64,000 nt of DNA from Clostridia bacterium (lineage in GTDB: Bacteria; Bacillota; Clostridia; Christensenellales; Aristaeellaceae). A model generated the notes under the pieces. The model made no database searches and had not been told where the DNA came from. It saw only the letters and a program-made list of their open reading frames with translations. This document shows positions 1-64,000 of the stretch, piece by piece. The position numbers and the translations under genes were made by a program. Each line of letters starts with the position of its first letter. The first letter of the stretch is position 1. The stretch lies in contig JAFXQO010000034.1 in assembly GCA_017527065.1 (NCBI GenBank), forward strand, positions 1-64,000, in the 5' to 3' direction.

Positions 1-2
1 CC

Positions 3-596
3 GCCGTCGCGCTGCTGGCCCAGGCGAAGGCGCTGCAGCCCGGCTGGCTGTTTCCCCTGCTGGGCGCGGGGCCTGCCGCCGTCCTCTCCTGCGCGGAGCG
101 GGCCGCCGGCCCCATGGCGCTGGCCGCGCTGGACGTGGCCTTCCTGGGGGACGGGGACCGGGCGGCGCGCGCTCGGGCGCTGCGGACGCTGGGACGGGCC
201 GCGCTGCTCTGCGCGGGGGCGGCCCTGGCCTTCGGCATGGCCGTGCCGGTCATGCCGGGGGAGGCGTCGAACCGGCTGGTCCGGATCGCGATGCTGGCCG
301 GATGCGGGCAGAGCGGTTTCGCGGCGGAGACGATCTACGTGCTGCTCATGGCGGGCGGCATGCTGATGGTGGGCTTCCAGATACTCGCCGCCTCCGCGGC
401 GCTGCGGGTGGCGCTGCCGCGGGCGTCCTTCCGGGCCTGCGCGCTCGTCTGCGGCGCGGCGGCTGCGCTGCTGTGCGCCGGCAGTCTCTCCGGGGAAGAA
501 GCCGCGCTGGCGGCCGGCCCGTATGTCTATCCGGCGGCGCTGCTGGCGGCGGGGCTGGCCGCCCTGCCCGCGCGGCGGAGGGAGGCGGCGGCATGA
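3..596 (+). CDS. GerAB-like spore germination permease, 3' part only
   Basis: The reading frame is open from the window edge, so the true start lies upstream and only the C-terminal 197 codons are seen. The protein is strongly hydrophobic, with about five membrane segments, and ends in a short basic tail, as the multi-spanning GerAB-type subunits of nutrient receptors do. The next gene encodes a GerAC-type lipoprotein and overlaps this one by ATGA (593-596), which is the usual gerAB-gerAC arrangement. These receptors sit in the inner spore membrane and sense germinants. The family call rests mostly on context and topology, because the low-complexity Ala/Leu-rich sequence has few diagnostic residues. 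Confidence 0.6.
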   Translation, partial: AVALLAQAKALQPGWLFPLLGAGPAAVLSCAERAAGPMALAALDVAFLGDGDRAARARALRTLGRAALLCAGAALAFGMAVPVMPGEASNRLVRIAMLAGCGQSGFAAETIYVLLMAGGMLMVGFQILAASAALRVALPRASFRACALVCGAAAALLCAGSLSGEEAALAAGPYVYPAALLAAGLAALPARRREAAA

Positions 597-1690
597 GGCG
601 ATGGCTTTTTCTGGCGGCGGCGCTGCTGCTGACGGCGTGCAGCGCCGCGGGCCAGATCGAGGGGCAGGCCTTCGCGGTGGCGCTGGGCGTCGACGCGGGC
701 GCGGACGGAGGCGTCGTCCTGTCGGCGCGTTATCCCAGCTACGGCGCGAACGGCGAAGACGAGAAGAGCGGATACCTGCTCACATCGGCCGCCGGGCCGG
801 ATCTCGCCGCGGCGCTGTTCGCGCTGAACGCCTCAATTCCCCGGGCGCTGAACCTGACGCAGGTCAAGAGCCTGGTTGTGTCCGAAGAAGTGGCCTCGTC
901 GGACGCCTTTTACGGCCTTTTGCGGGAGCTCATGCTCAGCCGGCTGGACGGCGAGACCTACCTGATCGTGAGCCGGGGTGAGGCGCGATCGCTCATGGAG
1001 GCGCAGCAGCCTCTCATCGGCCTGCGCCTCAGCGACACGCTGGTGACGGAAATCGAGCGCTACCGCCGCCTGGGGAGCGTTCCGGAAAGCTCGCTGAAGC
1101 GGGTTTTTTACGCCGCGGCCTCCGTCTACAGCGACCCCGTGGCGATCATGGCGGCGGCGCGGCCCGAGGGAGCCGGGCTTGAGGGCTCTTTTTCCGCTTG
1201 GGAGGCCGGCGCGGGCGAATTGAGCTACGAAGGAGAGGACCGGGATCAGTATTTCGGCGCGGCGCTCTTTCGCGGCGGGGTGATGGTGGCGTCCCTCGGC
1301 GGCGGGGAGACGCAGCTTCTGCAGCTCCTTCGCGGCGGCGCGGGCCAGATGCCCATGCCTCTGGGCGAGGGCTGGCTGACGGTGAGCCGGCGCGGCGGGC
1401 CCTGGGTCAAGGTGGACTGGGCGGCGGATCGCATGGAGGTGGCGCTGGAGGTGGGCGTCGAAGACCTGAGCGGCGACGCGGACGAAGGGGCAGTCGCCCG
1501 GGCGCTGGAAGAGAGCCTCGCCGCGCTGACGCGGAAATGCCAGGCGCTCGACCTGGAGCCGTTCGGCTACGCGCAGGCCGCGGCCGCCGGGTATCTGACG
1601 CTTTCAGAATGGACGGCCGCCGATTGGCGGACGTGGTTTTCGCGGGCCGAGGTGACGTACCGGGTGCGCGTTGAAACGATCAACCGGTAA
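593..1690 (+). CDS. Ger(x)C-family spore germination lipoprotein
   Basis: A 365-residue protein whose ATG overlaps the upstream stop. Residues 1-16 form a lipoprotein signal ending in the lipobox LTAC (Cys16). The following GQAFAVALGVD-type segment and the body resemble the GerAC subunit, which is lipid-anchored on the outer face of the inner spore membrane and works with a GerAB permease. The usual Trp/Asp residues after the lipobox are replaced by AAGQ, so this is a divergent member. It is probably co-transcribed with the preceding gene; a perfect GC hairpin follows its stop. Confidence 0.75.
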   Translation: MRRWLFLAAALLLTACSAAGQIEGQAFAVALGVDAGADGGVVLSARYPSYGANGEDEKSGYLLTSAAGPDLAAALFALNASIPRALNLTQVKSLVVSEEVASSDAFYGLLRELMLSRLDGETYLIVSRGEARSLMEAQQPLIGLRLSDTLVTEIERYRRLGSVPESSLKRVFYAAASVYSDPVAIMAAARPEGAGLEGSFSAWEAGAGELSYEGEDRDQYFGAALFRGGVMVASLGGGETQLLQLLRGGAGQMPMPLGEGWLTVSRRGGPWVKVDWAADRMEVALEVGVEDLSGDADEGAVARALEESLAALTRKCQALDLEPFGYAQAAAAGYLTLSEWTAADWRTWFSRAEVTYRVRVETINR

Positions 1691-1697
1691 ATCCGGC

Positions 1698-1735
1698 GCG
1701 CGGCGCGAATCTTTACGCGCCGCGCTTGTCGTTTT
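1698..1735 (+). terminator. Hairpin terminator after the germination genes
   Basis: A perfect 10-bp stem (1698-1707 with 1716-1725) and an 8-nt loop are followed by TTGTCGTTTT. It lies 8 nt after the gerAC-like stop. Its tail overlaps the -35 box of the next promoter, so stop and restart are packed together. Confidence 0.6.
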
Positions 1736-1754
1736 CTCTGCGTTGTGTTATACT
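1726..1754 (+). promoter_or_regulatory. Sigma-A-type promoter for murJ
   Basis: TTGTCG (1726-1731), a 17-bp spacer and TATACT (1749-1754), placed 57 bp before the preferred murJ start. Confidence 0.5.
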
Positions 1755-1810
1755 GAGTAACGCTCGAATAAGCTGTTTTCAAAAGCATGGCAAGGAAGGT
1801 GCTTGTTCTC

Positions 1811-3355
1811 GTGTCCGGCAAGAAGAAATCTCTCCTGCAGACCACCATGGCGGTCACGCTCGTCATCTTCGTCAGCAAGGCGGGCGGTTTCCTGCGGGAA
1901 ATTGTCATGACGGCCTACTACGGGGCGAGCGCGGAGATGGACGCCTACAACATGGCCTACAGCCTGTATTATGTGCCCGTGCTGCTGTTCAATTCCTGCA
2001 TCACCTCGACCCTGGTGCCGCTTTACGTTCAGCTGCGCCATGAAGGACCGGCGCGGCGGCTGAACCGCTTCAGCAGCAACGTGGTGAACCTGTTCGCGTT
2101 TTTTTCCATCGTCGTGTCAATTCTCATGTATTTCCTGGCCGGACCGCTGGTGCGGCTGACGGCCCAGGGCTTTTTCCCGGAGCAGCAGCGGCTCACGGCG
2201 GAGCTTCTGCGGCGCATGCTGCCCTCGCTGGCGTTCATCGTGGCGAGCATCGTACTCTCCTCGATACTGAACGCGCGGGAGAAATACCTCGCCGCGCAGC
2301 TGACCGGCTTCCCGCTTACTTTTTCCCTGCTCATCGCCACGATCGGCTTTTCCCACTCGGCGGGCATCCGCGCGCTGGCCTGGGGCGTGTTCGTGTCGGG
2401 CATACTGCAGGTCGCCATACTGCTTCCCGCCATGCGGGGGCTGATGAAGTATGAATTCTCCTTCGACATATCCGACCCGGCCTTCCGTCGGCTGATGCGG
2501 CTGGCTGGCCCGGCCGTGCTCAGCATGGCCGTGAACGAGCTTAACCACATGGTGGACAAGATGCTGGCCACGGGCCTGCCGGAGGGGCATCTGTCCTGCA
2601 TGAGCCTGGCGTACAGGCTGATCACCTTCCTGGTGGGCGTGGTGCTGGTGCCGCTGGAGACGGTGACCTTCTCCCGCATGAGTATCCGCACCGCCAGCCA
2701 CGACGAGCGCGGCGTGGGCGAGATCGTGACGCAGTGCGCCGAGCTGGTGGCGCTGGTGATCCTCCCGATCATCGCCGTCGGCGCGATCATGTCCAAGGAC
2801 GTCATCCGCCTGGCCTATATGCACGGCGTCTTCAGCGAGCGGGCTGTGGGCACGGCGGCGTACGCGCTGGTGTTTTACATCATTGGCGTGTTCAGCTTCG
2901 GCATGAGGGACATCCTCAACCGCGCCTTCCACGCCTGCCAGGACACCCGCACGCCCATGCTCAATTCCATGGCCACGGTGGCCGTCAACATCGCGCTGAA
3001 CCTGCTGCTGGTGCGCGTCATGGGCGTGGGCGGCCTGGCGCTGGCGACGTCCCTCTCCGCCACGGCGGGCGCGGCGTCGCTCCTTATGCTGCTCAGGCGG
3101 CGCATCGGCCGTTTTATGGGCCGAAGGACGCTGGAGGAACTGCTCAAGACCGGGATCGCGGCGGCGCTGTGCGCCCTCGCCTGCCTGGTGATCGACCGGA
3201 CGCTGCCTCCGGCGCGGGGGAGCCTCGGCTCCCTCTGGCGGCTGGCCGCGGGAACGGGCGCGTCGCTGGCCGTGTATGTCGCGGCGGCGGCGGCGCTCAG
3301 GGTGCGGCAGGTGCGCGTCGCGGCGGACATGGTGCGCGGCCGGCTGAAGCGATAA
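1811..3355 (+). CDS. murJ: Lipid II flippase MurJ (MviN family)
   Basis: MurJ moves the peptidoglycan precursor lipid II across the membrane. The protein is a 514-residue polytopic MOP-superfamily member with the family N-terminal pattern (VSKAGGFLREIV) and about 14 hydrophobic segments, close to the usual family length. I prefer the GTG at 1811, because AAGGAAGGTG lies about 10 nt before it and it gives a typical MurJ N-terminus. An upstream in-frame ATG at 1787 has no ribosome-binding site. It leads a compact plus-strand run with tmcAL. MOP relatives such as polysaccharide flippases are the alternative, but the N-terminus favours MurJ. Confidence 0.85.
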   Translation: MSGKKKSLLQTTMAVTLVIFVSKAGGFLREIVMTAYYGASAEMDAYNMAYSLYYVPVLLFNSCITSTLVPLYVQLRHEGPARRLNRFSSNVVNLFAFFSIVVSILMYFLAGPLVRLTAQGFFPEQQRLTAELLRRMLPSLAFIVASIVLSSILNAREKYLAAQLTGFPLTFSLLIATIGFSHSAGIRALAWGVFVSGILQVAILLPAMRGLMKYEFSFDISDPAFRRLMRLAGPAVLSMAVNELNHMVDKMLATGLPEGHLSCMSLAYRLITFLVGVVLVPLETVTFSRMSIRTASHDERGVGEIVTQCAELVALVILPIIAVGAIMSKDVIRLAYMHGVFSERAVGTAAYALVFYIIGVFSFGMRDILNRAFHACQDTRTPMLNSMATVAVNIALNLLLVRVMGVGGLALATSLSATAGAASLLMLLRRRIGRFMGRRTLEELLKTGIAAALCALACLVIDRTLPPARGSLGSLWRLAAGTGASLAVYVAAAAALRVRQVRVAADMVRGRLKR

Positions 3356-3372
3356 CGGCGGGAGGCGCTGGC

Positions 3373-4560
3373 ATGAAGCTGTGCGGTGTGATCGCGGAAT
3401 ATAACCCCTTCCACAACGGGCACGCACATCATCTCGGGCAGGCGCGCGCGCTGTCCGGCTGCGACTGGCTGATCGTCTGCATGGCGGGCGGCGTCGTCCA
3501 GCGGGGCGAGGTCGCGCTGCTGGACAAATGGACCCGCGCCCGCATGGCCCTGGCCCACGGCGCCGACCTGGTCGTTGAGCTGCCGGCGCTCTTCGCCGTG
3601 CGTCCGGCGGAGGCCTTTGCCCGGGGCGGCGTCATGACGCTGGCCGCGATGGGCGTGGACGCCCTCTCCTTCGGCTGCGAGACGGACGACCTGGAGCTGC
3701 TCCGCCGGGCGGCGCGGCTGCTGGCGGCGGAGGACGAAGCGCTTTCGGGCGAGACGCGCCGGGGCCTCGCGGCGGGTCTTACGCACGCGCGGGCCCGGGG
3801 CGAGGCGGTCGAAAGGCGGCTCGGCCTGCCGGAGGGCTTCCTCAACCGGCCGAATACCGCGCTGGCGCTGGAGTATCTCAAGGCGCTTGACGGCGTCGGG
3901 CGGGAGACCGGGGTCTGCCTCGTGCCGCGGGAGGGGGATTATCACGGCGAGGCGCTGGGCCGCTTCGCCGGCGCGTCGGCCATTCGCGCGGCCGCGCTGC
4001 GGGAGCGCGGGGCGGAGGCGGCGCGGGCCATGCCGCCCGATTGCTTCGAGGCCATGGAAAGCTGCCTCGGCGCGGGCCGTTTCGCGCGGACGGAGGCGCT
4101 GGATCAGGCGCTTCTCTTCCTCCTGCGCGGCGCGAAGCCCGATGAGCTGGCGGCGCTCTGCGACGCGGGCGAGGGCCTCGAGCGGCTGTTCATCCGCCGG
4201 GCCGGGGAAACGGGCGCGCGGGAGGCGCTCATCCGGGCCGTCAAGTCCAAACGGTATACATACGCCCGGCTCAGCCGCTTCTGCGCCCAGGCGATGCTGA
4301 ACCTCACCCGCGACGCGGCGCAGGCGCACCCCGTGCCGGAATACCTCCGCGCGCTGGGGTTCAGGCGGGACGCCGCGCCGCTTCTGCGCCATTTGAAGGA
4401 GACGGCCGCGCTGCCCTTTGTGACCGACGCCATGCGCCTGAAGGGGAACGGCCTGTTCCGCTTCGATTGCGCGGCCACAGACCTGCAGGCGCTGGCGACG
4501 GCTTCCCCCGAGGCGCGCGCGACGGGGCAGGATTTCACGCATCCGATCGTCATCGTATGA
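3373..4560 (+). CDS. tmcAL: tRNA(Met) cytidine acetate ligase TmcAL
   Basis: TmcAL makes acetyladenylate and acetylates the wobble cytidine of elongator tRNA-Met. The 395-residue protein opens with the family signature GVIAEYNPFHNGH, in which residues 14-17 (HNGH) form the HIGH-like nucleotidyltransferase motif. The central VVELP and SFGCE segments and the length also fit the family. ATG 3373 follows GGGAGG and sits 17 nt after murJ, suggesting one transcript. Formerly annotated as a nucleotidyltransferase of the YlbM type. Confidence 0.9.
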   Translation: MKLCGVIAEYNPFHNGHAHHLGQARALSGCDWLIVCMAGGVVQRGEVALLDKWTRARMALAHGADLVVELPALFAVRPAEAFARGGVMTLAAMGVDALSFGCETDDLELLRRAARLLAAEDEALSGETRRGLAAGLTHARARGEAVERRLGLPEGFLNRPNTALALEYLKALDGVGRETGVCLVPREGDYHGEALGRFAGASAIRAAALRERGAEAARAMPPDCFEAMESCLGAGRFARTEALDQALLFLLRGAKPDELAALCDAGEGLERLFIRRAGETGAREALIRAVKSKRYTYARLSRFCAQAMLNLTRDAAQAHPVPEYLRALGFRRDAAPLLRHLKETAALPFVTDAMRLKGNGLFRFDCAATDLQALATASPEARATGQDFTHPIVIV

Positions 4561-4597
4561 CTATCCTACCAAAAAATACGAAAAAGAGGACAAGAAC

Positions 4598-5152
4598 GTG
4601 GCAAAGCTATACTTCCGATACGGGGCTATGGGCTCCAGCAAGACGGCGAACGCCATCATGGTGCGATACAACTATTACGAACGCGGGCAGAACGCGCTGA
4701 TGCTCAAGCCGAGGCTTGAGACCCGCGACGGCGAAAAGACGGTGCGCTCCCGCGTGGGGCTGGAAGCGCCCTGCCGCTACGTTGAGGAATTGGATTCCAT
4801 CGACGTGACGCAATACGACTGCCTGATCGTGGACGAGGCGCAGTTCCTCACCCGCGATCAGGTGCAGAAGCTCGTGGACATTGTGGACAACCAGAACGTG
4901 CCGGTGGTGGCCTACGGGCTGCGCGCGGACTTTCAGGGCAACCTGTTCGAGGGCAGCAAATGGCTCATGGCCTGGGCGGACACCATTGAGGAGGTCAAGA
5001 CGGTGTGCTGGTGCGGCCGCAAGGCCACCTGCAACGCGCGCATCGCGAACGGCAAGGTGATAAAGACCGGCGAGCAGATTATGCTCGGCGGCAACGAGAG
5101 CTACGTGGCCCTGTGCCGCAGGCACTGGGCGGAGGGCAAACTGGGCGAATAA
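4598..5152 (+). CDS. tdk: Thymidine kinase, type II
   Basis: It phosphorylates thymidine in the salvage pathway. The 184-residue protein has the Walker A motif GAMGSSKT (residues 9-16), DEAQF (79-83), the lasso-type segment YGLRADFQG, and Cys/His pairs (CWC, ATC, CRRH) for the structural zinc. The start is GTG 4598 with AGAGGA upstream. It sits 37 nt after tmcAL in the same direction. Confidence 0.93.
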   Translation: MAKLYFRYGAMGSSKTANAIMVRYNYYERGQNALMLKPRLETRDGEKTVRSRVGLEAPCRYVEELDSIDVTQYDCLIVDEAQFLTRDQVQKLVDIVDNQNVPVVAYGLRADFQGNLFEGSKWLMAWADTIEEVKTVCWCGRKATCNARIANGKVIKTGEQIMLGGNESYVALCRRHWAEGKLGE

Positions 5153-5170
5153 TCCGCCGATACGAAAGAA

Positions 5171-6433
5171 GTGGTTCGAGTGAACGCACGGTATACGAAA
5201 AACCAGCGCCGGATATGGCTCGGATGCTTTATCAGCTACGCGGCGGCGTATGTGGCGCGGCTCAACATGGGCGCGGCGCTGGGCAGCCTGATCGGGAGCC
5301 TCGGCCTCACCGACGCCCAGGGCGGCCTGTTCCAGACGGTGTTCGCGCTGGTGTACGCCGCCGGGCAGATGGTGAACGGCTCCATCGTGGACCGCATCAG
5401 CGCGCGGCGCTATGTGGTGGCCGGGCTGCTTCTCTCCGGCGCGTGCAACCTGCTCTTCGGCCTGGCGCACGGCTATTGGGCGCTGGTGGTGATCTGGGGC
5501 CTGAACGGCGCGGCGCAGTCCATGCTGTGGACGCCCATCGTGAAGCTGATCGCCGTGTGGTTCAAGGGCGCGCGGCGCAGCCGGGCCTCCTTCGGCATGT
5601 CCATGACGCTGGTGCTGGGCAACGTGTCCGCCTGGGCGATTTCCGGGCTGCTGGCCTCCCTCGTGAATTGGCGGCTTTCCTTTATCATTCCCGCGGCGGT
5701 GGTGGCCGCCGCGGCGGCGCTGGCCATCGCCCTGCTGCGCGACGAGCCCGAACCCGGCGAAGACCTGGGCGAGGAACGCGTGGTTCAGCGCGCCTCCCGC
5801 GAGCGGCGGGCCATGCCCCTCGGCGAGATGCTGAGGACGACCGGCCTTGTCATGATCCTGTTCTGCTGCGTCTTCAACGGCTTCGTGCGGGACGGCATCA
5901 TCACCTGGGGCCCCACGATCATCGCCAGCCTGAACGGCGGGCAGGGCATGGGCTCCACGCTGTCGTCGCTGCTCATCCCGCTGTTAAACCTGATGGGCGT
6001 ACTGCTGGCGCGCCGGGTATACAGGCTCTTCGGCGACAACGGACGCCGCAGCGTGGCCTGCCTGATGGGCGCGAGCGCGGCGCTGGCGCTGAGCCTGCAC
6101 GCGGCCGGCGGCGCGATGGTGAGCTGCGCGCTGGTGCTTGGCCTGTGCTGCTCGGCCACCTACGGCATCAACCCCATGCTGACGCAGCTCATTCCCATGG
6201 AATACGAGGCCGCGGGCCGCGTGGGCCTGGTGGCCGGCATGAGCGATTGCTTCATCTATCTGGGCTCGGCGCTGGCGGGTGTCGTGACCGGCGCGATCAG
6301 CGACGCGGCGGGCTGGCCGGTGGTGTTTACCATGTGGTGCGCGGTGGCGCTGGGCAGCATGGCCTTCGCGCTCTTGTCGGTGCGCGGCGGCCGGCGGCTG
6401 GAGCGGGCGGCGCGTGAGGAGGGAAAGGCATGA
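5171..6433 (+). CDS. Major facilitator superfamily transporter
   Basis: A 420-residue protein with about 12 membrane segments in two halves separated by a charged loop (near residues 195-220). The N-terminal AARLNMGAALG region and the tryptophan-rich motifs in helices 4-5 resemble the organophosphate/phosphate antiporter branch (GlpT/UhpT), but the substrate cannot be told. The GTG at 5171 is used here; GTG 5180 is an alternative. The stop overlaps the start of the Nudix gene (ATGA), so the two are probably translationally coupled. Confidence 0.8.
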   Translation: MVRVNARYTKNQRRIWLGCFISYAAAYVARLNMGAALGSLIGSLGLTDAQGGLFQTVFALVYAAGQMVNGSIVDRISARRYVVAGLLLSGACNLLFGLAHGYWALVVIWGLNGAAQSMLWTPIVKLIAVWFKGARRSRASFGMSMTLVLGNVSAWAISGLLASLVNWRLSFIIPAAVVAAAAALAIALLRDEPEPGEDLGEERVVQRASRERRAMPLGEMLRTTGLVMILFCCVFNGFVRDGIITWGPTIIASLNGGQGMGSTLSSLLIPLLNLMGVLLARRVYRLFGDNGRRSVACLMGASAALALSLHAAGGAMVSCALVLGLCCSATYGINPMLTQLIPMEYEAAGRVGLVAGMSDCFIYLGSALAGVVTGAISDAAGWPVVFTMWCAVALGSMAFALLSVRGGRRLERAAREEGKA

Positions 6434-6810
6434 TCGCGGTTGTCGCGGCGCTGGCCTGGAGGGACGGGAAGCTGCTCATCGCCCGCAGGCCGGACGGACG
6501 CCACATGGGCGGCAAATGGGAGTTCCCCGGCGGCAAGCTGGAGAAGGGGGAGACGCCCGAAGAAGCGCTCCGGCGCGAACTCATGGAGGAGCTGGGCGTG
6601 GACGCGGCAATCGGACGCATCGCGGCGGCGATCCCCTACAGCTATCCGGAGAAGGACGTGCTGCTGCTTTTTTATGACGCGCGCCTGCTGGGGGATCCGA
6701 AACCCATCGACGAAGCGGCGCTCGCATGGGTGCGCCCGGAAGATCTGCCGCGCTGCGACCTGGCGCCGGTCGACGCTCTGATGGCCCGGAGGCTGACAAT
6801 TCAGACATAA
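6430..6810 (+). CDS. Nudix hydrolase, MutT-like
   Basis: A 126-residue protein with a complete Nudix box from G35 to V57 (GX5EX7REUXEEXGU, containing RELMEELGV). The length and the N-terminal hydrophobic strand fit the MutT/8-oxo-dGTP diphosphatase group, which removes oxidised nucleotides from the pool. Related Nudix enzymes accept other nucleotides, so the substrate is inferred. The ATG overlaps the preceding stop by 4 nt. Confidence 0.82.
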   Translation: MIAVVAALAWRDGKLLIARRPDGRHMGGKWEFPGGKLEKGETPEEALRRELMEELGVDAAIGRIAAAIPYSYPEKDVLLLFYDARLLGDPKPIDEAALAWVRPEDLPRCDLAPVDALMARRLTIQT

Positions 6811-6835
6811 AAATGTATTTTTCAGACGCAAACCC

Positions 6836-6864
6836 TTTTCAAACGGCCTTTCATTCGATATAAT
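6836..6864 (+). promoter_or_regulatory. Promoter for the nfeD-floA cluster
   Basis: TTTTCA (6836-6841), a 17-bp spacer and TATAAT (6859-6864). It is the only good candidate in the 117-bp gap before the NfeD-like gene. A GC-rich inverted sequence near 6880-6910 may form a 5' leader hairpin. Confidence 0.55.
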
Positions 6865-6927
6865 AAAGCCATCAAAAGGGAGCGCGGCCGGACGGCGCGG
6901 CGCTCCGCGGAAAGGCGGATTGAGAAT

Positions 6928-7431
6928 GTGAGCGGACTGTTTGACGCTGTGGCCGCGTGGGGCATCGCGCCGTGGATCGCGCTGGTGATCGTCGGCTACG
7001 TGCTGGTTGTGGTCGAGATGTACATTCCGGGCTTTGGCCTGCCGGGGCTCAGCGGGCTGGTGTGCCTGATCGTCGGCATCTTTTTCCTCTCCGGAGGGAA
7101 TGTGCTCACGGGCCTGCTGGTGACGCTGATCGTGGTGGCGCTCCTGTGCGTGGCGCTGTCGATTTCCATGCGCTCCGCGGCGCGCGGGCGACTGGCGAAA
7201 TCGCGCTTCGTGCTGAAGGAGACCAGCACATCGCCGGACGAGCAGGAGAACGCGCTGGCGTACTACGTGGGCAAGCAAGGCGCGGCCAAGACCATCCTGC
7301 GCCCGGCGGGCGTGGCGGAGATCGAGGGCGTGCGGCTGAACGTGCTCACCGACGGCGACTTCATCGACGAGAACGCGCCGGTGGTCGTGGAGCGCGTGGA
7401 GGGCAACAGGATCTTTGTGAGAAAGGCGTAA
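6928..7431 (+). CDS. NfeD-family membrane protein
   Basis: A 167-residue protein with an N-terminal hairpin of membrane segments (about residues 12-75, including VVEMYIPGFGLPGLSG, the typical NfeD pattern) and a C-terminal OB-fold-like soluble domain (GKQGAAKTILRPAGVAEIEG). NfeD proteins partner with flotillin-like scaffolds in membrane microdomains. A floA gene lies two genes downstream, which supports the call. The start is GTG 6928. Confidence 0.8.
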   Translation: MSGLFDAVAAWGIAPWIALVIVGYVLVVVEMYIPGFGLPGLSGLVCLIVGIFFLSGGNVLTGLLVTLIVVALLCVALSISMRSAARGRLAKSRFVLKETSTSPDEQENALAYYVGKQGAAKTILRPAGVAEIEGVRLNVLTDGDFIDENAPVVVERVEGNRIFVRKA

Positions 7432-7441
7432 GAGGAACACA

Positions 7442-7639
7442 ATGAAAAAGTACGAATACGAGAGGATCCATGTGGAGATCAAGGCGGGTTTTCTCGAGAA
7501 CAAGCTGAAGGACGACTATTTCGAAATCATCCAGCGGGAGGCGGCCCTGGGCTGGCGGCTGGTGGATATCTTCTCGCCGGGCGTGGGATGCTACGGCGCG
7601 TCATCCTGGGTCGATCTGATTTTTGAAAGAGAATGCTGA
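7442..7639 (+). CDS. Small DUF4177-like protein
   Basis: A 65-residue protein beginning [14 protein letters not shown], with a Glu/Trp-containing core ([13 protein letters not shown]) like the DUF4177 family, whose role is unknown. It has a ribosome-binding site (AAGAGGAAC) and sits between nfeD and floA on the same strand, so it is probably part of the same operon. Confidence 0.65.
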
Positions 7640-7676
7640 GAGCATTATATTTAGGGAAAGAGAAAGGGGCATCGTT

Positions 7677-8669
7677 ATGGGTTTTGAAGCGGTTTCCATG
7701 GTGGTCATTCTTGTGCTGGTGGTTATCTTCCTGATCATTTTCCTGAATCTGGTTCCCCTGAGCCTGTGGATCTCGGCCACGGCGTCGGGCGTGCGCGTGT
7801 CCATCGCCACGCTGGTGGGCATGCGGTTCCGCCGCATCAACCCCGCGCGCATCGTGCTGCCGCTGATCAAGGCCACCAAGGCTGGCCTGAAGGTGGACAT
7901 GAACGAGATGGAAGCGCACCTGTTGGCCGGCGGCAACGTCGACCGCGTGATCAACGCGCTGATCGCCGCCGAGTCGGCCCAGATCCCGCTGGATTTCGAG
8001 AGCTGCCGCGCCATTGACCTGGCCGGCCGCGACGTGCTGCAGGCCGTGCAGATGAGCGTCAATCCCCGCGTCATTGAGACGCCCGTGGTCGCCGCCATCG
8101 CGAAGGACGGCATCGAGATGCGCGCCAAGGCCCGCGTGACCGTGCGCGCGAACATCTCCCGCCTGGTCGGCGGCGCCGGCGAGGAGACCATCACCGCCCG
8201 CGTCGGCGAGGGCATCGTCACCACCATCGGCTCGGCCGAAACGCATGAGGAAGTGCTGGAGAACCCCGACCGCATCAGCCAGACCGTGCTGAGCAAGGGC
8301 CTGGACGCGGGCACCGCGTTTGAGATCCTCTCCATCGACATCGCGGACGTGGACGTGGGCCGCAACATCGGCGCGCAGCTGCAGATGGACCAGGCGGAAG
8401 CCGACCGGCGCATCGCCCAGGCCAAGGCCGAGGAACGCCGCGCCATGGCCGTCGCCCACGAGCAGGAAATGATCGCCGCCGTGCAGGAGATGCGTGCGAA
8501 GGTGGTCGAGGCCGAGGCCGAAGTGCCCCATGCCATGGCCCGCGCGCTGGAGAGCGGCAAGCTGGGCGTGATGGACTACTATCAGATGCAGAACGTCATC
8601 TCCGACACCAGGATGCGCGAGGCCATTTCCGGCACCGGCGCGAAGACCGAGGAGAAGGACGGAAAGTAA
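7677..8669 (+). CDS. floA: Flotillin-like protein FloA
   Basis: A 330-residue scaffold protein of functional membrane microdomains. A membrane-inserted N-terminal segment (about residues 5-32) is followed by the conserved FloA/YqfA body, with [30 protein letters not shown] and VNPRVIETP, then a C-terminal Ala/Glu-rich coiled coil (about residues 235-290). ATG 7677 follows GAAAGGGGC; an upstream in-frame start at 7623 overlaps the previous gene and has no ribosome-binding site. The length is standard. Confidence 0.92.
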
Positions 8670-8699
8670 GCGCTTCGCATTGAAAAGGCGGTGTGCACA

Positions 8700-9272
8700 T
8701 TGAGCAGCATTATCCCGATTCTCATCATCATATTCATCATCGCGCGGATCAGCGGCGGCGCCAAGAAGGTTCAGAACGCGCGTCCGGGGCAGCAGAACGC
8801 TGCCCCCGCGCGCGGCCCCGCCGGCGCTCCCGCCAGACCAGGCCAGCGGACGGTTCCCGCCACGCCGCCCGGCCCCGTGAGAGCCCAGCCGGTTCCGGTG
8901 AACGCAAGTCCCGTCGCCCCCGCTCCCGTGATGGAAGCCGCGAGCGACCTGTCCGGCGGCATACTGGACGAGAGCGACCGCGCGCGCAGCGATCTCACTG
9001 AAGGCGACAGCCGTGAATGCGACCACGGCAGCGTGGGCGGCTCCATGGACATCACGAGCCACATGGGGCTGGGCGAGGAGTTTGAACACGCCGAGACGCG
9101 CGTGAAGGTCAACGTGCGCCCCAGCCAGGCCGCGGCAAAGGAGGAGACCAAAGCCGCTACGCGCCCCGTGGCCGAGATGACGGCTGAGCAGATGCGCCAG
9201 GCCGTGATCATGGCCGAGATCCTCAAACGCCCCTCCGAGCGCTTCGCGGGCAGGAGGTGGGCCGCGCGATGA
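8700..9272 (+). CDS. Membrane-anchored Pro/Ala-rich protein of unknown function
   Basis: A 190-residue protein with one N-terminal membrane segment (SIIPILIIIFIIARIS), a Pro/Ala/Gln-rich linker (about residues 25-75) and an acidic C-terminal half. No enzymatic motif is seen. I use TTG 8700 because AAGGCGG lies 8 nt upstream; GTG 8691 is an in-frame alternative that overlaps this site. It follows floA by 30 nt and may act with it at the membrane, which is only an inference. Confidence 0.55.
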   Translation: MSSIIPILIIIFIIARISGGAKKVQNARPGQQNAAPARGPAGAPARPGQRTVPATPPGPVRAQPVPVNASPVAPAPVMEAASDLSGGILDESDRARSDLTEGDSRECDHGSVGGSMDITSHMGLGEEFEHAETRVKVNVRPSQAAAKEETKAATRPVAEMTAEQMRQAVIMAEILKRPSERFAGRRWAAR

Positions 9273-10021
9273 AACCCGTTCGCATAGCTATTGCCGACGA
9301 CGACGCGGATATGAGAAACGTAGTGCGCAAGATCATCGAGCGCGACGGCGGCTACGAGCTGGTCGGCGAGGCGGAGAACGGCGCGGAGCTCGTGGAGCTG
9401 TTCGACCGCGAGCATCCCCAGGCGCTGATCCTGGACGTGGAGATGCCCGTTATGACCGGCATCGAGTGCGCGCGCGCCATACAGGATCGCGATCCGGGCA
9501 CGGTGATCATCTTTTCCACTGCGCACGATCAGTACATGCAGGACGCCTTCGAGCTGTACGCCTTCGACTACCTGCTCAAGCCATTCAAGCTGGAGCGCGC
9601 GCTCAAGACGCTGGAGCTGGTGCGCGAGCGCCTGGCTGAGCGGGAGAAGGCCGTCGAGCGCACCATAGCGGAAGGCCCGGCCAGGGCGGCCGCGGGACGG
9701 ATCATGCTGCGCCACAAGGAAGGCGTGAGCCTGATCAGCGTGGAGAACATCATCCTGGTGCAGCGCGAGGAGCGCATGACCGTCATCTACACCTCGGACG
9801 GCAACCGCTATATGACAGGCGATTCGCTGGCCGAGATCGACGAAAAGCTGCCGGACAGCGCGTTCATCCGCACGCACAAGTCGTACATCGTGAACATCAA
9901 CTTCATCGACTCGATCACACCCTACGGCCGGTGGACCTACGTCGTAAAGCTGCACGGAACGACGCAGGACGCGCTGATCACTCACGAGAAGTTTGAGGAA
10001 CTGCAAAAGCTGTTTGAATGA
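9269..10021 (+). CDS. LytTR-family response regulator
   Basis: A 250-residue regulator with an N-terminal receiver domain (acidic DDD at residues 10-12, phospho-acceptor Asp56 in LILDVEMP, conserved LLKPF lysine) and a C-terminal LytTR DNA-binding domain (FIRTHKSYIVNINFID). Such proteins bind direct repeats and often control virulence, quorum or envelope genes. AGGAGG lies 11 nt before ATG 9269, which overlaps the preceding stop by 4 nt. No histidine kinase is adjacent, so the input signal is unknown. Confidence 0.88.
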   Translation: MKPVRIAIADDDADMRNVVRKIIERDGGYELVGEAENGAELVELFDREHPQALILDVEMPVMTGIECARAIQDRDPGTVIIFSTAHDQYMQDAFELYAFDYLLKPFKLERALKTLELVRERLAEREKAVERTIAEGPARAAAGRIMLRHKEGVSLISVENIILVQREERMTVIYTSDGNRYMTGDSLAEIDEKLPDSAFIRTHKSYIVNINFIDSITPYGRWTYVVKLHGTTQDALITHEKFEELQKLFE

Positions 10022-10027
10022 ACGAAG

Positions 10028-10061
10028 CCCGGAGCGCCGGAGAGAAGAGCGGTGCTCCGGG
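10028..10061 (+). terminator. Hairpin after the LytTR gene
   Basis: CCCGGAGC pairs with GCTCCGGG around a loop that can also pair in part. It is followed by ATTT rather than a long U-run, so it is a weak intrinsic terminator at best. It lies 6 nt after the response-regulator stop. Confidence 0.4.
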
Positions 10062-10116
10062 ATTTACAAATGGAAGCGGGAGAGCAAGTCATCCGAATGT
10101 GTATATGGAGGAATGA

Positions 10117-10392
10117 ATGATGATGTATCCCTTTATGACGCTGGACGATGACACGGAGATCACTCACTCTGAAATGAAATCGGATGGATGCGTCAAGGTT
10201 TATATAGAAAAGCCGGATGAAAAGGATTGCTTCCACAGCGCCGTATGCTGGCTGCCCGACTATCGCTGGGCGGACGTTGAAGGCTTTTCCGATGGGGAGA
10301 TAAAGCGGTATCAGGAAATCATCGAATCCACTGCGCACCTGATTCTTCGGTTCGCGCAGGAGGGAGGCTTTGAGCATGCCGCGAATTTTTAG
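10117..10392 (+). CDS. Small protein paired with DUF4160
   Basis: A 91-residue protein of unknown function, rich in acidic residues and with two Trp in a CWLPDYRWADVEGF core. Three in-frame ATGs (10117, 10120, 10123) follow TGGAGGA; the middle one has the best spacing. Its 3' end overlaps the DUF4160 gene by 17 nt, so the two are made together. Base composition is lower in GC than the neighbours, suggesting recent acquisition. Confidence 0.6.
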   Translation: MMMYPFMTLDDDTEITHSEMKSDGCVKVYIEKPDEKDCFHSAVCWLPDYRWADVEGFSDGEIKRYQEIIESTAHLILRFAQEGGFEHAANF

Positions 10393-10654
10393 GATCGGCT
10401 CTTACTGGGTTTATTTCTGGTCAAACGAAAACGATCCTTTGGAGCCAGTACACGTTCATGTGTCCCAGGGCACGCCGAGTGGAAGCGCAACGAAAATCTG
10501 GATTACCCGCGCTGGGAAATGCTACCTATGCCATAACAACAGCCATATTCCGCAGACGACCCTCAGGAATATCATGGCAATCATTGAAGCCCGCAGCGGG
10601 GAAGTCATCTCCAAATGGGAGGAACACTTTGGAGAATTGAGGTTTTTCTGTTGA
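10376..10654 (+). CDS. DUF4160-family small protein
   Basis: A 92-residue protein beginning MPRIFRIGSYWVYFWSNEN and carrying the EPVHVHV segment typical of DUF4160. Such genes usually sit beside a second small gene and are sometimes proposed to be toxin-antitoxin-like, without proof. ATG 10376 follows AGGAGGGAGG inside the upstream gene. Confidence 0.7.
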   Translation: MPRIFRIGSYWVYFWSNENDPLEPVHVHVSQGTPSGSATKIWITRAGKCYLCHNNSHIPQTTLRNIMAIIEARSGEVISKWEEHFGELRFFC

Positions 10655-10698
10655 AACTGCCGCTTTCTCAGATGATTGTTAAATGTTGCCCCGATTTC

Positions 10699-10727
10699 TT
10701 GCAATCGCCCGGGCATGGTGTTATAAT
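10699..10727 (+). promoter_or_regulatory. Promoter of the tRNA array
   Basis: TTGCAA (10699-10704), a 17-bp spacer and TATAAT (10722-10727), 46 bp before tRNA-Arg. It is the only strong promoter between the DUF4160 gene and the tRNAs. Confidence 0.65.
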
Positions 10728-10772
10728 ATAAAATCGCCAGCAGAAATGAAGGCAGCCGAAGTGAACATATGA

Positions 10773-10849
<77 letters not shown>

Positions 10850-10853
10850 TCAT

Positions 10854-10928
10854 GGTGGGTATGGCTCAGTTGGTTAGAGCGCTAGGTTGTGGCCCTGGAG
10901 ACCGTGGGTTCGAGTCCCACTACTCACC
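10854..10928 (+). tRNA. tRNA-His (anticodon GTG)
   Basis: A standard cloverleaf, including the extra G at position -1 (10854) facing C73. The anticodon loop is TTGTGGC and the T-loop is TTCGAGT. The CCA is not encoded (CCT follows). Confidence 0.95.
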
Positions 10929-10959
10929 CCTTTTTATTCTTCATTTCTCAGGACGGCGG

Positions 10960-11034
10960 TGGGGCGTAGCCAAGTGGCAAGGCACGGGACTTTGACTCCC
11001 GCATTCGCTGGTTCGAACCCAGCCGTCCCAGCCA
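10960..11034 (+). tRNA. tRNA-Gln (anticodon TTG)
   Basis: Acceptor TGGGGCG pairs with CGTCCCA. The anticodon loop is CTTTGAC, the T-loop is TTCGAAC and CCA is encoded at 11032-11034. It is the last gene of the array, directly before a strong terminator. Confidence 0.95.
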
Positions 11035-11037
11035 GCA

Positions 11038-11090
11038 AAGATTAAATCCGAACTGTTTCCCGAAAAGGCAGTTCGGATTTAATCTTTTTC
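11038..11090 (+). terminator. Terminator of the tRNA array
   Basis: A perfect 18-bp stem (11038-11055 with 11069-11086) with a 13-nt loop runs into a T-rich tail. It starts 4 nt after tRNA-Gln. Its AAATCCGAAC stretch also occurs in the hairpin after tRNA-Ser at 20543. Confidence 0.9.
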
Positions 11091-11133
11091 ACTTTTTTCA
11101 CGAATTCCTATTGTTATGGAGATTTCGGAAGGA

Positions 11134-11162
11134 TTGACAATAGCGGCAAAATTGGATATAAT
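11134..11162 (+). promoter_or_regulatory. Consensus promoter for mazG
   Basis: TTGACA (11134-11139), a 17-bp spacer and TATAAT (11157-11162), a perfect sigma-A match 31 bp before ATG 11194. It shows that the upstream in-frame ATG at 11116 lies in the promoter and is not the start. Confidence 0.9.
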
Positions 11163-11193
11163 AATTAAGTATTCTGCAAAGGCGGCGGTGGGC

Positions 11194-12558
11194 ATGGGAA
11201 TCATCTGCGTGACGCCCCTGGGCTGGGCTGAGGACGAGCTGACGCTGGGCGCGGTGAAGAAGCTGCGCGCGGCGCACCGGATCATCCTGAGAACAGCGCG
11301 ATGCGGCGCGGCCGGCTGGCTTGCCGCGCAGGGCATTCCCTTTGATTCCTTCGACGATCTCTACGATCAGGCCGACGACTTCGACGAGCTCAACAGATAC
11401 GTGGTCTCCGCGCTCCTGAAGGAGGCGGAGGCGGGCGACGTGCTCTACGGCGTCAACGACCCGGGCGACGTCTCCTGCCAGGCGCTCCTCGCGGCGGCGC
11501 CGGAACGGGTTGAACTGAGCGCCGGCGTCGTGGAAGGCAGCGCGCTGGGCGCGTTCGCGGGCGGCGGCTACGTTCAGGTGAACGCGGCCGACTGCGGCGA
11601 ATTCCGCCCCGATGCCTCGCAGGCCACGCTGGTCCGGGAAATCGACGGCGCGATCCTGGCGGGCGAGGTTAAGCTCCGGCTCATGGAGGCCTATCCCGAG
11701 GAATGGGAGATCGTGGTGCTCACGGCGGAGGGCAGGCTCCTCAGGCTGCCGCTGTGCGAGCTGGACCGACTGGCGTCTTACGATCACCGCACCTGCGCCA
11801 TGGTTCCGGCGGTCAACGACTTCACGCGCAAGGAGCGCTTTACCTTCGACGACCTGAACCGCGTCATGCGCCGGCTGCGCGCGTTTGACGGCTGCCCCTG
11901 GGATCGGGAGCAGACCCACGCGTCGCTGCGCAACTACCTCATCGAAGAAGCCTACGAGGTGGCCGACGCGGTGGATTCAGGCGACATGGACGCGCTCTGC
12001 GAGGAGCTGGGTGACGTACTGCTGGAAGCGGTGTTCCACGCTGAAATCGCCCGCGAGCACGGGGAGTTCGACATGGCGGACGTGACCACGGCCATCTGCC
12101 GCAAGATGATCGGCCGCCATCCCCACGTTTTCGGCGGCGCGCGCGTCGAGAGGGCGGAGGATACCCTGGATCTGTGGGAGCAGATCAAGATGCGCGAGAA
12201 GGCGCTGGACTTAAAGGCGCAGGCGCTGGAGAAAATTGCCCGCAGCCTGCCGGCGCTGATGCGCGCCGGGAAGGCCCTCCGGAAGGCGGAAACCTTCGGC
12301 CTGCCGGTGGATGAGGCCGTCGAAACGCCCGCCGCGTCAAAGGACGCCGAGGAACGCGCGGGCGACGAACTGCTCCGCGCGGCCTGGCGCGCGCAGCGCG
12401 GTTGCCCCGAGCCGGAGCTGGCGCTCTCCAAGGCGGTCGACCGCTTCACGGCGCGCTTCGCCCGCATGGAGAAAGCCGTTCTGGCGAGCGGCCGGGCCCT
12501 CGAAACCCTTCCGAAGGACGAGCTGTTGCTCCTCTGGAGGGAAGCGGAACAGACATGA
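11194..12558 (+). CDS. mazG: MazG nucleotide pyrophosphohydrolase with N-terminal methylase-like domain
   Basis: A 454-residue protein. The N-terminal half (about residues 1-200) is a degenerate tetrapyrrole-methylase-like domain, as in Bacillus YabN. The C-terminal half is MazG, with FDGCPWDREQTHASLRNYLIEEAYEV and the Glu-rich EELGDVLLE metal site. MazG hydrolyses non-canonical and stress-related NTPs. The start is fixed by the consensus promoter upstream. It precedes hup and rqcP, the same order of functions as in the Bacillus yabN-yabO region. Confidence 0.88.
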   Translation: MGIICVTPLGWAEDELTLGAVKKLRAAHRIILRTARCGAAGWLAAQGIPFDSFDDLYDQADDFDELNRYVVSALLKEAEAGDVLYGVNDPGDVSCQALLAAAPERVELSAGVVEGSALGAFAGGGYVQVNAADCGEFRPDASQATLVREIDGAILAGEVKLRLMEAYPEEWEIVVLTAEGRLLRLPLCELDRLASYDHRTCAMVPAVNDFTRKERFTFDDLNRVMRRLRAFDGCPWDREQTHASLRNYLIEEAYEVADAVDSGDMDALCEELGDVLLEAVFHAEIAREHGEFDMADVTTAICRKMIGRHPHVFGGARVERAEDTLDLWEQIKMREKALDLKAQALEKIARSLPALMRAGKALRKAETFGLPVDEAVETPAASKDAEERAGDELLRAAWRAQRGCPEPELALSKAVDRFTARFARMEKAVLASGRALETLPKDELLLLWREAEQT

Positions 12559-12604
12559 CAAAAATGAGTTCAAAGCTCAAAAATAAAACGGGAGGATTAT
12601 CATT

Positions 12605-12868
12605 ATGAACAAGACCGAACTGACCAATAAGGTTGCGCAGATCGCGGAGCTGGACAAGAAGACCGCCGAAAAGGCCGTTAACGCCGTTTTTGAAGCGCTG
12701 ACCGGCGCGTTCGAGGCGGAGGAGAAGGTTCAGATCATGGGCTTCGGCACGTTTGAAGTGCGCGAGCGCCCCGCCCGCGTTGGCCGCAACCCCGCGACCG
12801 GCGAGAGCATTGAAATCGCCGCCAGCAAGACGCCTGTCTTCAAGGCCAGCAAGACGCTCAAGAAGTAA
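12605..12868 (+). CDS. hup: HU-family DNA-binding protein
   Basis: An 87-residue histone-like protein with the HU core (MNKTELTNKVA, then GFGTFEVRERPARVGRNPATGE, including the Arg/Pro beta-arm). It bends and compacts DNA. GGGAGG precedes the start and a strong terminator follows the stop. Confidence 0.95.
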   Translation: MNKTELTNKVAQIAELDKKTAEKAVNAVFEALTGAFEAEEKVQIMGFGTFEVRERPARVGRNPATGESIEIAASKTPVFKASKTLKK

Positions 12869-12882
12869 GAGACCGCGCCGAA

Positions 12883-12917
12883 ACTCCTGTGCCGCTTTAC
12901 GGCGCGGGAGTCTTTTT
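12883..12917 (+). terminator. Terminator after hup
   Basis: A 12-bp stem with two G-U pairs (12883-12894 with the arm ending at 12911) and loop CTTTA, followed by CTTTTTG. Confidence 0.85.
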
Positions 12918-12940
12918 GTGCGCGGCAAAGGGAGGACATT

Positions 12941-13183
12941 ATGAGACTCGACAAATACCTGAAGGTTTCACGCATCATCAAGCGGCGCACCGTCGCCAAC
13001 GAAGCCTGCGACGGCGGCCGCGTTTCGGTCAACGGCAGGGTCGCAAAGCCCGGCGCGGAGGTCAAGGAAGGCGACATCATCGAGATCCGCTTCGGCGAGA
13101 ACGTGACGAAATACCAGGTCGTCACGCTGTCCGAACACGTGCTCAAGGCCGACGCCGCCGGCATGTATAAGATCATCGGCTGA
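12941..13183 (+). CDS. rqcP: S4-domain RNA-binding protein RqcP
   Basis: An 80-residue S4 protein ([33 protein letters not shown]) of the YabO/RqcP type. RqcP helps RqcH add Ala tails to stalled nascent chains on 50S subunits. GGGAGG lies before the ATG. The neighbouring mazG/yabN-like gene matches the Bacillus context. Confidence 0.88.
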
Positions 13184-13193
13184 GGACACGGCG

Positions 13194-14372
13194 ATGGAAC
13201 AGGGAAAGAACAGAGCCTGCTGGGCGGTCGTGGTCGCGGCGGGCAGGGGAGAGCGGTTCGGCCAGCCCTACAACAAGGTGTTTCACCCGCTGAACGGTCG
13301 GTCTGTGCTCATGCGCTGCCTGGACGCGCTGGAAGCCTCCGGCGCGTTCGACGGCGCGGTACTGGTGCTGTCAGAACGGGATCTGCCGGGCTACGAGGCT
13401 CTCTGCGCGCGGGAAGGAAGGCCCGCGCTCGTCAGGGCGATTGCCCAGGGCGGCGCGACGCGGCAGGAATCGGTCTATAACGGACTGGCGCTCGTACCGG
13501 CTGGCGCGCGCATCGTGGCGATCCACGACGCGGCCCGGCCCTTCGTGACGGCGGGCATCATCCGCGCGGTGATCGAGTCGGCCGAGGTATATGGCAGCGG
13601 CGTGCCCGGCGCGCCGGTGACGGACACCATTAAGCTGCTGGACGGGCAGGGCATGGCGGTCGAGACGCCGCCCCGGGAGCGGCTGTGCGCCGTGCAGACG
13701 CCTCAGACCTTCCAATACGCGCTGATCATGCGGGCCCATGAGCAGGCGCGCGCGGCGAGGTATCAGTCGACCGACGACGCGGCGCTCTATGAGAAATACA
13801 TCGGAAAGGTGCGGATCGTGTCGATGCCGGAATGCGCGGACAATATCAAAGTGACGACGCAGCGCGACGTGAGCGCGTATGAATGTCCCTACCGCACGGG
13901 CACGGGCTACGACGCGCACCGCCTCGTCGAGGGCCGCCGCCTGGTGCTCTGCGGGGAGGAAATTCCCTATGAAAAGGGCCTTTTGGGCCATTCGGACGCG
14001 GACGTGGCCGTTCACGCGCTGATGGACGCGCTGCTGGGCGCGGCGGCGCTGGGCGACATCGGCCGCCATTTCCCGGACAGCGACGAGCGCTACAGGGGCA
14101 TTTCCTCGCTGCTGCTGCTGGACCGCGTGCGGGAGCTGCTGTGCGAGGCCGGTTACAGGCCGGTCAACGTGGACGTGACCATCGTGGCGCAGCGGCCGAA
14201 ACTCAAGGACTACATGCCGACCATGCGCGAGAACATCGCGAAGCGCCTGCGCCTCGACATATCGTGCGTCAACGTGAAGGCCACGACCACCGAGGGCATG
14301 GGTTTCGAGGGCGAGGGCCAGGGCATCTCCGCGCAGGCCGCCGCGCTGATCGCCAGAAAGGAGAGAACATGA
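13194..14372 (+). CDS. ispDF: Bifunctional IspDF (MEP pathway)
   Basis: A 392-residue fusion. Residues 1-228 are IspD ([11 protein letters not shown] nucleotide loop, HDAARPF, TPQTFQ), which makes CDP-methylerythritol. Residues 229-392 are IspF (GTGYDAHR metal site, [22 protein letters not shown]), which forms the cyclic diphosphate. The two steps are not consecutive in the pathway; IspE, which acts between them, is not in the window. The stop overlaps luxS (ATGA). Confidence 0.95.
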
Positions 14373-14824
14373 AACAGATTGCGAGCTTTTCCGTCGACCA
14401 TGACCATATCGTGCCGGGCGTGTATCTTTCCCGGATCGACGGCGACATCACCACCTACGACCTGCGCACGCGCAAGCCCAACTGCGGCGATCTGATGGAC
14501 AACAGCACCATGCACACCTGCGAACACATGCTGGCAACCTTCCTGCGCAACTCGCGCATCGCGGACTCCGTCATCTATTTCGGGCCGATGGGCTGCCAGA
14601 CGGGTTTCTATCTGCTCGTGAGGGATGGCGATCATCAAGAGGTACTGGACGTGCTGCGCGAGTCGCTTCAGAAGACCATAGATTACGACGGCCCGGTGTT
14701 CGGCGCTTCCCGCAAGGAGTGCGGCAACTACATTTCGCTCGATCTTGAAAAAGCGAAGGCCGAATGCGCGCGCTATCTGGATGTTATCAAAGACTGGGAG
14801 TCCAAGGATCTGGTTTACCCATAA
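14369..14824 (+). CDS. luxS: S-ribosylhomocysteine lyase LuxS
   Basis: LuxS cleaves S-ribosylhomocysteine to homocysteine and the AI-2 precursor DPD. The 151-residue protein carries the metal motif HTCEH (residues 49-53), where most family members have HTLEH, and the [10 protein letters not shown] segment with the catalytic Cys. The neighbour mtnN makes its substrate, so the pair forms the activated-methyl recycling branch. Confidence 0.95.
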
Positions 14825-14849
14825 GACGGAATACGGAGGAATGAATCAT

Positions 14850-15539
14850 ATGATCGGCATTCTCGGCGCGATGAGCGTTGAAATCGAAGAAATCAAATCC
14901 CGCATCGGGGGGAAGGCCGTCGAAACCGTCGGCGGATTCGAGTTCGTGCGCGGGCTGTTGGGCGGCCGGGCGGTCGTCGCGGCGGAGTGCGGCATCGGCA
15001 AGGTGAACGCCGCCGTGTGCGCGCAGACGATGATCCTCACATACAGGCCGGAACTCGTCATCAACGTGGGCGTAGGCGGCAGCCTGAATCCGGCCCTGCG
15101 ATACGGTGACATGGCCATCGCGGACAGGGTCGTGCAGCATGACTTCGACACGTCGCCCATTGGCGATCCGGTCGGGCTGGTGGCCACCGTCAACCGTGTC
15201 TACTTCGACTGCGACCCGGAGACAGTGGCCTGCGTCAAGGCCGTCATGGACGGGATGGAGGGCGTTTCCGGAATGGTTGGCACGATTGCCTCGGGCGACC
15301 AGTTCGTGGCCGACGCGGCGGTGAAGGCACGCATCGTGAAGAATTTCGGCGCGATCTGCTGCGAGATGGAGGGCGGCGCGATCAGCCAGGCTTGCCTGCT
15401 GGGCGGCGTGAAGTGCGCCGTGATCCGCTCCATCTCCGACAACGCCGACGAGGGCTCAACGACGGACTACGGCCAGTTCGTGAAGCTGGCGGCGGCGCGC
15501 TCCACGGAGGTTCTTTACCGGGTGCTGGAAAGGCTGTGA
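14850..15539 (+). CDS. mtnN: 5'-methylthioadenosine/S-adenosylhomocysteine nucleosidase
   Basis: A 229-residue Pfs-type enzyme with MIGILGAMSVEIEE, CGIGKVNAA, SGDQFVAD and the catalytic Asp in RSISDNAD. It removes adenine from SAH and MTA. ATG 14850 is chosen because GGAGGA then has 9 nt spacing; ATG 14841 would touch the ribosome-binding site. It is 25 nt downstream of luxS. Confidence 0.94.
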   Translation: MIGILGAMSVEIEEIKSRIGGKAVETVGGFEFVRGLLGGRAVVAAECGIGKVNAAVCAQTMILTYRPELVINVGVGGSLNPALRYGDMAIADRVVQHDFDTSPIGDPVGLVATVNRVYFDCDPETVACVKAVMDGMEGVSGMVGTIASGDQFVADAAVKARIVKNFGAICCEMEGGAISQACLLGGVKCAVIRSISDNADEGSTTDYGQFVKLAAARSTEVLYRVLERL

Positions 15540-15604
15540 CGCAGGGAACAAAACGGCAGGGGCCTTCGTCTTATTGCTGAATAAACGAAAGAGGAGCAAT
15601 GAAC

Positions 15605-16105
15605 ATGAAAAAGTATGGTTGGCTGACGATTCTCACAGCGCTGATTCTCGCGCTTGGAAGCATTGGGGTTGTTCACGCGGAAATAATCCCGCCCTATGGC
15701 CCGGGACAGCAAATCGGTTATCCGGCCGTGGTGCTGTGTGAAAAACTCACATTGCGGGAGGAGCCGAGTTCTTCTGCCAAGGCGGTGCAGACCCTGAATT
15801 ATGGGGATACGCCCATCGTGGTCGGCGCGGATCTGCCGACAGGGGCAAAGAAAGAGAACGGGTTTGTATACTGCACTCTGGGCGATGCCATTGACTCGCC
15901 CTGCGGCTGGATCAACGCGGACTACATCGTCGTCAACCCGGCCTGGTATGTGACTGAAAAGAAAACGACGGTGTTCGCCTGGAACGATACCAGCGCGCCC
16001 AAGGTCGCTCTGCTCGACAAAGGCACCCGGCTTCCCATCCTGAAGGAAGAGAGCGGCTGGTACCTCGTCAGCCTGCGCGGCGCGGTTGGATGGATTCGCA
16101 AGTGA
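15605..16105 (+). CDS. Secreted protein with SH3-like repeats
   Basis: A 166-residue protein with a cleavable signal peptide (about residues 1-25, ending VVHA). Two SH3-like units follow: one around LTLREEPSSSAKAVQTLNYGD with GWINADYI, and a second at the C-terminus (KVALLDKGTRLPILKEESGWYLV, GAVGWIRK). Such domains bind cell-wall peptides. No catalytic domain is attached. ATG 15605 has better spacing from GAGGAG than ATG 15599. Confidence 0.75.
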   Translation: MKKYGWLTILTALILALGSIGVVHAEIIPPYGPGQQIGYPAVVLCEKLTLREEPSSSAKAVQTLNYGDTPIVVGADLPTGAKKENGFVYCTLGDAIDSPCGWINADYIVVNPAWYVTEKKTTVFAWNDTSAPKVALLDKGTRLPILKEESGWYLVSLRGAVGWIRK

Positions 16106-16164
16106 TCCGAAAGCAGATCATTTGATGCCGGTTTGTCGGGATCAGGACTTCCCGGGAACTACAG

Positions 16165-16204
16165 CCGCGGCGCGCGGGCGAAAAAACCCGCGCGCCGCGG
16201 TTTT
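16165..16204. terminator. Bidirectional terminator between convergent genes
   Basis: A perfect 14-bp GC stem (16165-16178 with 16187-16200) with an A-run inside the loop and TTTTC after it on the plus strand. It serves the convergent SH3 gene and asnB. Confidence 0.8.
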
Positions 16205-18051
16205 CATACGCTCAGATTATACTTCCTCATCCACGTGTCGATCTGGATGAAGTAGGCGATCAACTGCGGCGCGGCCATCAGCTGGCCGAACCAGGGCAGG
16301 CTGGTCTGCATGGGCGCGTCCATGAAGCGGCGCGCCTTTTTTTCGTCGACCAGCGCGCGCACCGGCGCGGCGGGGTCGGAGAGGATGTCGGTCAGCCGCG
16401 CCTTCAGCATGCCAGCATAGGCCGGGTCGTAGGTCTTGGGGTAGGGGCTCTTCTTGCGCCAGAGGATGCGCTCGGGCAGGAGGCCCCGCATGGCGTCCCG
16501 CAGGAGCGACTTCTCGCAATCGCCCTTGCGCTTCATATAAAACGGCACGTTCCACAGGTATTCCACGATGCGGTGGTCTGCGAAGGGCACGCGCGCCTCG
16601 AGGCCGGAATACATGCTGGTCCGGTCCATGCGCGCCAGCAGCGTGGGCATGAACCAGTTCAGGTTCAGCCAGGAGATTTCCCGCTGGCGCGCCGCGAGGG
16701 GCGATTCTCCCGGAAGGCGCGGCATAGCGGCGAGGCTCTCCTCACAGCGCCGGCGCGAATACTCGGAAAGACGCAGCTCTGCGATGAGGTCGTCTTTGAG
16801 CAGCGTCTCCCGCGGAGCCATGTCCGACGCCCAGGGGAAGCCCTGCGCGCCCATCAGCTCCGGCCGGTAAAACCAGGGATACCCACCGAAGATCTCGTCC
16901 GCGCACTCGCCCGTCAGCGCCACCTTGTTTCGCGCGGCCACGACGCGGCAGAAGGCCAGCAGCGAGGCGTCCACGTCCGCCATGCCGGGCAGGTCTTTGG
17001 CGTCCACCGCTTCGTCCAGCAGGCCTACCAGGTCGCGCTCGTCGCAGGTGAGGCAGGTGTGGTTCACGCCCAGCAGCGGCGCCAGCACGTCGACATACGG
17101 CCGGTCGCGCTCGGGCTGGAAGGCGTTCGAGGCGAAGTGACGGTCGTTGCCGGAGAAATCGAAGGAGAAGGTGCTGAGCGTCTGGCCGGAACCTTCCAGG
17201 GCCTCGCAGGCCAGCGCCGTGACGACGCTCGAATCCAGCCCGCCGGAGAGGAAAGAGCACACCGGCACGTCTGAAACCATCTGCCGCCGCACGGCGTCGC
17301 GAACGAGGTCACGAACCTTTTCGACCGTCATGACGTAGCTGTCCTCGTGGGGTCGGCTCTCCAGACGCCAGTAGGGCGTTTCGTGAAGGCCGCTTTCGTC
17401 CCACACCAGCTTGCAGCCCATGCGCACTTCGCTGACGCCGCGGAACACGCCCTCGCCGTCCGTGCGCGCCGGGCCAATGGCGAGCACCTCCCGCAGCGCA
17501 TCCAGGCCGATGGACGGCGAGAGCGCGGGATGCTCGAACAGCGCCTTGATTTCCGAGGCGAAGCAGAGTTCGCCGTCTTCGACGGCATAGAATAGCGGCT
17601 TCACGCCCGAACGGTCGCGCGCCAGCAAAAGGCGCGCCTTGGCTTCGTCCCATACGGCAAAGGCGAATATGCCGTTCAGCCGCTCGATGATGCCGTCGCC
17701 CCAGTGTATGTAACCCTCCAGGATGACCTCGGTGTCGCTGGCCGTTTCAAAAGGCGCGCCCAGCGCCTTGAGTTCCTCGCGCAATTCGTCGGCGTTGTAG
17801 ATTTCGCCGTTGTAGGCGATGGAGAAGGCCGCGCCGTCCTGCCGGCGGGTCATGGGCTGGCGGCCCAGGGCGATGTCCCGGATGGACAGGCGGGTGTGGG
17901 CCAGCCCCGCGTGGTCGAAGAGGACTTCGCCGGTCTGGTCGTGGCCCCGGTGGGCGATGCGCTCGCGCATGGCGGCGAGCGTGTGTAGATGAGCCGCGCT
18001 GTGTTCGCCGTAGTTCCTTGAAAGGCTCGAGAAGCCCGCAATGCCGCACAT
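16204..18051 (-). CDS. asnB: Glutamine-hydrolysing asparagine synthase AsnB
   Basis: A 615-residue amidotransferase. Cys2 of MCGIAGF is the glutaminase nucleophile, followed by the N-terminal glutaminase domain (NGEIYN). The synthetase domain carries the ATP-binding loop SGGLDSS (residues 269-275). I start at 18051 because AAGGAGG lies 8 nt upstream and the nucleophile must be residue 2 after Met removal; an upstream ATG at 18078 would bury it. It is downstream of uraA on the same strand. Its ribosome-binding site lies in a hairpin arm (see 18052-18100). Confidence 0.93.
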   Translation of the reverse strand: MCGIAGFSSLSRNYGEHSAAHLHTLAAMRERIAHRGHDQTGEVLFDHAGLAHTRLSIRDIALGRQPMTRRQDGAAFSIAYNGEIYNADELREELKALGAPFETASDTEVILEGYIHWGDGIIERLNGIFAFAVWDEAKARLLLARDRSGVKPLFYAVEDGELCFASEIKALFEHPALSPSIGLDALREVLAIGPARTDGEGVFRGVSEVRMGCKLVWDESGLHETPYWRLESRPHEDSYVMTVEKVRDLVRDAVRRQMVSDVPVCSFLSGGLDSSVVTALACEALEGSGQTLSTFSFDFSGNDRHFASNAFQPERDRPYVDVLAPLLGVNHTCLTCDERDLVGLLDEAVDAKDLPGMADVDASLLAFCRVVAARNKVALTGECADEIFGGYPWFYRPELMGAQGFPWASDMAPRETLLKDDLIAELRLSEYSRRRCEESLAAMPRLPGESPLAARQREISWLNLNWFMPTLLARMDRTSMYSGLEARVPFADHRIVEYLWNVPFYMKRKGDCEKSLLRDAMRGLLPERILWRKKSPYPKTYDPAYAGMLKARLTDILSDPAAPVRALVDEKKARRFMDAPMQTSLPWFGQLMAAPQLIAYFIQIDTWMRKYNLSV

Positions 18052-18100
18052 AAAAACCGCCTCCTTGCTTTTCCTCAAAAGGATATGCAGGGAGGCGGCG
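18052..18100 (-). promoter_or_regulatory. Terminator-like hairpin that contains the asnB ribosome-binding site
   Basis: On the minus strand CCGCCTCC (18091-18098) pairs perfectly with GGAGGCGG (18057-18064), followed by five T just before the asnB ATG. The 26-nt loop contains a smaller CTTTT/AAAAG hairpin. The second arm includes the Shine-Dalgarno sequence, so folding would both terminate the uraA transcript and hide the asnB start. Confidence 0.5.
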
Positions 18101-18120
18101 TTTTGTGTTTTACGGGATGA

Positions 18121-19446
18121 TTACACCTTGAAGTTGACGGACTCGTCGCCCTGGGCGTTCTTGCCGAAGACGTAGTCGTTGCCGGGCAGGACGGCGTTCA
18201 GGATGATGCCGACCAGCGCGCCCACGGCCAGGCCGGAGAGGCTGACGGGGCCGAGAACCAGCGCGCCAGCGCTGCTGAAGCTGATGCCCAGCGACAGGCT
18301 CATGATGAGCGCGGCGATGATGACGTTGCGATTCTTGGTGAAGTCGACCTGGTTCTCGACCACGTTGCGCACGCCCACGGCGGAGATCATGCCGTACAGG
18401 ATGAGGGACACGCCGCCGATGGTGGCGGTGGGCATGGCGGAAACCAGCGCCGCGAACTTCGGGCTGAAGGAGAACAGGATGGCCAGCACGGCGGCGATGC
18501 GGATGACCTTGGGATCGTAAACCTTGGTCAGCGCAAGCACGCCGGTGTTCTCGCCGTAGGTGGTGTTGGCCGGCGCGCCGAACAGCGCGGCCAGCGAGGT
18601 GGCCAGGCCGTCGCCCAGCAGGGTGCGGTGCAGGCCGGGCTCGGCGACGAAGTTCTCGCCGACGGTGGAGGAAATGGCGCACATGTCGCCGATGTGCTCG
18701 ACCATGGTGGCCAGCGCGATGGGCATCATGGTGATGATGGCGCTCAGCAGGGCGCTGCCGTTGCAGCCGGTGAAGAGGGAGAAGGCGGTATCCTTCCAGT
18801 GGAAGGGCAGGCCGATCCAGGCCGCGTCGCTCACGGCGCTGAAGTCAACCTGGCCGAAGATCGCAGCGACCGCGTAGGAGCCGACTACGCCCAGCAGGAT
18901 GGGGATGATCTTGATCATGCCCTTGCCCCAGATGTTGGCGGCCACGACGATCACGATGGCCAGGATGGCGACCCACCAGTTGGCGGCGCAGTTGTTGATG
19001 GCGGAATAGGCCAGTGACAGGCCGATGCAGATGATCACCGGGCCGGTGACGATGGGCGGGAAGAAGCGCATGACTTTCTGCGCGCCGAACGACTTGAACA
19101 GCGCGGCGAGCAGCACGTACAGAAGGCCCGCGCACATGACGCCGACGCCGGCGTAGGGCACCCAGTTTGCGATGTCAGCATAGTTTCCGCACAGCGCGTT
19201 GACCGCCGCATAGCCGCCGATGAAAGCGAACGAAGAACCGAGGAACGCGGGAACCTTGCCCTTGGACAGGAAATGGAACAGCAGCGTGCCGAGGCCGGCG
19301 AACAGCAGCGTGGCGGACACGCTCAGGCCGGTCAGCGCCGGCACGAGCACCGTCGCGCCGAACATGGCGAACATGTGCTGGAAGCCCAGCAGCAGCATCT
19401 TCGGGATGCCCAGAGTCCTTGCGTCGCGAATTCCCTTTTCAGACAT
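18121..19446 (-). CDS. uraA: Uracil permease (NCS2 family)
   Basis: A 441-residue transporter with about 14 membrane segments and the NCS2 signatures (LLGFQHMFAMFGATVLVP near the N-terminus, GLATSLAALFGAPANTTYGENTG in the substrate region). It imports uracil with a proton. It follows pyrR by 58 nt and shares its attenuator-controlled leader, as in the pyr operons of other Gram-positives. Confidence 0.92.
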   Translation of the reverse strand: MSEKGIRDARTLGIPKMLLLGFQHMFAMFGATVLVPALTGLSVSATLLFAGLGTLLFHFLSKGKVPAFLGSSFAFIGGYAAVNALCGNYADIANWVPYAGVGVMCAGLLYVLLAALFKSFGAQKVMRFFPPIVTGPVIICIGLSLAYSAINNCAANWWVAILAIVIVVAANIWGKGMIKIIPILLGVVGSYAVAAIFGQVDFSAVSDAAWIGLPFHWKDTAFSLFTGCNGSALLSAIITMMPIALATMVEHIGDMCAISSTVGENFVAEPGLHRTLLGDGLATSLAALFGAPANTTYGENTGVLALTKVYDPKVIRIAAVLAILFSFSPKFAALVSAMPTATIGGVSLILYGMISAVGVRNVVENQVDFTKNRNVIIAALIMSLSLGISFSSAGALVLGPVSLSGLAVGALVGIILNAVLPGNDYVFGKNAQGDESVNFKV

Positions 19447-19504
19447 GTGAAAACCCTCTCCCTTAAATTGGTTGTATGTTCTGCCGCTCCCGCGGCGGGT
19501 GACC

Positions 19505-20199
<695 letters not shown>

Positions 20200-20228
20200 G
20201 GATTGGCGTTTCGTCCTTACCGCCCCAG

Positions 20229-20258
20229 AGTATAGCATACGCGGGGCGCACGTGTAAA
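20229..20258 (-). promoter_or_regulatory. Promoter of the pyrR-uraA operon
   Basis: On the minus strand TTTACA (20258-20253), an 18-bp spacer and TATACT (20234-20229), about 30 bp before the PyrR element. In the region between this promoter and the tRNA-Ser promoter (20259-20401) I see no further gene. Confidence 0.7.
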
Positions 20259-20401
20259 GATGTTGCGGCACAAATTAACAAGAACTTACGCTCAAATAAA
20301 TCCCGTTTTCCTTACCGCTTCCGGCTGGAATGTTTTCCCGGGCGGACGCGCAGGCGGGGGATCATTTTGTTAAACTACAGTATAGAACTGCCCGCATCAT
20401 C

Positions 20402-20430
20402 TTGACAATTATCCGGTAATGAGGTAACAT
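20402..20430 (+). promoter_or_regulatory. Promoter of tRNA-Ser
   Basis: TTGACA (20402-20407), a 17-bp spacer and TAACAT (20425-20430), 18 bp before the tRNA. Confidence 0.75.
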
Positions 20431-20448
20431 AACAGCGTTATCGGTTAT

Positions 20449-20537
20449 GGAGCGGTATCGAAGTGGTCATAACGGCCCTGACTCGAAATCAGGTGACGGG
20501 CAACCGTCCGTGGGTTCGAATCCCACCCGCTCCGCCA
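20449..20537 (+). tRNA. tRNA-Ser (anticodon CGA) at the prophage edge
   Basis: A complete class II tRNA with acceptor GGAGCGG/CCGCTCC, anticodon loop CTCGAAA, a long variable arm, T-loop TTCGAAT and encoded CCA. Its 3' half (20489-20537) is also the antisense of the last 15 codons and stop of the phage integrase, marking the likely attachment site. Confidence 0.95.
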
Positions 20538-22066
20538 GATGATTCCAAATCCGAACCTGTTTCGGGTTTGGAATTTTCTTTATCTTTCGGGCTTTCCAGG
20601 GCTTCGTAGAGGTCTTTGCTCGACACCTGTTTGCCTCCCCGGATGTTGTAAAAGACTATGATCCTGTCGTCGTAGACGTACACGGCATTGATGAAGATGT
20701 CCACCAGACGGCGGCGGAAATCGGGATCGTCGGGATCGCCGTCGCGGAAGGTCTTTAGCCAGGACACGACTTCCTTTTCCGTCAGGCGGAGGCCCATAGC
20801 GACGCGCAGCTTGGCCGCGTCGGTTTCAAACTCCGCTTTCTGCGCTTCCAGCGTTTCCATGCGGGCATAGATTTTCTTGTGCGCGGCCTTGGGCGCGTCA
20901 ATTAGGGCGTCCACCAGCTTGTCCATTTCCCGGTCTATCTGTGCGATGGCCTTTTCCATATCCTCCACGCGGGAGCCGGAGAACTCCTTGTTATACTCCT
21001 GCACGACGGCCTTTGCTATCCTGTTCATACGGGATGGCGTCAAGATATAATCCATCGTCTGGGCGACGATGAAGGTTTCCAGCTTATCGCGGCGCTCGGT
21101 TTTCTTCTTGCATCCCTTTTTCCGTTTCCGATTGTAGCAGCAGTAATAGGTGTGAAGCGCGCCGGTGTGCGACGTGCCGCTTTCCCCAAACATGGGCGCG
21201 CCGCACAGGCCGCACCAGGCTTTCCCTTGCAGCAGATACGGGACGCGGGCCTTGGCAGCAGCGGGAGCATGAGCGCGCCGGTCAAGGCGGGCCTGCACCT
21301 TGTCGAACACTTCCCGCGTCACCAGAGGATCGGCGCAGGGCACGACCTTTCCCTGATATACATACTCCCCTATATAGGTGGTCATGCGTAGGGCGTGCTG
21401 GAAGGATGTATATGTCAGCGGGTTTCCCTTCCCGTTGCGCACGCCACGCCGATTCAGCTCGTCGATGATCTCCTTCTTGGACGTGCCCTTGGCGTACTCC
21501 TCAAACACATAGCGGATGATGGGCGCGGTTTTCTCGTCCGGGACAAGGCGGTGGTTTTCCGCCTTGTAGCCGTATGGGATGCTGCCGCCGCAGTAATACC
21601 CTTTTTCCACGCTCTCGCGCAGTCCGCGCTTGACGTTCTGCGAAAGATTGGCAGAGTAGTATTCCGCCATGCTCTCCAGAAGCCCTTCCAGGATAATTCC
21701 TTCCGGGCTGTCGGTGATGTTCTCTTTTACGGACACGACCTTGACGCCGTACTTTTTCAGACGGGCCTTGTAGATGGCGCTGTCGTAGCGATTGCGGGCG
21801 AACCTGTCCAGCTTCCAGACGATCACCATTTCAAACTGGCGCTTGGCCGCGTCCTCAATCATTCGCTGGAAGTCCGGGCGGGCGTCCTTTGTGCCGGTCA
21901 GGGCGCGGTCTATATATTCGCCTATGACGGTGATCCCTTGCTGTTTCGCCCAGGCGTAGTTATCATGCAACTGGCCCTCTATGGATTGCTCCGTCTGGCC
22001 GTGGGACGAATAGCGGGCATAGATTACCGCTTTCGTCGCGCCGCTTTGGGTTTTAACGGTTTTCAT
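20489..22066 (-). CDS. Large serine recombinase (phage integrase)
   Basis: A 525-residue recombinase. The N-terminal resolvase domain has YARYSS (catalytic Ser20 expected) and KLDRFARNRYD. A recombinase domain follows (about residues 165-270), then a zinc ribbon (CGLCG ... CC near residues 290-325), then coiled coils (about 350-420). AAGGAG lies 8 nt before the ATG. The last residues (GGIRTHGRLPVT) are an antisense reading of tRNA-Ser, so the native phage protein may end differently when not integrated. Confidence 0.93.
   Translation of the reverse strand: MKTVKTQSGATKAVIYARYSSHGQTEQSIEGQLHDNYAWAKQQGITVIGEYIDRALTGTKDARPDFQRMIEDAAKRQFEMVIVWKLDRFARNRYDSAIYKARLKKYGVKVVSVKENITDSPEGIILEGLLESMAEYYSANLSQNVKRGLRESVEKGYYCGGSIPYGYKAENHRLVPDEKTAPIIRYVFEEYAKGTSKKEIIDELNRRGVRNGKGNPLTYTSFQHALRMTTYIGEYVYQGKVVPCADPLVTREVFDKVQARLDRRAHAPAAAKARVPYLLQGKAWCGLCGAPMFGESGTSHTGALHTYYCCYNRKRKKGCKKKTERRDKLETFIVAQTMDYILTPSRMNRIAKAVVQEYNKEFSGSRVEDMEKAIAQIDREMDKLVDALIDAPKAAHKKIYARMETLEAQKAEFETDAAKLRVAMGLRLTEKEVVSWLKTFRDGDPDDPDFRRRLVDIFINAVYVYDDRIIVFYNIRGGKQVSSKDLYEALESPKDKENSKPETGSDLESSGGAGGIRTHGRLPVT
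20543..20580 (+). terminator. Terminator after tRNA-Ser
   Basis: TTCCAAATCCGAA pairs (one G-U) with TTCGGGTTTGGAA and is followed by TTTTCTTT. It lies inside the 3' coding end of the antisense integrase. Confidence 0.8.
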
Positions 22067-22079
22067 GCGTTTTCGCTCC

Positions 22080-22108
22080 TTGACAAATAACCCTCGCCGC
22101 GCTATAAT
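22080..22108 (+). promoter_or_regulatory. Perfect consensus promoter with no downstream gene
   Basis: TTGACA (22080-22085), a 17-bp spacer and TATAAT (22103-22108) on the plus strand. It points away from the integrase and toward the 3' end of the convergent gene at 22179-22757. The only thing it can express before a terminator is a short RNA (22115-22182). Confidence 0.8.
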
Positions 22109-22114
22109 GAAATA

Positions 22115-22182
22115 GCAAATCGGACAAGTGGTGTTGGCTGATTTTGCGGCCCGTCCTGGGAAACCGGGGCGGGCATTTTTAT
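22115..22182 (+). ncRNA. Putative short phage RNA
   Basis: A unit of roughly 68 nt between the consensus promoter and a hairpin (GCCCGTCC with GGGCGGGC, 22149-22174) followed by ATTTTTATT. No start codon with a ribosome-binding site is present. It lies between the divergent integrase start and the convergent secreted-protein gene, whose stop it just reaches. Its role is unknown; small phage RNAs in this position can act on lysogeny or late genes. Confidence 0.55.
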
Positions 22183-22757
22183 TGCCGTTCTTCGGCTGTC
22201 AGATACACGAAATCACGGTTGCCCATGGTGACATATTCGACAAAATAATCATAGTTCCCGGAGTAAATGAGGACGCGGCCCCCTCCGTCCATTGATTGTG
22301 TCAGCGCTTCTTCCAGTCCGTTTCCCATTTCTTCAAATATAGCGGCTGCATCTTCGACGGCGGATTTCCTTGCGAGGGACGGGCCGACTTCATACTGCGC
22401 ATCAAATTCAAGGGCGGATATGGCAATTACGCAGCTTGTAGCATACAGCTCATTGTCCGCATCATCGTCCGACAACGAATAGAAGGTCATAACCAGATCG
22501 TGCAGATCATAGCCGCCGGGATAGACGCCAGCCGTCCCGGCGCTCGTTTCAAACATGAGCAGATCGCCGCTTTTCCACGGAGGAAGCGACGACAACGTGG
22601 CTGTGTCAAATTCCAACCCGTTTTCATAGGCATAGACGGCGAAACGCGAGGCGTACAGCTCGATAAACTCCACAAGCCCGCGCCTATCCGTTTTTTCTGC
22701 GGAGGCAGCGACGGGCAGCATCAGCAGCACAAGCGCCAGGGCGATTATCTTCTTCAC
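22179..22757 (-). CDS. Secreted protein in the lysogeny block
   Basis: A 192-residue protein with a clear signal peptide (VKKIIALALVLLMLPVAASA, GTG start at 22757). The mature part is acidic, with no cysteine-rich or catalytic motif that I recognise. It lies between the repressor and the integrase on the same strand, a position typical of genes expressed in the lysogen, so it may modify the host surface or its surroundings. An earlier in-frame ATG at 22847 overlaps the repressor and lacks a signal-like start. Confidence 0.6.
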   Translation of the reverse strand: MKKIIALALVLLMLPVAASAEKTDRRGLVEFIELYASRFAVYAYENGLEFDTATLSSLPPWKSGDLLMFETSAGTAGVYPGGYDLHDLVMTFYSLSDDDADNELYATSCVIAISALEFDAQYEVGPSLARKSAVEDAAAIFEEMGNGLEEALTQSMDGGGRVLIYSGNYDYFVEYVTMGNRDFVYLTAEERQ

Positions 22758-22794
22758 GGAATTTCCCTTCCTTTCCACCATCGTTCCGGGTAGA

Positions 22795-23166
22795 TCACGC
22801 CATCTTTGACTTCGTACTTTCTTTTTGCATATCAGGATTGCCCGCAAAAGCGCGGGCTGTACTCATGAGCATATCCTTCCCCTGGCTGTTCAAAGCACGG
22901 AACATGCTCAAAAGGTCGGTTTCTTCCTGTGACAACGTAACTTCTGGCGTCAGCGGGGCCACGCCGAAAATCTGATCCAATGAAACGCCGAGGAAAGAGC
23001 ACAATTCGGCGAGGTTTTCAATATCTATTGAGTTCGTACCCTTGAACCAGTTGGAAACCGTGCCCTGTGACACCTTCATGTGCTCCGATATATCAACCTG
23101 TCGTATTCCCTTTAGTTGGCAGACCTTCTTAATATTCTCTCCTACGGTCTTTCTTATTTCTCCCAC
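22795..23166 (-). CDS. Phage repressor, XRE family
   Basis: A 123-residue protein with an N-terminal helix-turn-helix (about residues 8-62, RQVDISEHMKVSQGTVSNWFKG) and a short C-terminal part. There is no peptidase domain, so it is unlike LexA-type CI repressors and must be inactivated in another way. GTG 23166 follows AGGAGG. It faces the Cro-like gene across three operator-like palindromes. Confidence 0.85.
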   Translation of the reverse strand: MGEIRKTVGENIKKVCQLKGIRQVDISEHMKVSQGTVSNWFKGTNSIDIENLAELCSFLGVSLDQIFGVAPLTPEVTLSQEETDLLSMFRALNSQGKDMLMSTARAFAGNPDMQKESTKSKMA

Positions 23167-23195
23167 AAAATCGCCTCCTTGCGTTGTTCTCTTTG

Positions 23196-23224
23196 ATTAT
23201 ATCGTATCGGGAGGCCCTTTGCAA
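23196..23224 (-). promoter_or_regulatory. Leftward repressor promoter
   Basis: On the minus strand TTGCAA (23224-23219), a 17-bp spacer and TATAAT (23201-23196), 30 bp before the repressor start. Confidence 0.75.
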
Positions 23225-23232
23225 TAAAAAAC

Positions 23233-23309
23233 TTCGGAAATTCTGAATTTTTCTGTTGACAATACGGCGACGCCGAATTATAATGTATCTACACTTCGGA
23301 GATTCCGAA
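23233..23309. promoter_or_regulatory. Three operator-like palindromes of the lysogeny switch
   Basis: Site 1 (23233-23247) is TTCGGA-AAT-TCTGAA, site 2 (23263-23277) TACGGC-GAC-GCCGAA and site 3 (23295-23309) TTCGGA-GAT-TCCGAA. Centres are 30 and 32 bp apart, close to three helix turns. They flank and fill the rightward promoter, as expected for binding by the repressor and the Cro-like protein. Confidence 0.75.
23256..23284 (+). promoter_or_regulatory. Rightward early promoter
   Basis: Perfect TTGACA (23256-23261), a 17-bp spacer and TATAAT (23279-23284). The middle operator lies in the spacer, so bound repressor would block it. It drives the Cro-like gene and the early block. Confidence 0.88.
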
Positions 23310-23331
23310 GAAAAGAGAGGAGGATAACAGC

Positions 23332-23544
23332 GTGGTTAATGAACGCATCAGCGCGGCAGTCGCAGACAGCGGCTTGAAGCAGAAGTACATCGCTGACCGT
23401 ATCGGCATGAGCGAGCCTACTTTCAGCGCCATGCTCGCCGGTAAGCGCAAGGTTGACGTGGATGAGTTTTTCGGACTGTGCCAGGTGTTGAAGAAAACCC
23501 CGGAGGAGCTATACCACTACAAACCGGCCAAGGAGGCTGTGTAA
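23332..23544 (+). CDS. Cro-like helix-turn-helix protein
   Basis: A 70-residue HTH protein (LKQKYIADRIGMSEPTFSAMLAGKRKV) from GTG 23332 after GAGAGGAGG. It is the first gene of the rightward early transcript and the natural opponent of the repressor at the shared operators. Confidence 0.82.
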   Translation: MVNERISAAVADSGLKQKYIADRIGMSEPTFSAMLAGKRKVDVDEFFGLCQVLKKTPEELYHYKPAKEAV

Positions 23545-23546
23545 TC

Positions 23547-23765
23547 ATGGCGGCGGAAAAGAAGGATGAATACATCCAGATTGGATATACCGCCCTGCGC
23601 GATCCTGCTACCGGGGATTATCTGCCTGCGGTGCCGCTGTACATCAAAGCGAGCGACGGCGCGGCGGAGGCCGAGCAGAAGGTTATTGAGGACATCGGCA
23701 ATCTGTTTGCCATGCGGATGAAAGCCTACATGGACGGATGCAAGGAAGCGGGGGTTGAGGTATGA
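23547..23765 (+). CDS. Small early phage protein, unknown
   Basis: A 72-residue protein beginning MAAEKKDEYIQIGYTALRDPATG. No known motif is seen. It is 2 nt after the Cro-like stop and overlaps the next gene by 4 nt, so it is part of the early operon. Confidence 0.6.
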   Translation: MAAEKKDEYIQIGYTALRDPATGDYLPAVPLYIKASDGAAEAEQKVIEDIGNLFAMRMKAYMDGCKEAGVEV

Positions 23766-24271
23766 AGATCATCGCCGTGGATTTTGACGGCTGCCTGTGC
23801 GGCGGGAAATGGCCGGACATCGGCGCGCCGCGCCAACAGGTTATCAATGAGCTTATCCGGCAGCAGGCCGAGGGCGCGAAGCTGATCCTCTGGTCGTGCC
23901 GGGAGGGCGAGCAGCTAAAGGCGGCGGTGATGTGGTGCCTCAATCATGGGCTAAAATTCGACGCCGTGAACGACAACCTGGAGGAAAACAAGGCGTATTT
24001 CGGAAACAACAGCCGGAAAATCTACGCCACCGAGTATTGGGACGATAAATCCGTGCTTGTTTCCAACTCCGACAACGCGACGACGATTGTACGCAGGGAA
24101 TACCAAACGGGCGGCCTATCCATCAAGAGCTGGCAAAGGACGAGCGTCAAGGTCGTGGACGTTCCCGACGTTTCCCTGTGCAAGCCGGGTGAGATAGCGG
24201 TTATACCGGCTCCCTATCAATCCGCATGGGAGAGGCTGAAAGGCTGGTGGAAGAAATGGCGCTCCGCATGA
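23762..24271 (+). CDS. HAD-like phage hydrolase
   Basis: A 169-residue protein whose N-terminus VDFDGCLCGGKWP matches the DxDG(T/C) catalytic loop of HAD phosphatases, with LILWSCREGEQL as the second motif. The C-terminal third (about residues 110-169) is Trp/Arg-rich and not part of that fold. A nucleotide or tRNA-end phosphatase role is possible but not shown. Confidence 0.6.
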   Translation: MKIIAVDFDGCLCGGKWPDIGAPRQQVINELIRQQAEGAKLILWSCREGEQLKAAVMWCLNHGLKFDAVNDNLEENKAYFGNNSRKIYATEYWDDKSVLVSNSDNATTIVRREYQTGGLSIKSWQRTSVKVVDVPDVSLCKPGEIAVIPAPYQSAWERLKGWWKKWRSA

Positions 24272-24846
24272 CCGAGGAGGAATACGCCGAGTTTCAGCGG
24301 CGACACAAGCAGCGCATCGTCCAGAAGCCGGACTATTCCGGGCGGGCACAGGCCGCGCCGACGTGCTGCCAGCCCGCACGGGCGTCCGGGGTATCTGTGG
24401 CCCATCTGACCGGGAACAATTTAGAGGACGTAGGAAAAGAAATCCAGCGCGAGTTGAGTATCATGACGAAATCCGCTGCGTGGCCTTATATGATGCAAGC
24501 TGCTGCGATTGCTGACGACGCAGAGAAAAAGGTCAAGCGCTCCAAGTACGGCAATAAGCGGGTAGAGATCGACGGGATCAAGTTTGACAGCCAGCATGAG
24601 GCGAACATTTACCAGGAATTGATGCTCCGCGTGTGGGCCGGAGAGCTGAAAACCGTCTGCCGCCAGGTGAAATTTGACCTTCCCGGCGGGATCGTGTACG
24701 TCGCGGACTTTGTGACCATCAGGCCGGATTTCTCCATTGAAGGGGTGTACGACGCAAAAAGCCCCGCGACAAAGCAAAACCGGGTGTACATCAACAAGAA
24801 AAAGCAGATGAAAGCCTGCTGGGGGATCGAGATACAGGAGGTATAG
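24256..24846 (+). CDS. DUF1064-family phage protein (nuclease-like)
   Basis: A 196-residue protein. The C-terminal half has KYGNKRVEIDGIKFDSQHEANIY, then VYVADF and DAKSPATKQNRVYINKKKQM. This is the DUF1064 pattern of restriction-endonuclease-like phage proteins, with a possible D...(D/E)xK site. The N-terminal part is unassigned. Several starts are in frame (24226, 24256, 24268) and the choice is uncertain; the first two overlap the previous gene. Confidence 0.65.
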   Translation: MALRMTEEEYAEFQRRHKQRIVQKPDYSGRAQAAPTCCQPARASGVSVAHLTGNNLEDVGKEIQRELSIMTKSAAWPYMMQAAAIADDAEKKVKRSKYGNKRVEIDGIKFDSQHEANIYQELMLRVWAGELKTVCRQVKFDLPGGIVYVADFVTIRPDFSIEGVYDAKSPATKQNRVYINKKKQMKACWGIEIQEV

Positions 24847-24847
24847 C

Positions 24848-25138
24848 ATGGCCGCGAAGCGCTTTCACATCGAAAACCCGGATCAACTGCGAGAATTGGC
24901 CGCTTTCGTGAAGGAAGGAAAGTTGAGCACGATTGCGAGCGTCTGGACGGCGGCGAAGCGCCGGAACGGGACGACACGCTGGGACGATAAAATCTTTGTC
25001 GGTTTTTCCGGGGACAGGAACCGCATCGCCGAGGTTGTGCGGATCGACGCCAACAGCGAATTGGTGTACTGCGCGACGCTTCGGTACAACCTGGCGCTCA
25101 ACTGGTGCGAGAAGAATCTTCGGGAAGTGTACGATTGA
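24848..25138 (+). CDS. Small phage protein, unknown
   Basis: A 96-residue basic protein beginning MAAKRFHIENPDQL with two Trp and several Arg/Lys. It starts one base after the previous stop, with AGGAGG upstream. No family recognised. Confidence 0.6.
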   Translation: MAAKRFHIENPDQLRELAAFVKEGKLSTIASVWTAAKRRNGTTRWDDKIFVGFSGDRNRIAEVVRIDANSELVYCATLRYNLALNWCEKNLREVYD

Positions 25139-25152
25139 CGGAGGCGCGAGCT

Positions 25153-25215
25153 ATGGCGTGGTATTGGTGGGTTTTGATCGTGCTGTTTATCGCATGGATC
25201 ATTAAGACAAGCTGA
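25153..25215 (+). CDS. Tiny membrane peptide
   Basis: A 20-codon frame (MAWYWWVLIVLFIAWIIKTS) consisting almost only of a membrane segment, with GGAGGCGCG about 7 nt before the ATG. It is too short to judge by coding statistics, and could be chance. Confidence 0.35.
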   Translation: MAWYWWVLIVLFIAWIIKTS

Positions 25216-25218
25216 CGC

Positions 25219-25356
25219 GCTGCGGCAGGTTTGCAGGCGGGCGTGATGATAAGAACCATTGCAGATGATCTTCTTCGTTGGGATTGACCTCCTTAACTAT
25301 ACCGAAAATCACGCCGAACGCACGCCTGGGCGGTTCGATTCCGCCCCGCAGCTCCA
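25219..25356 (+). ncRNA. tRNA-like element A (long, atypical)
   Basis: GCTGCGG (25219-25225) pairs with CCGCAGC (25346-25352), followed by T and CCA. A perfect T-arm (GGCGG-TTCGATT-CCGCC, 25329-25345) lies just inside. The middle is about 100 nt and shows no normal D or anticodon arm, so it may hold an insertion. With element B it fills the 344-bp gap 25216-25559, which has no supported gene. Confidence 0.35.
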
Positions 25357-25437
25357 AGACAACATCCAGGGCAAGACCTCCACAATGATAATGGCGGCGG
25401 GAAAGACCGCTGGCAGCCCGGAAAGACGGGCAATCAT

Positions 25438-25519
25438 GCGGGCGTGATTGGCTGAAAGATCGCCAATGGCAAACGGCTGAAATACGCCGCTCCCGGTTCA
25501 AATCCGGGCGTCCGCACCA
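25438..25519 (+). ncRNA. tRNA-like element B
   Basis: GCGGGCG (25438-25444) pairs with CGTCCGC (25509-25515), followed by A and CCA (25517-25519). There is a perfect T-arm, CCCGG-TTCAAAT-CCGGG. The total of 82 nt is near tRNA size, but the middle folds as ATTGGC/GCCAAT and CGGC/GCCG hairpins without a normal anticodon loop. It is either a degraded tRNA or a tRNA-shaped RNA with another role. Confidence 0.4.
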
Positions 25520-25559
25520 GCCCGACACGGGCAAAATACTACAACAGGAGGCCAACACT

Positions 25560-25863
25560 ATGGAAAATCCGATCTATCGCATCAAGGTTGAGGTCGTCGG
25601 GGACGAGAAGGGCAGAGAAATCGACGAAACGCTGCGGGGGGGGGGTAGAGTGTGACGGCTTTGCTATCATCGCCAATCAAGGAAAAGGCGGTACGGTTTG
25701 CCTGCACGCAATATCCAACATTGATCTCGCCGCACACATCGCCGGAAGCGGCGCGCTGATGGCTTCGTCCCTGATTGCACATGCCATACGCGAGGGCAAA
25801 AAGTACATCCGAGAAGATAATAACCCGCTGGCTGATCTTCTCAAAACCATTGCAGAACGATAA
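25560..25863 (+). pseudogene. Small phage gene interrupted at a G10 tract
   Basis: ATG 25560 has a strong ribosome-binding cassette (AGGAGGCCAACACT). The frame runs for 31 codons and stops just after a run of ten G (25636-25645). With nine G it would continue to 25863 as a protein of about 100 residues (restored junction TLRGGVECDGF, ending LLKTIAER). This is a real phase-variable tract, a recent mutation, or a sequencing slip. The function is not recognised. Confidence 0.55.
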
Positions 25864-25876
25864 GGAGGCCAACACC

Positions 25877-26164
25877 ATGCGAGAAAAGCACCCTCTGGCC
25901 GGTCAGACTGTCCGGCTCCAAGAAGGCATTGGAAAATTCGTGCAAGGCAACGACGCCGGAGGCGCTGAATTTGTTGTTGAAGATTGGGCGGATAACGTGC
26001 TGGGGCGCTCTGTTTGGGCTGCTGACGGCAACCCTGCGGCGCTGGAATACGCTTTGAGAACAGCTACCAGCGGGAAACCCGTGCCCATTGATAATAACGC
26101 CGTGTACGGCAAGGTGGGATGGTTCGGACACATCGTACACGACAGCGAAATCGTCAGAGAATAA
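25877..26164 (+). CDS. Small phage protein, unknown
   Basis: A 95-residue protein beginning MREKHPLAGQTVRLQ, with a conserved-looking VVEDWADNVLGRSVW core. The start is fixed by AAGGAGGCCAACACC. It follows the interrupted gene by 13 nt. No function can be assigned. Confidence 0.65.
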   Translation: MREKHPLAGQTVRLQEGIGKFVQGNDAGGAEFVVEDWADNVLGRSVWAADGNPAALEYALRTATSGKPVPIDNNAVYGKVGWFGHIVHDSEIVRE

Positions 26165-26198
26165 TCGCTCTGTGACAGCCGGGAAAGACCGGCAACCT

Positions 26199-26281
26199 GG
26201 GAATGTGGCGAAATGGTAAACGCCGGTTGGCGGCGCGTCTAACCAACTGTTTTGCCGGTTCGACCCCGGCCATTCCCTCCA
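26199..26281 (+). ncRNA. tRNA-like element C
   Basis: GGGAATG (26199-26205) pairs with CATTCCC (26271-26277), then T and CCA (26279-26281). The T-arm GCCGG-TTCGACC-CCGGC is perfect and the D-arm GCG/CGC keeps the loop GG. The anticodon arm is odd: GTTGG/CCAAC encloses 12 nt instead of 7. It is the most tRNA-like of the set, and could be a divergent phage tRNA. Confidence 0.5.
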
Positions 26282-26623
26282 ATTCTCCGTGGACGCCCGG
26301 AGGTATAGCTGGACGCTATGGCAACGTGAAGCGCAGTCCGATTCTGCAAACCGGTCACGGTTCGATTCCCCGCCGGTGCTGGTGCAATATCGTTGCCCGT
26401 CAGGGAATACGTCGGATGGGGTAGGAAGTCCTGAACGATCCCCCTCAAGCGGCACGCTGTAATTGCGGTTGTGACAGCCAACCAAGAGGCCGTTTTCTCT
26501 GTCTGGCAGTCGGGAAAGACCGGCCCATTTTGCCGGATAATGGCGGCCTGTGAGCCGCCGTCCGGCAGCCATGACAGCCCGGAAAGACGGGCATTTGCCA
26601 ACACCACGGGAAAGGAGGTTGCC
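26282..26623 (+). other. Non-coding stretch with structured RNA signals
   Basis: No supported reading frame. It holds two GAAAGA hairpins, a T-arm-like sequence near 26355-26382 (TTCGATT loop, imperfect stem), an ATAGC/GCTAT hairpin near 26306-26320 and GCCAACACCA before the next ribosome-binding site. Confidence 0.45.
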
Positions 26624-26899
26624 ATGCGTCCATCTGACGGCATGGATGAAATCAGGATCACAGCGCCGGTGCCCGGAACGTGCCCCGTCTGCGCGACGAA
26701 GCACGACGAGCGCGACCCCCACGACAGGGACAGCCTGTACTATCAAAACCAGTTCTTCAAGGCGAACAAGCGCTTTCCGAGCTGGTGGGACGCCATGGGC
26801 CATTGTACGGACATGACAAAGGCTGTATGGGCGGAGAAGCTGAAAAAGCGCGGGATCATTCTGGAAGCCCCGGCAAAGGGTGGACAGGATGGGCAATAA
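26624..26899 (+). CDS. Small phage protein with CxxC motif
   Basis: A 91-residue protein with CPVCATKHDERDPHD near residues 19-33 and a later Cys, probably a zinc site. AAAGGAGG lies before ATG 26624. The Trp-containing FPSWWDAMGHC segment recurs in related phage hypotheticals as far as I recall, but no role is known. Confidence 0.6.
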   Translation: MRPSDGMDEIRITAPVPGTCPVCATKHDERDPHDRDSLYYQNQFFKANKRFPSWWDAMGHCTDMTKAVWAEKLKKRGIILEAPAKGGQDGQ

Positions 26900-27251
26900 C
26901 GGATGGAAGGACATATCCACCTGTCCGATTGCAGAGAACAAGGAGGACGCGCGCTACATCATCGTGTGGCACGTCTTTCAAGGGGCCATGGTGTACAGCA
27001 CCCTCAAAGCCCGCGAAAACCGCTTCAATGTGTACTGGCAGGAGCCGCCGACGGAGTGGATCGACCCGCACGACAGGCTGCCGACCAAGGAGGACGCAGA
27101 CCCTCAATCCTGCATCCTCGTCATTGACAGTCACGGCGATCTGCGCGTGCGAGGCTGGCATCTGGTGGAAAAGCCCAGCGACGTGCGGAAGTGGGCACCG
27201 CGACCCGCTCCGCCGGACAACTACCAGGAATTGCGTGCAAACGCAGATTAG
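26889..27251 (+). CDS. DUF551-like phage protein
   Basis: A 120-residue protein. GWKDISTCPIAENKE near the start and WIDPHDRLPTKED resemble the DUF551-type (W-P-P) phage proteins of unknown role. The ATG overlaps the previous gene by 11 nt. Confidence 0.5.
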   Translation: MGNNGWKDISTCPIAENKEDARYIIVWHVFQGAMVYSTLKARENRFNVYWQEPPTEWIDPHDRLPTKEDADPQSCILVIDSHGDLRVRGWHLVEKPSDVRKWAPRPAPPDNYQELRANAD

Positions 27252-27259
27252 GAGGAAAC

Positions 27260-28213
27260 ATGACGGAATTAGCCAACACCGAAACCCAGGAAATCAGCGT
27301 GCTTGACGGTCTTGCGATGCAGGCGCGCACGCTGCGCATGAACATCAACATGAATATGTGGCAGCTCGCCCGCGTGTTCACCGAGGCGAAGGAGATCATA
27401 CCGCACGGCCAGTTTGGCAAGTGGGTGGAGGAAAACGCCGACGTGAGCGAGCGCACCGCACAGGACATGATGGCGGCCTATAAGCGCTTCGGCGGGAAAC
27501 CGCAGTTTGAAGGGCTGGGACAGGCCAAGACTTTCAAACTCCTGCCCCTTCCCGCCGGGACGGAAGAAAAATTCATGGAGGAGCACAACGTTTCCGCCAT
27601 GACGACGCGGGAAGTGCAGGAGGCCGTGAAAAAGGCGCGGGAGGAAGCGCAGGCGGAGATTGACCGGGAGCGTAAGGCCCGCATGGATGCCGAGCGCCGC
27701 GCCGAGGAAGCAGAGAGCAGGCCGCCGGAAATCCCCCCGGAGCTGACGGACGAGCTGGCAAAGAGTCGGGAAACCATCGCCCAGCAACGGACGGAGGTTG
27801 AGCGGCTGGCCGCCGTGGGCACCGAGGCCCTGGCGGAACAGCGGCGGCTTTCCAAGGAAAACGCCGATTTGCAGCGGGAAATTCGGGAACGGGACGACCT
27901 TCTGGCCGAACAGCAGGAGGACATCAACCGCGCCCAGCAGGAGCTTTTGAACGTTCAGAGCGCCATTGCCAAGGGCGATGCAGAGCGCGTGCCTGCGGAT
28001 CAACTGACGCCGGATGCTTTCGCGTCCGCCGTGCGGGCGTTTATCGGGACGGTTGCCCGCCTGCCGCACATGAGGATGGTATTTGCCTCCATGCCCTACG
28101 ACCAGAAGCAGGAATACAGCGTATTGCTGGAAACGGTGGAAAAGTGGGCGGAGGATAGCCGCAAGGCGCTGGAAACGACGATGATTGACGGGACGGTGAT
28201 TTACAGTGAGTAA
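27260..28213 (+). CDS. DUF3102-family phage protein
   Basis: A 317-residue protein. The N-terminal third has the DUF3102 pattern (MNMWQLARVFTEAKEII, FGKWVEENADVSERTAQDMM). The middle (about residues 120-240) is a long Glu/Arg-rich coiled coil, and the C-terminus is a small folded region. The family occurs near phage and plasmid replication or partition genes; its role is unknown. GGAGG precedes ATG 27260. Confidence 0.7.
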   Translation: MTELANTETQEISVLDGLAMQARTLRMNINMNMWQLARVFTEAKEIIPHGQFGKWVEENADVSERTAQDMMAAYKRFGGKPQFEGLGQAKTFKLLPLPAGTEEKFMEEHNVSAMTTREVQEAVKKAREEAQAEIDRERKARMDAERRAEEAESRPPEIPPELTDELAKSRETIAQQRTEVERLAAVGTEALAEQRRLSKENADLQREIRERDDLLAEQQEDINRAQQELLNVQSAIAKGDAERVPADQLTPDAFASAVRAFIGTVARLPHMRMVFASMPYDQKQEYSVLLETVEKWAEDSRKALETTMIDGTVIYSE

Positions 28214-28769
28214 AGAAATGATTCACGTCGAATCGGATAAGGTCGGCGGTCTTGAACACAGCACGGCGCTGGTGCCCGTGGAAACCCTCGGTGAAGTCAT
28301 TACAGAACTGTTGCGCCCCGTCATGCAGACCATCGGCAAGATGCTGGAAAACAACACGGCGGCCCTGGAACAGCTTTCCGCCGCGCAATCCGTCCAGAAT
28401 GACCGGCTGGAAGCGCTGGAAAAGCAAATCCGGCTTCAAACGCCGGTTTCCGGGAAACAGGTTTCCTACCTCAACGACGCCATCCGCGCCCGCGCCCGCG
28501 ATCTGCTGGACAAGCGGGACGTGGACGACAGCAAGGCGACGGTGAAGCTGGGAAACGCGATACGCAAGGCTGTACTGTCCCGGTATGGAGTTTCCGGCCT
28601 GCGGGAAGTCCCGAAGCATGAGTACAACGTCGCCTTGCAGCAGATCGGGATGTGGAGCGATGCGCTGACCGTCCGCGACGTGGTGAAGGAGGCGAGAAAA
28701 CGTGCTGAACTGGCTGAACAATCTTCGGGTGTGGATGGTGAAGAAGCGCCTGCCCGCCCGTTGGATTAA
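28206..28769 (+). CDS. ORF6C-domain phage protein
   Basis: A 187-residue protein. Residues about 85-170 (SYLNDAIRARARDLL, LGNAIRKAVLSRYGV, LREVPKHEYNVAL) resemble the ORF6C domain found at the C-terminus of phage antirepressor-like proteins. The usual N-terminal BRO or Rha domain is absent and is replaced by an amphipathic segment. GTG 28206 overlaps the previous gene. Confidence 0.6.
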   Translation: MSKEMIHVESDKVGGLEHSTALVPVETLGEVITELLRPVMQTIGKMLENNTAALEQLSAAQSVQNDRLEALEKQIRLQTPVSGKQVSYLNDAIRARARDLLDKRDVDDSKATVKLGNAIRKAVLSRYGVSGLREVPKHEYNVALQQIGMWSDALTVRDVVKEARKRAELAEQSSGVDGEEAPARPLD

Positions 28770-28816
28770 CCGCGTAAGCGCGGTATATCTCCATCTGCTG
28801 AAAGGAGCAAGGAAGT

Positions 28817-29230
28817 ATGAAAATCAAACTTGACCCAGGCGCGATCCAGCCGACGCGCGCCCACGACATCGACGCGGGGCTTGACCTGTACGCGCTGGAG
28901 GATCGGATCATCGAAGCGAAGGGCGACGCCACCTTCAAGACGGGCGTCCACGTCCAGCTTCCGCACGGCTGCGCGGGCCTCCTGGTGAGCAAAAGCGGGC
29001 TAAACGTCAAGCACGGGATCACCAGCACCGGCCTGATTGACGAGGGGTACAGCGGCGAAATCATCGTGAAGCTGTACAACCACGGCGGGCGCGACTACAC
29101 GATCAGGAAGGGCGATAAGATCAGCCAGCTTGTAATCCTGCCCGTGCTGTACGAGCCGGTGGAAATCGTGGACGAGATCGACGGCGGAGAACGCGGGGAC
29201 GCCGGTTTCGGAAGTACCGGGAGAACATAA
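28817..29230 (+). CDS. dut: dUTPase
   Basis: It hydrolyses dUTP to dUMP and keeps uracil out of phage DNA. The 137-residue trimeric-type enzyme shows all five motifs: DIDAGLDL, SKSGLNVKHGI, TGLIDEGYSGEI, RKGDKISQLVI and GDAGFGSTG at the C-terminus. The length is standard. Confidence 0.95.
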   Translation: MKIKLDPGAIQPTRAHDIDAGLDLYALEDRIIEAKGDATFKTGVHVQLPHGCAGLLVSKSGLNVKHGITSTGLIDEGYSGEIIVKLYNHGGRDYTIRKGDKISQLVILPVLYEPVEIVDEIDGGERGDAGFGSTGRT

Positions 29231-29254
29231 CCCGCGCGTGAAGGAGCCAACACC

Positions 29255-29986
29255 ATGAGCCAAGTTAATTTCGTTCAACAAATCAACCTGTTCATGGAAT
29301 TTGGCAGAAGAAACGGTCTGACAAGCTACGAAAGGATGTTCTGGCTGGGGTTGTTCCATGTTGCGAACACATGGGCACAGAGAAGCCCGAACCATGAGTG
29401 GCCCGACGACTTTTTCCCGGTGTCAAATTCGGAAATAGCGGCATGGTCTGGTTTGGAAGAAAGAAATATACGGACAATCAGAAACCGGTTTAAGCAAATC
29501 GGCCTGGTGGACTTTAAGAAAGGTGATGGCCGCAAGAGCGATCCAGAGTACCGCATTTTTTATCTCCGTTACATCGGGTACAAAATTGTACCTGATACAC
29601 AGGGAAACGGGGACAGAATTGCACCCGATTGTGTAGGCGATAGTGTAGGTGATTGTGTACCCGATTGTGTAGGCGATACCGCACCCGGTACTGTTCCCGA
29701 TCTACCGCCGACCAGGGGCAAAAATGCACCCGATTGTGTAGGCGATCCCTTATCTTCTTCCTCTAACCCTGATGTATTTAATATAAATATAAACCAGGGG
29801 ACGGTAAAAGCAGGAGCAGAAACAAGGGAAAATGCAGGGGAACCGCTGCGCGGGCGCGCGCAGGCGGCGGCCATCGTCGATCAAATGCGGCAACGACAGC
29901 GCGGAGGCTTCGGGCTTGTCGATCTGGACAGCGACTTCACCGGCGCGGAGGGGCTTGTACCGCTCCCCTGGGACGACAGGGGGTGA
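29255..29986 (+). CDS. Phage replication organiser-like protein with internal repeats
   Basis: A 243-residue protein. Residues 1-110 look like a winged-helix domain of phage replication initiators (SNSEIAAWSGLEERNIRTIRNRFKQIGLVDF). The middle is a repeated PDCVGD stretch encoded by exact 18-bp direct repeats, followed by a disordered tail. Replication initiators often carry the origin inside their own gene. The start is fixed by AAGGAGCCAACACC. A DnaD-type role is inferred from the next gene, a helicase loader/inhibitor. Confidence 0.65.
   Translation: MSQVNFVQQINLFMEFGRRNGLTSYERMFWLGLFHVANTWAQRSPNHEWPDDFFPVSNSEIAAWSGLEERNIRTIRNRFKQIGLVDFKKGDGRKSDPEYRIFYLRYIGYKIVPDTQGNGDRIAPDCVGDSVGDCVPDCVGDTAPGTVPDLPPTRGKNAPDCVGDPLSSSSNPDVFNININQGTVKAGAETRENAGEPLRGRAQAAAIVDQMRQRQRGGFGLVDLDSDFTGAEGLVPLPWDDRG
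29624..29796. other. Putative phage replication origin (iterons and AT-rich stretch)
   Basis: Three exact copies of an 18-bp repeat (CCCGATTGTGTAGGCGAT) lie at 29624-29641, 29660-29677 and 29729-29746, with partial copies between the first two. An AT-rich stretch follows at about 29769-29796. All are inside the replication-organiser gene, the layout of lambda-type origins. Confidence 0.5.
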
Positions 29987-29992
29987 CGCGGC

Positions 29993-30460
29993 ATGACGGC
30001 AGACGACGCGAACAAGCTGCTGGCATTGGCAAAGGCCAATTACAGCTACGCCTTTAAGACAATGACGAAGCAGGAGAAGATCATGCTGGTGCAAAGCTGG
30101 GCCTTTGCCCTGCAAGACATCCCGGCGGATATTGTCATGCTGGCCTTTATGCAACTGCTGACGACAAGCAAGTGGCTTCCAACGGTAGCGGAGATCAGGG
30201 AGAAGGTCAAGGACATGTACTATCAATCTGCGTTCAGTAGCACAAGCCTGTTTCCGGACCCGCCGGAGGTTCAAAAGGCCAAGGAATACATTGCGACAAA
30301 CGCTTACAGGCTGCGCGGGGACGGCGATTCGCACGAATTGAGTCTTGATACGATCCTGCAAGGGCCGTATATGGCAAACCTGGGCAGCGGTAAAATGGGC
30401 TTTTCAGCCATTGAGGACGGGCAGACGATGTATCTGCCGGACACGGAGGACGAGCTATGA
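29993..30460 (+). CDS. Helicase loader/inhibitor-like phage protein
   Basis: A 155-residue helical protein whose N-terminal half (DDANKLLALAKANYSYAFKTMTKQEKIMLVQSW, ADIVMLAFMQLLTTSKWLPTVAEIREKV) resembles the loader and inhibitor family known from phage SPP1 G39P. It would help deliver the host or phage DnaB helicase. It overlaps ssb by 4 nt. Confidence 0.65.
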   Translation: MTADDANKLLALAKANYSYAFKTMTKQEKIMLVQSWAFALQDIPADIVMLAFMQLLTTSKWLPTVAEIREKVKDMYYQSAFSSTSLFPDPPEVQKAKEYIATNAYRLRGDGDSHELSLDTILQGPYMANLGSGKMGFSAIEDGQTMYLPDTEDEL

Positions 30461-30855
30461 ACACATTACACATCATCGGGAACCTGACGGCAAACCCGAA
30501 AAGCCGGGTGGTGAACACGGCCAACGGCACATCCACCGTCTGCGACTTCACCGTGGCGACAAACCGCTATGTGAAAGGCAAGAAGGTGGCCGAGTATTTC
30601 CGGGTGACGCTTTGGGAACGGGCGGCAGACAACGCCATGAAATACCTGACGAAGGGCCGCAAGGTGGCCGTGACCGGCCCTGTGGAGGGCCGCCCCTACA
30701 TGGGAAACGACGGCCAGCCGAGGGTGAGCATGGAGATTCGCCAGGTGAAGGAGATTGAGTATTTGAGCAGCAGGGCCGAGGACGAGGGCGACCAGGAAGC
30801 GCCGCCGCCGGACGATGGATTTGTACCCGTGGACGACGAAGAACTGCCGTTCTGA
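30457..30855 (+). CDS. ssb: Single-stranded DNA-binding protein
   Basis: A 132-residue SSB with an OB fold (MNTLHIIGNLTANPK, FTVATNRY, YFRVTLWE) and the acidic tip DDEELPF, which recruits replication and repair partners. It is encoded with the loader and organiser, completing the replication module. Confidence 0.95.
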   Translation: MNTLHIIGNLTANPKSRVVNTANGTSTVCDFTVATNRYVKGKKVAEYFRVTLWERAADNAMKYLTKGRKVAVTGPVEGRPYMGNDGQPRVSMEIRQVKEIEYLSSRAEDEGDQEAPPPDDGFVPVDDEELPF

Positions 30856-30873
30856 CGAGAGGAGGCCAGCACC

Positions 30874-31284
30874 ATGCTTGAATTTTCCAGAACGGAGCAG
30901 CGAAAGGCGCGGAAATACCACAAGTGCGACGTGTGCGGAAAGCCGATCCTCAAAGGCCGCGAATATGTCTTTGCAAGCCAGAAGTACGACGGGGAGATAA
31001 ACACCTTTCATCAGCACATCCATTGCGACGCGCTGCTGGAAGCCTATCTGGCCTCCGATTGGTACGACGGCGACGAGTACAGCCTTGATGAAGTTTGGGA
31101 GTGGCTTTCCGATCTGTGCAACGACCTGTACCACGAAGGAAAGTGCTCGGAGGAGGACTACGAGGAGAATTGCGACAAGGAACGGTGCTTTGAATGCCCG
31201 TTGATCTTTGAAAAGGTATTAAAGCCGGAGATCAGACGGGCGGCAGAGCAGGACGTTCGGGACAACACAAGACGAGAAAACTGA
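30874..31284 (+). CDS. Phage protein with zinc-binding motifs
   Basis: A 136-residue protein with CDVCGKPI and HQHIHC in the first half, a likely zinc knuckle, and further Cys (CFECP) in the second half. The start follows GAGGCCAGCACC. No enzymatic motif seen. Confidence 0.6.
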   Translation: MLEFSRTEQRKARKYHKCDVCGKPILKGREYVFASQKYDGEINTFHQHIHCDALLEAYLASDWYDGDEYSLDEVWEWLSDLCNDLYHEGKCSEEDYEENCDKERCFECPLIFEKVLKPEIRRAAEQDVRDNTRREN

Positions 31285-31300
31285 CAAGGAGGCCAACACC

Positions 31301-31798
31301 ATGAAATGCAGCAAGTGTCCGTGGAATCCTCCACAGAGCGAAGCAGGAGATTACCCGGATTGTCCAGGGACAGGGAAAGAAACGACGTGGAAAGACGGAG
31401 AAGATGGATGCACTCTCACCCGTCGGCAGCTTGAAAAAATGGACGAAGAATACTCGGATTATCTCGGCGATATGGGCGACGATATGGGAATCCAGATGGA
31501 TTTTGATAACAAAGGCTGGAAGCTGGAAAAAGCCTTGGACGACATGCGCCACATGATCGGTTTGGACATGTTCAAGCATAAGCCATACAGGCGTCACGGA
31601 AAATTGTTTTACAAGCCGTATCGCAACTATTGGGCGGGCTTCAACAAGTATCTGGACTATTTTAGCGGGGTGTTAGGGCTTGCGGAAAAGCTGGAACCGG
31701 AAGCGTCCGGGAAAATGCCGTATTATTACCTGACACGACGTGGACTTGACTTTTTAGGTCGGCACATCAAAGTGACGATCCATAATGTGAGGGATTGA
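31301..31798 (+). CDS. Phage protein with N-terminal CxxC, unknown
   Basis: A 165-residue protein beginning MKCSKCPWNPP, with further Cys at about residues 21 and 37 suggesting a metal site, then an acidic and aromatic-rich part. AAGGAGGCCAACACC precedes the ATG. Confidence 0.6.
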   Translation: MKCSKCPWNPPQSEAGDYPDCPGTGKETTWKDGEDGCTLTRRQLEKMDEEYSDYLGDMGDDMGIQMDFDNKGWKLEKALDDMRHMIGLDMFKHKPYRRHGKLFYKPYRNYWAGFNKYLDYFSGVLGLAEKLEPEASGKMPYYYLTRRGLDFLGRHIKVTIHNVRD

Positions 31799-31800
31799 GT

Positions 31801-32568
31801 ATGGGCAGGAAAACAAAGATTGACTGGTGTGATAGCTCCTGGAATCCGATTACGGGCTGCCTGCATGGATGTCCCTACTGCTACGCGGCGGGCATGGCGC
31901 GGAGGTTCGGCGGGAAGATCATCACCGGGCACGACCACCTGTATATTCTGGACGCGCCGATTCGGCGGGAGGATGGGACGATCAACCCCTATCCGTACAG
32001 GTTCGACCCGACGTATCACAAGTACAGGCTGAAAATCCCGCAGGACTGGAAGAAGCCGCAGACCATTTTCGTGTGCAGCATGGCGGATATGTTCGGCGAG
32101 TGGGTGCCGGATGAATGGATCGACCAGATTTTCACGGCCTGCCTTGCGGCTCCGCAGCACCGCTACCTGTTCCTGACCAAGAACCCAAAGAGATACCCGC
32201 GCGCCGCGCTGAAAAACATCCTGGTTGCCGAGGATAATTTCTGGTACGGCACATCGACACCGAGGGCCGATGATCCGGCATTTTGGAGCAGGCCGTCACA
32301 GGAGGGACGGTATTATCACACCTTCCTGTCCATTGAGCCGATCCTTGAACGGTTTGGCAAAAGCAGCGCACACGGAAGCGTAGCCCTGACGGATTGGGTA
32401 ATCGTGGGCGCGGAAACGGGCAACAGGAAAGACAAGGTTATCCCGGAAAAAGGCTGGATAATGGAGCTGGCCGAGGAGTGCGACAAGCGCAAGAAGCCCA
32501 TCTTCATGAAGGAGAGCCTGCGGGCGCTGATGGGCGATGATTTCCGGCAGGAATTTCCGTGGAAGTGA
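31801..32568 (+). CDS. DUF5131 (phage Gp37/Gp68-like) protein
   Basis: A 255-residue protein with a CLHGCPYCY cluster near the N-terminus, spaced CX3CX2C like radical-SAM iron-sulphur sites, preceded by WCDSSWNPITG. FLTKNPKRY, SIEPILERF and VIVGAETG are family hallmarks. The family is common in phages but has no proven reaction. ATG 31801 has AGGGATTGAGT before it; TTG 31795 is an alternative. Confidence 0.82.
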   Translation: MGRKTKIDWCDSSWNPITGCLHGCPYCYAAGMARRFGGKIITGHDHLYILDAPIRREDGTINPYPYRFDPTYHKYRLKIPQDWKKPQTIFVCSMADMFGEWVPDEWIDQIFTACLAAPQHRYLFLTKNPKRYPRAALKNILVAEDNFWYGTSTPRADDPAFWSRPSQEGRYYHTFLSIEPILERFGKSSAHGSVALTDWVIVGAETGNRKDKVIPEKGWIMELAEECDKRKKPIFMKESLRALMGDDFRQEFPWK

Positions 32569-32587
32569 AAGGAGGCCAACACCACAC

Positions 32588-33112
32588 ATGGCAAACAGAG
32601 CAGAACGCCGCAGGCAGATGCGGGCACACGCCGCGAGCGAGCAACTGAAAACCTTGCAGCCGCAAGTGGAAATGAGCAAGGACGAGCTGAAACGCATCGA
32701 GCGGGAATTGAAGAACATTCAAGAGGGACGCGCGGGCTTTTCTGGCATGATGGCGGCGAACCAGGAGAAATTTCGCCGGAAGATGGAAGTGCGGGAACAG
32801 GTGCGCAAGATCATTGAGCACAACGGGATCACCGCGCAGGATTTGGACAATGCCCGCGAGGAGGGCCGTCAAGAGGGCTTCCGGCAGGCGGCGGAGCCGA
32901 TCATCAAGTGCTGTTACGCGGGGATCATCCTTGCGCTGCATGATGAATTTGGTTTCGGAGAAAACCGGGCTTTCCGGGCCATCAAGGCCGTGGACGAGAA
33001 GATCATTTGGGCGCTCAATCATTCGGAGCTATGCGACGAAGTGCTGGAAAAGACGGGGCTTGAGCTGATGCTTGATGAACCGTTTGACCGGGTACAGAAG
33101 AAAGAAAAATAA
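32588..33112 (+). CDS. Phage protein with coiled coil, unknown
   Basis: A 174-residue basic protein beginning MANRAERRRQMRAHAA. A coiled coil covers about residues 25-75, followed by a helical part with CCYAGIILALHDEFG. It is preceded by the cassette GGAGGCCAACACC. It may have a DNA-related role, but nothing specific is seen. Confidence 0.6.
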   Translation: MANRAERRRQMRAHAASEQLKTLQPQVEMSKDELKRIERELKNIQEGRAGFSGMMAANQEKFRRKMEVREQVRKIIEHNGITAQDLDNAREEGRQEGFRQAAEPIIKCCYAGIILALHDEFGFGENRAFRAIKAVDEKIIWALNHSELCDEVLEKTGLELMLDEPFDRVQKKEK

Positions 33113-33125
33113 GGAGGCCAACACC

Positions 33126-33527
33126 ATGAGCAGAGGATTTGAGCCGGTTTGCACCAACGAGGAAGCAAGGGCCTATTTCAAAAACAAGGGCCTGACCTAT
33201 GACGACATCAAGGAGGGCGACATCGGGGCGCTTATGATCCTGCTTGGGCAGGAATACAAGAAAAGCAACGCCACAGGGGAAACGTCGGTCAACACCATGT
33301 ACCTGTCGAAAAAGGTTGACGCGAAGTACAAGAGTGACGGAAGCATTATCAAATGTTTTCTGTACACCAACAGCCATTACTTCACCAGGCGGGAGTGTAT
33401 CAGTTTCAACGAGGACGGCTTTATCGGATTCGCCGGATGGGCGGACGACGGGAACACCAACCCCATCAAACGAGCTTTCATGCGGTGGTGCGACGCGCTG
33501 GCCGAAGGGAAACGCGATGCCGTATGA
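33126..33527 (+). CDS. Phage protein, unknown
   Basis: A 133-residue protein with alternating charged and aromatic residues (YFKNKGLTYDDIKEGDIG, GFIGFAGWADDGNTNP). AAGGAGGCCAACACC fixes the start. It overlaps the next gene by 4 nt. Confidence 0.6.
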   Translation: MSRGFEPVCTNEEARAYFKNKGLTYDDIKEGDIGALMILLGQEYKKSNATGETSVNTMYLSKKVDAKYKSDGSIIKCFLYTNSHYFTRRECISFNEDGFIGFAGWADDGNTNPIKRAFMRWCDALAEGKRDAV

Positions 33528-33745
33528 GCGCGAAGCCAACACCCGACGAATTGCTGGTTGCCATACACCGGCATTGCCTGGAGTGCAGCGGAGGCAGCCG
33601 GAAGGAGGTACAGAATTGCAGGATCAAGGGATGCAACCTGTACCCATTCCGGCAGGAGCCGACGCGGCAGCGGGAGAAGCCGCCGAAAGGACAAATAACG
33701 CTTTTTGACTTGGTGCAGAAAGGAGAGGTCACAGCTGATGGTTGA
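33524..33745 (+). CDS. Small phage zinc-finger-like protein
   Basis: A 73-residue protein with CLECSGGSRKEVQNC ... KGC, a CX2C...CX4C pattern of a small zinc knuckle. Similar short proteins are common before phage methylase or Holliday-junction genes. Its 3' end overlaps the methylase start. Confidence 0.6.
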   Translation: MSAKPTPDELLVAIHRHCLECSGGSRKEVQNCRIKGCNLYPFRQEPTRQREKPPKGQITLFDLVQKGEVTADG

Positions 33746-34712
33746 GGTAATAACGGGCGATTGCTTGGATGTCCTCAAAGGGCTTAAAGACAAAAGTATC
33801 AACTGTTGCGTAACAAGCCCGCCGTATTATGGCCTGCGAGATTATGGTGTTGCTGGGCAACTTGGGCAAGAGAGCACGCCAGAAGAATATATTGAACAGC
33901 TGACAAAAGTATTTCGAGAAGTGCGCCGAGTGCTTGCTGATGATGGCACACTATGGGTGAATATTGGAGATAGCTATGCGGGAAGTATGCAAGGAATCGG
34001 TGGGGCCGGTACAGTCCCTTCAAAGTGGGATAGTAACCGAGGAGCGCGAGAGCTAAAAAACGTCGCGCAGAAATCCATTACTGCGCAGCTGCCAGGATAC
34101 AAGCCGAAGGATTTGATAGGTATTCCGTGGATGCTTGCTTTCGCACTTCGCGGCGATGGGTGGTATTTACGACAAGACATTATTTGGTCGAAACCGAACG
34201 CGATGCCGGAGAGCGTAAAAGACAGATGCACAAAATCCCATGAGTATGTCTTTTTGTTATCGAAAAGCAAGCACTACTATTTCGACCATGAGGCGATGCA
34301 AGAAACAGCTGTCAATGATTATGTTTCTGCGCGGAAAAACCCGCCGAGGTACGGAGGCAAGAAATACACGCAAAACCCGGACGAGTTTTTCAGAACAAAG
34401 AGCGGGAACGCATACGCATACACGGGCAGAAGAAACCGGCGTGATGTATGGACTATAAGCACTCAACCATGCAAGGATGCTCATTTTGCCGTTTTCCCGG
34501 AAAAACTCGTCGAGCCGTGCATCCTGGCAGCGAGCAAAGAGGGCGATACCGTACTTGATCCGTTCGGAGGGAGCGGAACAACGGGTTTTGTGGCAAACAG
34601 GTTAGGCAGACACGCGATCATCATTGAAATCAATCCGAAGTATGCAGATATTGCAAGGAACAGAACAAACCAAATCGGATTTGCGGATATATTCGCAGAG
34701 CATGAGGCATGA
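33738..34712 (+). CDS. Phage DNA methyltransferase (SPPY type)
   Basis: A 324-residue enzyme with the catalytic TSPPYYG motif near residue 28 and the AdoMet motif FGGSGTTG near the C-terminus. This is the order of the beta class, which methylates adenine-N6 or cytosine-N4. LWVNIGDSYAG is also typical. No restriction endonuclease is adjacent, so it probably protects phage DNA. The gene is visibly richer in A and T than its neighbours. Confidence 0.88.
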   Translation: MVEVITGDCLDVLKGLKDKSINCCVTSPPYYGLRDYGVAGQLGQESTPEEYIEQLTKVFREVRRVLADDGTLWVNIGDSYAGSMQGIGGAGTVPSKWDSNRGARELKNVAQKSITAQLPGYKPKDLIGIPWMLAFALRGDGWYLRQDIIWSKPNAMPESVKDRCTKSHEYVFLLSKSKHYYFDHEAMQETAVNDYVSARKNPPRYGGKKYTQNPDEFFRTKSGNAYAYTGRRNRRDVWTISTQPCKDAHFAVFPEKLVEPCILAASKEGDTVLDPFGGSGTTGFVANRLGRHAIIIEINPKYADIARNRTNQIGFADIFAEHEA

Positions 34713-35143
34713 ACATGGAATATGAGCTTATCAATCCGAGCGATCCGTACACCTTTATAGCAGCTGATAGAGAAGTTGCCGCGCTGGTCATTGGGAATTT
34801 GAGCCTTGCGTTTGGAGCGGAAACAAAGGACGAGGCCGAGGAGGACAGGGTGCCGATCTTCATGTTCGGCGGCTTCGACGAGTGGTATCAAAAGGAGTTC
34901 GGAAGGACGCCGACGGAGGGCATGGCGGCCAGAAAGAAAGAGGTCGGCGACGCGCTGGCGTCCTTCATGCTGGGGCGCTTTGAGGACAGGGAGAGATACA
35001 ACGCCGCCCTGGAGGCCATCGACGATCCGGCAAAAGCCGAGGCTTTCAAGGAGAAATGGCAGGACGGGCGGACGAGCCTTAACAATATCGGAGGCGTGGC
35101 ACACAGCATTGGAAAGAAGCTGCTCGCAGCGGGTGATAAATAA
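34709..35143 (+). CDS. Phage protein, unknown
   Basis: A 144-residue acidic protein that overlaps the methylase by 4 nt. It has a FGGFDEWYQKEFGRTP segment and a helical C-terminal half. No family recognised. Confidence 0.6.
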   Translation: MNMEYELINPSDPYTFIAADREVAALVIGNLSLAFGAETKDEAEEDRVPIFMFGGFDEWYQKEFGRTPTEGMAARKKEVGDALASFMLGRFEDRERYNAALEAIDDPAKAEAFKEKWQDGRTSLNNIGGVAHSIGKKLLAAGDK

Positions 35144-36057
35144 TGCTAATAGGACTTCACGACAGCGACAACACGGGATTTCCGAATTACGCGCTGATGA
35201 AGATTTCGGCATGGCATAAAGCCCAGGGTGACATTGTGGAGTGGTGGAATCCGTTGTATTTCTCCTACGATAAGGTGTACAGCAGTAAGGTATTCACGTT
35301 CACCCCGGAAAGCCCATATCTCCCGGAAAACACGGTTAGGGGGGGCACAGGGTACGGGATATATGATCCCCTGCCGAACGAGATCGACGCGATGTACCCA
35401 GACTATTCCATCTATCCAAAGGTGAAATACGCCATTGGTTTTCTGACGAGGGGATGTATCAGGCGATGCCCGTGGTGCGTGGTGCCGAAAAAGGAAGGAC
35501 TAATCAGGCCATACAGGACATGGCGCGAGATCAAGAGGCCGGACAGCAGGGACATCGTTTTCATGGATAATAACGTGCTGGCCTGCCAACATGGAATTGA
35601 ACAAATGCGGGACATGGTGGGCCAGGACGTGCGCGTGGATTTCAACCAAGGGCTTGACGCGCGTTTGATTACGCCGGAGGTTGCGGAAATCCTGGGTGGC
35701 CTTAAATGGATCAGGTTTATCCGTACAGCCTGCGACACGGACGACATGACGGAAATTGTGCTTGAAAAGGCGAAACTGCTTGAACAGTACGGAGTGAAGC
35801 CCTGGCGGCTGTTCGTGTATGTGCTTGTCAAAGATATTCCATCTGCGGAGCGCCGCGTGCTGGCCCTGCGGGATGCCGGAATGAATATGTTTGCCCAGCC
35901 GTACAGGGACTTTGAAACCAATGCGGAACCGCCGGAGGAGCTGAAAGCCTTTGCACGGTGGGTGGACAACAAGGCCGTTTTCAAGTCAGCAAAGACCTTT
36001 TCGGAGTACAGAAAGGGCGTGCATGGGCACAACAAGGACAGGAGGGATCAGAAATGA
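35143..36057 (+). CDS. Radical-SAM-like phage protein
   Basis: A 304-residue protein with CIRRCPWC near residue 107 (CX3CX2C, the iron-sulphur motif of radical-SAM enzymes), then VDFNQGLDARLI and RFIRTACDTDD as in B12-binding/radical-SAM type proteins. A B12 domain is missing. The substrate is unknown; nucleic-acid or peptide modification is possible. It shares one base with the preceding gene. Confidence 0.75.
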   Translation: MLIGLHDSDNTGFPNYALMKISAWHKAQGDIVEWWNPLYFSYDKVYSSKVFTFTPESPYLPENTVRGGTGYGIYDPLPNEIDAMYPDYSIYPKVKYAIGFLTRGCIRRCPWCVVPKKEGLIRPYRTWREIKRPDSRDIVFMDNNVLACQHGIEQMRDMVGQDVRVDFNQGLDARLITPEVAEILGGLKWIRFIRTACDTDDMTEIVLEKAKLLEQYGVKPWRLFVYVLVKDIPSAERRVLALRDAGMNMFAQPYRDFETNAEPPEELKAFARWVDNKAVFKSAKTFSEYRKGVHGHNKDRRDQK

Positions 36058-36506
36058 AAAAGCTGGTAACTGACGCCCCGGCGGATAACGGGGAAATGAT
36101 GCTGAACCTTATCTTTGTGAAGGATAAGGAAGTATGGGTACGCTACGGGAGCGAAGCGGGCGAAGATTGTACGCTGGTTGAGTTTTGCAGACGGCTTTGT
36201 GCGGCCTGCGGCACATGCAGCTACGAGGAAGTGCCCTATCAGACCGGCGACGACCTGGACGACATCGGCGATATTCTGATGGATTGCTCCAGCGACGGGT
36301 GTCCCGTTGGGACGATGTATTTTGCCATGATCCAGGCGGCAGAGTTGCGGGAACGCCTGCGGATGTACGAGGATCGAGGCGTAATGCCTGACGAGCTGGA
36401 GCGGCTTTTGCTGTGCCGCCATAACTGCAAGATCGACTGTCTGCTGAAAAAATACAATGAGTTGAAGGAGCGGTACGACAATGAGCACGGAAGCGTGGAA
36501 GGATAA
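36054..36506 (+). CDS. Cys-rich phage protein, unknown
   Basis: A 150-residue protein with about nine Cys, several in CAACGTC- and CRHNC-like pairs, suggesting a metal site. It overlaps both neighbours by a few bases. Confidence 0.55.
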   Translation: MKKLVTDAPADNGEMMLNLIFVKDKEVWVRYGSEAGEDCTLVEFCRRLCAACGTCSYEEVPYQTGDDLDDIGDILMDCSSDGCPVGTMYFAMIQAAELRERLRMYEDRGVMPDELERLLLCRHNCKIDCLLKKYNELKERYDNEHGSVEG

Positions 36507-36885
36507 CGGGAACTGTAAGGATTGCAGGCGGGCGAAGTATTGTCGGAAGCCCTGCACGGCCAACAAGAGGCGGATGCAGAAGATTTTGGAGCTTTCCATG
36601 AGAACGGCCATCGGAAAAGTGATGATCCAGAATGGGGCCAGATACGCCGAGGAGGCCAGGAATCAGCTTGAATCCTTGCGGAGGGCTAACAATGAGGACG
36701 CTTCCGCCGAGGCCGTAGACGCCGCGTTTGAGCGCTGCAAGGTTCTGGCGGCCCATAGTAAGTACACGGTGGCGCAGATCGTCGGCGGAGTGGGCGGCAT
36801 GGTCAGATCAACCGGGGACAGCACGGACGAAGTGCTGGAAAAGATGGAGGCCGAATACAAAGTTGCGGCGCAGAAAGGAAATTAA
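36481..36885 (+). CDS. Phage protein with N-terminal CxxC pair
   Basis: A 134-residue protein with NCKDCRRAKYCRKPC at residues 11-25 and a helical remainder. A perfect palindrome follows its stop. Confidence 0.55.
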   Translation: MSTEAWKDNGNCKDCRRAKYCRKPCTANKRRMQKILELSMRTAIGKVMIQNGARYAEEARNQLESLRRANNEDASAEAVDAAFERCKVLAAHSKYTVAQIVGGVGGMVRSTGDSTDEVLEKMEAEYKVAAQKGN

Positions 36886-36888
36886 AAA

Positions 36889-36904
36889 CCGCGAGCGCTC
36901 GCGG
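36889..36904. terminator. Perfect palindrome, possible terminator
   Basis: A 16-bp perfect palindrome centred on GCGAGCGCTCGC and followed by ATTT. The 14-bp core recurs after the tail-tube gene at 49212-49235. It may be a terminator or a protein-binding site. Confidence 0.4.
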
Positions 36905-36920
36905 ATTTGGGGGCTGGATT

Positions 36921-37202
36921 ATGGGACGTATTCTGGCAGAGATTCAAGAGATGATCGGGCGCGATATGGCGGAGGTAGGGCTTCATGCGGACGCCGTAGC
37001 TATGAACGGCGAAACATACGAAGCCTTGAAGAAAGAGATCGGGGAACCGCAACCGTACTCCGCGATGTACGCGCTGTCAGGTATTCGGATTTTCATTGAC
37101 GATGAAATAGAAGCTGGGAAAATCCACATCGGCAGGGCGGATCATTTCAGAGAACGGCTTGCCTACAAAAAGAGCATGAAAAAGCGCCAGTTGGAGGGAT
37201 GA
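36921..37202 (+). CDS. Small phage protein, unknown
   Basis: A 93-residue protein beginning MGRILAEIQEMIGRDMAEVGLHADAV. No motif recognised. It lies directly before the late regulator. Confidence 0.55.
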   Translation: MGRILAEIQEMIGRDMAEVGLHADAVAMNGETYEALKKEIGEPQPYSAMYALSGIRIFIDDEIEAGKIHIGRADHFRERLAYKKSMKKRQLEG

Positions 37203-37205
37203 ACC

Positions 37206-37718
37206 ATGAGCAACGAGAAAGCGCCTGCCCAGGGCGGGGCCGTGGAGAAGGAGCAAAGGCCGGTTGAGGTACGCAACAGGGACATCCCTTTGCTGTCCGA
37301 AATTCTGTACATCATGCAGATGGTACGCCAGATCGAGGAGCGGCGGGACTGGCAGCGCGACAGAATGACGAACATCACCCAGCACTTGACGGGGATGCCT
37401 GGAGGCGGCGGCCTGCCCAAGGGGCTTGACAGCGCCTTTGCCATGCTGTCCGAGCTGGACGAGGAACAGGAAACGCAATGCAAGGAGTACGCGCGGCAGC
37501 TCCGCAAGGCTCAAAAGATACTGAACGGCATCGAGAGCCAGACCATGCGAACCTTTGTCATGATGAAGTACGTCATGGACGTGCCGGACGTGAAAATCAG
37601 GCAGGAGCTTAACATGACGTGGCGCGGGTTTGACCGGGCGCGGCGTGCCGTGGAGGACGCGCCGAGCATGGCGGCGGTGAAGTGGCAGGAGCGCTATATC
37701 GTTGTGCAGAAGGAATAA
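37206..37718 (+). CDS. Phage late-gene regulator-like protein (ArpU/RinA type)
   Basis: A 170-residue helical protein. The C-terminal third (RTFVMMKYVMDVPDVKIRQELNMTWRGFDRARRAVE) has the sigma-like HTH pattern seen in phage late regulators of the ArpU/RinA/DUF1492 group. Its place just before the late promoter and the terminase supports that role. Confidence 0.7.
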   Translation: MSNEKAPAQGGAVEKEQRPVEVRNRDIPLLSEILYIMQMVRQIEERRDWQRDRMTNITQHLTGMPGGGGLPKGLDSAFAMLSELDEEQETQCKEYARQLRKAQKILNGIESQTMRTFVMMKYVMDVPDVKIRQELNMTWRGFDRARRAVEDAPSMAAVKWQERYIVVQKE

Positions 37719-37750
37719 AAACAGGCCCCAAAAATTTTTCCAAAAGCGGG

Positions 37751-37779
37751 TTGAAATAAAAAGCTGAATGTGCTATTAT
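37751..37779 (+). promoter_or_regulatory. Putative late promoter
   Basis: TTGAAA (37751-37756), a 17-bp spacer and TATTAT (37774-37779), in the gap between the regulator and the structural genes. A terminator follows within 60 bp. Confidence 0.6.
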
Positions 37780-37800
37780 GATAACGTCGCCAGAAGTGGA

Positions 37801-37834
37801 AAGCGGACAACACATCGTTGCCCGCTTATTTTTA
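37801..37834 (+). terminator. Terminator in the late leader
   Basis: AAGCGG pairs with CCGCTT, and CAAC pairs with GTTG inside it, followed by TATTTTTA. It lies 22 bp before the first late gene, so late expression may depend on read-through. Confidence 0.55.
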
Positions 37835-37855
37835 TGCCCGTGAGGGGGTGGAAAC

Positions 37856-38473
37856 GTGGCAAATCCGAGCATATACCTGGAAATCGACGCCAGCGAATTG
37901 CAGGATAAGGTGAACGCGCTGAAAGCGGTGGTTACGCCGGAACGGTTCAACCAGATCATGTATTCCATCTTCCAGCGGACGGGCGGCCATGTGAAGATGA
38001 TCCTGCGGAAAGACCTTCCACATGAATACCACGTTAAGGCGGGGCAGATCAGCAGCGCCGTGGGAAACGCGAAAATGACATCCAGCGCGGGCGGCCTGGG
38101 ATGCACTATCCCCATCCGGGACAGCCGGGGCAGCATCGGCGGACGGTACAGCGCCAGCGGCGGCGCGCACGGCTGGAACAGCCTGCGGAGAAAATACCGC
38201 GTCAAGGGCCGCGTCGTCAAGGCGGGCGTGAGCACGCTTCCGGCCACCATGAGCAGCTACGGCGGCCAGCCTCCTTTCCGTAACCTGGGAAGCAAGCTGG
38301 GCGGCCTGACCTTCACCCGCGCCGGGAAACGGCGCTTCCCCATCAAAAAGGTTGTCGGTATCGCCATTCCGCAGATGCCCATGAACCGAAGCGAGGCGGA
38401 AGTGCAGAAGGACATCCTGGAGTACATGAAGCAGCGCATCGAACATGAGTTTATGCGGGCTATGAGGGTGTAA
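37856..38473 (+). CDS. Minor tail protein Z-like
   Basis: A 205-residue basic protein with GGLTFTRAGKRRFPIKKVVG near the C-terminus, resembling the gpZ/minor-tail-Z type family. It is unusually placed before the terminase. The start is GTG 37856 after GAGGGGGTGG. Confidence 0.55.
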   Translation: MANPSIYLEIDASELQDKVNALKAVVTPERFNQIMYSIFQRTGGHVKMILRKDLPHEYHVKAGQISSAVGNAKMTSSAGGLGCTIPIRDSRGSIGGRYSASGGAHGWNSLRRKYRVKGRVVKAGVSTLPATMSSYGGQPPFRNLGSKLGGLTFTRAGKRRFPIKKVVGIAIPQMPMNRSEAEVQKDILEYMKQRIEHEFMRAMRV

Positions 38474-38475
38474 GC

Positions 38476-39000
38476 ATGGCGATTCCTGGCATGACAAAAA
38501 AAGAGCTTGCGCAGATCGCAGGCTATACATACCGGCGGCTGTACGACATAGACCGGGATCAACCGCAGGAAAAGAAACTGTTTGTAGAGAGCGAGGGCGG
38601 CAAGTACGACCTCGCTATTTTTGTGCAGCGGTGGGTTGATTACAACGTCAACAATGAAGCCTCCGAAGTGGACGACCTGGACACGGTAAAGGCGCGGCAT
38701 GAAGTGGTCAAGACGCAGAAAACCGAGCTGGAAGTAGCACGGATGCGCGGCCAGTTGATCGACGTGCAGGACGTGAAGCGGCTTTGGGGCGACATCGCAA
38801 ACACCGTCATGCAGAACATGATCCACCTTCCGAGTAAACTTGCCCCCATGCTGCTGATGCAGGATAACGCGGAAGTGATCGCGGACATGATCGGCAAGGA
38901 AATCCGCGCAGCGCTGGAGGAAATCGCCAATACTCCCCTGCCAACCTACGCGGCGGAGGAGAGCGGCGAAGAAAGCGAGGAGGGCGACGAGGAGGTATAA
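38476..39000 (+). CDS. Terminase small subunit, Nu1-like
   Basis: A 174-residue protein with an N-terminal HTH (TKKELAQIAGYTYRRLYDID) that would bind the packaging site, a central coiled region and an acidic C-terminus. Directly before the GpA-type large terminase. Confidence 0.75.
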   Translation: MAIPGMTKKELAQIAGYTYRRLYDIDRDQPQEKKLFVESEGGKYDLAIFVQRWVDYNVNNEASEVDDLDTVKARHEVVKTQKTELEVARMRGQLIDVQDVKRLWGDIANTVMQNMIHLPSKLAPMLLMQDNAEVIADMIGKEIRAALEEIANTPLPTYAAEESGEESEEGDEEV

Positions 39001-39003
39001 CGC

Positions 39004-40866
39004 ATGAGCGCCATAGCCGAACTCGCCCGATACACCTATTCGATGTTCCGGCCCCCGGCACAGCAAACGGTGTCGGAATGGGCGGACGCAAACCGCGTGC
39101 TCGTTTCGGAGAGCAGCGCGGAACCCGGCGCGTGGCGGACTGACCGCGCCCCCTATCAGCGGGAGATTATGGACGCCTTCACCCAGCCGGGAATATGGCA
39201 GATCGTGATTATGGCGAGCGCCCAGGTGGGCAAATCCGAAATCGAGCTGAACATGATGGGGTGCGCCATCGACAACGACCCCGGCCCGATGCTCTACATC
39301 CAGCCGACGGATAAGGTGGCGGAGGACTATTCCAAGCGGCGTATCGCCCCCATGATCCAGGCGTGCCCGACGCTGCGGGAAAAAGTGTTCAAGGCGCGGA
39401 GCCGCGACGCGGCAAACACCATCAGCATGAAAACCTTTCCCGGCGGAAGCCTTGCCATCATCGGGGCCAACAGCCCCGCCGACCTATCCAGTAAGCCGGT
39501 GAGGTACATCTTCATGGACGAAACAGACCGCTTCCCGGCCAGCGCCGGAACAGAGGGCGACCCGCAGGAATTGGCCGAGCGCCGAACCGAAACTTTCCGG
39601 CATAACCGCAAGATAGTCAAGACCAGCACGCCGACGATAAAGGGGAAATCCAAGATTGAAACGGATTACATGAACGGCACACAGGAGGAATGGCATACAG
39701 AGTGCCCGCATTGTCACACCTACAACTACATCCGCTTCGCTGACATCCACTTCGAGAAAGAGGACTATGTGAACGAGGGCGGCGACGAGGATTATCACGT
39801 CAAGGTTGTAACGTGGCGGTGCCCGACGTGCAAGCGCGACATCGGCGAATACGAGTGCAAGCGCCTGCCTGCCAAATGGGTGCAGAAAAACCCGAAAGCC
39901 ATTCAGAACGGCATCCGCTCCTTTCGCCTCAACGCCTTTATGTCGCCCTGGAGCGACTGGAAGGATATTGTCTGGAAATTCCTCAAAGCCCATAAAGACC
40001 CGGAGAAGCTAAAGACCTTCTACAACACGATTTTGGGCGAAAGCTGGGAGGTACACACCAACAGCGGACTTGACGAAACGCTGTACAAGCGCCGCGAGCA
40101 CTACGACGCGGAGGTGCCGACGGGCGTTCTGCTGCTGACAATGGGCATGGACACGCAGGATAACCGCCTGGAATACGAGGTTGTGGGCTGGGATCGGAAC
40201 GGGCAAAGCTGGGGCATCAGCCGGGGCGTGATCCCTGGACGGGCCGACGCTCCCGGCGTTTGGGAGGAAGTGGACGCGCTGCTGGATCGTGAATGGCGGC
40301 TTGCCAACGGCATGAAAATGAAAATCCTTGCGACGTTCATTGACTCCGGCGGCCACTTCACGACGGCCATATACAAAGCCTGCGCGAAGCGGGCAAGCAA
40401 GCGCATCTGGCCTATCAAGGGCGAGAAGGGCGAAGGAAAGCCGGAGTGCCGCCCCATGAAGCGCGGCCAGGGCGAAGGTGCCAAATTCATGCTGGGCGTT
40501 GACGCTGGCAAGGAGGGCATCATGTACGAGGCCGCCGTGGAGGAACCCGGCCCCAACTACATGCACTTCCCCATCGACTACCGGGCAGGCTATGACATGG
40601 AGTATTTCAAGGGTTTGATTTCGGAGCGGATGGAGATACACCGGCGCGGCGGCCAGGGCGTGATCGTATGGGAACAATTCTACGAGCGCAACGAACCGCT
40701 GGACTGCCGCAATTACGCGCGCATGGCCTACCGCTACTTCCATTGGCGGTTTGACGAGCTGGAGCGCATCGTGAACGGCATCGAGGAGCCGAAGAAGATC
40801 ATCACCAAGACAGAGGAAACCAAGCGGAAACAGCGCCGCGTGGTGAGCCGGGGAATCCAAGTATAA
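39004..40866 (+). CDS. Terminase large subunit, lambda GpA type
   Basis: A 620-residue packaging motor and nuclease. The N-terminal ATPase has ASAQVGKSE (Walker A-like) and FMDETDRFP (Walker B). A zinc pair (CPHC ... CPTC) lies in the middle. The C-terminal nuclease domain has the GMDTQDNR acidic site. GpA-type terminases belong to phages that package from cos or pac sites; which applies here cannot be told. Confidence 0.95.
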   Translation: MSAIAELARYTYSMFRPPAQQTVSEWADANRVLVSESSAEPGAWRTDRAPYQREIMDAFTQPGIWQIVIMASAQVGKSEIELNMMGCAIDNDPGPMLYIQPTDKVAEDYSKRRIAPMIQACPTLREKVFKARSRDAANTISMKTFPGGSLAIIGANSPADLSSKPVRYIFMDETDRFPASAGTEGDPQELAERRTETFRHNRKIVKTSTPTIKGKSKIETDYMNGTQEEWHTECPHCHTYNYIRFADIHFEKEDYVNEGGDEDYHVKVVTWRCPTCKRDIGEYECKRLPAKWVQKNPKAIQNGIRSFRLNAFMSPWSDWKDIVWKFLKAHKDPEKLKTFYNTILGESWEVHTNSGLDETLYKRREHYDAEVPTGVLLLTMGMDTQDNRLEYEVVGWDRNGQSWGISRGVIPGRADAPGVWEEVDALLDREWRLANGMKMKILATFIDSGGHFTTAIYKACAKRASKRIWPIKGEKGEGKPECRPMKRGQGEGAKFMLGVDAGKEGIMYEAAVEEPGPNYMHFPIDYRAGYDMEYFKGLISERMEIHRRGGQGVIVWEQFYERNEPLDCRNYARMAYRYFHWRFDELERIVNGIEEPKKIITKTEETKRKQRRVVSRGIQV

Positions 40867-40881
40867 AAGGAGCGTGAAAGC

Positions 40882-41124
40882 ATGGCGGCAATCTCCGCAT
40901 ACACGCTGGCGGAAGCCAGGGAAATGCTGGAACTGTGGAAAAGCGCCGAAAAGGCTTTGGCGAGCGGACAGGTGACAAGCTACCGTGTGGGCACGCGGGA
41001 ATGTACGCTTGTTGACATGGAGGACATCAGGGCCGCGATCAACTATTTCGGCAATCTGGTGGAAGCCCTGTCCGGCGAAGTGAGAACCAAGCGCGTGACC
41101 CGCGTGGTGCCGCGCGATCTGTGA
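40882..41124 (+). CDS. Head-tail joining protein W-like (DUF6148 type)
   Basis: An 80-residue helical protein (YTLAEAREMLELWKSAEKALASG) in the lambda gpW position, between terminase and portal. Such proteins plug the portal channel. Confidence 0.65.
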   Translation: MAAISAYTLAEAREMLELWKSAEKALASGQVTSYRVGTRECTLVDMEDIRAAINYFGNLVEALSGEVRTKRVTRVVPRDL

Positions 41125-41138
41125 GGAGGGCGTGACGG

Positions 41139-42794
41139 ATGAACGAAAGACCGAAATTCAGCGAGCGCGCCCTTTACCTGTTCAGCCCAAAGCGCGGGAA
41201 TGACGCCTATAACAAGCGCCTGCGAGAGGAAAGGGCCAAGGAGCAGGGCGCGGCGGAAAGCCGCGAGAGGGGCCACAGCGGCCCGCGTATGAGTTACGCG
41301 AGCCACGGGGCCAGCCAGACGCTCAACAGCCTGGTCGGCTGGATCGTGGACGCGGGCAACGCGGAGGACGATATTGACCTCCAAAGCTCCACCCTGCGGC
41401 AGCGGGCGCGCGACCTTTACGAGGGCGGCGGCCTTGCCAGAAGCGGGCCGGAAACCCTGACAACTTCCGTTGTGGGATGGGGCATCCAGCCAAAGCCCAA
41501 GATTGACGGCACTTTCCTGGGCATGACGGACGAGGCGCGGGAGGAAGCGGAGCAGGCCATCCTTCGGGAGTGGAAGCTGTGGGCCGACAATACCATGTGC
41601 GACGCGCAGCGGCAGCAAAACTTTTACGGATTGCAGCAGCTCGCTTTTCTGTCCATGCTCATGTCCGGGGACGTGTTCGCCCTGTTCGGGATGAAGCCGA
41701 ACAAGCGTACACCCTACCAGACCACCATCCGCCTTTTGGAGGCAGACCGCATCTGCAACCCGAACAGCTCCGGCGGCAGCGAGAGCGCGGAAACCGAGAG
41801 CGGGGGCCGGATCATCGACGGCGTGGAGATCGACAAGGAAGGGGCCGTAATCAAGTATCACATCGCCAGCCGCAGCCCGAACGCGGGCAACGACAGCAGC
41901 GAATTGACGTGGACGCCCATTGACGCCTACGGCAAGGACACGGGCTACCCGAACATCCTGCAAGTCATGACCTACGAGAGGCCGGAGCAGCGGCGCGGCA
42001 TCCCCTTCGTTTCGGCGGAGATCGAGCTTATCAAGCAATTCACGCGGTACATGAACGCGGAGCTTGCGGGCAAGGTCGTTTCCGCCATGCTGACGCTGTT
42101 TATCACATCCAAGGAGGACGACGGCAAGGCGGGCATGGAGGACGCGGTAAACGAGGACGAGAAGGTTACGGACGACGAGTTGAAATTGGAGCTTGCCCCC
42201 GGCGCGATCTATGATCTGCCGCCCGGAAAGGACGTAACCACCGTTGACCCGAAGCGCAGCGACACGCAGTTTGAGAGCTTCGTCAACACCTGTATTACCG
42301 TGATTGCCTCCTCTATGGGCATCCCCAAGGAAGTGCTTATCAAGAAGTACGAGAGCAATTACACGGCTGCCCGCGCCGCGCTGCTGGATTTCTGGCGGAC
42401 GGTGAGGGTGTACAGGACGCGGTTCAATACCGCTTTCAACCAACCGATCTACGAGCAATGGCTTTCCGAGGCCGTGGCAACCGGACGCATTGACGCGCCC
42501 GGTTTTTTTGACGATCCCGCCGTGCGGCTCGCCTGGTGCGGGTGCAGTTGGATGGGCGCGAGCATGGGCCATGTTGACCCGCTGAAAGAGGTCAACGCGG
42601 CGGAGGTTCGCATCCGCAACAATATCACCACCGAGGAGCAGGAAGCTATGGAATACAACGGCAACGACAGATCGGCCATCGTGCGGCAGCGCAAGAAGGA
42701 AATCGCCGAAAGGGCCGAAATGGGCGGAGCCGCGCAGGAGAGCGACGACGGCCAGCAGGCCGACGACGAGGAGAAAGAGGAGGACGAGGAGTAA
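41139..42794 (+). CDS. Portal protein, lambda gpB family
   Basis: A 551-residue dodecameric ring subunit. SLVGWIVDAG, LYEGGGLARSGPETLTTSVVG and EVLIKKYESNYTAARAALLDFWR are family hallmarks. It ends in an acidic disordered tail. The last base overlaps the protease start (ATGA-like). Confidence 0.92.
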   Translation: MNERPKFSERALYLFSPKRGNDAYNKRLREERAKEQGAAESRERGHSGPRMSYASHGASQTLNSLVGWIVDAGNAEDDIDLQSSTLRQRARDLYEGGGLARSGPETLTTSVVGWGIQPKPKIDGTFLGMTDEAREEAEQAILREWKLWADNTMCDAQRQQNFYGLQQLAFLSMLMSGDVFALFGMKPNKRTPYQTTIRLLEADRICNPNSSGGSESAETESGGRIIDGVEIDKEGAVIKYHIASRSPNAGNDSSELTWTPIDAYGKDTGYPNILQVMTYERPEQRRGIPFVSAEIELIKQFTRYMNAELAGKVVSAMLTLFITSKEDDGKAGMEDAVNEDEKVTDDELKLELAPGAIYDLPPGKDVTTVDPKRSDTQFESFVNTCITVIASSMGIPKEVLIKKYESNYTAARAALLDFWRTVRVYRTRFNTAFNQPIYEQWLSEAVATGRIDAPGFFDDPAVRLAWCGCSWMGASMGHVDPLKEVNAAEVRIRNNITTEEQEAMEYNGNDRSAIVRQRKKEIAERAEMGGAAQESDDGQQADDEEKEEDEE

Positions 42795-43978
42795 TGCCGA
42801 GGGATATTTTCAGACTGGCATACAACGTCCACATGGAGGCCGAGAACAGCGACACGGCGGAAGTGATGCTGTACGGCGAAATCGTGGAGGATGGGCCGAA
42901 ATGGTGGAAGTGGAGCGAGGAGGACAAGAGCGCCGCCGACTTCGACAAAGCCATCAAGGACGTGCTGAAAGCCGGAGCCAAGAAGCTGCTGCTTCGGATC
43001 AACAGCCCCGGCGGCGTTTGCACGGAGAGCGTCGCCATGCGGAGCATCCTTGCCAATGCCGGATTTGAGGAAATCAACATCCGCATTGAAGGGATGTGCG
43101 CCAGTGCGGCGACGGATATTGCCACCCTGCCGGGGGCACACGTCGCCATTGCCGAGGGAAGCGAATACATGATTCACAACCCCTGGTGCTACGCGCTGGG
43201 CAATGCCAACGAGCTTGAACACACCATTGACCGGCTCCGCAACATCGAAAAGATGTCGCGGGGCTTTTACATGAAACGCACGGGGCAGGCCGAGGAGCAG
43301 ATCAAGGACTGGATGGACGCGGAAACGTGGTTCACGGCGGATCAGGCCGTGGAATACGGCTTCGCGGACGAGGTTCTGGAAGCCGAGGTCAAGGGCGAAA
43401 CGCCCGCCGCCGCGTGCGTGACGAGCCGCGTCATGGCGACCATGCGCAACCTGTACAAGGCCGTGCCGGAACAGATTGCCGAGAAGGACACCGAACCGGC
43501 GGCCCCCACCCCTACCGTCAGTCACGAAGCTCCAGTTGCCGGGGCCTCGACTGAAATAAATCAACACGAGGAGGAACATGACACCATGGACATCAAGGAC
43601 ATCAACGTGGATCAGCTTCGTGCGGAAAACCCGGCGCTGCTTGAGCAGATTCAGCAGAGCGCGGTTGCCGCCGAGCGCGCGCGCCAGGACGAGATCGACG
43701 CCCTGACCGATCCGGGCTATGAGGAGCTGGCCGCCCAGGCCAAGGCCAACGGCACCAGCCCCGCCGACTTCGTGAAGCAGCTCGTCCAGGCCAAGAAAGC
43801 CAAGGGCGCGGGCTTCATGGCCGCGCGGCAGCAGGAAACCGCCCCCGCGCAGAACGTCCCCGGCGGCGAACCCGCCAGCAACCACAAGACCGAGGAACAG
43901 GAAATCCAGGACAACGCAAAGGCCGTTGCCGAGTATGCCAAGCAGTACGCGGGCAGCGGCAACGAAACCATGTTCTGA
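42794..43978 (+). CDS. Head maturation protease, ClpP-like, with scaffold tail
   Basis: A 394-residue protein. Residues 1-220 form a ClpP-like protease with INSPGG, the nucleophile Ser in GMCASAATDIA and His in MIHNPW. Residues 265-394 are Ala/Glu/Gln-rich and coiled, the scaffold part. The enzyme cleaves scaffold and capsid during head maturation, as lambda gpC does. Confidence 0.9.
   Translation: MPRDIFRLAYNVHMEAENSDTAEVMLYGEIVEDGPKWWKWSEEDKSAADFDKAIKDVLKAGAKKLLLRINSPGGVCTESVAMRSILANAGFEEINIRIEGMCASAATDIATLPGAHVAIAEGSEYMIHNPWCYALGNANELEHTIDRLRNIEKMSRGFYMKRTGQAEEQIKDWMDAETWFTADQAVEYGFADEVLEAEVKGETPAAACVTSRVMATMRNLYKAVPEQIAEKDTEPAAPTPTVSHEAPVAGASTEINQHEEEHDTMDIKDINVDQLRAENPALLEQIQQSAVAAERARQDEIDALTDPGYEELAAQAKANGTSPADFVKQLVQAKKAKGAGFMAARQQETAPAQNVPGGEPASNHKTEEQEIQDNAKAVAEYAKQYAGSGNETMF
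43586..43978 (+). CDS. Nested scaffold protein (internal start)
   Basis: An in-frame ATG at 43586, about 10 nt after GAGGAGGAAC, would give a 130-residue scaffold identical to the protease C-terminus, just as lambda Nu3 lies inside C. Confidence 0.55.
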   Translation: MDIKDINVDQLRAENPALLEQIQQSAVAAERARQDEIDALTDPGYEELAAQAKANGTSPADFVKQLVQAKKAKGAGFMAARQQETAPAQNVPGGEPASNHKTEEQEIQDNAKAVAEYAKQYAGSGNETMF

Positions 43979-44014
43979 TTTCCGGCCAGAAGAACGTAAA
44001 GGAGGACATTAACA

Positions 44015-44440
44015 ATGGCTGAAATCTATGGAGTGATCGGCACCAGCACCCCCGTCAATCTGCTGGCCGACCCGCAGGGCGCGGACAAGATCGCCATTCC
44101 CTGCGAACCCGGCAACGGCGACATTCCCGCCGGTACGCTGATGTACCGCAAGGCTTCCGGCCTGTGGGCACCCGCCGCCGCCGCCCAGGTTGTGAACACC
44201 AACCAGCTCGCGGTGCTGAAAGAGGCCGTCGCCTCCGGCAGCGCCCCGGCTTCCGGCGTAACTGCCGTTGCCGAGGACGGCCTTGCCTATCGCGCGGGCT
44301 GCTTCATCGACGGCGTTGTGAAGCTGGCTGCCGGTGCGGCCCTGACCGACGCCCACAAGGTAATCCTGCGGCAGCAGGGCATCGTGTTCGACAAGAAGGA
44401 GAGCACGACCACCTTCACCAACACCGTGACCGGCTCCTGA
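44015..44440 (+). CDS. Head decoration protein D-like
   Basis: A 141-residue protein rich in small residues (PAGTLMYRKASGLWAPA) resembling the lambda gpD-type decoration family. It lies between protease and capsid, as in lambda. Confidence 0.8.
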   Translation: MAEIYGVIGTSTPVNLLADPQGADKIAIPCEPGNGDIPAGTLMYRKASGLWAPAAAAQVVNTNQLAVLKEAVASGSAPASGVTAVAEDGLAYRAGCFIDGVVKLAAGAALTDAHKVILRQQGIVFDKKESTTTFTNTVTGS

Positions 44441-44477
44441 TAAGGGCCGAAACAAAGCGAAAGGAGATTAACCGACT

Positions 44478-45515
44478 ATGGATATTTATTCCACCCGTGC
44501 GCAGCTCGCGGCTATCGAGCTTCTGCCCCGCGAGTATTCCGCGCTGTTTGACTTCTTCTGCCGTGACGCTGGCACCGTCGAGGACGAAAAGGCCATCTGG
44601 GACTTCCGCAAGGGCAGCCGCCGCATGGCTCCTACCGTGCGCCCCGGCGCTGGCGGCGTCCTGATGGATCGCGACGGCTACGAAACCCGCGAAATCGGCT
44701 TCTGCTGCGTGGCCCCGGAGCGCATTATCGAGGACAGCAACCTCAAAGGCCGGATGTTCGGTGAGCGCGTGCTGGGCGCTATGACGCCCCAGGAACGCGA
44801 GCGCAAGATGATGGCGAAAGACCTTGTGGACATGCGCAAGGCCATTCAGCGCCGGTATGAGTGGATGGTGCGCCAGGTGATCCTCACCGGCAGGCTGTCC
44901 GTGTTCAACTACACCAACGAGGGCCGGGGCATCGAGGCGAGCATGATTGCCGACTATGGCTTCACCAACAACTATGTGCCCCAGACCAAATGGGATCAGG
45001 CCGGTGCGAAGATCGACGCCGATATGCGCAGCATCTTCGATCTGGTGTACGACGGCCTGGGCTATGTGGATCGCATCTTCATGGCTCCCGACGTGGCAGA
45101 CGCCATGATCGACAACAGCAAGTATATCAAGCAGTTCGACGGGCGCAACATCGACATGGGCAAGATCAACACCCAGTATCGCGGAAGCGGCATCCGCTTC
45201 ATCGGCTGGAACAGCGACGGCGTGGAGATGTACAGCATGAGCGGCACCTTCATCGACGACGACGGCACCGCCAAGGCCGTGATCCCGTCCGGCACCCTGA
45301 TTGCGGGCAGCGCCGACATGCTGAAAATGTACTTCGGCCCCGTGACCCAGGTCGAGGAAACGGGCATGAACGCCCAGCACAAGACCTACATCAAGAAGCA
45401 GGTGCCCCTGCGCTACGGCAGCATCGACGGCAATTCCATCAAGAACCGCCTGACTTCCTGCCCGACTGTCGTCCCGGAGAACGTGGACGGCTGGTGCGTG
45501 GCGACGGTGCTGTAA
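44478..45515 (+). CDS. Major capsid protein, lambda gpE type
   Basis: A 345-residue HK97-fold capsid protein. RPGAGGVLMDRDGYET and the long middle helix (DLVDMRKAIQRRYEWMVRQVILTG) match the family. A ribosome-binding site, AAAGGAG, precedes the ATG. Confidence 0.94.
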   Translation: MDIYSTRAQLAAIELLPREYSALFDFFCRDAGTVEDEKAIWDFRKGSRRMAPTVRPGAGGVLMDRDGYETREIGFCCVAPERIIEDSNLKGRMFGERVLGAMTPQERERKMMAKDLVDMRKAIQRRYEWMVRQVILTGRLSVFNYTNEGRGIEASMIADYGFTNNYVPQTKWDQAGAKIDADMRSIFDLVYDGLGYVDRIFMAPDVADAMIDNSKYIKQFDGRNIDMGKINTQYRGSGIRFIGWNSDGVEMYSMSGTFIDDDGTAKAVIPSGTLIAGSADMLKMYFGPVTQVEETGMNAQHKTYIKKQVPLRYGSIDGNSIKNRLTSCPTVVPENVDGWCVATVL

Positions 45516-45536
45516 GGCAGAAAGGAGAAAGCCAGA

Positions 45537-45941
45537 ATGTATATCGCCATCAAGTATATCGGCAAGAAATATACACCCGGCGAAATCCTGCCTGACAATC
45601 TGCCCGCCGATGAGGTGAAATGGCTGCTGGAGGCAGGCGCGATCCGCAAGGCCGCGCCTGCTCCCGGACGGCCCGTCGCTCCGGAGGAAACCGAGGAGGA
45701 GCCGGAGGGCACCGACGAGCCGGAAACCCCCGCCGCGCCTGACGACGAGCAGGAGCCGGAAACCGCCGAGGAGGAAAAGCAGGACGAGGAGCCGGAGGAC
45801 GAGATCGACGAGGAGGCGGAGGCCCCCGAAATCGACGTGATGGACGGCCTGGTAACTGCCCCCGCCGAGGAGAAAAAGCCTGCCCGGACGGCGGCCCGCA
45901 AGAGCGCCGGAAAGGCGGCGAAAGGAGGTAAAACCAAGTGA
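45537..45941 (+). CDS. Acidic Pro/Glu-rich protein behind the capsid
   Basis: A 134-residue protein. The first 40 residues are compact (MYIAIKYIGKKYTPGEIL); the rest is a Glu/Pro/Ala-rich disordered tail ending in Lys/Ala. It may be a head-associated or connector protein. Confidence 0.55.
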   Translation: MYIAIKYIGKKYTPGEILPDNLPADEVKWLLEAGAIRKAAPAPGRPVAPEETEEEPEGTDEPETPAAPDDEQEPETAEEEKQDEEPEDEIDEEAEAPEIDVMDGLVTAPAEEKKPARTAARKSAGKAAKGGKTK

Positions 45942-46132
45942 AGGTTTTGGAACTCCGCAGCAAAAAAGTCATTGAAGTCAATGACAGCTACGGCGCGCGC
46001 ATGATCGAACAGGGCAAGGCCGTGATCCCGTCCAAGAACGAGCCGCAGGAAGCCCAGGAAATGCCCGCCGAGGAAGCCGCCGAGGAGGCGGAAGCGCCTG
46101 CCAGGGAAACCAAGGGCGCGAAGAAGAAGTAA
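45938..46132 (+). CDS. Small acidic protein
   Basis: A 64-residue protein from GTG 45938, overlapping the previous stop. A short folded start (MKVLELRSKKVIEVNDSYGARMI) is followed by an Ala/Glu/Lys tail like that of its neighbour, so the two may be related by duplication. Confidence 0.55.
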   Translation: MKVLELRSKKVIEVNDSYGARMIEQGKAVIPSKNEPQEAQEMPAEEAAEEAEAPARETKGAKKK

Positions 46133-46135
46133 ACC

Positions 46136-46480
46136 GTGGCGCTGAAAGATCGAATCGCCGAGGACATCAACCGCGTGTTCCTGCAAATGGATCACTTTGC
46201 GGAAACGCACTACTGGAACGGCGAGGAAATCACCTGTGTACCCGATGAAGAAGAAGCGCTGAAACGCAAAAACAACAACGTGAATGATATTTCCTGGGAT
46301 TCAAACACCCGGAAAATCCTTATTCACGTCAACGAAAGCGAGTTCCCAGGCGGCGAAGCGCCGGAGCCGAACACCCATGTTTTCTTTGACAGAAAGCCCA
46401 TGCGCGTGCTGGATGTCAATATCAACATGGGGATGCTGGATATTCTGCTGGAGGCGCGCGATCCGAGGGAGGTCATGTAG
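46136..46480 (+). CDS. Head-tail connector-like protein
   Basis: A 114-residue protein in the position of head completion factors. It has a beta-rich C-terminus (VFFDRKPMRVLDVNINMGMLDI). The start is GTG 46136. Confidence 0.55.
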   Translation: MALKDRIAEDINRVFLQMDHFAETHYWNGEEITCVPDEEEALKRKNNNVNDISWDSNTRKILIHVNESEFPGGEAPEPNTHVFFDRKPMRVLDVNINMGMLDILLEARDPREVM

Positions 46481-46482
46481 CA

Positions 46483-47139
46483 ATGCGGTTTTCCGAAAGG
46501 CTTACCGGCCTTAAAAAATGGACGTACAAGGAGCTGTGCAAGGGCCGCATGATGAAAGCCCCCGCCGAGAACATGGACATTGGCACCATCAACCGGCAGG
46601 AGCCGCCCGTGTACCTTGCATGGGCACCGGCGCGGGTGGACAAGGCGGGCAATCTGAAAGAGATTCCGCTTTCCACCGTTCCCGGCATCCTGATTATGCC
46701 CAACCAGACCTACGCGAAGTACATGGAGGAAAAGCGGTTTGACCGCTACAACAACGTGCACAGACCGCAGGAAATGGGCCAGCACCTTGCCGTCAGCATC
46801 CTTTTCAGCGTATATGAACCCGGCGTCCGGCTTCCTGGTTTCGTGGACAGCGTGGGCGAAAAGGGCGCTGGCCTTGATACGTCCCTCATTCTGGAGGGTA
46901 CGGAGCAGGGCCTTTTTACGCTGATGAACTGGATGGACGACTGTATGGAAAAGCTGCTGGGACAGAAGATGATCCCGAAAACAGACCTTTTCGTGCAGGA
47001 GGACACCGTAACGTACAGCCTGTACACGGATCAAAGCTACGTCGTGGACAGGCGGCCCATCTATTACGGGTTTGTGAACGTCGTCTTTGGCTGCCATGTC
47101 AACGAGGGCTACAACCCGGACATCGAAAAACTTTTGTAA
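46483..47139 (+). CDS. Tail terminator/completion-like protein
   Basis: A 218-residue protein just before the sheath. Its role is inferred only from position, because the sequence shows no clear family motif. Confidence 0.5.
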   Translation: MRFSERLTGLKKWTYKELCKGRMMKAPAENMDIGTINRQEPPVYLAWAPARVDKAGNLKEIPLSTVPGILIMPNQTYAKYMEEKRFDRYNNVHRPQEMGQHLAVSILFSVYEPGVRLPGFVDSVGEKGAGLDTSLILEGTEQGLFTLMNWMDDCMEKLLGQKMIPKTDLFVQEDTVTYSLYTDQSYVVDRRPIYYGFVNVVFGCHVNEGYNPDIEKLL

Positions 47140-47158
47140 GTGAAGGAGGAATTAACCC

Positions 47159-48643
47159 ATGGCTGATTACAAGCATGGCGCGTATGGCGTTATCCAGGCT
47201 GTCGGTTCCCGCGTGGCGGACGAAAGCCAGGGCGCTATCGTTTACGTTGGCACGGCCCCCGTGCATAACGTGGAGGGTGGCGCGAACAACGTCAACAAGC
47301 CTATCGTCGTGAACAACATCGCCGAGGCGCGGAAGTATTTCGGCTACTCTGACGAGTGGGACAAGTACACGCTCTGCGAGGCGATGCACGTCCATCTGGA
47401 AAACAAGGGCGTCGGCCCCCTGGTTTTCATCAACGTGCTGAATCCCGCGACCCACAAGGCCAGCGAGGCGGGCAACGTGAGCAAGACCCCGGAAAATGGC
47501 CGCGTCACCATCCCCGCCGCCCAGGACATCATTCTGGACAGCGTGGTTGTCAAGAGCGGCAACACCGCCAAGATCAAGGGCACCGATTACGCGATTGCGT
47601 ACAACGTCGAGAAGAAAACCATCACCATTTCCGAGCTGACCGCCGGGGCGCTGGGGACTTCTGCCCTGACCATCACCTACAACACCATCGACGCGAGCGC
47701 CGTCACCACGGCGGACGTGATCGGTGCGTCCGACGGGCTGGGCCTCAACACGGGCATCTTCGCCATCAAGAACGTGTACCAGCTCACCGGCTACATCCCC
47801 GCCTATCTGGCGGCCCCCGGCTTCTCCTCTGTTCCCGCTGTCCATGCGGCGATGTATCAGAACAGCGTGAAGGTCAACGGGCATTGGGACGTGTACATGT
47901 TCGTCGATCTGCCCATCGTGAACGGCGAAACCCCGCTGACCCTGGACACGGCCAAGACCTACAAGAACGGCAACGGCTACACCAAGGAGAACGAAACGGT
48001 ATTCTTCCCGCTGGCGCAGGGCACCGACGGCAAGATTTACCATCTGTCCGTGCTGGCCGCCGCCAACTTCCAGGAGCTGCTGCTTGCCCAGGACGGCATC
48101 CCCTACAAGACCGCGAGCAATACCGATTGTTCCCTCATCGAAAACCTGTATCTGGGCGCTTCCAACACCGGGCGCGTCTATGACGACAGCATTATCAATG
48201 AGAAGCTGAACAAGAACGGCATCGCTTCCGCCGCGTATGTGGGCGGACGCTGGGCCATCTGGGGCTGCCACAGCGCCGACTACGACCAGGACAACGGCGA
48301 CCAGATCAACGTCGCGGAAACTAACCGCATGATGCTGTACTACATCAGCAATGATTTCCAGCATCGCCGGACGCCCGACGTTGACAAGCCCATGACGGCG
48401 AATGATCTTCAGACCATCATCGCCGAGGAGCAGACCCGCGTTGACGCGCTGCTGAACATCGGCGCGCTGACCCGTGGCGTCGTGACGCTGAACGCGGACG
48501 CGCAGGCCAAGAGCGACATCATGAACGGCGACTACTCCTTCCTGTTCGACATCACCACGACCCCGCTCGCAAAGAGCCTGACGGCTATCGTCAACTGGAC
48601 TGACGAGGGCTTTGTCACCTACTTTGAGAGCGTGGGCGACTAA
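47159..48643 (+). CDS. Tail sheath protein
   Basis: A 494-residue contractile sheath subunit, with GAIVYVGTAPVHN and the conserved C-terminal domain (AYVGGRWAIWG, LTAIVNWTDEGFVTYFESV). It defines this phage as myovirus-type. AAGGAGG precedes the ATG. Confidence 0.92.
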   Translation: MADYKHGAYGVIQAVGSRVADESQGAIVYVGTAPVHNVEGGANNVNKPIVVNNIAEARKYFGYSDEWDKYTLCEAMHVHLENKGVGPLVFINVLNPATHKASEAGNVSKTPENGRVTIPAAQDIILDSVVVKSGNTAKIKGTDYAIAYNVEKKTITISELTAGALGTSALTITYNTIDASAVTTADVIGASDGLGLNTGIFAIKNVYQLTGYIPAYLAAPGFSSVPAVHAAMYQNSVKVNGHWDVYMFVDLPIVNGETPLTLDTAKTYKNGNGYTKENETVFFPLAQGTDGKIYHLSVLAAANFQELLLAQDGIPYKTASNTDCSLIENLYLGASNTGRVYDDSIINEKLNKNGIASAAYVGGRWAIWGCHSADYDQDNGDQINVAETNRMMLYYISNDFQHRRTPDVDKPMTANDLQTIIAEEQTRVDALLNIGALTRGVVTLNADAQAKSDIMNGDYSFLFDITTTPLAKSLTAIVNWTDEGFVTYFESVGD

Positions 48644-48662
48644 GGAAAGGAGGGACTGAACA

Positions 48663-49178
48663 ATGCCGCAGAAGGTTTATTGCAACATCGAGAAGCACCG
48701 CATCCTGGACAATAAGCGCGAGATCGAGGACGTGACCAAGTTCGGCCTGCCCACGATCCAGCACCCAACGACCACCGTCAAGAGCGCCGGAATGGCTATG
48801 GACGTGGATATGCCGGATGTGACCCATCTGAACGCGATGGACTTCACCATCTACCACAACAACGGCGTCAACTGCCAGTACCTCGCGGAACCCGGCAAGC
48901 ACTTCATCGAGGCCCGCACGGCGCGCCAGCGCTATGACGTGCCCAAGGGCGAAATCGCCCATGAGAGTGTGAAGTTCCGCATCACCTGTGTACACGTCGA
49001 AACCCAGAAGGGCGACGTGGAAACCGGCAACCCCTACGGAAGCACCGAGAAATACTCCGTGCTCCGCTATGAGGAGGAAGTCAACGGCAAGGTGACGATC
49101 ATCGCCGACGCGATGGCGGGCCTTATCAAGTTCAACGGTAAGGATTGCACCAGCACCGTTGACAATCTGCTGAAATAA
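48663..49178 (+). CDS. Tail tube protein
   Basis: A 171-residue tube subunit of the P2 FII type (beta-rich, with PTIQHPTTTVKSAGMAMDVDMP), directly after the sheath. Confidence 0.85.
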   Translation: MPQKVYCNIEKHRILDNKREIEDVTKFGLPTIQHPTTTVKSAGMAMDVDMPDVTHLNAMDFTIYHNNGVNCQYLAEPGKHFIEARTARQRYDVPKGEIAHESVKFRITCVHVETQKGDVETGNPYGSTEKYSVLRYEEEVNGKVTIIADAMAGLIKFNGKDCTSTVDNLLK

Positions 49179-49200
49179 GCAGGAAGCCAACACGACAGGC

Positions 49201-49240
49201 GGGGAAAAGCGAAAAGCGCGAGCGCTCGCGCTTTTCCCCG
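49201..49240. terminator. Terminator after the tube gene
   Basis: A 24-bp perfect palindrome (49212-49235) lies within outer GGGG/CCCC arms. It may reduce transcription past the highly expressed sheath and tube genes. Confidence 0.6.
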
Positions 49241-49269
49241 TCTGATTTTTCAGAAAGGAATTGTCCGAT

Positions 49270-49809
49270 ATGGAAAACGAGAAGCATTTGACGCCGATGC
49301 AGGCGGCAGCCACCCCGGCGGAGAAGCCCCAGGAGGCCCCGGCGGAGCAGACGGCGAAGAACCCCACGGAGCAGGCGACGGAACAGCCCCAGCCCACGCG
49401 GGAGGAGCTGCAAAAAATCATGAAGGAAAAGATGGAGGAGGTACGGCGCAGGACGGAAGAAGCCCAGGTTGCCATGAGCCAGGGCAAGGGCAGGCTGACG
49501 CTGGAAACCCCAATCAAGAGCGGTGACGAGGAAATCACTGAATTGATCTACGACTTTACGGCCCTCAACGGCATGGAATATACCGACGCGATGGACAGCG
49601 ATCCCAACGCGACGGGCAATTACCGCATCACCTACCGGCAGGCGCTTTCCCTGTTCGCCAAGGCGGCGGCGAAGCAGACTGACCGGCTGGATATGCAGGA
49701 CATCGTATCGCAAATCGGCGTGACCGACGCGGTGGAGGGCGTGCAGCTTGCAACCCTTTTTTTCAACGCATCGACGCGGGCGGGCCGTCTGCGTATCTCG
49801 AAAAGGTGA
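49270..49809 (+). CDS. Tail assembly chaperone, short form
   Basis: A 179-residue protein with an Ala/Glu/Gln-rich N-terminus and a folded centre. It precedes the hub and tape-measure genes, where G-type chaperones lie. It ends at TGA 49807-49809, but a slippery site near its end permits a longer form. Confidence 0.75.
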   Translation: MENEKHLTPMQAAATPAEKPQEAPAEQTAKNPTEQATEQPQPTREELQKIMKEKMEEVRRRTEEAQVAMSQGKGRLTLETPIKSGDEEITELIYDFTALNGMEYTDAMDSDPNATGNYRITYRQALSLFAKAAAKQTDRLDMQDIVSQIGVTDAVEGVQLATLFFNASTRAGRLRISKR

Positions 49810-49931
49810 TCCTTGCCGGGATGGTAACGCACACGTCGATTGTAGATCTGATGCAGATGGAAATACGGCGCTTTTACCGGGTGCTCGTCGCGGTGTGCGA
49901 CGTGCTGGACAAGCGCAAGAACAATCATTAA
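49270..49931 (+). CDS. Tail assembly chaperone, -1 frameshift form
   Basis: The heptamer T-TTT-TTC at 49758-49764 lies in the correct phase for -1 slippage. The -1 frame then runs to TAA 49929-49931 (QRIDAGGPSAYLEKV, ending DKRKNNH), giving a 220-residue G-GT-type fusion. The downstream frame has no good start of its own, which favours frameshifting. Confidence 0.75.
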
Positions 49932-49983
49932 GCGGCGGCGGGGCATCCTCGCCGCCCTTTCTTTGCAGAAGGGAGGCGGCAGC

Positions 49984-50898
49984 GTGGAGATTTACTACCA
50001 GGGCGCGGACATCACGGGCATGGTACAGGTTCGGAAGTGCATCGCACGGGACACCAGCGGCGGGCGCTGCGACAGCCTGGAAATCGAATTTGACAACGCC
50101 GCCGGATGGTACAACTGGGGGCCGGAGGAGGACGACCAGATCATTGTTTCCCACAACGGGTATGATACGGGAATTATGTATCTGAATACGGTGTTGCCGG
50201 AGGACGGGCATTTCCGCATCCTGGCGACGGCGCTTCCCTGCGCGGCCCGAAAGAAGCAATACAGGAGCTTCACGGGAAAGACCATCGAGGAGATCATGCG
50301 GGCCTGCGGCATGGCGTCGGGGATGGATTTTGCCATCTTCGGCATCGACGGGCAGGCGGTGATCCCCTACATCCAGCAGGAGAACGAGAGCGCGGCGGCG
50401 CTCCTTTATAGGCTGCTGAAATTTGAGGGCGCGGCGCTGAAATGCGTAAACGGGCGCTATACCGCCATCGGCATTTCCTACGCGCAGACGCGGCCCGCAT
50501 ACCAGACCATTGAAATAGGCGCGAAGCAGGCAGGGATGGAATACCGGCGAGGCGGAGCGACCTACAAGAGCGTGACCGTCAAGACGCCGTTTGCCAAGGC
50601 GACGGCGGAGGACTTGCTTGTGGCGAGCACGCACCAGCAAATCACGATCAATCTACCGGCCAGAAACGACATCCAGGCCGGACGATGGGCGCGGGGCGTG
50701 CTGATGCACCACAACCGGCAGGCGGAAACGCTGACCATCGAGAGCGAATTTAACCCCGGCTTTTCCTCCATGACGCGCATCGACATCGTGGGCGGCACGG
50801 ACGCAACCGGGGACTGGATCATCGAGGAAGCGGAGCACGACTTTTACAACCGAAAATCCAGGGCGAAGCTGTACAGGTGTATCTACACCATCCAATAG
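49984..50898 (+). CDS. Baseplate hub protein, gpD-like (late control D)
   Basis: A 304-residue protein from GTG 49984 after AGGGAGG. It resembles the P2 gpD hub (VEIYYQGADITGMV, YRGATYKSVTV-like segment, C-terminal AEHDFYNRKSRAKLYR). It forms the hub through which the tube passes. Confidence 0.75.
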   Translation: MEIYYQGADITGMVQVRKCIARDTSGGRCDSLEIEFDNAAGWYNWGPEEDDQIIVSHNGYDTGIMYLNTVLPEDGHFRILATALPCAARKKQYRSFTGKTIEEIMRACGMASGMDFAIFGIDGQAVIPYIQQENESAAALLYRLLKFEGAALKCVNGRYTAIGISYAQTRPAYQTIEIGAKQAGMEYRRGGATYKSVTVKTPFAKATAEDLLVASTHQQITINLPARNDIQAGRWARGVLMHHNRQAETLTIESEFNPGFSSMTRIDIVGGTDATGDWIIEEAEHDFYNRKSRAKLYRCIYTIQ

Positions 50899-50911
50899 CA
50901 GGAGGCGGAGC

Positions 50912-51112
50912 ATGGACAAAGGCGTGAGCATAGAGCGCGGCTACATTCTGGATGTGGCGGCGGACGGGGCCTATTATGTGGCCTCCTATGACCGGGACGG
51001 CATCGAAACGCCCCCGATCAAACCCATAGACAGCAGCACCTACGCCAAGGGCGACATGGTGTATTTCTTTCTGTTCCCGGATGGCACGGGAAAAATACTC
51101 TGCGGGGAATGA
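50912..51112 (+). CDS. Small baseplate-region protein
   Basis: A 66-residue beta-rich protein (GYILDVAADGAYYVASYDRDG, KGDMVYFFLFPDGTG) that could be a small OB-like spike or hub partner. Position between hub and tape measure. Confidence 0.55.
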   Translation: MDKGVSIERGYILDVAADGAYYVASYDRDGIETPPIKPIDSSTYAKGDMVYFFLFPDGTGKILCGE

Positions 51113-51138
51113 CCGCAGGATAAAAGGGCGGTGAGATT

Positions 51139-54100
51139 GTGGCGAGCCAAACGCTTGAAACCGTTATTGCGATAAACGCGCGAGTAGGTAACGGTTTTTC
51201 CCAGGTAGGCGCGACGTTGACCGAACTCGGAAGCATGGTAAACGGCGTCAGCCAGCAGCTTATCAACTTCGGCAAGGACAGCGTAAACGTCTATCGTGAA
51301 TACGAAAAGAGCATGGCGGACGCCCAGGTGGCCCTTTCCACCACCTACGGACGGGGCACACAGCAGCTTAACACCGTCATGAGCCAGCTTGACGTTGCGG
51401 CGACGGAGTGGGCCGCGACGACGATCTTCCACACAAACGACGTAGCAAACGCCATATCCGAGGCGGCACATGCAGGCTGGGATTTCGACCAGATCATGAG
51501 CGGCATCCCGGCGGCGATGCAGCTTGCCCAGGCGGGCGGGCTTGACCTGTCCGAGGCGGTAAACTACATCGTCAAGAGCACCAACGCGGCGGGCATCGGA
51601 TTTGAGGACATGGGCCACTTTATCGACCTGTGGGCTTTCGCGGCGAACAGCAGCGCAAGCACCATCGGCGAATTTGGCGACGCCATGCTGCGCATGGGCA
51701 GCACGATGCGCTTTGCGGGCAACACCGAGGAGCTTATGACGCTTATCGCCGTGACGGCGAACGCCGGTTCCGTCGGCAGCGAAGCGGGCACCATGATCCG
51801 CAACTCCATGATGCGCCTGATTGCCCCGACGGACAAGGCCGGAAAGGCCATGGCGCAGCTCGGCGCGACCAGCACGGAAACGGCGTCCATCCTGGGCGAC
51901 GAGGCGCTGGCGGCAGCCAACGCAGAGCTGGCAGCCCACGGATTCAGCGCGTTTTATCAGGACGGGCCGCAAAAGGGCCAGATGAAGAACGTGCTGGACA
52001 TCTACCGGGAGCTGTACGTCGCCCTGGGCGACATTGCGGGCGGCTATGAGAACATAGACCGCAACGGCGATGCGCTGGGCGTGCTTTCCGCCATCTTCCC
52101 GACCAGAACCATCACCGAGGCATTGACCCTGCTGCGAGGCGCGGCGGAGGGCTACGACGGCCTGTACGAAGCCATGCGCGGCGGCGACGCCGAGGGCTAC
52201 GGCCAGTATGCCGCAGAAACCATGATGGACACGCTGGACGGCAAGATTGAAACCTTTGAAAGCAAGGTGGAGCGCCTAAAGCAGCTCGTCGGCGAGGAGC
52301 TTTCCGGCCAGGTAGAAACCGCAACGGGATTTATCGGCAGTATGGTGGACAAGATTGCCGAACTGCCCGAAGAACAGCTTTCCGCGCTGGTGACGGGCCT
52401 TGAAGTGATCGCGGCGGCTGGCCCCGGCCTGATGCTGGCGGGCGGCGCTTTCCGCATGATCGGCTATCTGCTGACGCCTGCGGGCGGCATCGGAATGGGC
52501 CTTATCGCCCTGACGGCGGCGGCGGCGGCCATCCAGCAGTTGGAAGAAGCGGATTTCGCAAAGAACTTCGGCAACATGGAGCTGGACACGCAGGGCATCC
52601 AGAGCTACGTCAAGAGCTTGGGCGAAGATTTCAAGGCCGCCTATACAGAGGTTGACGGCTTCAAAACCGCCCTTGATAACGCGGTTACGAGCTACCAGAC
52701 GGCCAGCAGCACGTTCAGCGCGACCCTGTTCCAGGACATGCTTACCAACACGAAGCTGACGGAAGCGGACAAACAGCAGCTTCAACAGCTCGGTATCGAC
52801 ATGTACACCGCCGTACAGGAGGCCATCACCCAAAGCACGGCGGCCAGCATGAGCTACTGGCAGACGCTTTTCGGCGGCGACGGCACGGCGGAATACGATC
52901 CGGCCTACGCACAGATTATCGAGCTGACAAACCAGGCATACGAGGACGCATTGGCCGAGGCATCCAGCATCAGCGAGGGCCTGCGAGCGGCCATGACGAG
53001 CGCCTTTGCAGACGGACAGATCAGCAACGACGAATATCAAAACATTCTGTCCTATATGCGATCCTACAATGACGCCATTGCCCGCGCGGCAGCCGAGGCC
53101 CAGAGCGAAGAAGATTATATCAAAATGGGCAAGTGGCTGAAACAGGCCCAGGGCGCGAGCCTGGAGGACATTCAGACGCTTGCCACAACGGCGACCAGCG
53201 AACGCGACCAGATTCTTGCAGATCAGGAAGAACGATTCCAAACCGAGTATTTCCGGGCGCAGTATCGAGGCGCGGACGCCGAAACCCTGGCGCGGGCCGA
53301 GGCCCTGCATCGGCAGGAGCAGATGCGCGTAAACAGCGCGTATGACGATTTCCTGTTTACTCTTTGGGACAGTCAAATCCAGCAGAGCGGGCAGAGCGAA
53401 AACTATGCCAAACTTGCTACCTGGGCGCAACAGTACCTAAACGGAACGGTTGACGCGCAAACGGCGCTTGATACCATCTATGGCATCATGGGCGGCTCCC
53501 GCTATTCAGATACGGGCGGAAGCAACGACACAGACCGTGGACATCTTGGCCGAATGATGGGCTATATGATTGCCAGCATGGGCGGTGAGCAGGGTGTAGC
53601 GGACAGGATCGACTACTACGAAAGCATCGGCAATAGCGAAATGGCGCAGCGCATGAGAAACGCGCTGGCCATGGAGCAGCTTGTCAATGGCTTTTCGACA
53701 GTACAGATAAAAGACGATTGGCTGACATCGTTCCTTAACGGCAGCGATTTTACAACAACCGGCCAGATCAATGAGAACACCGGCGCTGGCATCATGAAAT
53801 ATGGTGAGTATCAAAGAAACCTTGCCATGATGGAGGGGATGCGCAACCAAGATTACGACGTAAGCATTGCAAGGGCGACTGTCGCAGCCTTTGGCAAAGG
53901 AAGCAGCCTGCAAGGTTACTTTGACGCTATCGGGCAAAGCGTCAACGAAGGAACTGTAAGGGCGATTAGCGGGGCAAGCCTCAAAGGCAACGCCGCAAGA
54001 GAATACGACAACATTATTGAACGGCTCATGCAGAATTACGACTTTGATCGGATTCTTGCGGACAGCAGTTCTTTCCTCGCGCAAAAAGGAAACGCATATA

Positions 54101-54852
54101 ATTATGATTTTGCGGCCTGGGATTTGCTCTTTGGAGAAGCCAGCCAACACGCAGAGGACTACAAGATCACCGTTCCTGTTGAGCCGGATTTCCAGGAGGG
54201 CGAAATGCCAGACATGGAGCCTATCGCGGTGCCTATTCAGCCGAGGGTTGAGGGCGAGGACGCCATGACCAGCCTGCAAGATCAGGGTGTAACGGTGGAC
54301 GTTGGCGCAGACGCAACGGAGCTGACGGCCACCATCGACGGCGCGGACGGACAAACCCTGATGGAGTACGTCAGCGGCGACGCGACCGACCTCACAATGA
54401 CCATCACGGATCAGGACGGGCGCGTGCTGACCGAGAATGTGACGGGCAACGCTTCCTCCCTGGCGGCCATCATCAGCAGCTATAACGGGCGGACGATCAC
54501 AGTCAACATCACGGGACGAAAGTTGTTTGCCGAGGGCGGACGCGCGACCAGCGCTTCCATATTCGGCGAGGCTGGGCCGGAATGGGCCATCCCGGAGGAA
54601 CACAGCGAACGGACGGCGGCCCTGCTGAACGCGGCGAGGGAGGCCAGCGGCTTCACCTGGCCGGACATCCTGGCCCGGTTCGGCGGACTGAACAGCAACC
54701 CGGACAACCAGCCGACGACGATCATTTACAGCCCGACCATCCACGCGGCGGACGCAACGGGCGTCGATCAGGTGCTCCAGGAGGACAAGAAGCGGCTGGA
54801 TAAATGGTACGAGGAAAAGAAGATGCGGGATCAAGTGGAGGTGTATTCATGA
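51139..54852 (+). CDS. Tail tape measure protein
   Basis: A 1237-residue protein from GTG 51139, by far the longest in the window. It is helical and Ala-rich, with the TMP core (AISEAAHAGWDFDQIMSGIPAAM, MIRNSMMRL) and hydrophobic segments near residues 420-470. Its length would set a tail of roughly 180 nm by the usual 1.5 angstrom per residue. Confidence 0.93.
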   Translation: MASQTLETVIAINARVGNGFSQVGATLTELGSMVNGVSQQLINFGKDSVNVYREYEKSMADAQVALSTTYGRGTQQLNTVMSQLDVAATEWAATTIFHTNDVANAISEAAHAGWDFDQIMSGIPAAMQLAQAGGLDLSEAVNYIVKSTNAAGIGFEDMGHFIDLWAFAANSSASTIGEFGDAMLRMGSTMRFAGNTEELMTLIAVTANAGSVGSEAGTMIRNSMMRLIAPTDKAGKAMAQLGATSTETASILGDEALAAANAELAAHGFSAFYQDGPQKGQMKNVLDIYRELYVALGDIAGGYENIDRNGDALGVLSAIFPTRTITEALTLLRGAAEGYDGLYEAMRGGDAEGYGQYAAETMMDTLDGKIETFESKVERLKQLVGEELSGQVETATGFIGSMVDKIAELPEEQLSALVTGLEVIAAAGPGLMLAGGAFRMIGYLLTPAGGIGMGLIALTAAAAAIQQLEEADFAKNFGNMELDTQGIQSYVKSLGEDFKAAYTEVDGFKTALDNAVTSYQTASSTFSATLFQDMLTNTKLTEADKQQLQQLGIDMYTAVQEAITQSTAASMSYWQTLFGGDGTAEYDPAYAQIIELTNQAYEDALAEASSISEGLRAAMTSAFADGQISNDEYQNILSYMRSYNDAIARAAAEAQSEEDYIKMGKWLKQAQGASLEDIQTLATTATSERDQILADQEERFQTEYFRAQYRGADAETLARAEALHRQEQMRVNSAYDDFLFTLWDSQIQQSGQSENYAKLATWAQQYLNGTVDAQTALDTIYGIMGGSRYSDTGGSNDTDRGHLGRMMGYMIASMGGEQGVADRIDYYESIGNSEMAQRMRNALAMEQLVNGFSTVQIKDDWLTSFLNGSDFTTTGQINENTGAGIMKYGEYQRNLAMMEGMRNQDYDVSIARATVAAFGKGSSLQGYFDAIGQSVNEGTVRAISGASLKGNAAREYDNIIERLMQNYDFDRILADSSSFLAQKGNAYNYDFAAWDLLFGEASQHAEDYKITVPVEPDFQEGEMPDMEPIAVPIQPRVEGEDAMTSLQDQGVTVDVGADATELTATIDGADGQTLMEYVSGDATDLTMTITDQDGRVLTENVTGNASSLAAIISSYNGRTITVNITGRKLFAEGGRATSASIFGEAGPEWAIPEEHSERTAALLNAAREASGFTWPDILARFGGLNSNPDNQPTTIIYSPTIHAADATGVDQVLQEDKKRLDKWYEEKKMRDQVEVYS

Positions 54853-55085
54853 CGCTTAGCGGAAAGGGCTACCCTTGCAGCGCCGGGGAAACCTTCGACA
54901 GCGTGGCGCTGCTGCTTTACGGCGATGAAAAATACGCCGCCGAGCTTCTGAACGCCAACCCTCACCTTTGCACGATCCCGGTATTCACGGGCGGCGAAAT
55001 GCTCCTGCTCCCGGTGATCGAAATGCCGGAGGACGAGGACGAGGAGGCCAAAATGCCGGACGTGCCCCCGTGGAAGGAGGCGTAG
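54849..55085 (+). CDS. Tail protein X-like (LysM)
   Basis: A 78-residue protein (GETFDSVALLLYGDEKYAAELLNANP) of the gpX/LysM kind, which binds the hub. It overlaps the tape-measure stop by 4 nt and ends in an acidic tail. Confidence 0.75.
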   Translation: MTLSGKGYPCSAGETFDSVALLLYGDEKYAAELLNANPHLCTIPVFTGGEMLLLPVIEMPEDEDEEAKMPDVPPWKEA

Positions 55086-55088
55086 CAC

Positions 55089-55883
55089 ATGGCAGAGATC
55101 GGAAGATGGAACGGGCATAAATTTGAAGTGTCCAGCAGCCTGATACGGAGCTTTACCGGTCTGCAAATCAAGGGATCGAGTGAAACCGAGGACAAGGAGG
55201 ACGGGAGCCAGAAATACGTTTCCCGGAAGAAGGGAAAGCCGGTTGAAGTGAGCTTTACCATCCACCTTAACGCCCGCCTGGGGTGCGACGTGCGAAGCGA
55301 AGCGCTCAAATTCGTGTCCGAGGCGCGAGCCGGGAGCAAGGATTACTTCTACGTCGGCAACAAAAAGCTGGTGACGTGCCAGCTTATGCTGACGGACGCG
55401 ACGGTGAAGGAAATCGGCCTGATAAACAAGGGCACCTGGACGCAGGCTGACGTACAGGTGACGATGAAGCAATGCAGCAAGAACGACGGCGCGTCCGGCG
55501 GCGGCTCCAGTTCCGGCGGGGGTGGCGGAGGAGGTTCCAGCTCCGGCGGGAGCAAAAAGGTTTCCGTGAAAAAAACCTCTACGACGACCACGAAGAACAC
55601 GAACGTCGTTCAGAAGATCGCCGACGGCATCAAGAACGTGGCGACGAAGGTTGTCAATGGCGTAAAAAAGGCCGTGGCCACCGTCAAGAACGTGCTGACC
55701 GGCAAGACCAGCCTTGCCAGCGCCGTGACGAGCGCCGTCAAGGCGGGCGTTTCCGCCGTGAAGAAGGTGGCGACAGCGGCCAAGGCGGTGAGCACCGTCA
55801 AGAAAGCAACCACCACCAGCTCGGCGGTGAGCAAGATCAAGAGCGTTGTGAGTAAGGTTACAAGCCTGTTTAAGAAAAAGTAA
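55089..55883 (+). CDS. Tail protein with Gly/Ser linker and Lys/Ala/Val tail
   Basis: A 264-residue protein. Residues 1-130 are folded and beta-rich, possibly hub-associated. A Gly/Ser linker (about 134-155) leads to a basic tail made of repeated Lys/Ala/Val/Thr-rich helical units. Such a tail could bind DNA or membrane, or fill the tube. Confidence 0.55.
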   Translation: MAEIGRWNGHKFEVSSSLIRSFTGLQIKGSSETEDKEDGSQKYVSRKKGKPVEVSFTIHLNARLGCDVRSEALKFVSEARAGSKDYFYVGNKKLVTCQLMLTDATVKEIGLINKGTWTQADVQVTMKQCSKNDGASGGGSSSGGGGGGGSSSGGSKKVSVKKTSTTTTKNTNVVQKIADGIKNVATKVVNGVKKAVATVKNVLTGKTSLASAVTSAVKAGVSAVKKVATAAKAVSTVKKATTTSSAVSKIKSVVSKVTSLFKKK

Positions 55884-55895
55884 GGAGGGGCGGGC

Positions 55896-56216
55896 ATGGC
55901 ACAATATCAGATTGACAATATCGCCTCTCCCATCGACTGGCAGGAGGACGACATCGTACAGCGGACGCTTCAAAACGCGAAAAACCTTCTCATGTGCAGG
56001 ATGGGCGAAGTGCCCTATGACCGATACATTGGGTTTGATCCGGCGCTGTATGATCTGCCCATTGAAGAATTGCGGGCGGAGCTGCTGCCGGAACTTGACC
56101 GCGTGATGATGTGGGAGCCGGACGTGGAAGTGGTGGACGCGGAGGCGACCATCCTTGACGACGGAAGCGTTTACATCAAAGTGATTATCGAAGTGACCTT
56201 TGAAGAAGGGGCATAG
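55896..56216 (+). CDS. Baseplate wedge protein, gpW/gp25-like
   Basis: A 106-residue protein with SPIDWQEDDIVQRTLQNAKNLLMCRMGEVPYDR, matching gp25-like wedge proteins (conserved EVPYDR turn). It precedes gpJ, the usual order. Confidence 0.8.
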   Translation: MAQYQIDNIASPIDWQEDDIVQRTLQNAKNLLMCRMGEVPYDRYIGFDPALYDLPIEELRAELLPELDRVMMWEPDVEVVDAEATILDDGSVYIKVIIEVTFEEGA

Positions 56217-56232
56217 AAAGGACGGTGAAAAC

Positions 56233-57330
56233 ATGGACAATACCGAGCTTCATTATCTGACCTATGACCCTGACGCGATATGGGAGCAGATGATGATTAA
56301 CTACGTCGAGGCGGGCGGCGACATCCTCTATCCGGGCGACGAAAAGTACATGCTGCTGCGGAGCGTGCAGGAGGACATCGTACAGGTTTTCGCGGGCGTG
56401 GACAACGCCCTGCGCATGGCGACCCTGCGCTACGCCGTGGGCGACTATCTGGACGTGCTGGGCGAGCAAAGGAGCTGTCCGCGCATCCAGGCGACGGCGG
56501 CGACGGCCACCGTGACCATCACCACCAACGCGACGGGCAAATCCGACGTGCTGGAGGCGGGCACGGCCATGACGGCGGACGGCGAAATCTTCTATCTGCT
56601 GGTGGAGGATTTGACCCTGACGGGCTACGCACAGACGGTGACGGTGGAGGTTGTCGCAGACCGCACGGGCAGCGTCGGAAACGGCCTGCTGGCCGGATCG
56701 GAAATGGGCCTTGCCATTACCAACAGCGGCGTAAACAGCATCATCGTGGCGACGGACGCAAGCGGCGGAAACGAGGAGGAGGACGACGAAACCTACCGCG
56801 CCCGCATCCGGGAATACGGCCTTGCGAGCGTTTCCACCGGCCCCGAACAGCAGTACGAAGCCGTAGCAAAGGCCGTAAGCTCCGAAATTCTGGACGCCAA
56901 GGCGCTGAACATGGGCGCGGGCAACGTGGGCGTATATCTGCTTCTGGCAAGCGACACGGGCGCGGCGGCCATCATGCAAAGTGTTCTGGACGCGCTTTCG
57001 GCGGAGGACGTGCGGCCCCTGACCGACAACGTGAGCGTTTACCGCGCGGAGGACGTGGCCTATACGCTGAACGTGCGCTATGCGAGCGACAACAGCAGCG
57101 CCACCAGCGCGGCGATTGCGGCGGCGGTGAGCGACTACCAGACGTGGCAGGATCAGGTAATCGGGCGGGCTTTCAATCCTGACCGGCTGATGGCGGCCAT
57201 CTACCAGGCGGGCGCGACGCGCGTTACCTGGGGCGACGGCAGCAACTTCAACGGCGGGGCCGTCACCTATACCGAGATCGGGGCCAGCCAGCGATGCAAG
57301 GGCACTATCACCTTGACGGCCCTTTCCTAA
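56233..57330 (+). CDS. Baseplate J protein
   Basis: A 365-residue gpJ/gp47-type wedge protein with GDILYPGDEKYMLLRSVQEDIVQ, ETYRARIREYG and the C-terminal GDGSNFNGG region. ATG 56233 is chosen; an upstream in-frame ATG at 56200 overlaps gpW. Confidence 0.9.
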   Translation: MDNTELHYLTYDPDAIWEQMMINYVEAGGDILYPGDEKYMLLRSVQEDIVQVFAGVDNALRMATLRYAVGDYLDVLGEQRSCPRIQATAATATVTITTNATGKSDVLEAGTAMTADGEIFYLLVEDLTLTGYAQTVTVEVVADRTGSVGNGLLAGSEMGLAITNSGVNSIIVATDASGGNEEEDDETYRARIREYGLASVSTGPEQQYEAVAKAVSSEILDAKALNMGAGNVGVYLLLASDTGAAAIMQSVLDALSAEDVRPLTDNVSVYRAEDVAYTLNVRYASDNSSATSAAIAAAVSDYQTWQDQVIGRAFNPDRLMAAIYQAGATRVTWGDGSNFNGGAVTYTEIGASQRCKGTITLTALS

Positions 57331-57345
57331 AGGCGGTGACGAAGA

Positions 57346-58242
57346 ATGTTCACGTTTGACGTAACAAGGCACGTCCCGCGCTTTATTCTGCAAGACAAGA
57401 ACGGGTACGCCGTGGCAAAGGCCATCGAGGCCGCTGTGCAGATCATGAACGACACGATCCAGCAGGGCGTCGATTGCGTGCTGAACTACGACACGATGCC
57501 AGAATGGCGGCTTGATGAACTGGCCTGGGAAACCAACTGCCTGTACGACTACAACGCCGACCTGGAAACAAAGCGCCGATGGATCAAGAACGCGATCCCT
57601 CTGTACCGCCTGTTCGGCACTCCGCAGGCGGTTTATCAGTACATCGGCAGCTATTTCGGGGCCGTTGACCTGGAAGAAAACTGGCAGTACGGCGGCGACC
57701 CGTATCACTTCCGCGTTACCGTGGAAGGAGAATGGACGCCGGAAAACGAGGCGTGGGCCAGAAAGGCCATCGGCACGGCAAAGAACGTGCGCAGCGTGCT
57801 TGACAGCCTGCGCATCGGCAGCAAGTGCAAGATCGGGATCATCGCCACGGGCGAGGTTCTGGCGCGCTTCGGCTACCCGCTGACCGGCACGGAGAATTGG
57901 GCCGGACGCTGGCCGCAGGAGAACACCATCGGCATCATCGACGAGAGCATGAAAGCGGGCATCGGGGCGGAGGCCGAGGGCCACCGCTTCCCGTACCCCA
58001 TGACCGGCACGCGCCCGGAGATCAACACCCTGGGCGCTGTGGGCGAAGCAAAGGCCGGTATGCGCGGCGACGCGGCGGCCTATCCTTTCGGCTACCCCAT
58101 GACGAGCGAGGGCGTGCAGGCGGGCACCATCCCGCAGGAAAACACCCTGGGCATCGTCGGAGAAAACGACATCCAGGCCGCACAAGCGGAGGACACATAC
58201 GCCCGAATCCTTTACAAGATGTGCGGCGCGGATGAAATCTGA
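57346..58242 (+). CDS. Tail protein I with C-terminal triplicated repeat
   Basis: A 298-residue protein. The N-terminal part is gpI-like (WRLDELAWETNCLYDYNADLETKRR). Residues about 172-285 carry three imperfect repeats built on (F/P)xYPxT...PxENTxG, possibly fibre-attachment units. Confidence 0.8.
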   Translation: MFTFDVTRHVPRFILQDKNGYAVAKAIEAAVQIMNDTIQQGVDCVLNYDTMPEWRLDELAWETNCLYDYNADLETKRRWIKNAIPLYRLFGTPQAVYQYIGSYFGAVDLEENWQYGGDPYHFRVTVEGEWTPENEAWARKAIGTAKNVRSVLDSLRIGSKCKIGIIATGEVLARFGYPLTGTENWAGRWPQENTIGIIDESMKAGIGAEAEGHRFPYPMTGTRPEINTLGAVGEAKAGMRGDAAAYPFGYPMTSEGVQAGTIPQENTLGIVGENDIQAAQAEDTYARILYKMCGADEI

Positions 58243-58262
58243 CGAAAAGGAGGATTAAGACA

Positions 58263-58622
58263 ATGGCGGATGTATTCACGCTGGACAGCACCTACCTTGC
58301 GGCGAAGCGGAAGGAGATCAAGAACGATCCTTCCTACGCGCGGTACAAGGTGGGGAGCACTTGGTATCAGGCAAAGATCGAAAAGGCCGAAGTGCTGAAC
58401 AGCGGCGTTGTGGAAGTGACATTCCTGATTGACCACACCGTAAGCGGCAACATTACGGTGACGGGCGTCGAGCTGTACGACCACAACGGCGTGAGGATCG
58501 GCAGCAAGACGGTGAGCATTGCGAGGGCGGACGCCACCGAGGGCATTTTGTATGTTTGCCGGTTCCAACTGTTCCAGGTCACGGAGAACACCAGCAGGAC
58601 GGGCGCGTATGACGCGCTGTAA
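58263..58622 (+). CDS. Tail-fibre-region protein
   Basis: A 119-residue beta-rich protein (SGVVEVTFLIDHTVSGNITVTGVELYD). It lies between gpI and the receptor-binding gene and may be a fibre or collar part. Confidence 0.55.
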   Translation: MADVFTLDSTYLAAKRKEIKNDPSYARYKVGSTWYQAKIEKAEVLNSGVVEVTFLIDHTVSGNITVTGVELYDHNGVRIGSKTVSIARADATEGILYVCRFQLFQVTENTSRTGAYDAL

Positions 58623-58642
58623 AGGGAGAAGGTGAAAACAGT

Positions 58643-58930
58643 ATGAGCTACAACAAGCGGATCGGATGGAAAGACCATGTGGTGCAGCGCCCCAGGACGT
58701 ACACCGAAGCGACCAACAGCGACGGGAGCAAGACCTTTACGCCCGCGCCCGGAACGGTGATCCAGCAGGGCACGGCACAGAGCGCGACCAACTTCAACAC
58801 CATGGATGAAGCCTTGCAGCATATCAGCATCGCCTACGATATGCTCATGACGATTCACCAGGCGGAGGTTCGGGACGCACAGAAACGGATCGAAACCCTG
58901 GAAGCCCAGGTTGCGACCCTGACAAGCTGA
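58643..58930 (+). CDS. Small tail-region protein with coiled-coil end
   Basis: A 95-residue protein beginning MSYNKRIGWKDHVVQRPRTY. It has a Gln/Thr-rich middle (PGTVIQQGTAQSATNFN) and a C-terminal coiled coil. The pattern recurs in fibre proteins of Clostridial phages, in my recollection. Confidence 0.55.
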   Translation: MSYNKRIGWKDHVVQRPRTYTEATNSDGSKTFTPAPGTVIQQGTAQSATNFNTMDEALQHISIAYDMLMTIHQAEVRDAQKRIETLEAQVATLTS

Positions 58931-58949
58931 TTGAGAGGAGGACACCCCG

Positions 58950-59180
58950 ATGGATGAAAACGAAATCCTGACCCCGGAGGAGGAAATCACGGCGGAGGAA
59001 GTTATGCCCGACGTGCCGGAGGACGACCCGGAGGAATGGGATCGCAAGCGCAAGGAAGCACGGGAAGCGGAGCTGGCCCATTTCAAGGCCCTGCGCGCCC
59101 AGATCAACGAACACGACGAGCTGATGGCCGAAACCTTGTATGAGGTTACGATGCTGGAACTCGGAGAAAAGGAGGGATAA
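58950..59180 (+). CDS. Small acidic coiled-coil protein
   Basis: A 76-residue protein, Glu/Asp-rich, with a helical second half. Unknown role. Confidence 0.5.
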   Translation: MDENEILTPEEEITAEEVMPDVPEDDPEEWDRKRKEAREAELAHFKALRAQINEHDELMAETLYEVTMLELGEKEG

Positions 59181-59183
59181 AAG

Positions 59184-59345
59184 ATGGCCTATAACCTGAT
59201 GAAGCGGATCATTCTGAACGCGAAGAAGGACGGCACGCTGGAGGAAAAGCGGGCCGGGATCATGGACAAGCTGGACGCCTTTCTGGCCGCTGACCGGCTG
59301 ACCGCCGACCAGTACAGGGAGCTTGTGGGGCTGATGGACGAATGA
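59184..59345 (+). CDS. XkdX-like small protein, copy 1
   Basis: A 53-residue helical protein, MAYNLMKRIILNAKKDG ... LDAFLAADRLTADQYREL. It resembles XkdX-type proteins and closely matches the next small gene, so the two are tandem duplicates. Confidence 0.6.
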   Translation: MAYNLMKRIILNAKKDGTLEEKRAGIMDKLDAFLAADRLTADQYRELVGLMDE

Positions 59346-59422
59346 GCCTGACGGCCTGGATCGCCGGGAAGATCATTGACCGGCAGTATAACAAAATTCT
59401 GAAAGGAATGGAGGTAAACACC

Positions 59423-59593
59423 ATGACTTACAAGCTGATGAAGCGGATCATCGAGAACGGCATCAAGAAGGGCAATCTTGACCGCGAATCCACCTTGCAG
59501 AAGCTCGACGTTTTCCTGATGGCTGACCGCATCACCGTGGAGGAGTACCAGGAACTCGTCGAAATGATGGAGGAGGGCGGCACGGATGAATAA
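59423..59593 (+). CDS. XkdX-like small protein, copy 2
   Basis: A 56-residue paralogue of copy 1 (MTYKLMKRIIENGIKKG ... LDVFLMADRITVEEYQEL) with GGAGGTAAACACC before the ATG. An in-frame ATG at 59342 would add 27 residues and overlap copy 1. The end overlaps the DGR target start. Confidence 0.6.
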   Translation: MTYKLMKRIIENGIKKGNLDRESTLQKLDVFLMADRITVEEYQELVEMMEEGGTDE

Positions 59594-60800
59594 CAGCCCT
59601 CTTGAATTTCTGGCGAAGAAGTACGGTAACGTCGTGAAGTACGACGCGGACGGCAACGTGGCCGGTATCTTCGTCAAATTCCCCAAAATGAAAAGCTCCG
59701 ACCTGGTGGCGGGGTTGCCGGAGCACACGCACCCGGCCTTTATCATCAATGGCGTGGAGCAGGATTACATTCTGCTTGGCAAGTACAAGGGCGGCGAGAA
59801 CGGCGTTTCCGGCGGCGCACTGGTGAGCCTGCCGAACATCAACCCGGCCCGGAGCCTGGGCGCGGATCAGTGCCTTTCCCGCATGAAGCTGGCTGGCCCC
59901 GGCATTACCGGCATGACCTGTGCGGACTACGGCTTTATCAAGCTGCTGGCGCAGAAGAACGGCTGGAAGCCGCACGGAAATACCGCCTGGGGGCAGGCGC
60001 ACCAGGACGCGAGCGCCTGGGAAACCGGCAAGGCGCTGTCTGTGAACACGGAAAGAGCCTACAACGGGTACATTTACAAGTGCCTGATTGCCCACACCAC
60101 GGCGGCGGAGCTGCGGCCCGACCTGGCCCCGACCTATTGGGAGAAGGGCAAGTTTGTGGGCGGCATCAGCAACGACGGCACGCCCGACGCGGCCCATCAG
60201 ACAGGCTATCGGACGCTGAACGGCACCGGCCCGCTTGACTGGTATCTGGGCAGCGACCCGGCCCTGCTGGCGGACATCATCGGCTCCAGCCTGGAACAGC
60301 AGTACGGCTACCGTATCGTGGACTGTGAGCTGCAAATCCTGGAGAACAACAACGCCGCCGACCCGGACGCCGACCTGTCCGCTTCTTCCGCCGCGTGGCG
60401 CGCGATCCTGCCGAACACCAGCGACAACGGTTACACCCTCGTCGCCCCCGGCACGGCTGGCACGCTTCATTGGAACTGGCTGAACGGGCATATCACCCTG
60501 GACACGCAATGCGACGACCTGACCGTGGGCAGCAAGGGCGAGAGTTTCAGCACGGTTGCGGTGAACACCACGCGCCTGCCTTATGTGCCGAGCATCGTTT
60601 ACGAGCTGGGCCTTATCAAGACAGGCGCGGGCGACGATACCCCCGGCTATTACTACGTCAACTTCGTGGCAGGCGAGCGCTTCCCCCGTCGCGGCGGCTC
60701 CTGCACCCACGGCAGCAGCGCGGGGCTTGGCTTTGTCAATGCCTACAACGAGCGCGGCCTCGCCTCCGACATCTTTGGGTGCCGCCCCCGCTCCCTCTGA
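59586..60800 (+). CDS. DGR target: tail-tip receptor-binding protein with variable C-type-lectin end
   Basis: A 404-residue protein. A phage-collar-like N-terminus (PEHTHPAFIINGVEQDY) is followed by a segment near residues 138-180 (AWETGKALSVN, YNGYIYKCLIAH, TYWEKG) that looks like a small chitin-binding-type carbohydrate module. The C-terminus (GERFPRRGG ... FGCRPRSL) has the C-type-lectin pattern of DGR targets. Variable residues are 372-375, 378, 383, 387, 392 and 394-397. The role, host receptor binding, is inferred from position after gpI and from known DGR phages. Confidence 0.9.
   Translation: MNNSPLEFLAKKYGNVVKYDADGNVAGIFVKFPKMKSSDLVAGLPEHTHPAFIINGVEQDYILLGKYKGGENGVSGGALVSLPNINPARSLGADQCLSRMKLAGPGITGMTCADYGFIKLLAQKNGWKPHGNTAWGQAHQDASAWETGKALSVNTERAYNGYIYKCLIAHTTAAELRPDLAPTYWEKGKFVGGISNDGTPDAAHQTGYRTLNGTGPLDWYLGSDPALLADIIGSSLEQQYGYRIVDCELQILENNNAADPDADLSASSAAWRAILPNTSDNGYTLVAPGTAGTLHWNWLNGHITLDTQCDDLTVGSKGESFSTVAVNTTRLPYVPSIVYELGLIKTGAGDDTPGYYYVNFVAGERFPRRGGSCTHGSSAGLGFVNAYNERGLASDIFGCRPRSL
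60676..60795 (+). repeat. DGR variable repeat (VR)
   Basis: 120 bp, 105 identical to TR (61404-61523, offset 728). All 15 mismatches face A in TR: A to T seven times, A to C five times and A to G three times. VR ends at codon 403; the stop codon follows 3 bp later. The last 19 bp are GC-only apart from T and contain no A, fitting an initiation-of-homing segment. Confidence 0.96.
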
Positions 60801-60865
60801 ACCCCTGGAAACTGAATACTGAACCCCTGACCGGGGCCGCCCGATAGGGCGTGCCCCATCAACCC

Positions 60866-60925
60866 ATTTCCCCGTTATCACGCGCGCGTTAATAGTTTCC
60901 ATGACGCGCGCGTGATGGGGAAAAT
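60866..60925. promoter_or_regulatory. Large hairpin downstream of VR
   Basis: ATCACGCGCGCGT (60877-60889) pairs perfectly with 60904-60916 around a 14-nt loop. After a 3-nt bulge TTTCCCC pairs with GGGGAAA. It is 71 bp after VR. DGRs need a hairpin or cruciform behind VR for homing, though it is normally nearer. No T-run follows on the plus strand, so it is not a typical terminator. Confidence 0.55.
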
Positions 60926-60951
60926 AATATCCGCCGGACGGAGAGAATGAT

Positions 60952-61374
60952 ATGCCGGAATTTAAGTACGACAGGAGCAATCCGGGGCCATGCTGCCAGA
61001 AGATCGACGACATGATCCAATACGCGCGCCCCATCGTGGAGCGCTGGCCGAGCTTCCATAAGCGGAGCCTTGGCGTGGACATCATGCAGGAAATGTACAC
61101 GATGCTGCGGCTGGCAACAAAGGCCCGCCTGCGGTACATGAACAAAAGCACGCTGACCGACCTGGACACCAGCAAGGCCGTGCTGGACATCTTCATCCAG
61201 CAGGCGAACAAGATCATTTTCACGGACAAGAGCGGAAAAACAAGGCGATTGCTCACGGATCAGAGCTACGGCGAATGGTCAAAGAAGATTGACGAGATCG
61301 GGGCTTTGATCGGCGGCTGGATGAATAGCGTATCTGGCCGCAAGAGTGGCGATAGCAGAGGGAACGCTCCGTGA
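60952..61374 (+). CDS. avd: DGR accessory protein Avd
   Basis: A 140-residue helical protein (SLGVDIMQEMYTMLRLATKARLRYMNK, LDIFIQQANKIIF, YGEWSKKIDEIGALIGGWMNS) matching the four-helix-bundle Avd family. Avd forms a basic barrel-shaped pentamer that binds the RT and TR RNA. It lies between VR and TR as in BPP-1. The start is ATG 60952 with GGAGAG upstream. Confidence 0.9.
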   Translation: MPEFKYDRSNPGPCCQKIDDMIQYARPIVERWPSFHKRSLGVDIMQEMYTMLRLATKARLRYMNKSTLTDLDTSKAVLDIFIQQANKIIFTDKSGKTRRLLTDQSYGEWSKKIDEIGALIGGWMNSVSGRKSGDSRGNAP

Positions 61375-61403
61375 TTTGGACGGTCTGAATCCATGCGTTC
61401 TTT

Positions 61404-61523
61404 AGCGCTTCCCCCGTCGCGGCGGCAACTACAACAACGGCAGCAACGCGGGGCTTGGCTATGTCAATGCCAACAACGAGCGCGGCAACGCCAACAACAA
61501 CTATGGGTGCCGCCCCCGCTCCC
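61404..61523 (+). repeat. DGR template repeat (TR)
   Basis: 120 bp starting 29 bp after avd. It contains 28 A, mostly in AAC codons (in the VR reading frame), the codon that can be changed to many residues but never to a stop. Fifteen of the 28 are altered in VR. The ORF that covers TR is not a gene. Confidence 0.95.
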
Positions 61524-61786
61524 AGCATATATTACGCGCCGCGAGATTACGAATCAGCGGCCATCCGCTGATGGGAGGGGTGCGTTTCCTCGGCCCGAAG
61601 GGGCTAAACAATAATCCTGACGCGCGGCGGCAAGAACGCTCCGCAGGAAACGCGCGGCAGGAATCACCGCGAAGCGCCCGGAAGGGCAACGGGCTATGGC
61701 TGTCCGCAGCATACCCTAAAGCGATTTTGGGGCATTACAGTCTATGCCTGACGGAACACGTCACGCGCGGCAGTTCACAGGGCGGG
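61524..61786 (+). other. Spacer RNA between TR and RT
   Basis: 263 bp with no supported gene. In BPP-1 the region after TR is part of the RNA that primes and directs cDNA synthesis, and the same role is expected here. It contains several GC-rich inverted stretches. Confidence 0.5.
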
Positions 61787-63130
61787 GTGAATGTTTTGGA
61801 AGGGCTGCACAATCTGAAAGACCGCATCTGTGATTTTGAAAACCTGATGGGCGCTTACCGGGACGCCGCAAAGGGGAAACGGTATCGCAATGAGGTTTTG
61901 GACTTCTCTTTCAACCTGGGCGCGAATCTGCACCAGATACAGAAAGAGCTACTGGATATGACCTACAAGGTGGGGCCATATCGGGAATTTTATGTACGCT
62001 ACCCGAAGCCGAGGCTCGTCATGGCGCTGGGCTTTCGGGATCGCGTTGTGCAATGGGCCATTTACCGGCAAATCAACCCATATCTGGACAAGCGATATAT
62101 CACGCACAGCTACGGGTGCCGGAAGGGCAAAGGAACGCTGCCAGCGGCGGAGTGCCTGCAAAACTGGCAGCAGAAGATCAGCCGGAAGCCGGACGCGGAC
62201 GAATGGTATCTTATCAAGGGCGACATCAGCAAATACTTTTACCGGGTTGAACACGGGAAGGTGCTGAATACATACGACGAGGTATCAGACGACGCCTGGT
62301 TTCGCTGGCTTATGCGGACGATCATCAATAACCCGGACGTGCCTTTCGGCCTGCCTCCGGGGATGAAGCCGGATGATTGCCCACGATGGCGGCGGCTCTA
62401 TGATGTGGGTATGCCCATCGGCAACCTGACGAGCCAGGAAACGGCCAACCTGTTTCTGGACAAGCTGGATCAATTCATCAAGCGCACGCTGAAAGTACAC
62501 TACTATGTGCGCTATATGGACGATTTCTGCATCCTCGTCAAGGGCAAAGAGAACGCAAAGCGAATATTCGCCGCCATCGAAACCTTCCTTCGGGACGAGC
62601 TGCTGCTTGACATCAGCCCGAAAAGCCGAATCCAAAAGGCGACGGCCCCGGTTGAGTTCGTGGGCTATCTGCTGACGCCACACGGCATCCGCATGAGGCG
62701 AAAGACCACGACGCACATCAAGCGGAGCCTGCGCTTCATCATGGCGGCCTTTGCCGCATGGCAAATCAGCTATGACGCGGCGATGGAAAGCGTGATCTGC
62801 TATATCGGGATGTGCAAGCATTGTAACGGTCACAACATGATCCGCTGGATCGAGGAACACTTTGTACTTCAAAGGTGCGACAATATGAATATTGAGAGCG
62901 ATCAGCCGCCGGGGAGGCGGCATTTTTATACCATCCAGGAGCAGGAGGACGGCACGGTGGACGTGTATCTGCGGCCCCATGTGCTGCCCCTGACGACGGA
63001 GGACGGCGCGACAGACTACGACGTGGAAATGCTCGTTGTGCGAGGCGTGGAGCCGTTCGACGGGATGGAGGAGGACATCAGGGCGCGCTATGACGACTGG
63101 TGCGCCAGCGCGGAGGTGGTCTATTTATGA
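61787..63130 (+). CDS. DGR reverse transcriptase
   Basis: From GTG 61787 the protein has 447 residues. It carries the DGR-type motif IGNLTSQ (211-217) and the catalytic YMDD (243-246), with FRDRVVQWAIYRQINPYLDKRYI and the thumb-side FVGYLLTPHGIRM. TTG 61796, after GGGGTGA, is an equally good start. An open frame continues upstream to 61571, but that part would read through the TR-RT spacer. The C-terminal 81 residues are not RT (see 62885-63130). Confidence 0.93.
   Translation: MNVLEGLHNLKDRICDFENLMGAYRDAAKGKRYRNEVLDFSFNLGANLHQIQKELLDMTYKVGPYREFYVRYPKPRLVMALGFRDRVVQWAIYRQINPYLDKRYITHSYGCRKGKGTLPAAECLQNWQQKISRKPDADEWYLIKGDISKYFYRVEHGKVLNTYDEVSDDAWFRWLMRTIINNPDVPFGLPPGMKPDDCPRWRRLYDVGMPIGNLTSQETANLFLDKLDQFIKRTLKVHYYVRYMDDFCILVKGKENAKRIFAAIETFLRDELLLDISPKSRIQKATAPVEFVGYLLTPHGIRMRRKTTTHIKRSLRFIMAAFAAWQISYDAAMESVICYIGMCKHCNGHNMIRWIEEHFVLQRCDNMNIESDQPPGRRHFYTIQEQEDGTVDVYLRPHVLPLTTEDGATDYDVEMLVVRGVEPFDGMEEDIRARYDDWCASAEVVYL
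62885..63130 (+). CDS. RT C-terminal extension or nested small gene
   Basis: The last 81 codons (MNIESDQPPGRRHFYTI ... CASAEVVYL) are in frame with the RT and have their own ribosome-binding site, AAAGGTG, 7 nt before ATG 62885. The sequence resembles small stand-alone phage proteins. Either the RT is fused to it or both forms are made. Confidence 0.5.
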   Translation: MNIESDQPPGRRHFYTIQEQEDGTVDVYLRPHVLPLTTEDGATDYDVEMLVVRGVEPFDGMEEDIRARYDDWCASAEVVYL

Positions 63131-63282
63131 AATTGCCGCGTGAACTGCTGGAAGCAGCGATCTTTATAGGAGCGCTGGCCCTTTTATTTATTCTTTTCAG
63201 CGTGGTTTGCATTGTCGGCATCGCATGGACGCACTATCCGCACGGAATACGACGAAAGCGCAAAAAGGAGGATAAGGCGTGA
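63127..63282 (+). CDS. Small membrane protein, holin-like
   Basis: A 51-residue protein with one membrane segment (AAIFIGALALLFILFSVVCIVGIAW) and a basic tail. It overlaps the RT stop by 4 nt and the endolysin start by 4 nt. Its position before the lysozyme suggests a holin or pinholin, without proof. Confidence 0.6.
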   Translation: MKLPRELLEAAIFIGALALLFILFSVVCIVGIAWTHYPHGIRRKRKKEDKA

Positions 63283-64000
63283 AAAAGATTGCAGACATCA
63301 GCCATTATCAGGGGGCTATCGACTGGAACAAAGCAAGGGACGATCTGGAGATGGCGATTTTCCGCGCCAGCGTCGGCAGCAACGCGGACAAGTGCTATCT
63401 TGAATACACGGAAGCCTGCGGGATTCCATACGGCGCGTATCACTACGTCAAGGCCGGAACCGCCGAGGCGGCCAGAACGGAAGCCCGGTTCTTCGTGGAG
63501 TGCGCGAACAAGGCGAAGCGCAGGCCGCTTTTCTACATCGCGGACATCGAATACAGCGCGCAAACGGCGACGACCACCGAGGCCGTATGCGTCGCTTTCC
63601 TGGAGGAGCTGCGGAAGCTGGGCTGTGAGAAAATCGGCCTGTACATCAACACCCGCTACAAATGGGCGGGAAAGGCAATCTCCCTTTGCGACATCATGTG
63701 GATTCCGCATTGGGGGAAGAACGACGGCAGCGTGCCCGCGAAATCCTACGCGCCAAAATACTACTGCGACCTTTGGCAATACACCAGCAAGGGCCGCGTA
63801 AACGGGATCAGCGGCAACGTGGATTTGGATATGCTCTACGGCGACAAGCCGTTGGAATGGTTCACCCAGGAGGCGGAGGACACCGAGGAAACCGAGGACA
63901 ACACAGACGAAAACGAGGAGGCGGGAAACATGGGATTTGACCGGCAGAAGGTAATCGACATCGCTTTGGCCGAGGAGGGCTATCTGGAAAAGGCCAGCAA
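63279..64000 (+). CDS. GH25 endolysin, cut by the window edge
   Basis: From GTG 63279 (AGGAGG 7 nt upstream) the first 240 residues are visible. It is a GH25 lysozyme domain with ADISHYQGAIDW at the N-terminus, GAYHYVKA and a DIEYS catalytic strand (Asp-x-Glu), and DLWQYTSKG near the end of the domain. After an acidic linker rich in Glu/Thr a second region begins (GFDRQKVIDIALAEEGYLEKAS), probably a wall-binding or amidase-like unit. It cleaves host peptidoglycan for lysis. Confidence 0.92.
   Translation, partial: MKKIADISHYQGAIDWNKARDDLEMAIFRASVGSNADKCYLEYTEACGIPYGAYHYVKAGTAEAARTEARFFVECANKAKRRPLFYIADIEYSAQTATTTEAVCVAFLEELRKLGCEKIGLYINTRYKWAGKAISLCDIMWIPHWGKNDGSVPAKSYAPKYYCDLWQYTSKGRVNGISGNVDLDMLYGDKPLEWFTQEAEDTEETEDNTDENEEAGNMGFDRQKVIDIALAEEGYLEKAS

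Follow-up and report, generated by a model that had tools for sequence, protein, structure and literature searches.

How the cDNA of a diversity-generating retroelement (DGR) finds the variable repeat (VR) and spares the template repeat (TR) is described as "incompletely understood" (PMC12875486, in part), and the locus analyzed here raises this question together with two simpler ones: whether its cassette is a DGR, and whether it has recently been at work. DGRs as such are a well-known kind of element, with more than 30,000 published and three of six lineages found mainly in phages (PMC8144416, in part). In the window, by which we mean the whole analyzed stretch of 64,000 nucleotides, the contractile-tail phage genes include sheath (phrog_23), tape measure, baseplate, terminase and portal, which upholds the myophage assignment made in an earlier note on this DNA; no Pfam family matched the sheath protein. 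The phage is likely a prophage. The Clostridia-like source proposed in the note is borne out by the closest named record, an "uncultured Clostridia bacterium" MAG with 98.7% identity across 8.4 kb, and the proposed cassette order of target-VR, avd, TR and reverse transcriptase (RT), which is that of Bordetella phage BPP-1, holds. All features described below lie on the plus strand unless stated otherwise.

DGRs are recognized by a TR/VR pair that differs at TR adenines, and VR (60676 to 60795) and TR (61404 to 61523) form such a pair. Their ungapped alignment over 120 nt has 15 mismatches, 15/15 at TR adenines, where VR carries T seven times, C five times and G three times. TR contains 28 A, and the remaining 92 positions match VR fully; 15 random mismatches would hit none but these adenines with a probability of 8e-12. 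These counts reproduce those of the earlier note, as do the twelve target codons changed between VR and TR (372-375, 378, 383, 387, 392 and 394-397), and the realignment gave no mismatch at a non-A position. The homology of VR and TR stops at a GC-rich end, and the flanks beyond it look unrelated. There is no third copy of the repeat within the window, and when the genome was searched at the DNA level for 60640-61560, this place alone matched.

The two enzymatic partners expected of a DGR are also encoded. The accessory protein Avd (60952 to 61374, 140 aa) matched PF22296 over the cut-off (4.8e-19) as well as phrog_3206, while NF033474 stayed under its cut-off. The RT (likely 61796 to 63130, 444 aa) matched phrog_1423 "Reverse transcriptase" at 1e-110 and RVT_1 over the cut-off, and its relation to brt of BPP-1 (tblastn 2e-38) further points to a cognate RT of the DGR type; the identity to the BPP-1 RT is about 30%. 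It has YMDD at 62513-62524 and an IGNLTSQ motif, which we take to be a mark of DGR-type RTs. At its C-terminus the RT frame carries an extension of ~80 residues (62885 to 63130) that represents a fused downstream gene for a small phage protein, separate in other lineages (nine relatives); searches with the extension gave neither a PHROG match nor, at E 0.001, a fold match in the PDB.

The 3' end of TR and the spacer before the RT (61504 to 61795) form a structured RNA, as judged from covariation in the alignment of relatives. The TR end (61509-61524) pairs with the spacer at 61572-61584, and the alignment holds 48 pairs, 26 of them with changes on both sides, with 96.3% of cells paired. On four of five measures none of 500 shuffles scored as high; on the fifth, which counts further pair types, shuffles did so in 240/500. 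The fold of the window's spacer on its own is not exceptional (z -1.18), so the support comes from the alignment alone. A structured spacer between TR and RT is shared with BPP-1, but the BPP-1 spacer is Rfam RF03022, whereas no Rfam family, RF03022 included, matched the window's DGR at E values up to 1. The BPP-1 spacer RNA reportedly binds RT-Avd and sets the start of the cDNA, and the spacer in the window may do the same.

This RNA also bears on where the RT begins. An RT start at ATG 61571 (ORF 61571-63130) was considered, and L004, L005, L006 and L045, the nearest four relatives, have no stop in the frame from this position. However, the upstream part has stops in L046 and more distant relatives, and because the frame is closed there and the stretch is a conserved structured RNA, ATG 61571 is unlikely to be the start. 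Judging from the aligned sequences, the RT likely starts at TTG 61796, which stands behind GGGGTG and aligns with an ATG in L051.

The target gene (59586 to 60800) encodes a TaqVP-like C-type-lectin protein of 404 aa that is likely a tail-tip protein. TaqVP, the variable protein of a Thermus aquaticus prophage DGR, adopts a C-type-lectin fold and has VR at its C-terminus (PMC6328139, in part). The window's target matched TaqVP (PDB 5VF4) with E 1.2e-31 in phmmer and E 1.3e-23 in Foldseek, the latter with a structure model of mean pLDDT 68.6, and it can be aligned across both halves with VR likewise C-terminal. The two aligned stretches are separated by a CBM5/12-like module that TaqVP does not have, at residues about 144-185 (CBM_5_12 at 24.2 bits, just under the 26.2 cut-off). 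By this match, VR would lie within a ligand-binding protein of the C-type-lectin kind that is usual for DGRs.

A cassette with all of these parts might still be a relic, i.e., a formerly working DGR that has fallen silent, with VR differences that are old. That the source genome is a MAG broken into 85 contigs leaves some room for such a reading, but RT, Avd, TR, VR, hairpin (see below) and spacer RNA all look intact, and the relatives speak against it. TR is identical in six of six phages (the window, L004, L057, L006, L045 and L046), and beside the identical TR stand five VR alleles, all different, one of which (L006) is without its first 2 nt. Variation across the five alleles is found at 23 of the 28 A sites and at 1/92 non-A sites, the latter a C>T in L045. 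The earlier note had expected many VR alleles against one TR in reads of a population, and the same picture emerges here from assembled relatives. Between L004 and L057, which are 99.6% identical over 11.4 kb (42 mismatches in 11,367 nt), 14 mismatches lie in each of the two VR copies, which belong to targets repeated in tandem, as against 1/1,090 in the rest of the target. Similarly, the window differs from L045 at 16/120 VR positions as against 17/1090 in the rest of the target. Because the near-identical sister phages L004 and L057 differ in VR and hardly in the rest of the target, we see strong evidence, at the level of sequence comparison, for recent DGR activity at the locus; the recent or ongoing use suggested by the note is thereby supported, and a silent relic appears very improbable.

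Next to VR lies an element that might explain how the recipient is told from the donor. Five CTG units with spacings of 8, 7, 7 and 8 occupy 60796 to 60832, between VR and the hairpin, and the stop codon of the target lies inside the first unit. We propose that this CTG heptad array is the IMH equivalent in the window. The 21-bp IMH of BPP-1, with 5 mismatches, sets directionality (PMC3240598, in part), and it contains TG units spaced 8 and 7; the TG array of BPP-1 coincides with its IMH. Three of the five differences between BPP-1 IMH and IMH* turn ACC in TR into TGA in VR, creating the middle TG unit. The two loci also differ, as the window has five TG units where BPP-1 has about three, and its VR/TR homology ends at the GC element with no aligning counterpart of IMH*. 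Archaeal DGRs have another short IMH motif, different from the array (PMC4372165, in part).

The periodicity extends to many other phage DGRs. After VR, 69 TG-TG pairs at lag 7 were observed as against 15.3±3.7 in shuffles, and three control regions gave 4, 7 and 7. In a second DGR set the count was 24 versus 7.2±2.3 shuffled (0/500 as high), compared to 5 versus 4.3 on the TR side, and the array hardly ever adjoins TR. All 17 hand-picked clade sequences have the 8-7-7-8 spacing (L015, L016, L020 and L050-L052 were left out, and L051 has no TG chain); BPP-1 (L058) and the second DGR of L002 lie on the opposite strand and were read there separately. A universal array is ruled out, as a TG chain of three is missing in 16 and present in 3 of 19 distant named phages with TR/VR, from 21 hand-picked among 60 listed of 128 records (cr55_1 and LBR48 yielded no TR/VR). 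It is also missing in 32/62 non-redundant loci, and these 32 keep a 7-8 nt self-similarity. Nor is the array strictly unique within the window, where YTG chains of five units (34776) and four units (54110) also occur.

The period of seven, being 1 modulo 3, might serve only as a three-frame stop signal that ends translation in any frame after retrohoming, since each period-7 step shifts the frame by one, and A follows TG in 61/109 units. However, ten distinct clade sequences keep CTG invariant in 15/15 columns but vary in the next base, and lag-7/8 pairs without A after either TG number 21 versus 9.5±2.6 shuffled (maximum 16 of 300). Stops in all three frames are found in only 8/30 intervals, near the shuffled 20%. 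A pure stop signal is therefore unlikely, and it is likely that the seven-base repeat beside the target marks where new sequence gets written in.

The array is followed by a hairpin (60833 to 60857; GGGGC-CGCCC-GATA-GGGCG-T-GCCCC) with a 10-bp stem, one bulged T and the loop GATA, which places it in the GRNA-loop class known from DGRs and shared with BPP-1. It begins 37 nt past VR, slightly outside the 4-34 bp published for this class (PMC3240598, in part). A GRNA hairpin within 60 nt of VR was found at 105/128 DGR loci of a redundant set (a tally of 35/35 came from a hand-picked list), compared to 3/128 beside TR and 0/128 some 600 nt upstream; at 23/128 loci the strict hairpin is missing. 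Further downstream, another inverted repeat, larger than the hairpin and with perfectly matching arms of 13 bp (60877 to 60916, no strand assigned), may be a terminator or a second cruciform. Since array and hairpin sit where the target gene ends, they could instead terminate transcription of the tail gene or stabilize its mRNA and have nothing to do with retrohoming; the inverted repeat at 60877-60916, as a possible terminator, would fit such a reading. Against this, array and hairpin are found behind VR across DGRs of widely differing phages but very rarely behind TR, and BPP-1 has IMH and hairpin at the same place, where mutations have shown that the hairpin acts in homing (PMC3240598, in part). 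We consider a role in termination or stability alone quite improbable, and a role in marking the VR site remains our preferred reading.

Further parallels are found in Faecalibacterium phages. The RT of FP_Lagaffe is 46% identical to that of the window, the DGR has the same tail-gene position, and the Lagaffe spacer likewise has no Rfam match. Lagaffe and Mushu have TG chains of 3 and 5 units, respectively; that of Lagaffe lies further from VR and was therefore counted as without chain among the non-redundant loci. Where the window has a fusion, Lagaffe has a separately annotated gene after the RT that overlaps its end, and the targets of both DGRs differ from the window's. VR variation in Lagaffe and Mushu has been seen in virion reads (PMC5883640, in part).

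Collectively, we read the locus, with a probability of roughly 0.93, as a DGR of a contractile-tailed phage, likely a prophage, that shares with BPP-1 the gene order, the adenine-only mutagenesis and the GC-rich VR end. Three cis features, namely the hairpin, the covarying spacer RNA and the CTG array, go beyond what the earlier note described. If the element works as BPP-1 does, RT and Avd together would reverse-transcribe TR RNA with mutations at adenines, the spacer RNA may set the start of the cDNA by binding the RT-Avd complex, and the mutated cDNA likely takes the place of VR; the GC-rich end, the CTG array and the hairpin are predicted to mark the site. Array and hairpin would distinguish the recipient VR from the donor TR, which has neither. 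The product would be a lectin-type tail tip with a binding surface varied at at least 12 codons, changing phage attachment.

Avd is a five-fold ring, and TRAP reads spaced triplets. A repetitive array might be read by a partner that is itself repetitive, such as the Avd ring, although this is a guess. More generally, and at odds somewhat short of even, the IMH of many phage DGRs could consist of three to five YTG units in tandem, 7-8 nt apart, acting as an address label that makes a repeat recipient and not donor and is read unit by unit by such a partner. We found no description of the array in the DGR literature searched, which took in parts of PMC3240598, PMC8144416, PMC12875486, PMC10743442, PMC3521204, PMC4891356, PMC4372165, PMC6642488, PMC5006420, PMC6328139, PMC6199706 and PMC5883640, with most subscription papers outside its scope.

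For the biology of these phages, L004 and L057 provide a clean natural case of near-identical phages whose main difference is a rewritten VR. A short periodic element on the VR side that coincides with the BPP-1 IMH, which was defined by experiment, would make the targeting question accessible to mutational and binding tests, and the array may help to recognize genuine DGR targets by their sequence.

The adenine-only pattern that the earlier note described for the diversity-generating retroelement (DGR) was borne out. VR (60676-60795) and TR (61404-61523), each 120 nt, show 15 mismatches, every one at an A in TR (7 to T, 5 to C and 3 to G), with 92 identical non-A positions and twelve altered target codons. 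No further VR/TR copy was found in the window, and searching the 3.07-Mb genome at the DNA level turned up this locus alone. The window DGR is genuine, and as a kind it is ordinary. A second DGR lies on the minus strand of another contig of the same genome, G000 (C72:9000-20000, L173). Its 130-nt VR/TR pair has 14 differences, every one at A, and it includes a 377-aa RT (phrog_1423, 2e-84), an Avd-like protein (phrog_3206, 4e-9), a 1306-aa target with DUF6273, and a VR flank of ATCC-type repeats without a TG chain.

The check proposed in the earlier note, A-site variants in VR against none in TR, was run on assemblies instead of reads. TR is letter-for-letter identical in five relatives (L004, L057, L006, L045 and L046), and among five VR alleles (window, L004, L057, L045, and L006 minus its first 2 nt; the L046 piece used contains no VR) 23/28 A sites are variable compared with 1/92 other sites. 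L004 and L057 are 99.6% identical across 11,367 nt; 14 of their 42 mismatches fall in each of two VR copies, and 1/1,090 positions differ in the target gene excluding VR. Judged by its alleles, the window DGR is recently active. The target gene is tandemly duplicated in both relatives (L004 1154-4660; L057 4773-8279) as 1,755-nt exact copies with a shared junction (roughly 61054 to 59288 of the window). Each contig carries two identical VRs, which differ between L004 and L057, reflecting either homogenisation or an assembler loop.

Matches to PF22296 and phrog_3206 confirm Avd, with NF033474 scoring under its own cut-off. RT matches phrog_1423 (1e-110). The end of the RT frame (62885-63130) is a fused small phage protein, which has its own gene in L014-L018, L020 and L050-L052. 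It has 26 unnamed protein matches, some of them identical to it, and its predicted fold is beta-sheet plus helix, without a PDB match in a structure search. Both sequence comparison (E 1.2e-31) and Foldseek of its model (1.3e-23; pLDDT 68.6) match the target to TaqVP (5VF4), the variable protein of the T. aquaticus DGR. Residues 144-185 of the target (60015-60140) resemble CBM5/12, slightly below the Pfam cut-off, and also match solved chitin-binding domains; this chitin-binding-type insertion within the lectin fold may offer a further binding surface that does not vary. The phage carries genes for sheath, tape measure, baseplate, portal and terminase, and is likely temperate because a phage-integrase gene lies just beyond the window end (contig position 65803-66411).

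The TR end and spacer (61504-61795) form a structured RNA, as judged by covariation. The 272 nt from TR to RT are conserved block-wise across 24 relatives aligned to the window, and spacer segment TGGGAGGGGTGCG pairs with the TR 3' end. RNAalifold on 18 sequences predicted 48 pairs, of which 26 show changes in both partners, and 96.3% of cells were paired compared with 86.3% in shuffles and 35-44% in slid versions. Four of five measures exceeded all 500 shuffles, and the fifth, further pair types, did not (240/500). Whereas the BPP-1 spacer is Rfam RF03022 and that of Cruim01 is RT-15, the window spacer had no Rfam match up to E 1. With its strong covariation, it is a candidate new RNA family of Clostridia-type phage DGRs. 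The BPP-1 spacer is described as recruiting bRT-Avd and priming cDNA (PMC12875486); by analogy, the window spacer likely acts in the same way.

On the target side, a GRNA-loop hairpin (60833-60857) lies 37 nt past VR. Such hairpins, a class already published (PMC3240598), occur within 60 nt of VR in 105/128 loci of a redundant set, each with a TR/VR pair, compared with 3/128 beside TR and 0/128 upstream. A further inverted repeat (60877-60916), 19 nt past the hairpin, has perfect 13-bp arms and a 14-nt gap, and its first arm recurs in L004, L045, L007, L008 and L047.

Between VR and the hairpin (60796-60832), the window reads T CTGAACCC CTGGAAA CTGAATA CTGAACCC CTGACC, a heptad array of CTG units. 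The pattern CTG.{4,6}CTG occurs in 37 of the 45 loci that first drew attention to the array (a redundant set with one contig counted twice) compared with 2% of shuffles. Counting TG-TG pairs across 38 non-redundant intervals gave 69 at lag 7 compared with 15.3+-3.7 in shuffles (maximum 27 of 300), and 27 at lag 8 compared with 15.0+-3.7; lag-7 controls gave 4 (TR flank), 7 (upstream of VR) and 7 (past the hairpin). A later-fetched set (77 loci, 26 non-redundant, intervals set without reference to the hairpin), not fully independent as its three other RT queries came from phages with flanks already inspected, gave 24 at lag 7 compared with 7.2+-2.3 (0/500 shuffles), 13 at lag 8 (14/500) and 16 at lag 15 (0/500), with 5 compared with 4.3 at lag 7 on the TR side. 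YTG chains of at least four units start at the VR end in 38/127 redundant loci and at the TR end in 0, with 15 elsewhere on the same strand (1.12 Mb) and 24 on the other strand; for three-unit chains the counts are 56 at the VR end and 2 at the TR end. A five-unit chain with 7-8 nt spacing at 34776 (+ strand), far from the DGR, is probably due to chance.

In 17 hand-picked window-clade sequences (ten distinct) the CTG columns are invariant and 16/19 other columns vary; L051, outside that list, has no TG chain. Among 21 named phages chosen for breadth, TR/VR was found in 19, and only VP58.5, VHML (flanks near-identical) and Mushu have a TG chain of at least three units. Overall, 30/62 non-redundant loci have such a chain. 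Past VR, the 32 chain-less loci are still self-similar at lag 7 (z 5.1, plain shuffles) and lag 8 (z 4.8), compared with 1.2 and -0.3 past TR, where the largest value is 3.0 at lag 9.

A signal stopping translation in all three frames would explain part of the array, as A follows TG in 61/109 units. However, TG pairs lacking A are still in excess (21 compared with 9.5+-2.6), and all three frames are stopped in only 8/30 intervals. The array is plausibly a general form of the initiation-of-mutagenic-homing element (IMH), because the BPP-1 IMH, the final 21 bases of its VR, has TG units spaced 8 and 7, and three of its five differences from the TR copy IMH* change ACC (TR) to TGA (VR), creating the middle unit; this 21-bp IMH sets directionality (PMC3240598; PMC4891356). 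The accessible text of the DGR papers searched held no such statement on the array. The cis-acting address of the window DGR is the part that deserves specialist attention.
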